A stretch of 26,958 bases of DNA from a virus, in the IMG/VR virus record IMGVR_UViG_3300046791_000163, positions 1 to 26,958 of that record. One strand, written 5' to 3'. Below, piece after piece: positions 1 to 26,958 of this stretch. The translations under genes were made by a program, and so were the position numbers. Within the stretch, counting starts at the first letter, position 1, and each line of letters begins with the position of its first letter. The notes under the pieces were generated by a model. The model did not search any database. It saw only the letters and a list, made by a program, of their open reading frames with translations, and was not told the DNA's origin.

Positions 1-1043
1 GAGTCACCCCACAAACGTGCGCCCCCGATAACTCAGAAGCCTTTGCCGGACAGCATTCTGAGCGCAGTTCCAGTTTTTATTTGGCGGACGAAGCGAGCAA
101 TGTGCCCGATGTGATTTTCGAGGTGCAAGAAGGCGGACTCGCGAAAGGGGAGGCGCATCAATTTTTATTTGGCAACCCCACCAGGCGACAAGGCGCGTTC
201 TACGAGGCGGTCTTTGGCGACCGCCGCCATCGCTACAAATCGTGGGTGATTGATGTCCGGACCGTTGAAGGCCACAACGCGGAGTGGGTCAAGGAGATTG
301 GCGATGACTACGGAGTGGACAGTGACGTATTCCGCGTCCGCGTGGAGGGCCAGCCACCCAAGGCTGGCGATGTCCAGTTCATCGACAGCGACCGCGTGGC
401 CGAGGCGCAGGCCAGAGCCTGTGCCGTCCTGTCCGATGAACCCCTCATCGCCGGCTGCGACCTCGCGTGGGGCGGGTCCGACTTCAACGTCGTGCGGTTC
501 CGCCGAGGGATGGACGCGCGCACGGTGCCGCCGGTGCGGATTCCTGGGTCGATGACCCGTGACCCCGCGATTTTGATTACGCGCTTGTCCGATGTCCTCA
601 GCACGAATTACCACGGGCACCGCGTGGCAATGCTGTTCCTCGATAGCGCCGGTATTGCGGGACCGATTGCGGCGCGGTTGCGGGAGTTAGGGCACCGGAA
701 CATTCAGGAAATCAATTTCGGCGCGGATTCGCCCGATCCGGCGAAAACGCGGTATTACCGCGACTTCATGTGGGACAAGATGAAGGCGTGGCTGTTGACA
801 GCGGCGATAGCATCAGACCGCTGGCTCGTGCAAGACCTCCAGCAGCCCGGCATCCGACATGACCCGAAACAACGCATCTGGCTTGAGTCAAAGGCTGATA
901 TCAAACGGCGCGGCGGGCATTCTCCTGATGATGGTGATGCACTGGCTCTGACGTTTGCGGCGCCCGTTCATGCGCCGAAGGTCTTGCGGTTGGTGCCGAC
1001 ACCGTTCATTACGGCGGATTCGCCTTTGAGTTGGATGTCCTGA
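1..1043 (+). CDS. terL: Terminase large subunit (partial, 5' end outside window)
   Basis: This is the DNA-packaging motor: an ATPase that drives genome translocation through the portal plus a nuclease that cuts the concatemer. The frame is open to the first base of the window, so the gene starts upstream; about 346 residues are visible. Numbering from the TTG at 81, the codons just before it read EAFAGQHS and then a hydrophobic stretch running into DEAS (residues 3-6), the Walker B/motif II of this terminase type. FGNPTRR (30-36) is the coupling motif. The RNase H-like nuclease follows: D127 in CDLAWGGSD, D188 in MLFLDSAG, and D283/D284/D286 in SPDDGDA, the expected three acidic clusters. The TTG at 81 is not a real start because conserved sequence continues upstream. 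The small subunit is not in the window. The FAGQH/DEAS signature resembles the Mu-like terminase branch more than P22 gp2; that comparison is from memory. Confidence 0.93.
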   Translation, partial: VTPQTCAPDNSEAFAGQHSERSSSFYLADEASNVPDVIFEVQEGGLAKGEAHQFLFGNPTRRQGAFYEAVFGDRRHRYKSWVIDVRTVEGHNAEWVKEIGDDYGVDSDVFRVRVEGQPPKAGDVQFIDSDRVAEAQARACAVLSDEPLIAGCDLAWGGSDFNVVRFRRGMDARTVPPVRIPGSMTRDPAILITRLSDVLSTNYHGHRVAMLFLDSAGIAGPIAARLRELGHRNIQEINFGADSPDPAKTRYYRDFMWDKMKAWLLTAAIASDRWLVQDLQQPGIRHDPKQRIWLESKADIKRRGGHSPDDGDALALTFAAPVHAPKVLRLVPTPFITADSPLSWMS

Positions 1044-1053
1044 AGGAGACGCG

Positions 1054-1374
1054 ATGCGCCGGAAGCACATGGAAGGGTGGCTGAGCACGGACGGGGACTG
1101 CTCGTTCTGTGGTGAGAAGAATTGGAATGGCGAGTGGCACGGCCCCGGCGGGCGCGTGCTGTGTTGCCGCGCCTGCGCGCTGCGAATCCTGCCCGCCTTG
1201 CTGGCGGACACGATCTTTGCCCAGGCCCTGGCCTTCCACATGTATCGCAGTATGCTCCGCGAGTTCATCGGCCGGTTCTGGGAGGCGCTGTGCCTCAACG
1301 CCACCCTCGCCCACCAGCGCCCTGACTCGGTCGTGCCGCACCGCGAACCCGTCATGCCGGAGAAACCGTTCTGA
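1054..1374 (+). CDS. Small zinc-ribbon-like protein, 106 aa
   Basis: Unrecognised small protein. Residues C16-x2-C19 and C38-x2-C41 (with an extra C37) form a CxxC-x18-CxxC pattern that could hold one zinc ion. The rest is a helical, Leu/Ala/Arg-rich segment (about 42-85) and a basic/proline tail. It starts at ATG 1054 with a good ribosome site (GAAGGAGA) just after the terminase stop at 1043, and its TGA overlaps the ATG of the next gene (ATGA at 1371-1377 region), so it belongs to the packaging operon and is probably translationally coupled to its neighbour. A nucleic-acid-binding or packaging-accessory role is only an inference from the zinc motif and position. Confidence 0.75.
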   Translation: MRRKHMEGWLSTDGDCSFCGEKNWNGEWHGPGGRVLCCRACALRILPALLADTIFAQALAFHMYRSMLREFIGRFWEALCLNATLAHQRPDSVVPHREPVMPEKPF

Positions 1375-1541
1375 TGAGCGTCGCTGACGATCCCGTGCTC
1401 GCCTTGGCGAACGACATCGAAGCCGTGCGCCGAGCGGTCGCGCTACTCACACGCGCCGCGCATGTCCCCGAGGACGACGAACGCCGCATCTTCAATCTGT
1501 TAGGGCTGGACCCGGATGCCCACGACGACGAGGACGTATGA
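1374..1541 (+). CDS. Small acidic hypothetical protein, 55 aa
   Basis: A 55-codon gene (MSVADDPVLALANDIEAV...) that short-ORF cut-offs would miss. Its ATG overlaps the previous stop (ATGA at 1374), and its own TGA at 1539-1541 overlaps the next ATG at 1538 in the same way. This double overlap is the main evidence that it is real. The sequence predicts one amphipathic helix (about 8-30) and a very acidic C-terminus (DPDAHDDEDV). No family is recognised. It sits between terminase and portal, where short head-assembly or packaging helpers are common, but nothing in the sequence proves a role. Confidence 0.6.
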   Translation: MSVADDPVLALANDIEAVRRAVALLTRAAHVPEDDERRIFNLLGLDPDAHDDEDV

Positions 1542-1810
1542 GCCTGTCCGATGATGTCGCGGCGCTGATTGTCGAGTCGCTCGCCGCGCATACGCGTATG
1601 CTGCAAGCCAGTAATGCCCGCGCCGAACTCGGCATCATCCGCAACGCCCGCGAAGCCCTCGCCGCGCTCCGTGCCGCCCTCGTCCTGGACCCGACCCGCG
1701 CCCTGCCGATCTGGCGCGGCGTGCCGCCCCGCGATATTCGCGCGCTGAGCAACGTGATGATTCTGTTTTACGAACAACTCGACGCCGAAGGCGTTGCCGA
1801 GGGCATCTAA
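1538..1810 (+). CDS. Hypothetical helical protein, 90 aa
   Basis: A 90-aa protein of unknown function. It is rich in Ala, Leu and Arg and is predicted mostly helical (about residues 5-50: VAALIVESLAAHTRMLQ and RNAREALAALRAALVLD), with no Cys pair, signal peptide or clear membrane segment. It overlaps the preceding gene by four bases (ATGA) and abuts the portal start: its TAA ends at 1810 and the portal GTG begins at 1811. This places it firmly in the packaging/portal operon. No recognised motif supports a more specific call. Confidence 0.65.
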   Translation: MSLSDDVAALIVESLAAHTRMLQASNARAELGIIRNAREALAALRAALVLDPTRALPIWRGVPPRDIRALSNVMILFYEQLDAEGVAEGI

Positions 1811-4369
1811 GTGGCGATTCGGACCCCCCGTCGCGGCTCGATCACCCGCGCCTATGCCTCCAGTTCCCCGTTCATGCAACTGGCGCGCACGCGCTACACC
1901 ACGGCGTGCGAGTTCGATGACGCCCAAGACAAGCGCGAAATCGAAGATCTCAAGTTCTACAACGACGACCAGTGGCCCGAGGATGTCCGCACCCTCCGCT
2001 TAGGCCGCATTGCCGAGGGCGGCGTCCCGGCCGTGCCCGCCCGCCCCTGCCTCACCATCAACAAGGTCAAGGCACCGGTGCTGCGGGTCATGAACCAGGA
2101 ACGCATGAGCGACCTGGGGATTCAGATTGTCCCGGCCGACGATTTCGAGGCGCTCACCGGTCCCATTAGCGACAAGGAAATCGAACTGCGCGAGGGGCTC
2201 GTGCGCCGCATCCAGCGGCAGAGCGAAGCGCAGGACGCGCGGTCGTGGGCGTTCCAGCGGGCGGCGATTGCCGGACGCGGCTACTACCGGGTGCTGACCC
2301 GCTACATGCCCGGCAAGACGATGCAGCAGGAGGTCGTCACCGCCCGCATCTTCAACCAGGGCGCGGTCAAACTCGACCCGACCCACGAGCAGCCGGACGG
2401 CAGCGATGCCGACTGGGGCTTCATCGGCGCGTGGATGCCGTGGGAACGGTATCTGGCGACCTATCCGAGGGTACAGAACGACGCCGGCAAGACGGTCAAC
2501 AACCCGCTCAAGGGCTACGACAGCGACCACGATTTCCTCTCGCTGACGACGCAGTATCCGCAGTGGTTCCGCTCGACCCGAGGCCCGAACGGCGAGCAAC
2601 TCAAAGCCATCTACATCACCGAATACATCTACTGCGAATACGAGACGCGCACCCTGCTCGAATTGCCCACCGGCGAGACGGTCTACGAGGACGAAGTCGA
2701 AGAGAGCGCCGCCGCGATGGCGGTCGATGAGCGCGAGGTGGTCGAGCGGAAGTTCACGCATTGCGTGATCGACGGCCTGCACATCCTCGAAGAGACGGAA
2801 TGGCCGATTCCCTATACCGGCATCGTGAAAGTGGTGGGCGAAGAGGTCCAGCCGTACGACAACGAGCGCCGCGTCGTCGGGATGGTGCGGTCGTCCCGGG
2901 ATTCGCAGTACGGCTTCAACGCGATGGTGTCGAAAATGGTCGAAGTCGTCGCCTTTGCGCCGATTCCGACCATGATGCTGGCCGAAGGGCAGGACGAAGG
3001 GTTCCAGCAGGAATACGCCGCCGCGATGACCCGCACCCTGCCGGTCCTGCACTACAAGCAGACCGATTTGAACGGGAATCCCGCGCCGCCGCCGTTTGCC
3101 CCGCCCCGCAACTCCCCGATTGAGCCGGTCGGGTTCGCGCTCCAGATGTTTTCCGAGGCGATTCAGGACACCACCGCCACCCACGACAGCGCCCTCGGGA
3201 AATCCGAGAAAAACGTCACGTCCGCGAAGCACGCCAAGCTCCTGACCGACGAAACCGGGATGTCCACGTCGGGGATGCTCGACAACCTGACGCGCAGCGT
3301 GCGCTACGAGGGGCTGCTCATCAATGCGCTGCTGTGGCACGTCTACGGGCGGAAACCGGGACGGCTCGCGCACCTGATTACCGGCGACAACGAGGCGAAG
3401 TCGGTGCTCGTCGGCCAACCCTTCACGATGGCCGCGCAAGGGCGCCCGATGCCCGTGCAGCCGGGGATGCCACCGCCAGGGCCGGGCGGTCAGTTGCCAA
3501 TGGGTCCGGTTCCAGCCTCCGTTGGACCGGGGGGCGCCCGCTTGGCACTGGCCCCCGGCCAAGGCGGTCCGCCACCGCCGCCGGTGCAGCAGTACGAACT
3601 CACCGAACATGCGCGTTTCAACGTCGCCATCAAGGTGACGCGCACGTTCGACACCCGCCGCGAGCAAGAGCACGAAATGGTCGGGAAAGTCATCGGGGCC
3701 GACCCGAATCTCATGCAGGTCATTGGCGACCTGTTCTTCAAGTCGATGGACGGGCCGGGGCACGCGGAAATGGCGAACCGCATGGAACTGATGCTCGCGC
3801 CGCCGGTGCGGGAGTACCTCGACGCCAAGAAGCAGGGCCGCGACCCGGTGCCGCCGCAGGCGCAGCAGCAACTGGATCAGGCCAAGAAGATGATCGAAGG
3901 GCTGACGAAGCAGTTGGAGGTCGTCACCAAGAAGCTCCAGACCGACGAAATCAAGCAATCGGCCGAGAACGCGCGCTCGCAGTACGAGGGGCAAGTCGAG
4001 TTCCAGAGCGTCGTCGTCCGCGCCCAGGCCGAAGTCGAAAAAGCGCGGATTCAGGCCGACATGCAGGTCGAAATCCAGAAGCTCAAGATGGCGCAGGCCA
4101 ATCTCGACCGCGAAGATACCCAAGCGCACGAAATGGCGATGGGCAGCGCCGATGCCGCCGTCGCCGCGCAGCAAGCGCAGCAGCAGGCGGATCTGCTGCT
4201 CGCGCAGGGCGCACAGCAGCACGCATCGGCCGTGGCGACCTCCGAGCAGGACTACACCGAGGAAGCGGAAATCGCGGCGCAACAGCAGGCCGCACAAGCC
4301 GAACAGGCAGCACAGGCGCAAGCCGCGCAGGCCGCACAACAGCAGGCATCCCCCGAGGCCACCGCATGA
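1811..4369 (+). CDS. Portal protein, P22 gp1-like, 852 aa
   Basis: Dodecameric portal at one head vertex, through which DNA enters and leaves. Conserved core: an early region with FYNDDQWPEDVR (about 48-60) and RPCLTINKVKAPVLRV (about 78-93), then RAAIAGRGYYRVL and WGFIGAWMPW, and later ATHDSALGKSEKN; these are typical of P22-family portals. The length (852 aa) is larger than P22 gp1 (about 725). Two parts explain this: a Pro/Gly-rich insert at about 535-595 and a long C-terminal helical, Gln/Ala-rich tail (about 680-852), matching in kind the barrel helix of P22 portal. The first available start is GTG 1811, directly after the upstream stop, with only a weak purine ribosome site; the next Met is residue 22. 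The stop overlaps the next ATG (4366). It lies upstream of scaffold and coat, as in P22. Confidence 0.93.
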   Translation: MAIRTPRRGSITRAYASSSPFMQLARTRYTTACEFDDAQDKREIEDLKFYNDDQWPEDVRTLRLGRIAEGGVPAVPARPCLTINKVKAPVLRVMNQERMSDLGIQIVPADDFEALTGPISDKEIELREGLVRRIQRQSEAQDARSWAFQRAAIAGRGYYRVLTRYMPGKTMQQEVVTARIFNQGAVKLDPTHEQPDGSDADWGFIGAWMPWERYLATYPRVQNDAGKTVNNPLKGYDSDHDFLSLTTQYPQWFRSTRGPNGEQLKAIYITEYIYCEYETRTLLELPTGETVYEDEVEESAAAMAVDEREVVERKFTHCVIDGLHILEETEWPIPYTGIVKVVGEEVQPYDNERRVVGMVRSSRDSQYGFNAMVSKMVEVVAFAPIPTMMLAEGQDEGFQQEYAAAMTRTLPVLHYKQTDLNGNPAPPPFAPPRNSPIEPVGFALQMFSEAIQDTTATHDSALGKSEKNVTSAKHAKLLTDETGMSTSGMLDNLTRSVRYEGLLINALLWHVYGRKPGRLAHLITGDNEAKSVLVGQPFTMAAQGRPMPVQPGMPPPGPGGQLPMGPVPASVGPGGARLALAPGQGGPPPPPVQQYELTEHARFNVAIKVTRTFDTRREQEHEMVGKVIGADPNLMQVIGDLFFKSMDGPGHAEMANRMELMLAPPVREYLDAKKQGRDPVPPQAQQQLDQAKKMIEGLTKQLEVVTKKLQTDEIKQSAENARSQYEGQVEFQSVVVRAQAEVEKARIQADMQVEIQKLKMAQANLDREDTQAHEMAMGSADAAVAAQQAQQQADLLLAQGAQQHASAVATSEQDYTEEAEIAAQQQAAQAEQAAQAQAAQAAQQQASPEATA

Positions 4370-4731
4370 GTCCACGCCCGACCGATCCCGCGCCGATGCC
4401 GTCGCACGCGCCGGTGGTGGAGACAACGCTGCTCTCGCCGGCCGAAGAGGCGCAGTTTCAGCAGTGGGCGCGGGCGAACCAGATCGCTGACGCCAACGAC
4501 CCGCGCAGCTACTACGACTATCGCGGCTACTGGAAGGCGATTGCGTCCCAGGGCGGCAACCAGACCGAAATCAACGCCGGGGATGGGCGGCTGCACTTCA
4601 CCGACACCTACAAGCAGCATGGACATCCGACGTTTTCGGTCGAATCCCAGTATTCGCGCGGATTACAGGACGGCGGGCAGTGGCTACCCGGTGATGTGCT
4701 CATTGGTCCGCCAAAGCGGACAGGAAAGTAG
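4366..4731 (+). CDS. Conserved phage hypothetical protein, 121 aa
   Basis: The ATG at 4366 overlaps the portal stop (ATGA), which fixes the start even though the frame stays open far upstream. The sequence has an acidic/aromatic middle (LSPAEEAQFQQWA, then DPRSYYDYRGYWKA) and a characteristic C-terminal segment with DTYKQHGHPTFSVESQYS (about 83-100) and LPGDVLIGPP. Proteins with this YYDYRG...DTYK.HGHPTFS layout recur next to portals in podoviruses and related phages, with no assigned biochemical role. A head or packaging-associated virion role is an inference from position. No catalytic motif is visible. Confidence 0.8.
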   Translation: MSPRPTDPAPMPSHAPVVETTLLSPAEEAQFQQWARANQIADANDPRSYYDYRGYWKAIASQGGNQTEINAGDGRLHFTDTYKQHGHPTFSVESQYSRGLQDGGQWLPGDVLIGPPKRTGK

Positions 4732-4737
4732 GCAACC

Positions 4738-4914
4738 GTGGACCTCATCCAACTCGTGTTGTTGATCTGCGTGATCGGGGCGATTGTGTGGGCGTTGACG
4801 ACGCTCATCCCGATGCCGCCGCAGTGGGCGCGGGCGGTCCAAGTGCTCGCGTTCGTGGTCGTGCTGCTCTACATCCTGACGCGGGTATTCAACCTACCGA
4901 ACGTGCTGCGGTGA
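4738..4914 (+). CDS. Small two-segment membrane protein, 58 aa
   Basis: Begins at GTG 4738, six bases after the previous stop, with a purine-rich AGGAAAGTAGG upstream. The translation has two hydrophobic segments (about 3-24 LIQLVLLICVIGAIVWALTT and about 36-50 VQVLAFVVVLLYILT) separated by a proline-containing turn (IPMPPQW) and ends NLPNVLR. The size and two-span topology fit a class II holin-like protein, or the small two-TM proteins often found between portal and coat genes in phages. No endolysin lies beside it, so calling it the holin would be speculation. It was too short for usual ORF cut-offs. Confidence 0.6.
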   Translation: MDLIQLVLLICVIGAIVWALTTLIPMPPQWARAVQVLAFVVVLLYILTRVFNLPNVLR

Positions 4915-4915
4915 G

Positions 4916-4996
4916 GTGACGCTCTGGGCCTTCGTCTTCGTCATTTCCTTCGCGATTGGCTGGGTCGCGGCGGACTGGATTTTTCGGCGGCAGTAG
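4916..4996 (+). CDS. Possible 26-aa membrane peptide
   Basis: An open frame from GTG 4916 (one base after the preceding stop) to TAG 4996 encodes MTLWAFVFVISFAIGWVAAD followed by WIFRRQ. It is a single hydrophobic span with a basic C-terminus. Tight spacing after another small membrane gene supports it; very short length and lack of a separate ribosome site count against it. Function unknown. Confidence 0.3.
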   Translation: MTLWAFVFVISFAIGWVAADWIFRRQ

Positions 4997-5010
4997 GGCT
5001 TGGTAGGGCT

Positions 5011-5244
5011 TTGTCGGGTTTTATTAGGAGTTTGTCGAGTTTTCGGCGAAAAGTGTCGAGTTTTCGGCGAAAAGTGTCGTTGCAGAACGTGACACTTCGT
5101 AACACTTTTTGTTGCGCTTTTTGTTGCGCTTTTCGTTCGCTTGGAATCGCACTAATCGCACTGCGAATCGCACTCGCTTTTTTCGTTTCTTTCGTCTATT
5201 TCGTCGCGACAGCGACGTTGGAGCGCGTACGTGGCACTTGCTGA
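5011..5244 (+). CDS. Doubtful 77-aa repeat-encoded membrane ORF
   Basis: An open frame starting at TTG 5011 runs through all the tandem repeats and overlaps the scaffold start. The translation has a basic repeat (SSFRRKV twice), CCAF twice, then a hydrophobic stretch of about 24 residues (about 48-71, LGIALIALRIALAFFVSFVY and on). It could be a small basic-plus-TM protein. However, it has only TTG/GTG starts with poor ribosome-site spacing (AGGAG at 5026-5030 is one base from TTG 5032), and repeats whose periods are multiples of three keep several frames open by themselves. Recorded as a possibility only. Confidence 0.15.
   Translation: MSGFIRSLSSFRRKVSSFRRKVSLQNVTLRNTFCCAFCCAFRSLGIALIALRIALAFFVSFVYFVATATLERVRGTC
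5034..5075. promoter_or_regulatory. Two operator-like dyads on a 21-bp repeat
   Basis: Each 21-bp unit contains the palindrome TTTTCG-G-CGAAAA. The two dyad centres are exactly 21 bp apart, about two helical turns, so both would face the same side of the DNA. This is a classic spacing for cooperative protein binding. No protein partner is identifiable from the window. Confidence 0.4.
5072..5097 (+). promoter_or_regulatory. Imperfect hairpin after the 21-bp repeats
   Basis: AAGTGTC-GTT / GCAG loop / AAC-(gt)-GACACTT forms a 10-bp stem with a two-base bulge. A T-run (5106-5110) follows eight bases later, so it might be a weak terminator ahead of the scaffold gene, or a processing or binding site. 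The gap to the T-run is longer than usual for an intrinsic terminator. Confidence 0.35.
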
Positions 5245-6328
5245 CCGTCCCACCACCACCACCGATGCCGGCGGCTGGACCGAATCCCCCGACCAGCCCT
5301 CCGTCGAACCGCAGGGCCAGAACACCGAACTGCCGGCCGCGCAGGGCACCAACGGCCTCGACGCCGCCGGGCAGGCCATCGAGCCGGAAGAGGCGCACGA
5401 AGGCAACGAGCCGCCGCGCCGGCCGGACGGCCGGTTTGAGAAGAACGGGTTCCGGCGCCGGGCCGCGAGCCAGCAGGCGACCGCCGAGGATGTCCCGCGC
5501 ATTCAGGAATTGACCCGCCGGCTCCGGCAGACCGAACGCGAGCGCGACGAAGCCCGCGCCGGTGGCGTGGTCCCGGCCGCGAACGGCTCGACGCCCGCAC
5601 CCGCGCCGAAGCCTGCACCGGGCCAGCCCGCGCCCTCGCCCAACCCGCCGCCCACCGCGCCGTCGCGACAGGCGATCCCGCCGCCGCCGCCGCCGTTTAC
5701 GCTGCGAGAACCGGAGTGGAATGACTTTGCGAACTCCCCTGACCAGGCCCGCGACTACACCAAAGCCGTCGCCCGCTATGCACAGGCCGAAGAACGGCAC
5801 GAACGGGCCGTGCACTGGCACGAACAGGCGTCCGCCGGTGCCGCGCAACGTGAGGACGGCGAACTCAAGGCGCTGACGCAGGCGCACTGGGGACGCATGG
5901 CTGTGATCGGGCAAGATCCGAAGCACCAGGCGCTCGTCGCGCAGTTCCAACACGACGACCGTCCGATCACGCCCGCCGTCCTGCAAGCCGTCGTCCGCAT
6001 GGGCGAGAAGAGCGCGGAGACGACGATTGCGATCCTCTCGACGCCGGGATTGCTTGAAGAACTGACGCTCGCGACTTACGATAGGCCCGCAACACCCGAC
6101 CTCGTTGCACTCGTGCAACGCCGCTTGCAGTCTTTGGGGCTTTCGGCCGCTACCACCGGATCGGTCACTGCCCCGGCACCAACAAGACCAGCGCCCCGTC
6201 CGCCGAATCCGGTGCGGACCGCGCCTGAAGCACCACTGCGGGATCTCCCCGGAGACGATGCCTCAATGGCCGAGCACGCGGCGGCATTTCATCAGCCGCG
6301 CCGTTCACGCTTGCGACGGGATCGCTGA
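5231..6328 (+). CDS. Probable scaffolding protein, 365 aa
   Basis: Called from position and composition: it lies directly between the portal region and the P22-type coat gene, the scaffold slot in P22-like phages. It has the usual scaffold character: an acidic/proline-rich disordered N-terminus (1-70), a charged helical segment rich in Glu/Arg (about 84-108, VPRIQELTRRLRQTERERDE), a Pro/Ala linker (about 115-155), then a helical region (about 160-310), and a Pro/Arg-rich, basic C-terminus (RRSRLRRDR) of the kind that contacts coat subunits. The start is GTG 5231 with GGAG seven bases upstream. No protease motif is seen. The length is close to P22 gp8 (about 300 aa). Sequence identity to known scaffolds cannot be judged, so the name is an inference. 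Confidence 0.7.
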   Translation: MALADRPTTTTDAGGWTESPDQPSVEPQGQNTELPAAQGTNGLDAAGQAIEPEEAHEGNEPPRRPDGRFEKNGFRRRAASQQATAEDVPRIQELTRRLRQTERERDEARAGGVVPAANGSTPAPAPKPAPGQPAPSPNPPPTAPSRQAIPPPPPPFTLREPEWNDFANSPDQARDYTKAVARYAQAEERHERAVHWHEQASAGAAQREDGELKALTQAHWGRMAVIGQDPKHQALVAQFQHDDRPITPAVLQAVVRMGEKSAETTIAILSTPGLLEELTLATYDRPATPDLVALVQRRLQSLGLSAATTGSVTAPAPTRPAPRPPNPVRTAPEAPLRDLPGDDASMAEHAAAFHQPRRSRLRRDR

Positions 6329-6365
6329 CCGAGGGCCACCCGCCCAGTGGGGCGTGTGAGTGGCT

Positions 6366-7592
6366 ATGGCGAACTACATCATCACCCCGACGTGGGTGAC
6401 GAAAGACACCGCGCTCTTTTGGGACAACAGTCTCAAGCTCGTAGGCAACTTCGACCGGCAGTGGAACAAGGAGTGGAACTCCAAGCCCAAGGGGTCACAG
6501 ATCGGTGACACCGTGCAGGTGCGGACGCCGCAGCGGTGGACCGTCACCGAGGGGCAGGCGCTCATCCAGCAGTCCATCCTCAACCAGACCGTCCCGCTGA
6601 CGCTGAACCATCAGTACAACGTCGGCATGGGCTGGAGCAGCATCGAGGACACCCTCCAGATCGAAGAAGTGCAGGACCGCTACACGATGCCCGCCGGGGT
6701 CGCGTTGGCGAACAAGACCGACGCCGTCGCGGGCGCTGAGGTCTACCAGTCGATTTACAACGTCGTCGGCGCCCCTGGTGTCCCGCTCGTCAACAAGGAC
6801 TGGACGGACGCGGTGGCGCTGCTCCAGATGACGGGCACGCCGGAAGGCTACGTCGCGGTCATCGACCCGCTCGCGCAGAGCAAGTTGCTGAACGACAACT
6901 TCGCGCTGTTCGGCAAGCAGTACCAGGAATACTTCCGCACCGGCCAGTTCTCCGCGATGGCCTTGGGCGTGGACGAGTGGTACTACGACGCCGTGCTGCC
7001 GATTCACAATTCCGGCAGCTTCGCCGCCTCGACGCCCATCGTCGCCGGCGCGAATCAGACCGGCTCCGTGCTCAACATCTCCGGCATGGGCGCGTACTCG
7101 CTGAAAAAGGGCGATGCGTTCTACATCATCGGCGCGTCGGCGCAGGGCGTGAACCCGCTCTCGTACACCTCGACCGGCTTGCCGCAGCGGTTCGTGCTGA
7201 CGGCGGACATCGCGGGCACGGGCACGGCGGCGTTGCCGATCAGCCCGGCGATCATCCCCTCGGGACAGTTGCAGACGGTAACGGGCTCGCCCGCCAACGG
7301 CGCGGCGATCCAGTTCCTCGGGGCGACGGTGGCACCGGGGTCGGTGCTGACGGCGACGGCCTCGCGGCAGCAGTTCCTGTTCAACCCGGCGGCATTCGCG
7401 TTCGTGTCCGCTCCGTTGACCTCGGACCTGCCCGGTGCGCGGTCGAAGGTCGTCACCAACAAGGACATCAAGGCGTCCCTGCGGTGGGCCGAGCAGTGGA
7501 ACATCCAGACCGATCAGAAGCCGTCCAGGGTGGACATCTTGATCGGCGTGGCGGCTATCGAACCCTACTTTGCCGTTCGGTTGCTGACGTAG
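6366..7592 (+). CDS. Major capsid protein, P22 coat (gp5)-like, 408 aa
   Basis: Builds the icosahedral head. The N-terminus MANYIITPTWVTKDTALFWD and the following motif about a tubular N-arm, GDTVQVRTPQRW (about 47-58), match the P22 coat family layout (MAN..L.TP..I...A...., then GDTV.IR.P). LNHQYNVGMGWSSIEDTLQIEE and VALANKTDAVAGAEVY continue the HK97-fold core. The length (408 aa) is near that of P22 gp5 (430). ATG 6366 is preferred over GTG 6360 because family members begin MAN. The stop at 7592 is followed within 20 bases by a strong terminator, as expected for a highly expressed gene. Confidence 0.9.
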   Translation: MANYIITPTWVTKDTALFWDNSLKLVGNFDRQWNKEWNSKPKGSQIGDTVQVRTPQRWTVTEGQALIQQSILNQTVPLTLNHQYNVGMGWSSIEDTLQIEEVQDRYTMPAGVALANKTDAVAGAEVYQSIYNVVGAPGVPLVNKDWTDAVALLQMTGTPEGYVAVIDPLAQSKLLNDNFALFGKQYQEYFRTGQFSAMALGVDEWYYDAVLPIHNSGSFAASTPIVAGANQTGSVLNISGMGAYSLKKGDAFYIIGASAQGVNPLSYTSTGLPQRFVLTADIAGTGTAALPISPAIIPSGQLQTVTGSPANGAAIQFLGATVAPGSVLTATASRQQFLFNPAAFAFVSAPLTSDLPGARSKVVTNKDIKASLRWAEQWNIQTDQKPSRVDILIGVAAIEPYFAVRLLT

Positions 7593-7609
7593 ACACGACG
7601 TATCAAGGG

Positions 7610-7649
7610 TCCGCGCGTCGGGAATAGGCTCGACGCGCGGATTGTTGTT
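7610..7649 (+). terminator. Intrinsic terminator after the capsid gene
   Basis: A perfect 11-bp stem, TCCGCGCGTCG (7610-7620) and CGACGCGCGGA (7631-7641), with a 10-base loop is followed immediately by TTGTTGTT. The position 18 bases after the coat stop codon supports a rho-independent terminator that limits read-through after the capsid gene. Confidence 0.8.
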
Positions 7650-7679
7650 CACTCCGCCATCAGGGCAAGGGGACTTCTC

Positions 7680-8324
7680 ATGGCATGGCTGTCACAGACA
7701 CTCGCGGCGGCGTTCTCCAAGGACGCCATTGAACTCACGGTCGTAGACGCCACCGGGCTTCCGCCCGTGGGTGTCTCGGGGTTGCAGAACTGGCGCGCAC
7801 GCATCGACGGCGAGTGGATGCTGATCGACGGCCAGCCCTCACCGAAAGTGGTGCGGGTCAAGCGCCGGGGCGACCAGGGCACGACCGCCGTGGCGCACGA
7901 CATCGCGTCCAGCATCGTGTTCTCCGGCTCGCCGTACGATCAGGTCGCACTCGCGCCTGGCGCGAGCACGTTCCCGACGTTGGGCGCACCGACCACGCGC
8001 ACGATTGGTGGCGACCTCGCCATCACGGCCGATGCCGTCGCGCAGATCGGGCAGAACACCGCGTTCCTGCTGCACAAGCTGACACCGGCGGCGATCACGC
8101 TGGCGAAGCCGACGTTTGCACAGAACGGACTGGCGCTGACGTTCACGTCGGCGGCAGGCGTGGCACATGTCGTCACGTCGGCGGGCGGCGGGTTCGGCAC
8201 GGGCGTCACGGGCTCGCCGGCGAGCACGGCGACGTTCGGTGCGTTCACGGGCGCGAGCTTCACGGTGGTCGCAGCCGGGGGCTTGTGGAACGTGATGTCC
8301 AACAACGGCGTCACGTTCAGCTAG
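7680..8324 (+). CDS. Probable head decoration / capsid-associated protein, 214 aa
   Basis: Sits alone between two intrinsic terminators, directly after the coat gene. The start is ATG 7680 with AAGGGGA six bases upstream. The N-terminal part (1-85) reads like a compact beta domain (VDATGLPPVGVSGLQNWRARIDGEWMLI and VVRVKRRGDQGT). The C-terminal part (about 115-214) has alternating small/hydrophobic residues and a closing segment SFTVVAAGGLWNVMSNNGVT that resembles the beta-rich ends of phage fibre and decoration proteins. No enzyme motif is seen. Position just after coat with its own terminator suggests a high-copy virion protein; decoration or head-fibre is the best guess, not proven. Confidence 0.6.
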   Translation: MAWLSQTLAAAFSKDAIELTVVDATGLPPVGVSGLQNWRARIDGEWMLIDGQPSPKVVRVKRRGDQGTTAVAHDIASSIVFSGSPYDQVALAPGASTFPTLGAPTTRTIGGDLAITADAVAQIGQNTAFLLHKLTPAAITLAKPTFAQNGLALTFTSAAGVAHVVTSAGGGFGTGVTGSPASTATFGAFTGASFTVVAAGGLWNVMSNNGVTFS

Positions 8325-8334
8325 GTTTTTCAAC

Positions 8335-8390
8335 CGCCGCAGACCGAAGGGCGAGTGACCGTAGGGCGCTCCGGTCTGCGGCGCTTTTTT
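8335..8390 (+). terminator. Intrinsic terminator after the decoration candidate
   Basis: A perfect 12-bp stem, CGCCGCAGACCG (8335-8346) and CGGTCTGCGGCG (8372-8383), with a 25-base loop that can form its own small inner helix (GAGTG with CGCTC), followed by a T6 run at 8385-8390. It begins 10 bases after the upstream stop codon. This is one of the clearest regulatory elements in the window. Confidence 0.88.
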
Positions 8391-8400
8391 GAGGACAGGT

Positions 8401-8856
8401 ATGGCAGAGCAGCACTACGACGGCCCCGCGATTCAGATCAATCCCGCGTCGGCCTACGCCGCAGAGATGCGAAAGTGGGAATCGACCTACACGATGTACG
8501 GTGCGCCCGGCCGGCCCTACGTGTACGAAGAGTATCCGCGCGAGATGTTTCTGGCCGGGCACCCGCCTGACCGTCCCGGCAAGATCGTCATCGTGGAGAG
8601 TCGCACGGTCAACAGCGACCACGAGCGGACCGCGCTGGAAGTGGACGGCTGGGAAGCGGCACAGAAGGACGCGATTCAGCGACAAAAGGACCGGGACCGC
8701 GAGATGGCTCGCGCCGCCGCCGAAACGAACTTTGCGGATCGCCGCATGTCCGAGCAGGCGCTGATCGAGAAGGCCGAAGTCGAGGACGCCACCGCCGCGC
8801 ACGTCGCAGAGGTACCTCGCGCGAATCCCAAGACGGGCAAGCGCATCATCGAATAG
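8401..8856 (+). CDS. Hypothetical virion-block protein with EYPxEMF/RTVNS/GW motif, 151 aa
   Basis: Start ATG 8401 with GAGGACAGG just upstream; TTG 8389 is also in frame but lies inside the terminator T-run and is unlikely. The middle contains EYPREMF (44-50), RTVNS (68-72) and GW (83-84). The same motifs at near-identical spacing occur in the next gene. Phage proteins with an aromatic-proline-basic segment followed by a 'small-N-S..E...A...GW' segment are common between capsid and tail genes, with no established function. The C-terminal half (about 85-151) is highly charged and probably helical, with a basic tail (NPKTGKRIIE). The role in the virion is unknown. Confidence 0.75.
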   Translation: MAEQHYDGPAIQINPASAYAAEMRKWESTYTMYGAPGRPYVYEEYPREMFLAGHPPDRPGKIVIVESRTVNSDHERTALEVDGWEAAQKDAIQRQKDRDREMARAAAETNFADRRMSEQALIEKAEVEDATAAHVAEVPRANPKTGKRIIE

Positions 8857-8885
8857 TCGCGCTCACGGGCGCGGAGGACAGACAC

Positions 8886-9203
8886 ATGGCCGACCCAGTC
8901 ACCTATCCAGCCACCGATCCATTCGCCACCACGGCTATCGAGCCAGTCGCCGCCGAGCCGGTTGCCGACACCACCGAAGTCGAAATCATCGAGTTCCCGA
9001 AGGAACTGTTCATGTTCAAGCGTCCGGTCGAGAAGCCCGTGCTCCCGTCGCCGGTGCTGGGCACGCGCACGGTCAACAGCGCCGAGGAACAGGCTGCGGC
9101 CGAAGCTGAAGGCTGGTTCGCTGACCAGGCCTCCGCCGCCGCCGCTGTCGATGCGGAGCCGGAGCCGGAGCCGGAACCCATCGTGGACGACCCGAGCTTC
9201 TAA
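8886..9203 (+). CDS. Paralogue of the preceding protein, 105 aa
   Basis: Starts at ATG 8886 with a strong GGAGGACA site. After an acidic, Pro/Ala/Thr-rich N-terminus it carries EFPKELF (36-42), RTVNS (61-65) and GW (76-77), the same signature as the preceding gene; the RTVNS-to-GW distance is 15 residues in both. The C-terminus is an acidic (EP)n repeat, EPEPEPEP, and ends VDDPSF. It appears to be a trimmed or diverged duplicate of the shared domain. No function is known; the position before the gp4-like gene suggests a minor head or head-completion role. Confidence 0.75.
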   Translation: MADPVTYPATDPFATTAIEPVAAEPVADTTEVEIIEFPKELFMFKRPVEKPVLPSPVLGTRTVNSAEEQAAAEAEGWFADQASAAAAVDAEPEPEPEPIVDDPSF

Positions 9204-9224
9204 GCCTCACGAGGCAGGTGCTCT

Positions 9225-10013
9225 ATGGCTATCGCCGCCGCCACGTTGCTTCGGATGTCGATGCAGGACTTGGGCGTCCTGGGGGGCGGCGAAGCGGCCG
9301 AAGGGGTCCATCTCGCGGACGGGCTCCAGCGTCTCCAGATGATGATCGCGTCGTGGTCGCTCGACGCGCTCACCGTCGTCCGCACCGACCGGCTGGAGTT
9401 CCCGGTCGTCCCGACGAAGCAGTCGTACAGCATCGGCCCCGGTCTGGAGTTCGACACCGCGCGTCCGGTGGGGCAGCAGTCGGTGGTCGGCGCGGGGTTG
9501 TTGCTGATGAGCAGCACGCCGCCGGTCGAAATTCCGCGCGCCCTGCTCACCTACGACATGTGGCAGGCGGTGGCCGTGAAGCGGCTGACGAGCACGCTGT
9601 TCACGACGGTGTTCTACCGGCCGGGGTCACTGGCGCGGACTCCGCCCACCGCGCCGGTGCCGCCCACCGGCATCGACACCGGGGAAATCATCCTGTGGCC
9701 GATCCCGACACAGGCCAACCCGCTCGTGCTCTACATCGAGCGCGTCATCCCGCCGTTCGAGAACCTGACGACGCCCTACCCGATCCCTGACGGTATCGTC
9801 GCGGCGATTCAATACAACCTCACGCTCGCCATCGCGCCGATGTTTCAGGTGACACCCTCGGACGAAGCGAAACGGCAGGCGCGAGACACGTTCGCGGCGA
9901 TGAAGCGGACGAATTACCAGATGGCGGACGCGGCCATTGATCCCATGTTCACGATGCAGGGTGGCGTAGGCGGCTACGACATCAACACGGGCACCATCAG
10001 GACCGTCAGGTGA
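9225..10013 (+). CDS. P22 gp4-like head-to-tail adaptor / tail accessory factor, 262 aa
   Basis: In P22, gp4 binds beneath the portal after packaging and starts tail assembly. Here the N-terminus is helical (LLRMSMQDLGVLGGGEAAEGVHLADGLQRLQMMIASWS, split across about 8-46), followed by the family's aromatic/threonine strand region (FPVVPTKQSYSIGPG, about 59-73), an acceptor-like middle with RPVGQQ..., and a helical C-terminus (DEAKRQARDTFAAMKRTNYQ, about 215-234). Length is larger than P22 gp4 (166 aa) but matches gp4-like proteins of other podoviruses. It starts at ATG 9225 after GAGGCAGG. The stop overlaps the GTG of the gp10-like gene by four bases (GTGA), which indicates translational coupling with its structural partner. 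Confidence 0.85.
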   Translation: MAIAAATLLRMSMQDLGVLGGGEAAEGVHLADGLQRLQMMIASWSLDALTVVRTDRLEFPVVPTKQSYSIGPGLEFDTARPVGQQSVVGAGLLLMSSTPPVEIPRALLTYDMWQAVAVKRLTSTLFTTVFYRPGSLARTPPTAPVPPTGIDTGEIILWPIPTQANPLVLYIERVIPPFENLTTPYPIPDGIVAAIQYNLTLAIAPMFQVTPSDEAKRQARDTFAAMKRTNYQMADAAIDPMFTMQGGVGGYDINTGTIRTVR

Positions 10014-11527
10014 GCGAGTTCACCGCGTTTGTCGGAGGAAGTTACAGGGCGCAAAGCCCTGTGACGGACAACGAAGAAACCGTGAACTGGTTCGTAGAAG
10101 CTTCCGAGTCGCCCGGTGCGACGGCGCAAGCCTCGCTCTACCCGACGCCCGGCGTCGAGCCGTTTGCGACCGCGCCCGTCATTGGTGGCCGCGCGATGTT
10201 TGCCGGCGTCACGACCTCCGACCCGATCCCGACCCAGGAAGGCCGCTGCTTCTCGGTGTTCGGGGACCGCTTCGTGGAAGTGCTCGCCAGCGGCGCGATT
10301 GTTCCACGGGGCACGGTGGCGGTCGATGCCAACCCGGCGACCATCAGCACGAACGGCTACGGCAGCGCGGACATCTCGGGGCGCGGGCAACTGCTCATCA
10401 CGTCCGGCGGATTGGCCTACTGCTACGAACTCTCGACCGACGTGCTCACGCAGATTACGACGCTCTCGGCGGACGGCGTTGTTGCCACGCAGGGGGCGTG
10501 CGTCAACGGCTACTTCCTCGTGTTCGACCGCAACGCCAGCACGGTCTACATGTCGTTCCTGCTCGACGGGTCACGCTGGGATCTGTCGCAGTATTTCCAG
10601 CCGGGCATCATCACGAATCCGTGGCGGGCGATGACGGTGTCGCCGTTCGGGCAGATCGTCCTGCCCGGCGTCACCACCGGCGAAATCTGGTACAACGCGG
10701 GCACCTTCCCCATTCCCTTCGCGCCCGACCTCTCGGGCTCGCTGTCCTACGGCTGTGCCGCCACCTTCGCGCTCACCGTGGTGGGCGAAACGGTCATCTG
10801 GGTCGCCAAGACACCGGACGGCGGCATCGAAGTGGTGCAGTTGCAGGGCTACCGGCCGACGCGTATCTCGACGCACGCGCTGGAATTTGAGGCGGCGGAC
10901 TATCCCCGGATCGATGACGCCATCGGGCAGTCGTACACCGAGCAGGGCCACACGTTCTACCTGCTGACGTTCCCCTCCGCGAACGTGACGTGGTGCTACG
11001 ACACCAGCGGTCCCGAAGGGCGGCGGTGGCACAAGCGCGGGACGTGGATTTCCGAAGCGGGCGTGTATCACTACTTCCGGCCGGTGTTCCACGCGTTCGC
11101 CTTCGGCAAGCACCTGATGGCCGACCGCGAGACGAACGCGATCTATCACCTGTCGAACCGCTTGCCGCTCGACGTGGGCGGGCGCGTCATTCGTCGTTTG
11201 CGGCGCTCACCCACGGTGCAGAACGAGAACAAGCGCGTGGTGCTGACGTGGTTTGAACTGCTGCTGCAAACCGGCATCGGGCAGGACGCGGCGCCGTTCG
11301 GCCCGCCGCCCACGGTCATGCTCCGTATCTCGAAGGATGGCGGGCGCACCTGGGGTGACGAGCGGCAGGCGAGCGCCGGGGCGCTGGGTGCCTACATGAC
11401 GCGCGTCTACTGGGCGCGCATCACACAGGGACGGCAGATCGTCTTTGAAGTGAGTGTTGCCGATAGTGTGAAAAATTGGAGAATTACAGCCGCTTACCTA
11501 CGCACATCGCAAGAGGGTGCGGCATGA
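10010..11527 (+). CDS. P22 gp10-like tail accessory factor (DNA stabilization), 505 aa
   Basis: gp10 forms the hexameric hub that plugs the P22 tail and carries the tail needle and tailspikes. The N-terminal signature FVGGSYRAQSP..D.ETVNWFVE (about 7-30) followed by LYPTPGVEPF (about 43-52) is typical of the gp10/packaged-DNA-stabilization family; later segments (NGYFLVFDR, SSFLLDGSRWD-like, GEIWYN, RWHKRGTW, RISKDGGRTWG) give the expected beta-propeller character. Length is close to P22 gp10 (472). It begins at GTG 10010 overlapping the gp4-like stop. The last 34 bases are overlapped by the antisense HNH gene, yet the C-terminus (VKNWRITAAYLRTSQ) looks intact and natural. Confidence 0.88.
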   Translation: MSEFTAFVGGSYRAQSPVTDNEETVNWFVEASESPGATAQASLYPTPGVEPFATAPVIGGRAMFAGVTTSDPIPTQEGRCFSVFGDRFVEVLASGAIVPRGTVAVDANPATISTNGYGSADISGRGQLLITSGGLAYCYELSTDVLTQITTLSADGVVATQGACVNGYFLVFDRNASTVYMSFLLDGSRWDLSQYFQPGIITNPWRAMTVSPFGQIVLPGVTTGEIWYNAGTFPIPFAPDLSGSLSYGCAATFALTVVGETVIWVAKTPDGGIEVVQLQGYRPTRISTHALEFEAADYPRIDDAIGQSYTEQGHTFYLLTFPSANVTWCYDTSGPEGRRWHKRGTWISEAGVYHYFRPVFHAFAFGKHLMADRETNAIYHLSNRLPLDVGGRVIRRLRRSPTVQNENKRVVLTWFELLLQTGIGQDAAPFGPPPTVMLRISKDGGRTWGDERQASAGALGAYMTRVYWARITQGRQIVFEVSVADSVKNWRITAAYLRTSQEGAA

Positions 11528-12192
11528 CCGCGCTTCGGTTGCGTCAGCGTTCGCTCGACGGACCATCCGGCGCGGTCCAGTCTGGCCGCGATGGCGGCGC
11601 GAGTCAGCTTGGTGATGCGGGACCATTCAGCGAGGGTGTGCGCGGTGCCATTCAGCGTGAGCAGCCGCGACGTGCGCTTGTTGTTGGCCTGTTCTCGCTT
11701 GGTGGCCCATCGGCAGTTCTCTTTGTTGTAGGGTCCGTCGTTGTCGATGCGGTCCAGCGAATGCAGCGGCGATGGCTTCCGTCCCATGTCGGCCAAGAAG
11801 CGGGCATAACTGTTTCGCCACTCCGGCGCGATTTGGATACCTCGCCCCCCGTAGTATTTGAACGATTTGACGTTCGGGTTCAGACATCGGTTGATGGCGT
11901 GTTGCCACGCGCGGTGCTCAGGAGATCCGCTGTCTCCGTGCGTTCGCCTTGGCGGCTTTCTTCTGTTCTGTGCTCGAAGTCGAATGCTGGCTGTTTCGTT
12001 TTTCAGGCACCCGCAAGAGCGACTCTCCATCCTCGCGAGATGCGAAGCCCTGAAAGTTCGAGTGCTGCCGCAGTCGCATCGGCATTCGCACAGCGTGTGC
12101 GTGTCGCCATCGATTACCCGCAGAACAACAAGACGGCTGAACCGCTCTCCTATCCTTACGCCAATCTTGGGCGATCCCACGGTATGCAACAT
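11494..12192 (-). CDS. HNH homing-type endonuclease, antisense in late operon, 232 aa
   Basis: Free-standing mobile endonuclease. From the ATG at 12192: an N-terminal four-cysteine segment (IGERFSRLVVL then CRCDCG ... SCGCL, about 13-62), the central YGGRGI motif and the HNH-type core LDRIDNDGPYNKENCRWAT (about 148-166) followed by REQANNKR, and a C-terminal helix-turn-helix-like segment (TLAEWSRITKLTRAAIAARL). This order is typical of phage HNH homing endonucleases. GTG 12228 is an alternative start, but ATG 12192 lies closer to the conserved domain. The gene is inverted relative to every late gene around it, overlaps the gp10-like 3' end by 34 bases, and has more balanced base composition than its neighbours, all signs of mobile insertion. 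The start codon lies in a hairpin. Confidence 0.88.
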   Translation of the reverse strand: MLHTVGSPKIGVRIGERFSRLVVLRVIDGDTHTLCECRCDCGSTRTFRASHLARMESRSCGCLKNETASIRLRAQNRRKPPRRTHGDSGSPEHRAWQHAINRCLNPNVKSFKYYGGRGIQIAPEWRNSYARFLADMGRKPSPLHSLDRIDNDGPYNKENCRWATKREQANNKRTSRLLTLNGTAHTLAEWSRITKLTRAAIAARLDRAGWSVERTLTQPKRGHAAPSCDVRR

Positions 12193-12199
12193 ACCACGG
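12177..12199 (-). promoter_or_regulatory. Start-codon-sequestering hairpin of the first HNH gene
   Basis: On the HNH mRNA the left arm CCGTGGTATG (12199-12190) contains the ATG and pairs with CATACCGTGG (12186-12177) around a three-base TTG loop: ten pairs including two G-U wobbles. On the opposite strand the two wobbles would be A-C mismatches, so the structure favours the HNH transcript. It would hide the start codon from ribosomes. Confidence 0.55.
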
Positions 12200-12215
12200 C
12201 TGGGCAGGTGGCCTG

Positions 12216-12701
12216 ATGCCGCTGACACCCGGACTCGTCCAGACGGAACTGGTCGATGAGGACCGCTTCGTCACCATGCCCTGGCAGGTGTTCCTGCGCG
12301 ACCAGCAGGCAGCGCAAGCCAAGGTGCCGGTGCGCGAGCAGGTTGTCCAAGTGCCGCCGGCGTCGGCCGCGATTCCGGTCACGTCGATTGCGACCAACCC
12401 GCTCCCGTCAGGGCTCTACCGTGTGACCGCTGCGGTGCGAATCACGACGCCCGCGAGCGCGTCCTCGTCGGTGTCGGTGACGCTGCACTGGGTCGATGGC
12501 GATACGGACTCGGGCGTGGTGTGCTCGCTCGTGCTCGTGCCGGCGGTGACGGGGAATCTGATTACGTCGGTCGGGACGGGTACGGCGATGATTCACAGCG
12601 GCGCGGCGGTGCCGATCAGTTATTCGACGGCATACGCCTCGTCTGCGGCAGGGATGAAATACGCGCTTCATTTAACACTGGAAGCGTTGGGGGGACAGTA
12701 A
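12216..12701 (+). CDS. Small beta-rich virion protein at the tail-needle position, 161 aa
   Basis: After a short helical N-terminus (LVDEDRFVTMPWQVFLRDQQ, about 12-31) the protein is a beta-sandwich-like domain (about 60-158) of alternating Ser/Thr/Val strands (YRVTAAVRITTP, SVSVTLHWVDGD, ISYSTAYASSAAGMKYALHL). Similar small domains occur in phage tail and fibre-associated proteins. In P22 the next gene after gp10 is the gp26 needle, but this protein lacks the long coiled coil expected for gp26, so it is either a replacement or another tail-tip part. ATG 12216 follows a GCAGGTGG site. It is separated from the gp10-like gene only by the inserted HNH gene, so the two were probably adjacent before. 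Confidence 0.7.
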   Translation: MPLTPGLVQTELVDEDRFVTMPWQVFLRDQQAAQAKVPVREQVVQVPPASAAIPVTSIATNPLPSGLYRVTAAVRITTPASASSSVSVTLHWVDGDTDSGVVCSLVLVPAVTGNLITSVGTGTAMIHSGAAVPISYSTAYASSAAGMKYALHLTLEALGGQ

Positions 12702-12704
12702 GGC

Positions 12705-13904
12705 ATGGCAACCACGTCTGCGTTCCAGAAGAATCTTGGCCGCTCAGCGTTGGCCTACGGCGGCATGGAGCCGCCACGCGCCACGCGGGACGCACGCGGC
12801 AAGCCCATCTCCCAGCACGACTGGGTGCCGGCGGCTGGCCCGTGGCAGAACGACCCGGAACTGCAACGACTGCTCGCGCTCCCGGCCACGCGCAGCGGTG
12901 CGGGCCGAGGGGCGATCAACGGCAAGCAGATGCACGCGGTCAATCCCGAAGTGCGGCGCTATGTCGATGCGAACCGGACACGGCTGGGGATTCCCAACAA
13001 CTACTTCCCGGCGGCGAACGGGCAACTGTTTGACCCGGCGCAGAACTCGCTGCGCGATGCCGCGATTACGACCGGCGTCATTGCGGGCGGTGCGCTCACC
13101 GCCGGTGCCTTGACGGGGGCATTTGCCGGCGCTGGCGGTGCGGCTGGCGGTGCCGGTGGCGCAGCGGGTGGCGCGGCAGGTGGTGCAGGCGGGACCGCTG
13201 CCACGACCGCCGGTGGCGTGCTGCCAGCGTCGTTTTCGATCCCCGCAGGCGCGTATCCGGCCGGGGTCACGAGCGGCATCTATGGCACCAGTTCGGCGGC
13301 GCTCCCGGCGCTCGCCACCGCAGCGTCACCGGGCGCGAACGCGATGCCCGTGTCGGCCAGGGTCGCATCGGCCCCGCTCCATTTCGCGGACACGACGAGC
13401 GTGACGGCTCCGCTCCTTGGCGATGCCGCGCCCTCGGCGCTGACGAATTTGGCGTGGACCGGGGCCGGTGCGGCTGGACCGACTGCCGCGATGCTGGCTG
13501 GGCCAAGTGGGAACACGCCACAGACGCCGTCGCGTCAGGCGGACAGTCAGCAGCAACAGCAGCAGGACGGCAGCAACAAAGACACCGGCAAGGGCTTCAC
13601 GTTGCCGTTCGGTATCACCGGCAAGGACTTGGCCGGGTATGGCCTTGGCGCGTTCAACAACTACATGAACAACCGCAACGCCAACGACATCGCGGAGCAA
13701 AACGCCGGCCTGACGCGCGAGCAGATCGCGGCACGGGCGGCAGCGGACAAGGCCGCGCTCGACTTCTCGATTCGCGCGTACGAGGAACAGAACGCGCTGG
13801 AGAAGGCGCGCTACGAAGCGAACGAAGCGCGGCGCGTGCCGTATCGCCGGGCCTCGCTCGACACCCTTGGCGAGTTCCGCCGTCTGTTGGGACTGGGAGA
13901 CTAA
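12705..13904 (+). CDS. Ejection / internal virion protein candidate with Gly-Ala tract, 399 aa
   Basis: First of four large proteins in the place held by the P22 DNA-ejection proteins (gp14, gp7, gp20, gp16). Residues 1-110 are charged/polar; 127-171 is a nearly pure Gly/Ala tract; 280-300 is Gln/Ser-rich (SQQQQQQ); 303-325 is GKGFTLPFGITGKDLAGYGL; the C-terminal part (about 330-395) is a charged helix (LTREQIAARAAADKAALDFS, then YEEQNALEKARYEANEARR). Such Ala/Gly-rich plus coiled-coil proteins are released into the host with the DNA in podoviruses. No lysozyme or transglycosylase motif is seen. ATG 12705 is two bases after the upstream stop. Confidence 0.65.
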   Translation: MATTSAFQKNLGRSALAYGGMEPPRATRDARGKPISQHDWVPAAGPWQNDPELQRLLALPATRSGAGRGAINGKQMHAVNPEVRRYVDANRTRLGIPNNYFPAANGQLFDPAQNSLRDAAITTGVIAGGALTAGALTGAFAGAGGAAGGAGGAAGGAAGGAGGTAATTAGGVLPASFSIPAGAYPAGVTSGIYGTSSAALPALATAASPGANAMPVSARVASAPLHFADTTSVTAPLLGDAAPSALTNLAWTGAGAAGPTAAMLAGPSGNTPQTPSRQADSQQQQQQDGSNKDTGKGFTLPFGITGKDLAGYGLGAFNNYMNNRNANDIAEQNAGLTREQIAARAAADKAALDFSIRAYEEQNALEKARYEANEARRVPYRRASLDTLGEFRRLLGLGD

Positions 13905-13906
13905 TC

Positions 13907-15001
13907 ATGGCAGGCCGCGCATCGAAGCCCTCTACGTCGCGCAACGACGACGAACTGATTGACGACGAACTCCAGCCTGTCGATCCGCCACCGGTCGGTC
14001 CCGAGGAACTCCCCGACAGCGGTGATGTCGGGCGTGTGCCCGGTGCGTCCTACGACATCAACAATCCGTCTGGTGCCATCAACGTCAAGAACCCGACCGG
14101 CGATCCGAGCCTGCCGTTCGTGCAGGAAGGGGAGACGGGCGGCTATCTCGCGGGGAAGGGCGTGACCATCGGCGCGGGCACGAGTCAGACGCAGGCCGAT
14201 GTCGATGCCGCGCTTGCCAACGCTCGTGCGCTGGGCATCCCCGAGGACTTCATCGCGCAGTTCATCAGCGAGAACGGCTGGCGGGACGCGCACCGGCTCG
14301 AAGAGGGGTACTTCAGCGATGCCGGCGTCGAGGACACGCGCCTTGGCGGCGCTGGCGGCGGTGGCGGCAGGAGCAGTGGCGGGGGCAGCGGAAGCGGCTA
14401 CAACGGGCCGTTTGCGCCACCGCCGACCTCCGCCGGCTGGATGCCGACCTACACCGCGCCCGTCTTTACGCCACCGGCCGCGCTCGACATCCCATCGTGG
14501 AAAGAGCCAGCCGCATTCACCTACGCCGATTTCGAGCGGCCGACACTGGAGCAGGCTCGCCAAGAACCAGGCTTCGCTTTTGCGATGGAGCAGGGCAGTA
14601 AGGCGCTGGAGAACAGCGCCGCGTCCAAGGGGCTGCTCCGCACCGGTGGCACGGCCAAGGAACTGATCGGCTTCGGGCAGAAACTGGGCGAGCAGAACTA
14701 CGGCAACGTGTTCAACCGCGAGTCGGATGTCTACAAACTCAACCGTGACAACGCCGCCGACATCTACACCACCAAATACGGCGCGGCCAAGGATGCCTAC
14801 AAGTACGGGGTGGAGGAACTCAAAGGTGAATACGACAGCCTCTACGAGACGGCGCAGGACGACTACGATGCCCGCGCACACGGCGCCGAGGCCGAATACA
14901 AGCCGAAGCAGCAAGAGGCCGAACTGAACTTCAAGGCCGCAATGGATCAGTGGCTCGAAAAGATGCGAATCGCGGGCCTCATTGAAGCGGACTCCGACTA
15001 A
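13907..15001 (+). CDS. Ejection / internal virion protein candidate, 364 aa
   Basis: Begins at ATG 13907, two bases after the previous stop; the frame is open farther upstream but that part overlaps the preceding gene. N-terminus is acidic (NDDELIDDELQPVDPPP). A Gly/Ser tract (about 146-165) links to a proline-rich segment and then the most recognisable part, FERPTLEQARQEPGFAFAMEQGSKALENSAASKGLLRTGGTAKELIGFGQKLGEQNYGNVFNR (about 211-273, read in pieces). Proteins with this 'QARQEPGF...G..AL.NSAA..G.LRTGGT...I..YGQ..G.QNY' layout are widespread in podovirus genomes in this position and are annotated only as virion or hypothetical. The C-terminus is helical and charged. It overlaps the next ATG by one base. 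Confidence 0.72.
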   Translation: MAGRASKPSTSRNDDELIDDELQPVDPPPVGPEELPDSGDVGRVPGASYDINNPSGAINVKNPTGDPSLPFVQEGETGGYLAGKGVTIGAGTSQTQADVDAALANARALGIPEDFIAQFISENGWRDAHRLEEGYFSDAGVEDTRLGGAGGGGGRSSGGGSGSGYNGPFAPPPTSAGWMPTYTAPVFTPPAALDIPSWKEPAAFTYADFERPTLEQARQEPGFAFAMEQGSKALENSAASKGLLRTGGTAKELIGFGQKLGEQNYGNVFNRESDVYKLNRDNAADIYTTKYGAAKDAYKYGVEELKGEYDSLYETAQDDYDARAHGAEAEYKPKQQEAELNFKAAMDQWLEKMRIAGLIEADSD

Positions 15002-16464
15002 TGCCATCCCCACCGCTCACGTCACCGTACGCCCCGAATCATCTCAACGAGGCATTCAAGATCGCGGACCTGATTCGGCAGCAGGGCTACACCGCCGCCG
15101 ACCGGCCTGAAGTCGTGCGCCGTCCGGGCGCCGGCATGATTGCGGCCGACCTTGTCATTGGCGCGGGCAGCATGGCGATGAACGCCATCGAGCGCCGGGA
15201 CCAAAAGCGCAAGATTCTGGCCGAGAACCAGAAGATTGCGGACGCGATGGCGTCAGGCGAAGAACTGAACCTGCCGGAGCTTGTCCGCACGCTGGGACTG
15301 GAACGCGCCAAAGAGATTGTGCCCATGGTCGAGGCGAGTCTCGCGCGACGGCAGGCGCTGGAGGACCGGCGGCTGGCCGCGAGCGAGAAGGCCAACGAGA
15401 AAGGCATGTGGCAAATGTCAATGGACGCGCTCGCCCAGCCGGGCGCGGACAAATACAAGATCCAGCAACAGTACGCGGGGCAGACCGGCAAGACGCTCCC
15501 GCTCAAGGACTTGTTGCCCGATCCCAAGGAAGCGCGGGACTTGAAGGACGAGGAGGAACTGGCGGCGCACGTCGAGGCGATCAATGGCGGGGCCAACGCG
15601 GAGGCGATGAACCGGAACCTGCTGGCGAGGACCGGGGGCCGTGTGTCGATCCCGGTGAACATGATGCCGAAGGTACCGGAGCCTGTGAAGCCGGCGGCTC
15701 GCGGGTCGTTTGAGGACTACGTCAACCGCTACGCAAAGGCGCGCGATCTGGACCCCGACAACCTCTCCGACAAACACATCGAAGAGGCGCGGAAGCTCTA
15801 CAACCAGGCCGACGACCGCCCGAACATCACCGTCAATACTCCGTCGCCCTATCAGGAATTTGGGATGACCGAGCGGCTCGCGGGGGCGTGGACGAAAGCG
15901 AATGCCCCGGTAAAAGAGATGGATCGCCAACTCCGCATCATGCGGACGGGGTTGGAGCAATTCACCACCGGCAAGGACACGGTCGGCGGGTCGCAGGCCG
16001 TCATCAACACGATCAGCAAGATGCTCGATGCGGAATCGGTCGTGCGCGAAGCGGAGTATCTCCGCACCTTTGAGGGGCAGTCGTGGCTGAATCGGATCCG
16101 GGGCTTCATTGACACCGCCAAGTCGGGCGGCGCGAACGTCGATCCCAGCGTGCTCAAGGGACTGGTGGAGAGTTCCGAGGGATTCCTGTCGGCCATGAAA
16201 AGCTACAACGCTGGGACACGGCGACGGATTGAATCGCAGGCCAAGAAGTACAACCTGGACCCGGCGAACATCTTCGATGACCTGCTCATCGGGGATGGAA
16301 CCGGCGGCGGGACTGGCGATGGCGCAGGGGGCACCGGCGGCACGGGCGGTGGCACCGGCGGCACGGGTGGCGCGGGGGGCGGCACAGGTGGTGGCGCAGG
16401 CACCACGCCAGCGGCGGGCGGGCCACCACGAAGCGGTGCCATTCTCGGCATCACCAGAAAGTAG
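15001..16464 (+). CDS. Ejection / internal virion protein candidate with Gly-Thr tail, 487 aa
   Basis: The ATG shares its first base with the previous TAA. Domains by composition: a short hydrophobic segment (about 46-60, GMIAADLVIGAGSMAMN), a long charged helical region (about 62-130, ERRDQKRKILAENQKIADAM ... ASLARRQALEDRRLAASEK), a basic/polar middle with YVNRYAKARDLDPDNLSDKHIEEARKLY (about 241-268), a second helical part (about 290-420), and a 37-residue Gly/Thr tract (431-467). No catalytic motif is recognisable. Order and type suit an ejection protein (P22 gp7/gp20 slot). The Gly-rich tail may be a flexible linker to the final GAILGITRK. Confidence 0.65.
   Translation: MPSPPLTSPYAPNHLNEAFKIADLIRQQGYTAADRPEVVRRPGAGMIAADLVIGAGSMAMNAIERRDQKRKILAENQKIADAMASGEELNLPELVRTLGLERAKEIVPMVEASLARRQALEDRRLAASEKANEKGMWQMSMDALAQPGADKYKIQQQYAGQTGKTLPLKDLLPDPKEARDLKDEEELAAHVEAINGGANAEAMNRNLLARTGGRVSIPVNMMPKVPEPVKPAARGSFEDYVNRYAKARDLDPDNLSDKHIEEARKLYNQADDRPNITVNTPSPYQEFGMTERLAGAWTKANAPVKEMDRQLRIMRTGLEQFTTGKDTVGGSQAVINTISKMLDAESVVREAEYLRTFEGQSWLNRIRGFIDTAKSGGANVDPSVLKGLVESSEGFLSAMKSYNAGTRRRIESQAKKYNLDPANIFDDLLIGDGTGGGTGDGAGGTGGTGGGTGGTGGAGGGTGGGAGTTPAAGGPPRSGAILGITRK
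16291..16401 (+). repeat. Coding GGT/GGC minisatellite-like tract
   Basis: Thirty-seven codons of mostly GGN with regular ACN codons encode (GGT)n-type sequence near the 3' end of the 487-aa gene. The near-periodic GGCACC/GGCGGC units make it prone to slippage, so its length may vary between isolates. Periodicity is in multiples of three, which preserves the frame. Confidence 0.75.
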
Positions 16465-16470
16465 CAGGCG

Positions 16471-18060
16471 ATGCAAGAGCAGCTATACACCGTCAAATTC
16501 GTCGGCGGCAAAGAGCTTGAGGTCAAGACCGATGGGCCACCGCCGACCGAAGAGGCCATTCGCGACTACATCAAGGCGAACCCGTCCGTCCTGAAGCCAC
16601 GAAACCTGACAGAAGGGTTGGCCGAAGCACGAGCGGCACAAGCCGCCGGGATGCAGATGCAGGGCGAATTTATGGGCGACGTGCTCGCCGGTGGGTCGCG
16701 GACACTGGGCCGACAAGCCCTGCGTGGCGTCGATACCGTGCGCGGCCTGTTCGGCTACGACCCTATCAAGCAGAACTATCCCAACGTCATGGCGCCAGAA
16801 ACCACCGGCGGTGGCAAGGCGGGTGAATTTCTCACCGAGGCGCTGGAATACATCATCCCGGCCGGCGCGGCGGCACGCGGCACGGCGGCAGTCGCCCGAC
16901 TCGCCCCGGCGGCGTATCGCGGACTCGTGACGGTTGGCGGGGGCGCACTCGCGCAGGGCGCGACGGCGGGCGGTGTCGCCGCCGGACAGGGGCACGACTG
17001 GAAACTGCCGGCTGCGCTGGGCGCTGGCGGCACGCTCGCGGTGGAAGGTGCCATCGCGGCGGCGCCGACCGTGGCGAAGTTTGGTCGCCAGATGGTGCGG
17101 TCGGAACTGCAACCGACGCTCGCCTCGATGAAAGTGCAGCCGGGGGCGAGTTGGAGGGGCATCGACAAAGTCGCCAACGACATCACCGACTTCATCATCA
17201 AGAACCGCCTGATGTCGCCAGAGGCGGCGAACAAGATGGTAGTGGCGGCTGAACAGGAAGTGCAGAGCATCGTGCAACAGGCGACCGCCAAGGGCGTCAC
17301 GGTGCCCGCCCCGCAAGTCACGCTGCTGCGGCTCCAGCGCCTCCGCAACATGGCGGCGAAAGCCTCTGGCAAGTCGGACACCGTGGATCAGATCGACCGC
17401 GCGATTGCGGACTACATGGCGCGGTCGCCGCTCACGGAGGATGTCACCCAACAGGTCGTGCAGCAGACGCCGCTGGGCACGCGCATGGCTGGCGGGCCAC
17501 CGACACAGACCGTCACTGTCACCGGGCGGCAACCCCGCACCGATGTCACGCCAACGGAAGCCTTGGAAGGGGCGCGGTTGGACGCGCGGTTCAAGACCGG
17601 GGGCCAGCATGGCGAGTTCAAGCCCGCGACGATGGAAATCGAGAAAGCCTACGAAATCGGCCAGCGCAATGCGCTGAAGGGCACGTTGCCCGACGTGCGT
17701 GCGCCGCTCAAGACGGAGGGCAACGCCATCGCGGCGCGCAACATGCTGGAGCGGGCAGAATTTCGCGGGAACAACCTTGATCCTGGCCTTGGCCCGGTCG
17801 ATGCGATGACCGCCGCCATTGAAGTCGGCACGGGGCATGTGCCGGTGATCTCGTTCACCCGCGCCTTGATTCGGAACAACAAACTCCGGCTGGGGATCTA
17901 CGCCGACGACATGGCCCGCGCCCTCAAGAACAACGACGCGCAGGCCACCGCCCGCATCCTGCAAAAACTTGGGGTGGCGATCCCGAGTGCGGGCCAAGCG
18001 CACACGCTGCAAGACTACGGCATCACGGTTAAGGACTTAGTCGGCGGTAGCCCGCAATAG
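16471..18060 (+). CDS. Ejection / internal virion protein candidate, 529 aa
   Basis: Last of the four large proteins before the fibres, the P22 gp16 slot. The N-terminus is a small compact domain ([20 protein letters not shown], 5-24) followed by helices. Residues about 120-210 are strongly Ala/Gly/Val-rich and hydrophobic ([40 protein letters not shown]), a good candidate for membrane insertion during ejection. The remainder is mixed helical with basic and Gln-rich parts and ends [17 protein letters not shown]. No peptidoglycan-degrading motif is visible. ATG 16471 lies seven bases after the upstream stop with weak ribosome-site purines (GCAGGCG). Confidence 0.65.
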
Positions 18061-18067
18061 GCATCCA

Positions 18068-20941
18068 TTGTCTCTATACAGCCTCAGTCCCCAACCCTGG
18101 CTCATCTTCCTCGATGACGACGGGCACATCATCCCGAACGGGCAGCTTGCCATCTACGCGGCGGGCACGACGACCCGCGAGCCGGTCTACGCCGACGCGA
18201 ACGGCACCGCACATCCCTGGCCCATCACCCTCGATGGCGACGGGCGGGTGCCGGGTGGCCTGTACCTCAGTCCGGGGCTCTCGTACAAGTTCGTCCTGCA
18301 CGAGCCGCAGATTGAGGCACCGCTTGACGGCGCGATTATCAAGACGCAGGACCACGTCATCGCGGGCGGCGGCACGCTCACCATCACCGGCAGCGTGCCG
18401 AGTGCGCCGAACCTGCCGCCGACCGGCGACCCCGGCGATGCCTATATCACGACCGACAACGGGCACCTCTGGATTTGGGACGAGGCCCAAGGCATCTGGG
18501 TAGACGCCGGGCCGGTGCAAGGGCCGATGGGTGCGACCGGGCCGGAAGGTCCGCAGGGCGCGCAAGGTCCGCTGGGACCGCCGGGACCGGAAGGACCAGG
18601 AGGCCCGCAAGGCCCGCCGGGCATTCAGGGGCCCGAGGGCCCCGAAGGGCCGCAGGGCGACACCGGACCGCAAGGGCCGATCGGGCCGGTCAATAGCGGC
18701 CCGGTGCCCTATCTCGACCTGACCGAAAACCCGACCGTGCTCGACCCAGCGGTGGACATCGCCCGGCTGTTCGCACTCGACCAGAACGGCTACAGCGTGG
18801 TCGAGGTCCGCGACTCCAACGCGAACGTCGTGCGGCTCGCCTCCGACAACGTCGTCATCTCCAAAGTGGTCGAACCGGCGGGCGTGGCGCGCGGGCAGGT
18901 CGTCTACATCTCGGGCGCGGCCGGGGCGAATCCGCTCGTCCGGCTCGCCAAGTCCGACAACATCAACACGATGCCGGGGATCGGCGTGGCGCTCGATCCG
19001 GGGGCGAACAACGCGTTCATTCGCGTGCTGACGGTCGGCACGATTCAACTCATCAACACGGCTGGGTTCGCGGAAGGCGCTTCGCTGTTTGTGTCGCCCA
19101 CGATTGCGGGCGACTTCACGACGACGTTCCCGGTCGCCCCGGCGTTCGCGCAGCGGATCGGGTTCGTCACGCGCAGCCACGCCACGCAGGGCGAGATTCT
19201 CGTGATGACGACGGGCGTCGATGGCCCGCCGCGCCTGCACGCGCCGACGCACGCCGCAGGCGGGACGGATGCGCTCAGCGTCGTCTCGCTGGCGGGCTAT
19301 CCGGGCGGCGCGACGACGTTCCTCCGCGCCGATGCGACGTTCGCGATCCCGGCGGGCGGCGGGGGTGGGTCGCTGCCGACCGATGCACTGGGGAAGGTGC
19401 TGATTTCGCAAGGCGCGGGCGTCGATCCGGTGTTCAGCCATACGCCGCTGCTGGAGGGGGCGCAGCCAAGTCTCACGCTTCGTGACGCAGGCGGTCCGCC
19501 CAACAACCGTGGGTGGATCGTCAGGACCGAGATCGGAGACGGGGTTGACCGCCTCGTGTTCCGTGCCGTCAACGATGCCGGTGTACCGTATGCGTCCTAT
19601 TTTTTACTCACTCCGTTCGGCGGCGGGTTTCAGTCCAGCGGGAACGGGTCGATTGAGGGGAAGCTGGGCTCTAGTCAGCAAATCCTCACTAATAGATATT
19701 TTGAGGCGCTAGAGCAGCCGCTCGCCGGACTGCCGCCCCCGGACTACGGGGTCGGTGCCCTCGCCAACATCAGCGACAGCAACACCGCCGTGCTGGGCGC
19801 AGTGATCGCGGGCGGCGGCACCAACCATGTGCTCGCGCGCTACGACGGCGCGGCGTGGCGCGTGGTCGCGGGCGTCGGCGTGACGAGTGGGGCACCCGCG
19901 CTGCACGCGCCAACGCACAACACGGGCGGGAGCGATCCGATCACCGCACTGGCGGGCGGCGTCATCACGACCGGCACGGTCCCCGACGCGCGGCTGTCGA
20001 GCAACGTCGCGCTCAAGAACATCGATAACGTCTTCGTCGCGCAGACGCTGGCCGATGGCACGGTCATTCGGGGGCCGAATAGCTGGCTGAATTTTTTGTC
20101 AACCGGCTCGGGCCTGAACCTGAAACTGTGGAGGATGATCAACTACACCGACGGAAATTTCAGCCTTGAAGCGATGACGGACGATGCCCAAGGCTATGTC
20201 GCCCGATTCTTTTTCTACCGGGACAACTCCTTCTTGGCCGCCGGTGGGTTGGGCGCCACGCCGCTCAACGCCTCGCAACTGACGAGCGGCCTCGTGCCGG
20301 ATGCGCGGCTGTCTACAAACATTCCCCGGCTCGACGCGCAGAACTATTTCACCGGCGCCGCGCAAGTGCTGAGCGCCGCCAACCCGAGTATCTATTTCTA
20401 CGACGCCACGCAGGGGCCGAATCAGAAATGGTACCGGATGTGGGAGGCCGGGGGCATTTTCCAAATCAACGCGACCGACGATGTTGGGTCGCCCGGCACG
20501 CCGTGGAACCTGAATCGCGAAGGCGTCGTATCGGCGTCCGGCCAGCCCCGCACGTATGCCGTCAGGACCACGCCCGTTTCGATTGCCGTGGGGACGCCGT
20601 ACATCTTTGTCTTTGAGTCGGCGGGCTACAACGTCGGGAACTGCTGGAGCGCGGGCACGGCGCATGTGTTTTTCGCAAACGTCGCGGGCCTCTACACCAT
20701 GACGGCCGAGGTGAATTTTGCCAACAACGATACTGGACGCCGGTTAGCTCGCTTTATGCACACCAGCGGGATCTATTTCGGCACGCAGCAGATACAGGCC
20801 GTTGTCGGCGCGGGCACCGCCATGACCATCTCCGCGCAATACCAGATGGCGGCGGGCGAGTGGATTCTCTTGGAAGTCACGCAGTTTGGCAGCGCGGCGA
20901 TCACCGTCAACGGCTCCATGCGCTGGGTGAAGGTCGCCTAA
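18068..20941 (+). CDS. Tail fibre 1 with collagen-like stalk and C1q-like tip, 957 aa
   Basis: Receptor-binding fibre. Only TTG 18068 can start the gene: the frame has a stop at 18038 and no other start codon between. The choice is confirmed by the second fibre, which aligns from the first residues ([10 protein letters not shown]). Domains: 1-100, anchor shared with fibre 2 ([32 protein letters not shown]); about 120-147, [16 protein letters not shown]; 152-208, 19 consecutive collagen Gly-X-Y triplets; about 215-385, a fibre domain ([26 protein letters not shown]); [11 protein letters not shown] at 391 and [11 protein letters not shown] at 613 as stalk modules; 'PDARLS' modules; and a C-terminal C1q/TNF-like jelly roll (about 835-957, [12 protein letters not shown] ... 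SMRWVKVA). The stop overlaps the next ATG by one base. Confidence 0.88.
18521..18691 (+). other. Collagen-like Gly-X-Y stalk in tail fibre 1
   Basis: Encodes 19 uninterrupted Gly-X-Y triplets (residues 152-208), beginning [12 protein letters not shown] and ending GPQGPIGPV. Collagen-like triple helices are a known trimerising stalk in phage fibres. The second fibre lacks this element. Confidence 0.9.
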
Positions 20942-22374
20942 TGGCTCTCGTCATTGCGCCGCAGCCGTGGCTGATTTTTCTCGATGACCTCGGGGCGCTC
21001 GTCCCGAACGGCCAACTGGCGATCTACGCCGCCGGGACGACCACGCCCGCCACCGTCTACGCCGACAGCGCGGGCACCGCGCACCCGTGGCCGATCACGC
21101 TCGACGGCGCGGGACGCGTGCCCGGCGGGCTCTACCTTGACGCTGGGATCGCGTACAAGGTCGTCCTGCACGCGCCGAAGATCGGCAGCGTCAACCTGAC
21201 CGGCGCGATCATCAAGTCGCAAGACAACGTCTTTGACGACGGCGGCACCGGCGGCACGGTGCCCAACCACGCGCCGACGCACAACGCGGGCGGCAGCGAT
21301 CCGATCACCGCGCTCGACGCGGCGGTGCTCACCCAGGGCACCATCCCTGACGCGCGGCTGTCGGTGAACGTGCTGAAGCACGCGGCGGGCTATCCGGGCA
21401 ACACGACGAATTTTCTGCGGGCCGATGGCGCGTTCGCCGTGCCGCCCGGCAGTGCGGGCTTCGTGCCGCCGCTGCAACAGGTCGGCAACGTCATCGCGAA
21501 CACCACGGCGGACGGGGCCGATACCGGCTACACCGGAATCGCTGGCGGCGGCGGCGCAGGGCAGACGCGCGGCGCGGTCGTCAACGTCTTGGGGAACGAG
21601 CACCCGACCAACCCCGGCGAAGTGCACATCGGCATGGGACCGAACGGCCATCTGTATCTGTTCAACGACGGCGGCGCTATCGTCGCGCAGGTGGACGGGG
21701 CTGGGAATCTCATCGTCTCTGGCGTGGCGGGCAACGTCGCGCTCAAAACGGTGATGAATCTCTTTACGGCCAGTCAGGTCTTGTCGCTCGCCAGTCCGTA
21801 TTGGCTATGGAGCGACACTGGCGGCGCGGTGGACGCGAAGAACTGGCGGCTGCTCGCGCAGAGCGGCGTGCTCTACGTGCAGGCGCTCAACGACGCGCAG
21901 AACGTCAGCCAAGCGTTGTTTGCCTTCGACCGGGCGGGCAACTTCAGCCTGCCCGGCCAGCTCACGGCCCAAGGGCAACCCACCGCCTTTGTCGCCATGA
22001 ACACGCCCGGCGCGGTGCCGATTGGGTCGATCTTTACGTTCACCTTCGACACCATCGGCTACAGCGTGGGCAATACGTGGAGCGCGGGCAACCCGACGAT
22101 CTTCTACGCGCACACCGCCGGCACCTATGCGATCACGGCCGAAATCGTGTGGTCGTACAGCAATGTCGGCACGCGGATGATCCGCTTCCTGCGGAACAGC
22201 GCGGTGCCGTTTGGCTTGACCGTCGTCAACACCACGCGCGACGAGCAGACGTGTCAGGTGACGACCTCACAGACGTACATGAACGCCGGCGATTACATCC
22301 AACTTCAGGTCAAGCACAACTCGGATGTGCCGCTCAGCGTGTCCGGCTCGATGCGCTGGGTGAAGATCGGGTGA
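20941..22374 (+). CDS. Tail fibre 2, shared anchor and C1q-like tip, 477 aa
   Basis: A shorter companion fibre. The ATG at 20941 overlaps the fibre 1 stop. Residues 1-100 are closely similar to fibre 1 ([42 protein letters not shown]). There is no collagen stalk; one [17 protein letters not shown] module lies at 110, followed by IPDARLS, a GYPGNTTNFLRADGAFAVP stretch that resembles fibre 1 around residue 410-430, and a glycine-rich middle. The C-terminal 120 residues (from about 355) are a C1q-like domain (AGTYAITAEIVWSYSNVGTR, DYIQLQVKH, SMRWVKIG) related to that of fibre 1 but clearly diverged, as expected if the two tips recognise different receptors. Confidence 0.85.
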   Translation: MALVIAPQPWLIFLDDLGALVPNGQLAIYAAGTTTPATVYADSAGTAHPWPITLDGAGRVPGGLYLDAGIAYKVVLHAPKIGSVNLTGAIIKSQDNVFDDGGTGGTVPNHAPTHNAGGSDPITALDAAVLTQGTIPDARLSVNVLKHAAGYPGNTTNFLRADGAFAVPPGSAGFVPPLQQVGNVIANTTADGADTGYTGIAGGGGAGQTRGAVVNVLGNEHPTNPGEVHIGMGPNGHLYLFNDGGAIVAQVDGAGNLIVSGVAGNVALKTVMNLFTASQVLSLASPYWLWSDTGGAVDAKNWRLLAQSGVLYVQALNDAQNVSQALFAFDRAGNFSLPGQLTAQGQPTAFVAMNTPGAVPIGSIFTFTFDTIGYSVGNTWSAGNPTIFYAHTAGTYAITAEIVWSYSNVGTRMIRFLRNSAVPFGLTVVNTTRDEQTCQVTTSQTYMNAGDYIQLQVKHNSDVPLSVSGSMRWVKIG

Positions 22375-22442
22375 TCCTCGCGGTCGTCGTGCTGATCGTG
22401 TATGTCGCGCTGATGCTGTGGCTCGCGCCACCGTTCGCCTAG
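22371..22442 (+). CDS. Possible 23-aa membrane peptide after fibre 2
   Basis: GTG 22371 overlaps the fibre 2 stop (GTGA) and the frame ends at TAG 22442. The peptide is one hydrophobic span, MILAVVVLIVYVALMLWLAP then PFA. The overlap and purely hydrophobic sequence support a real small membrane product at the end of the late operon. The length is minimal and function unknown. Its last four bases overlap the end of the convergent minus-strand gene. Confidence 0.35.
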   Translation: MILAVVVLIVYVALMLWLAPPFA

Positions 22443-22615
22443 CCGACGAGCCGCTCGACCACCACCGCCAGCACATAGCCCGCGCCGATCAGCAGCAGCG
22501 CATAGGCCGTCGCGAACCACGCGGCTTGCCAGAGCGACTGGCCCGGCAGCGGCGCGTCGGCCAGGAGGCCGCGCAAGCGGTCAAGGCGCGTGTAGGGGTC
22601 GTCGTAGGCAGTCAT
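22439..22615 (-). CDS. Small single-pass membrane protein, 58 aa
   Basis: Last gene of the minus-strand operon. ATG at 22615, four bases after the stop of the DUF7694-like gene, with GTGAGGCG upstream. An N-terminal cytoplasmic-looking part (TAYDDPYTRLDRLRGLLADA, 2-21) leads to one membrane helix (about 32-52, AWFATAYALLLIGAGYVLAV) and a short tail VVERLVG. It was too short for usual ORF cut-offs. Function is unknown; operon position and spacing make it likely to be expressed. Confidence 0.6.
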   Translation of the reverse strand: MTAYDDPYTRLDRLRGLLADAPLPGQSLWQAAWFATAYALLLIGAGYVLAVVVERLVG

Positions 22616-22619
22616 CGCC

Positions 22620-23039
22620 TCACGCCTTCTCGGGTAATGGCCCGACGAGAATCGGCGGCGGCGTCGGGAACTCGCGGTCCCGGTGCCGCCACAAGTGCAG
22701 GACGGCGGCGTGCGCGTTCACGTATTCGCTCTTGCGTGGATGGAACTGCACGACTACGTCCTCATCGTCCCAGCAGAGATGCTTCACGTAGGCCATCTCG
22801 GTCCACGTTGGAATCCGCACCTTCTTCCGCTCGCGTTCGCGGGCGCTGACGCTGACATGCTCCCAGCCACGCATCTCCGGCGCGACCTCGGGATCGGGAT
22901 TGGTGCCGTCGTCACAGATCAGGAGCAGCCACCGTTCACCCTCCACGGGCGGCAAGAGAAACGCGCCGAAGTTCCCGACCCCAGGCAGTGAGCGCAGGGG
23001 GCCGGTGGTCAGTCGATAGGGTTCAGGGACGCGAAACAT
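22620..23039 (-). CDS. DUF7694-like phage protein, 139 aa
   Basis: Start ATG 23039 (MFRVPEPYRL), two bases after the upstream gene's stop. Recognisable segments: GVGNFGAFLLPP (about 21-32), LLLICDDGTN, then WEHVSVS (about 59-65), RIPTWTEMAYVKHLCWDDEDVVVQFHP (about 75-101) and SEYVNAHAAVLHLWR (about 104-118). The WEHVSVS / PTWxEMxxxKxLxW / VVQFHP / YVNxHxxxLHLWR series is, from memory, the DUF7694 family that is frequent in phages of diverse bacteria; its function is unknown. Location in the non-structural operon suggests an early or middle function rather than a virion part. Confidence 0.75.
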   Translation of the reverse strand: MFRVPEPYRLTTGPLRSLPGVGNFGAFLLPPVEGERWLLLICDDGTNPDPEVAPEMRGWEHVSVSARERERKKVRIPTWTEMAYVKHLCWDDEDVVVQFHPRKSEYVNAHAAVLHLWRHRDREFPTPPPILVGPLPEKA

Positions 23040-23041
23040 GG

Positions 23042-23476
23042 CTAGAAGGGTGCCTTTTCTCTTTTTCGCCGTCCAGCGTCCGCGACGGCATGACACGGCT
23101 TACAGAGCCACACGATCAACATCGGCAAGTCGTAGTCTGGGTGATGACGCTCAAGGCGCTTCGCTAGTCCGCACATCTGGCAACAAGCAGGAGCCTTTCG
23201 GTGGCGCCGCTGCGCCATGAGATACACCCTGTTTCGGCCGGGGTGTTTCCGGCGGTATTCCCTAGCCCTCCTGATGTTGCCTGCCCGCCTGTGCGGTAGC
23301 TTGGATCTGGCGCGGTCGTAAGCGCGGACCTCGTCTATCCTCGCGAGCCGATTCGCGGTGACATCGGCTCGCGTGCAGTCTTTACACTTTCCCAGGTGCC
23401 CGTCCCCCATCATCGGGTGTCGATAGAACTCAGTCAGTCGCTTTTTTCGGCCGCACTTGAAGCACGCCTTCTTCAT
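23042..23476 (-). CDS. Second HNH-type endonuclease, 144 aa
   Basis: From ATG 23476 (MKKACFKCG): an N-terminal zinc element (C5-x2-C8, then CKDC at about 31-34), a basic helical linker (RAREYRRKHPGRNR), and a C-terminal HNH-like zinc site: CQMCG, RHHPDYDLP, WLCKPCH. The CxxC...HHxDY...CxxCH pattern is common in phage HNH proteins that nick or cut DNA. The frame is open upstream to 23548, but that part overlaps the preceding gene, and family members start at the Cys element. The gene sits in the minus-strand operon between two conserved phage genes. Its ATG and the preceding stop codon both lie within a perfect inverted repeat. Confidence 0.78.
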   Translation of the reverse strand: MKKACFKCGRKKRLTEFYRHPMMGDGHLGKCKDCTRADVTANRLARIDEVRAYDRARSKLPHRRAGNIRRAREYRRKHPGRNRVYLMAQRRHRKAPACCQMCGLAKRLERHHPDYDLPMLIVWLCKPCHAVADAGRRKREKAPF

Positions 23477-23498
23477 CCGTTCTAGCTTAGAACGGATA
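23474..23498 (-). promoter_or_regulatory. Start-codon-sequestering hairpin of the second HNH gene
   Basis: Perfect 10-bp inverted repeat, ATCCGTTCTA and TAGAACGGAT (23497-23488 and 23484-23475 on the mRNA strand), with a three-base AGC loop. An eleventh U-G pair brings in the G of the start codon, so the whole AUG is paired. The stop codon of the upstream gene lies in the same stem. In DNA it is also a good operator-type dyad. Confidence 0.6.
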
Positions 23499-24054
23499 CG
23501 GCCGAATGTAACGCGCCGAGTGCCGGGACAATGAACCCGATCACCCAACTAAACGGGATGTCATTGTCGTCACCGAAGGGTTCCGGCACATGGCGCGTCG
23601 GCACATGGCCGTCGCGAATACGGACAGCCCATCCCCGTGCGCGGCTCGCGTCCAAGCGGTTATACCGCGCCTTCTTGACGGACTCGGCATCGCCCGCCGC
23701 CTCGTTCTGGTTCGCGAAGTAGTCCAGCCGTGACGCGACAAGGTCGAGATACTCAGCCGGGCACTCGCTGAAGCGCCGCCCTTGCATCGACGGGCCGGTC
23801 CAGTCGCGCGGGGACTTGGCCCGCACCTCGGGGTCGCCATGATCCGAGTCGAGGTCTTTATCGCTCGCCTCGCGCGGCGGGTCAGGGCGTGGCCCGCGAG
23901 GCACAGCGGATGGACCATTCCCGGCCCGCGCAAACGGCGGTCGCGCCGCCGGTGTCGAAGGGCCGTGCCCGGCACGCGCGGCCATCGCGATGAGCGTGTC
24001 GAGCTTCGTGCTGATGTCGCGCAGGACGGCGAGGGCGTCGTCTCCAGATGCCAT
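23482..24054 (-). CDS. Conserved phage hypothetical protein, 190 aa
   Basis: ATG 24054 with an excellent AAAAGGAG site. N-terminal helix (LAVLRDISTKLDTLIAMAAR, 9-28), a Pro/Arg/Gly-rich disordered part (about 30-70), then a conserved segment: GDPEVRAKSPRDW, GRRFSECPAEYLDLVASRLDYFANQ (about 92-116), and YNRLDASRARGWAVR (about 131-145). The 'GDPEVR..P..W.G....G...SE.P.EYLD.....L......D..RAR.WA' layout recurs in phages of many bacteria as a hypothetical protein close to recombination or replication genes; no activity is established. The C-terminal hydrophobic stretch (IPFSWVIGFIVPALGAL) is unusual and may be a membrane segment. Confidence 0.7.
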   Translation of the reverse strand: MASGDDALAVLRDISTKLDTLIAMAARAGHGPSTPAARPPFARAGNGPSAVPRGPRPDPPREASDKDLDSDHGDPEVRAKSPRDWTGPSMQGRRFSECPAEYLDLVASRLDYFANQNEAAGDAESVKKARYNRLDASRARGWAVRIRDGHVPTRHVPEPFGDDNDIPFSWVIGFIVPALGALHSAVSVLS

Positions 24055-24066
24055 GGGGCTCTCCTT

Positions 24067-24957
24067 TTATCGGTCAACGACATTGACGGTATGTGTCGGG
24101 ACACGCAGTGGCCGGTCGGCCGGCCCTTTGACGAACGGGTGGATGTAGATCAGCCGCCGCTCGTCCTTGTAGGGCTGTAGACGCCAATGGCCGTTGACGA
24201 CCCAGCGGCACGACCACTCGACCGGCTCCGCGTTCGGGTCGCGCGGGCCGTGCGGCTCCGACTCCAGCCGACGTAGCTCGACAATCTTCACGTTGCTGGC
24301 GACCGGGGTGTCGAACTCGCGCGACAAGGCGCGGCGCCGATGCCGCTCGACGTGCCCGTCGCTCGTCACCAGGATGCGCTGGCGCAGCCATGCCGCTGCG
24401 GCAATGACGAATTGCGTCACCTCGAAACCCCGGCGCATCCGGAACCTGTCATCGTCCGACAGCCCGACGACTTCCGCGTCGGCGCGGAGCGTGGCGAGGG
24501 TGGCCTCCTGAGGCACCGCGTAGACCGATGTCGGCATTAGGACCGCCCCAGTCCTGTCTGAAGGGCGCACGAAGCGGAGAACGATGACGGCGAGTCGCTC
24601 TGTGGGCGACTCTGCGGGGCCGATCACCAATGCCCCAATCTCCCGACCCACCCTCGGCAACAACTCGCCTGGCAGCGCCAGTGGCAGCGGCACTTCGAAC
24701 CACCAGAAGCCCACGCGGCCGGGCAAGTCCCCCACGCGGAGTGTTGAGGACTCTGGCACCGACAGCGCGGCGGCTTGCACGGCCGCGCTCGACTCGCCAC
24801 TCCAGCAGTAGGTATCCGCCCACGGCAGGAAGTGGGCGGCACCCTCAGCGGCCAAGCGCAGACCCGCCGGCGCATCGTCCCTGCCCAAGACCAGGTGCGC
24901 GAAGCGCAGTACCGCAAACTGCTTCTCCAGCGCGGTCATCCACGGTTGGACGCTCAC
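24067..24957 (-). CDS. Conserved phage hypothetical protein, 296 aa
   Basis: Starts at GTG 24957 (GAGAG upstream); ATG 24939 is an alternative six codons in. The C-terminal third is the most recognisable: NVKIVELRRLE (about 223-233), CRWVVNGHWRLQPY (about 251-264), IYIHPFVKGPADRPLRVP (about 271-288). The 'VxGHWRxQxY...IxIxPxxKGPxxxPL' signature is shared by a group of phage and actinobacterial proteins that have no firm function; some relatives are labelled as regulators, which cannot be tested here. The N-terminal two thirds are Leu/Ala/Pro-rich without clear motifs. It lies between the Cys-rich micro-gene and the 190-aa gene in the same operon. Confidence 0.68.
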   Translation of the reverse strand: MSVQPWMTALEKQFAVLRFAHLVLGRDDAPAGLRLAAEGAAHFLPWADTYCWSGESSAAVQAAALSVPESSTLRVGDLPGRVGFWWFEVPLPLALPGELLPRVGREIGALVIGPAESPTERLAVIVLRFVRPSDRTGAVLMPTSVYAVPQEATLATLRADAEVVGLSDDDRFRMRRGFEVTQFVIAAAAWLRQRILVTSDGHVERHRRRALSREFDTPVASNVKIVELRRLESEPHGPRDPNAEPVEWSCRWVVNGHWRLQPYKDERRLIYIHPFVKGPADRPLRVPTHTVNVVDR

Positions 24958-24969
24958 ATGGCTCTCATT

Positions 24970-25131
24970 TCAGGGCAGGGTGTCGAAGTAGTCAGGGCCA
25001 TGCGGGTGCTCAGGTTCGGGCTCGGGCTCAGGTTCCCCGCGCCGCGCCCGCGCCTTCGTGCAGGTGGCGCAGGTGCAATCGCAGTCGCGGTCCAAGCACA
25101 TCACGCAGTCGGCCGTTTGGTAGCGCCTCAC
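24970..25131 (-). CDS. Cys-rich small protein, 53 aa
   Basis: GTG 25131 overlaps the preceding stop (GTGA) and has CGGAG eight bases upstream. The sequence has six cysteines in a tight cluster, C9-x2-C12-x4-C17-x-C19-x-C21-x2-C24 (within DCVMCLDRDCDCTCATC), then a basic patch (KARARR) and an acidic (EP)4 repeat before a HPHGPDYFDTLP end. A zinc-binding micro-protein is the simplest reading. It is not part of any family I recognise. The short length means it escapes ordinary gene callers, but the overlap, ribosome site and Cys pattern make it convincing. Confidence 0.65.
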   Translation of the reverse strand: MRRYQTADCVMCLDRDCDCTCATCTKARARRGEPEPEPEPEHPHGPDYFDTLP

Positions 25132-25298
25132 GGGTACGCTCCGTTATAGCCGCGCAGGCCCACCAGGAGCCGCACGACGCCCCAGCCCAGCCCGCCCACG
25201 AGAGCGAGCATGAAGCCGAGGGTGACGAGCACGGCGACCATCTCGACCACGCGCAGCAGCCCCCAGCCGCCCCACCGCGCCCGTTCCGGCCGGGTCAT
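25128..25298 (-). CDS. Small hydrophobic membrane protein, 56 aa
   Basis: ATG 25298 overlaps the previous micro-gene's stop (ATGA), and its own TGA overlaps the next GTG. N-terminus basic (TRPERARWGGWG), then a long hydrophobic stretch (about 17-48, VVEMVAVLVTLGFMLALVGG then LGWGVVRLLVGL), ending RGYNGAYP. One or two membrane passes are possible. The frame continues upstream as an Arg-rich sequence, but that is out-of-frame reading of the two preceding micro-genes. No known family. Confidence 0.6.
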   Translation of the reverse strand: MTRPERARWGGWGLLRVVEMVAVLVTLGFMLALVGGLGWGVVRLLVGLRGYNGAYP

Positions 25299-25420
25299 AG
25301 CCGCCATCCCGTCACGAGTGGCACGACGACCACGACCACGGCCGGTATGTGCAGCGCCACGCGCCCGGCGGACACGGGCGCGAGTATCGGGACGGCGGCG
25401 GGCCAGCCCTCGCCGGTCAT
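25295..25420 (-). CDS. Hydrophobic 41-aa peptide
   Basis: ATG 25420 overlaps the stop of the coiled-coil gene upstream, and its TGA (25297-25295) overlaps the ATG of the next gene: ATGA junctions at both ends. The peptide is almost entirely nonpolar (VPILAPVSAGRVALHIPAVV then VVVVPLVTGW) with a likely single membrane span at about 25-38. No family recognised. The paired overlaps are the reason for calling it. Confidence 0.5.
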   Translation of the reverse strand: MTGEGWPAAVPILAPVSAGRVALHIPAVVVVVVPLVTGWRL

Positions 25421-25590
25421 ACGTCGTCTCGCGCCTCATGGAGTGCGCGAATGAGCGCGGCGTCGAGCGCCTCGATGCGCCGGTCAATGTCTCGGAGGTG
25501 CGTCAGGGTATCGCCCGACACGCGAATGCGCTCCGCTTTCAGGTCCGCGAGCGCCTGCTTCGCGGCCTCAACCAAGATGGAATCAGCCAT
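25417..25590 (-). CDS. Small coiled-coil protein, 57 aa
   Basis: ATG 25590 to TGA 25419-25417, the stop overlapping the next ATG. The sequence is a continuous charged amphipathic helix with hydrophobic residues at a/d-like spacing (ILVEAAKQALADLKAERIRV, then LTHLRDIDRRIEALDAALIR), so a dimeric coiled coil is likely. It follows the exonuclease-annealase gene by 47 bases, a gap that holds only an 11-codon frame (MTVTAEHGRT) starting at an ATGA overlap. No strong ribosome site is seen. Function unknown. Confidence 0.6.
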   Translation of the reverse strand: MADSILVEAAKQALADLKAERIRVSGDTLTHLRDIDRRIEALDAALIRALHEARDDV

Positions 25591-25637
25591 TTCGCCGCAC
25601 AGTATCGCTTACGTGCGTCCATGTTCGGCCGTGACTG

Positions 25638-26958
25638 TCATTCAATCTCTCCTGGCTCGTACAGTCCATGCACGACATCTGGGAAAACCAATCTTGCCAA
25701 CTTCACCGATGCCCTTGCGACCATCATGTCCATTGGCGACGACTTCCACCCGCTGCCGTCCTTTACCAAGCCTGCGGCGCGGGCCTCGTCCATCGAAAAA
25801 CTGAGGCTGATCTCAGGATCGTCGCCACGCTTTGTAGCGAACGTTGCACGCTCTGGCGTGCGCTCTGTGCAGCGGAAATATTTCGCCAATCCAGAACGCA
25901 ACACGAGCGCCCGAATCGCATCGGCCGCGAGCACGGGCTTCCCAGAAATTACGTGAAAGGCACGAAGTGAGTGCATCGCGGACATCCCCAACTCGCGGCC
26001 CGCCATGATCGTCATGAGCACACCCTGTGCTGTGCCGTACGCGCCGTAGAGCCGCGACTCAAACGCATACTTCGCCAACGTCGTCGCCTCACTCATCGAC
26101 ACTGGCTCCAACTGCCGGGTGTACTCCGCGTCGATCACTTGCGGCACTGGCGCCTTGGACAGCGAGCGGAACGCCTCGGCCAACTGAGCAGCCCCACGCG
26201 CAGGCTCCGGCGCAGGCGCGGCAGGTATTGGCTCCACAGGATCGGGCGCTGGCTTGTGCTCCACGACGGGCCTGACGGGTGCGGTGGGATCGGGCGGCTT
26301 GACTGCGTCCACCACAGCCGGTGGCGCGTCGATCACTCGCCGCGCCTTGCGTGGCTTGGCTGGCGCGGCCGGGGGCAGTTCCACCCGTGGCGTGCCCAGC
26401 GTCGGCTCATGCACGGCCGGGGGCGGCTCCACGACAGGCGCGGGCGACGGCAGACCGGTCGGCGTGTCGGCAGCAAACGGACTCTCTTCTTCGTCCAGAT
26501 CGAACATCGGCACCTGTCGCTCCACGGCAATCTCCTGAAACGGGATCGGAAGGTCCGCGCGCAGGCGGACCAGATTCTTCACGTCATCGACGCGCGAGAG
26601 AAACGTCCCGAGCGATGCCTGAATGCCCGGCGTGAACTGATCGGGCTTGGCGCTCCACGCCGCGTAGATGCCGTCGAGCGACCCGTAGGCACTCAGCAGC
26701 TTTTCCGCCGTCACCGGGCCAATCTTGTCCGCGCCCTTGATGTTGTCGGACGCATCGCCCACCAGGCACAAGTAGTCGTGAATCTGCTCCGGCGTGACCT
26801 TGAACTTGGCCTTGACCACCGCCGCGTCGATCACGCTGCCGTCCTTCAGCGACTTCAGCGTGACGCGGTCATTCACGAGCGCCAGCAGATCCTTGTCGGC
26901 ACTCACGATCTGCACGGTCGCACCGGGCACCTGGAGCGCCCGTGCGGCGGCAGAGGCA
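25638..26958 (-). CDS. 5'-3' exonuclease (FEN/PolA type) fused to RecT-like annealing domain (partial, 5' end outside window)
   Basis: One uninterrupted frame open to the window end; at least 439 residues. Numbering from GTG 26930: the N-terminal part is the second half of a structure-specific 5' nuclease, with VSADKDLLALV (9-19, metal-binding D12 and D14), DYLCLVGDASDNIKG (52-66, D59 and D62) and the helix-3-turn-helix DNA-binding loop KIGPVTAEKLL (69-79). It is joined by a Pro/Ala-rich linker (about 150-250) to a C-terminal domain (about 278-430) with MAGRELGMSAMHSLRAFHVI, GKPVLAADAIRALVLRSG, MDEARAAGL, MMVARASVKLARLVFPDVVHGLYEPGEIE. The last part resembles phage RecT-like single-strand-annealing proteins. 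A combined function would be resection plus annealing of DNA ends, as split-gene pairs do in lambda or Rac. The nuclease call is firm; the RecT call is moderately so. It heads the minus-strand operon. Confidence 0.8.
   Translation of the reverse strand, partial: ASAAARALQVPGATVQIVSADKDLLALVNDRVTLKSLKDGSVIDAAVVKAKFKVTPEQIHDYLCLVGDASDNIKGADKIGPVTAEKLLSAYGSLDGIYAAWSAKPDQFTPGIQASLGTFLSRVDDVKNLVRLRADLPIPFQEIAVERQVPMFDLDEEESPFAADTPTGLPSPAPVVEPPPAVHEPTLGTPRVELPPAAPAKPRKARRVIDAPPAVVDAVKPPDPTAPVRPVVEHKPAPDPVEPIPAAPAPEPARGAAQLAEAFRSLSKAPVPQVIDAEYTRQLEPVSMSEATTLAKYAFESRLYGAYGTAQGVLMTIMAGRELGMSAMHSLRAFHVISGKPVLAADAIRALVLRSGLAKYFRCTERTPERATFATKRGDDPEISLSFSMDEARAAGLVKDGSGWKSSPMDMMVARASVKLARLVFPDVVHGLYEPGEIE

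Follow-up and report, generated by a model that had tools for sequence, protein, structure and literature searches.

The closest described counterparts of the gene analysed here are lambda Red (Exo plus Red-beta) and Rac RecET, in which a 5'-3' nuclease is paired with a RecT/Red-beta annealase. In these systems the two proteins come from two genes and form a non-covalent complex through the C-terminal domain of the annealase, and the exonuclease is of the PD-(D/E)XK YqaJ/RecE type. The exonuclease of phage lambda digests the 5' strand and is believed to place the annealase on the 3' strand exposed in this way; Red-beta has binding partners in SSB as well as the exonuclease, and by analogy the extra C-terminal residues of LiRecT are thought to bind partners (PMC9772228). 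The nuclease half of our gene has its counterparts in T5 D15, ExoIX and the 5'-3' exonuclease domain of PolA, which occur either on their own or attached to a DNA polymerase. Among named phages, the annealase half is closest, at ~30-37% identity, to the standalone RecTs (phrog_561/phrog_4171) of Gordonia, Microbacterium, Thermobifida and Salinibacter phages, which are 250-350 aa long, have their own gene and a sequence running beyond the core, adjoin RecE/YqaJ in 3 of 6 cases examined, and are placed outside the clade of fused proteins.

The window, an IMG/VR virus record of 26,958 bases, carries on its minus strand a gene (25638..26957) in which a 5'-3' nuclease is likewise paired with an annealase whose core is of the RecT/Red-beta fold family. 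Unlike lambda Red and RecET, however, the family to which this gene belongs has both domains on one polypeptide, a FEN-type nuclease and no C-terminal domain past the annealase core. Compared with T5 D15, ExoIX and PolA, which are its top structural matches, the family's nuclease is likewise a full domain with all of the active-site acids, but it is joined to an annealase instead of a polymerase. No description of a nuclease-annealase fusion was found in 50,697 named phage genomes, nor was a natural exonuclease-annealase fusion found in those portions of the open-licence literature that were searched, including annealing-protein surveys checked for fusion terms, and an earlier note on this DNA knew of no characterised protein of this architecture. 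Both halves are known families; the open-licence papers searched gave no account of their joining, of a FEN nuclease serving as the exonuclease, of the missing tail or of how broad the family is. The carriers are a widespread group of uncultivated phages, in which a single molecule probably suffices, thanks to the fusion, for joining DNA ends.

One open frame and its two halves

The frame running from 26957 to 25638 on the minus strand is open for 439 codons with no internal stops. Its 5' end is cut by the contig edge, so that the first ~100 nuclease residues are missing from the window copy, and the GTG from which a 430 aa protein could be read is simply the earliest in-frame start codon of the window ORF, an effect of the contig end. 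Residues 1-147 (26517..26957, minus strand) are the C-terminal ~147 aa of a FEN/PolA-type 5'-3' nuclease domain that spans ~255 aa when complete in the fused family, and residues ~272-439 (25641..26144, minus strand; 168 aa) are a RecT/Red-beta annealase core that forms the C-terminus of the protein. We searched the window for RecT sequence in another frame beyond the stop and found none. The earlier note had proposed that the two halves lie in one unbroken frame, and this holds both for the window and for at least 61 other contigs in which the join recurs; the fusion of nuclease and annealase in one ORF is real.

Between the halves lies a linker (26145..26516, minus strand), which is Pro/Ala-rich as described earlier but measures ~125 aa, not the 100 residues then given. 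It is of low complexity and has no family match. Across the family the linker varies from 35 to 170 aa, next to a RecT core of ~165 aa, and in a full-length model of the homologue L031 it is predicted to be disordered (pLDDT ~30). An in-frame ATG with a Shine-Dalgarno-like sequence lies just past the nuclease in L018, L029, L033, L022, L014, L031 and others.

The window nuclease matches PF01367 (E 1.2e-19) and the C-terminal part of PF02739 in Pfam, phrog_107 exonuclease (E 2.5e-14), and Taq, E. coli Xni and PolA by phmmer, and contains the DKD motif, VGDASDN and a helix-hairpin-helix. Of 24 aligned members, 21 have both Pfam domains (best E 1.7e-32 for PF02739 and 1.3e-23 for PF01367), and the remaining three are cut by contig ends. 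Among the fused sequences covering the respective columns, no variation is seen in the catalytic carboxylates (D, D, E, D, D, D, D, D) or in the YKxxR motif. The nuclease of the L031 model is confident, with most blocks above pLDDT 90, and its Foldseek matches are ExoIX, T5 FEN, mycobacterial FEN and a plastid (plant) exonuclease of the FEN family. These Pfam and Foldseek matches bear out the earlier assignment of the nuclease to the FEN/PolA/T5 class rather than to that of lambda Exo/RecE. NCBIfam has names for the separate halves only. To judge from its sequence, the active site is complete across the family, and a metal-dependent 5' exonuclease or flap activity is predicted.

For the C-terminal half, the window sequence matches two RecT-like families, phrog_561 (E 3e-17) and phrog_4171 (E 2e-12); the Pfam RecT model (PF03837) is weak for the window, at E 0.24, and reaches 5e-5 in relatives. 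Over the 24 members, phrog_561 matches all (best 9e-27) and PF03837 matches 15 (best 5.5e-5), and profile A5 matched a Red-beta chain at 4.3e-6. Modelled alone, the window RecT domain has a pLDDT of 86; in the L031 model the core is mostly at 80-92, with weaker helices at its start. The top Foldseek match of the window model is Red-beta 7ujl (E 2.2e-4, prob 1.00). In VIA the same model gives Z 7.8 over 139 residues with 7ujl and Z 6.8 with LiRecT 7ub2, values which, being below 8, are moderate and are taken jointly with the sequence evidence, the two matches spanning nearly the whole domain. RAD52, Mgm101 and Sak rank below Red-beta and LiRecT in this structure comparison. We conclude that the C-terminal domain, which the earlier note had called RecT-like, is a predicted RecT/Red-beta annealase with a RAD52-like core fold, for which annealing and oligomerisation are expected; the family matches and predicted fold are not those of a non-annealing family.

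Tail, genome context and proposed function

Fused RecT proteins end 0-14 aa past the core. Complete standalone RecTs from the IMG/VR scan extend 160-308 aa past it, with the exception of L043 (16 aa), a comparison from which L110 was left out as a frameshifted fusion, and the standalone RecTs of named phages likewise extend past the core. The fused RecT is without the usual tail, unlike most of the standalone RecTs sampled, and in Red-beta that tail binds the exonuclease and SSB. With no such tail here and a covalent link to the nuclease, loading in cis by the tether would be the most economical reading.

We consider it likely that the protein is a one-polypeptide form of the phage two-component single-strand-annealing recombinase, in which the nuclease resects the 5' strand or removes flaps and RecT anneals. 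The N-terminal FEN-type nuclease would act on a phage DNA end by resecting its 5' strand, or would cut off 5' flaps; the covalently attached RecT core would load onto the emerging 3' single strand; and the core would then anneal this strand to its complement, so as to join, repair or concatemerise phage genomes. Here we infer catalytic activity, the direction of digestion on ends, annealing and in-cis loading, and resection would, as the earlier note suggested, be tethered to annealing. Against this scheme, it is for removing flaps from replication intermediates, and not for long processive end resection, that such FEN enzymes are best known, and RecT acts as a large oligomer, for which a nuclease on each subunit may be awkward.

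The genomes that carry the fusion provide a further view of its partners. In 29 records of 38-62 kb, which may be incomplete, the fusion is the sole match to the FEN model and the sole match to the RecT model. YqaJ and RecE/DUF3799 exonucleases were found in 0 of these 29 long records (the window record itself is a fragment), PDDEXK_1 gave no match over the cut-off and one below it, and SSB was found in one. Separate genes and a YqaJ or RecE/DUF3799 exonuclease are the defining features of Red/RecET; since the halves share one frame in at least 61 contigs and no such exonuclease appears in the 29 records, we do not class the fusion as a member of that group. Among six named phages with a standalone RecT, DUF3799 or YqaJ is present in three and a FEN of the fused type in none. 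However, that no further exonuclease was found carries less weight than it might seem to, because YqaJ and DUF3799 are absent too from the five standalone-RecT IMG/VR records tested for both families.

The main rival to end resection holds that the nuclease is mainly replicative, removing lagging-strand primers and flaps beside the host polymerase while RecT anneals at forks, with the fusion coupling flap processing to annealing. We regard this as possible, though it is the less favoured account. The nuclease does belong to the PolA/ExoIX/T5 FEN class, and in some phages the gene lies near replication genes, encoding either an AAA_25 protein that weakly matches Toprim and zinc-finger families or VapE-like proteins; RecT/Red-beta annealing is, moreover, thought to occur at replication forks (PMC9772228). 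Yet DNA polymerases of families A, B and C (A, B and III-alpha) were found in 0 of the 29 long records, so that the nuclease serves no recognised phage polymerase, and hosts normally provide their own Pol I for primer removal. The missing phage polymerase makes it less likely that the nuclease has a dedicated partner in a phage replisome, but does not speak against work with a host polymerase.

If end resection by the fusion is correct, a FEN-class nuclease can replace lambda Exo/RecE. With a natural fusion, the way resection is coupled to annealing can be tested in a single protein, and the fusions are candidates for single-gene recombineering in bacteria where Red and RecET perform poorly.

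Downstream of the fusion, the window contains a conserved companion gene of no known family (23482..24054, minus strand), a homologue of which lies within 4 kb downstream of the fusion in 39 of the 61 contigs. The companion protein has no Pfam match at a meaningful E-value and no PHROG or NCBIfam match; its consensus reads DLDxxxGDP...PRDWTGxSxKGxxxSECP...RARGWAARxRAG. The last residues of several homologues are DDDIPF-like, which we take to resemble the C-terminal tip of SSB, and the window copy has DDNDIPF near its C-terminus and extends 22 residues beyond it. Elsewhere in the window are genes for a P22-like coat protein and terminase, a small DUF7694 protein (22620-23096, minus strand; PF24746, E 1e-21) and a tail-fibre-like protein of 957 aa with a collagen-like Gly-x-y stretch (18068-20941, plus strand). 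An integrase lies near the fusion in L031.

A possible second product from the linker

Another way to view the gene, compatible with the end-resection scheme, is as a source of two proteins, with a free linker-RecT annealase translated from a start inside the linker alongside the full fusion. The latter would nucleate on the DNA end and free RecT would lengthen the oligomer. An ATG with a Shine-Dalgarno-like 5-mer occurs within the first 40 codons past the nuclease in 16 of 44 non-redundant fusions (for example gaggatgagattATG), the limits (first 40 codons, ATG only) having been picked after the broader count was known; three other 40-codon stretches give 0/13, 0/33 and 0/29 among genes with an ATG there. 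Synonymous codon shuffles, which preserve the protein, gave a mean of 10.9 and reached 16 in 1 of 500, and the broader count stands at 25/46 against a shuffle mean of 17.9 and a maximum of 24. Because the shuffle mean is itself high, however, most of the signal is due to acidic residues ahead of the Met, to which codon choice adds a modest excess. In addition, a Shine-Dalgarno sequence is present at the main start in only 25 of 61 cases, and the window linker is without such an ATG.

In more than a third of the family a Shine-Dalgarno-like site and ATG in the linker suggest a candidate second, free RecT product, and we hold the two-protein account itself only tentatively. The same caution extends to the wider proposal of a new class of recombination enzyme, perhaps, in which FEN resection and RecT annealing are combined in one polypeptide at fixed stoichiometry and many members also make free RecT via an internal ribosome-binding site. 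If this were true, one gene would provide both an end-resecting loader and an annealing filament.

Recurrence, selection and descent

We scanned IMG/VR with the RecT half, the fusion alignment and the nuclease half, followed by HMM searches of every ORF, and found both domains in one uninterrupted frame in at least 61 further distinct contigs from 52 datasets. A scan of viral contigs with a single protein at full length gave no match, its exact patterns probably falling in variable parts. With tblastn, no named phage record had both domains in one place (queries: the window protein, four other RecT fusions and a Sak4 fusion), and the two were not found together in plasmid records with the window protein as query. 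Among genome contigs, the scan returned a fused MAG contig and a single standalone RecT. A complete fusion and the companion gene are present on the 3.8-kb contig L126 (JAGOBQ010000487.1), which is binned to a Thermoanaerobaculia (Acidobacteriota) MAG, a weak hint of Acidobacteriota hosts and not proof.

In close pairs, the nuclease has a dN/dS of 0.09-0.37 and RecT one of 0.02-0.19, with looser values for the linker, which points to purifying selection on both domains and less on the linker. These values bear on a further explanation, in which the nuclease domain would serve as a structural module that binds ends or caps filaments, its cutting being incidental or kept switched off. FEN domains do bind ends and branched structures, and RecT oligomers with many active nucleases could harm the phage; but with the catalytic carboxylates and YKxxR invariant throughout the fused family and dN/dS low, we think this improbable.

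That the join is an assembly or frameshift artefact has practically nothing left to recommend it: the window is a metagenomic fragment whose ORF touches its end, and the close pair L110/L111 differs as split versus fused, but the same join in at least 61 divergent contigs from 52 datasets, with nuclease identity down to ~31%, refutes it. The homologues in other phages, where the earlier note had advised looking for the same fusion, are fused and not split over two genes.

The 62 fused RecT cores all group in a single clade (98/90), separate from the 13 standalone RecT rows. Four seemingly unfused rows lie within the fused clade, three of them truncated by contig ends and the fourth the frameshifted L110. 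Since the fused cores form one clade and its unfused members are explained in this way, the RecT phylogeny fits a single fusion event. L110 and L111 are ~99.5% identical over 4688-6602, and the fusion (positions 4761-6606) is in two overlapping frames in L110 and in one in L111. In the nuclease tree most fusions group together, with long-branch exceptions (L111) and a few other neighbours including L084.

This last contig (IMGVR_UViG_3300021178_000012) carries at 4932-7133 a nuclease of the same clade joined to a Sak4-like, RecA-family annealase (phrog_124, E 2e-19). A scan for further Sak4 fusions with the ATPase half of L084 returned only L084 itself. Taken with the RecT fusions, the nuclease clade is therefore joined to two unrelated annealase families, the Sak4 case being a single contig.
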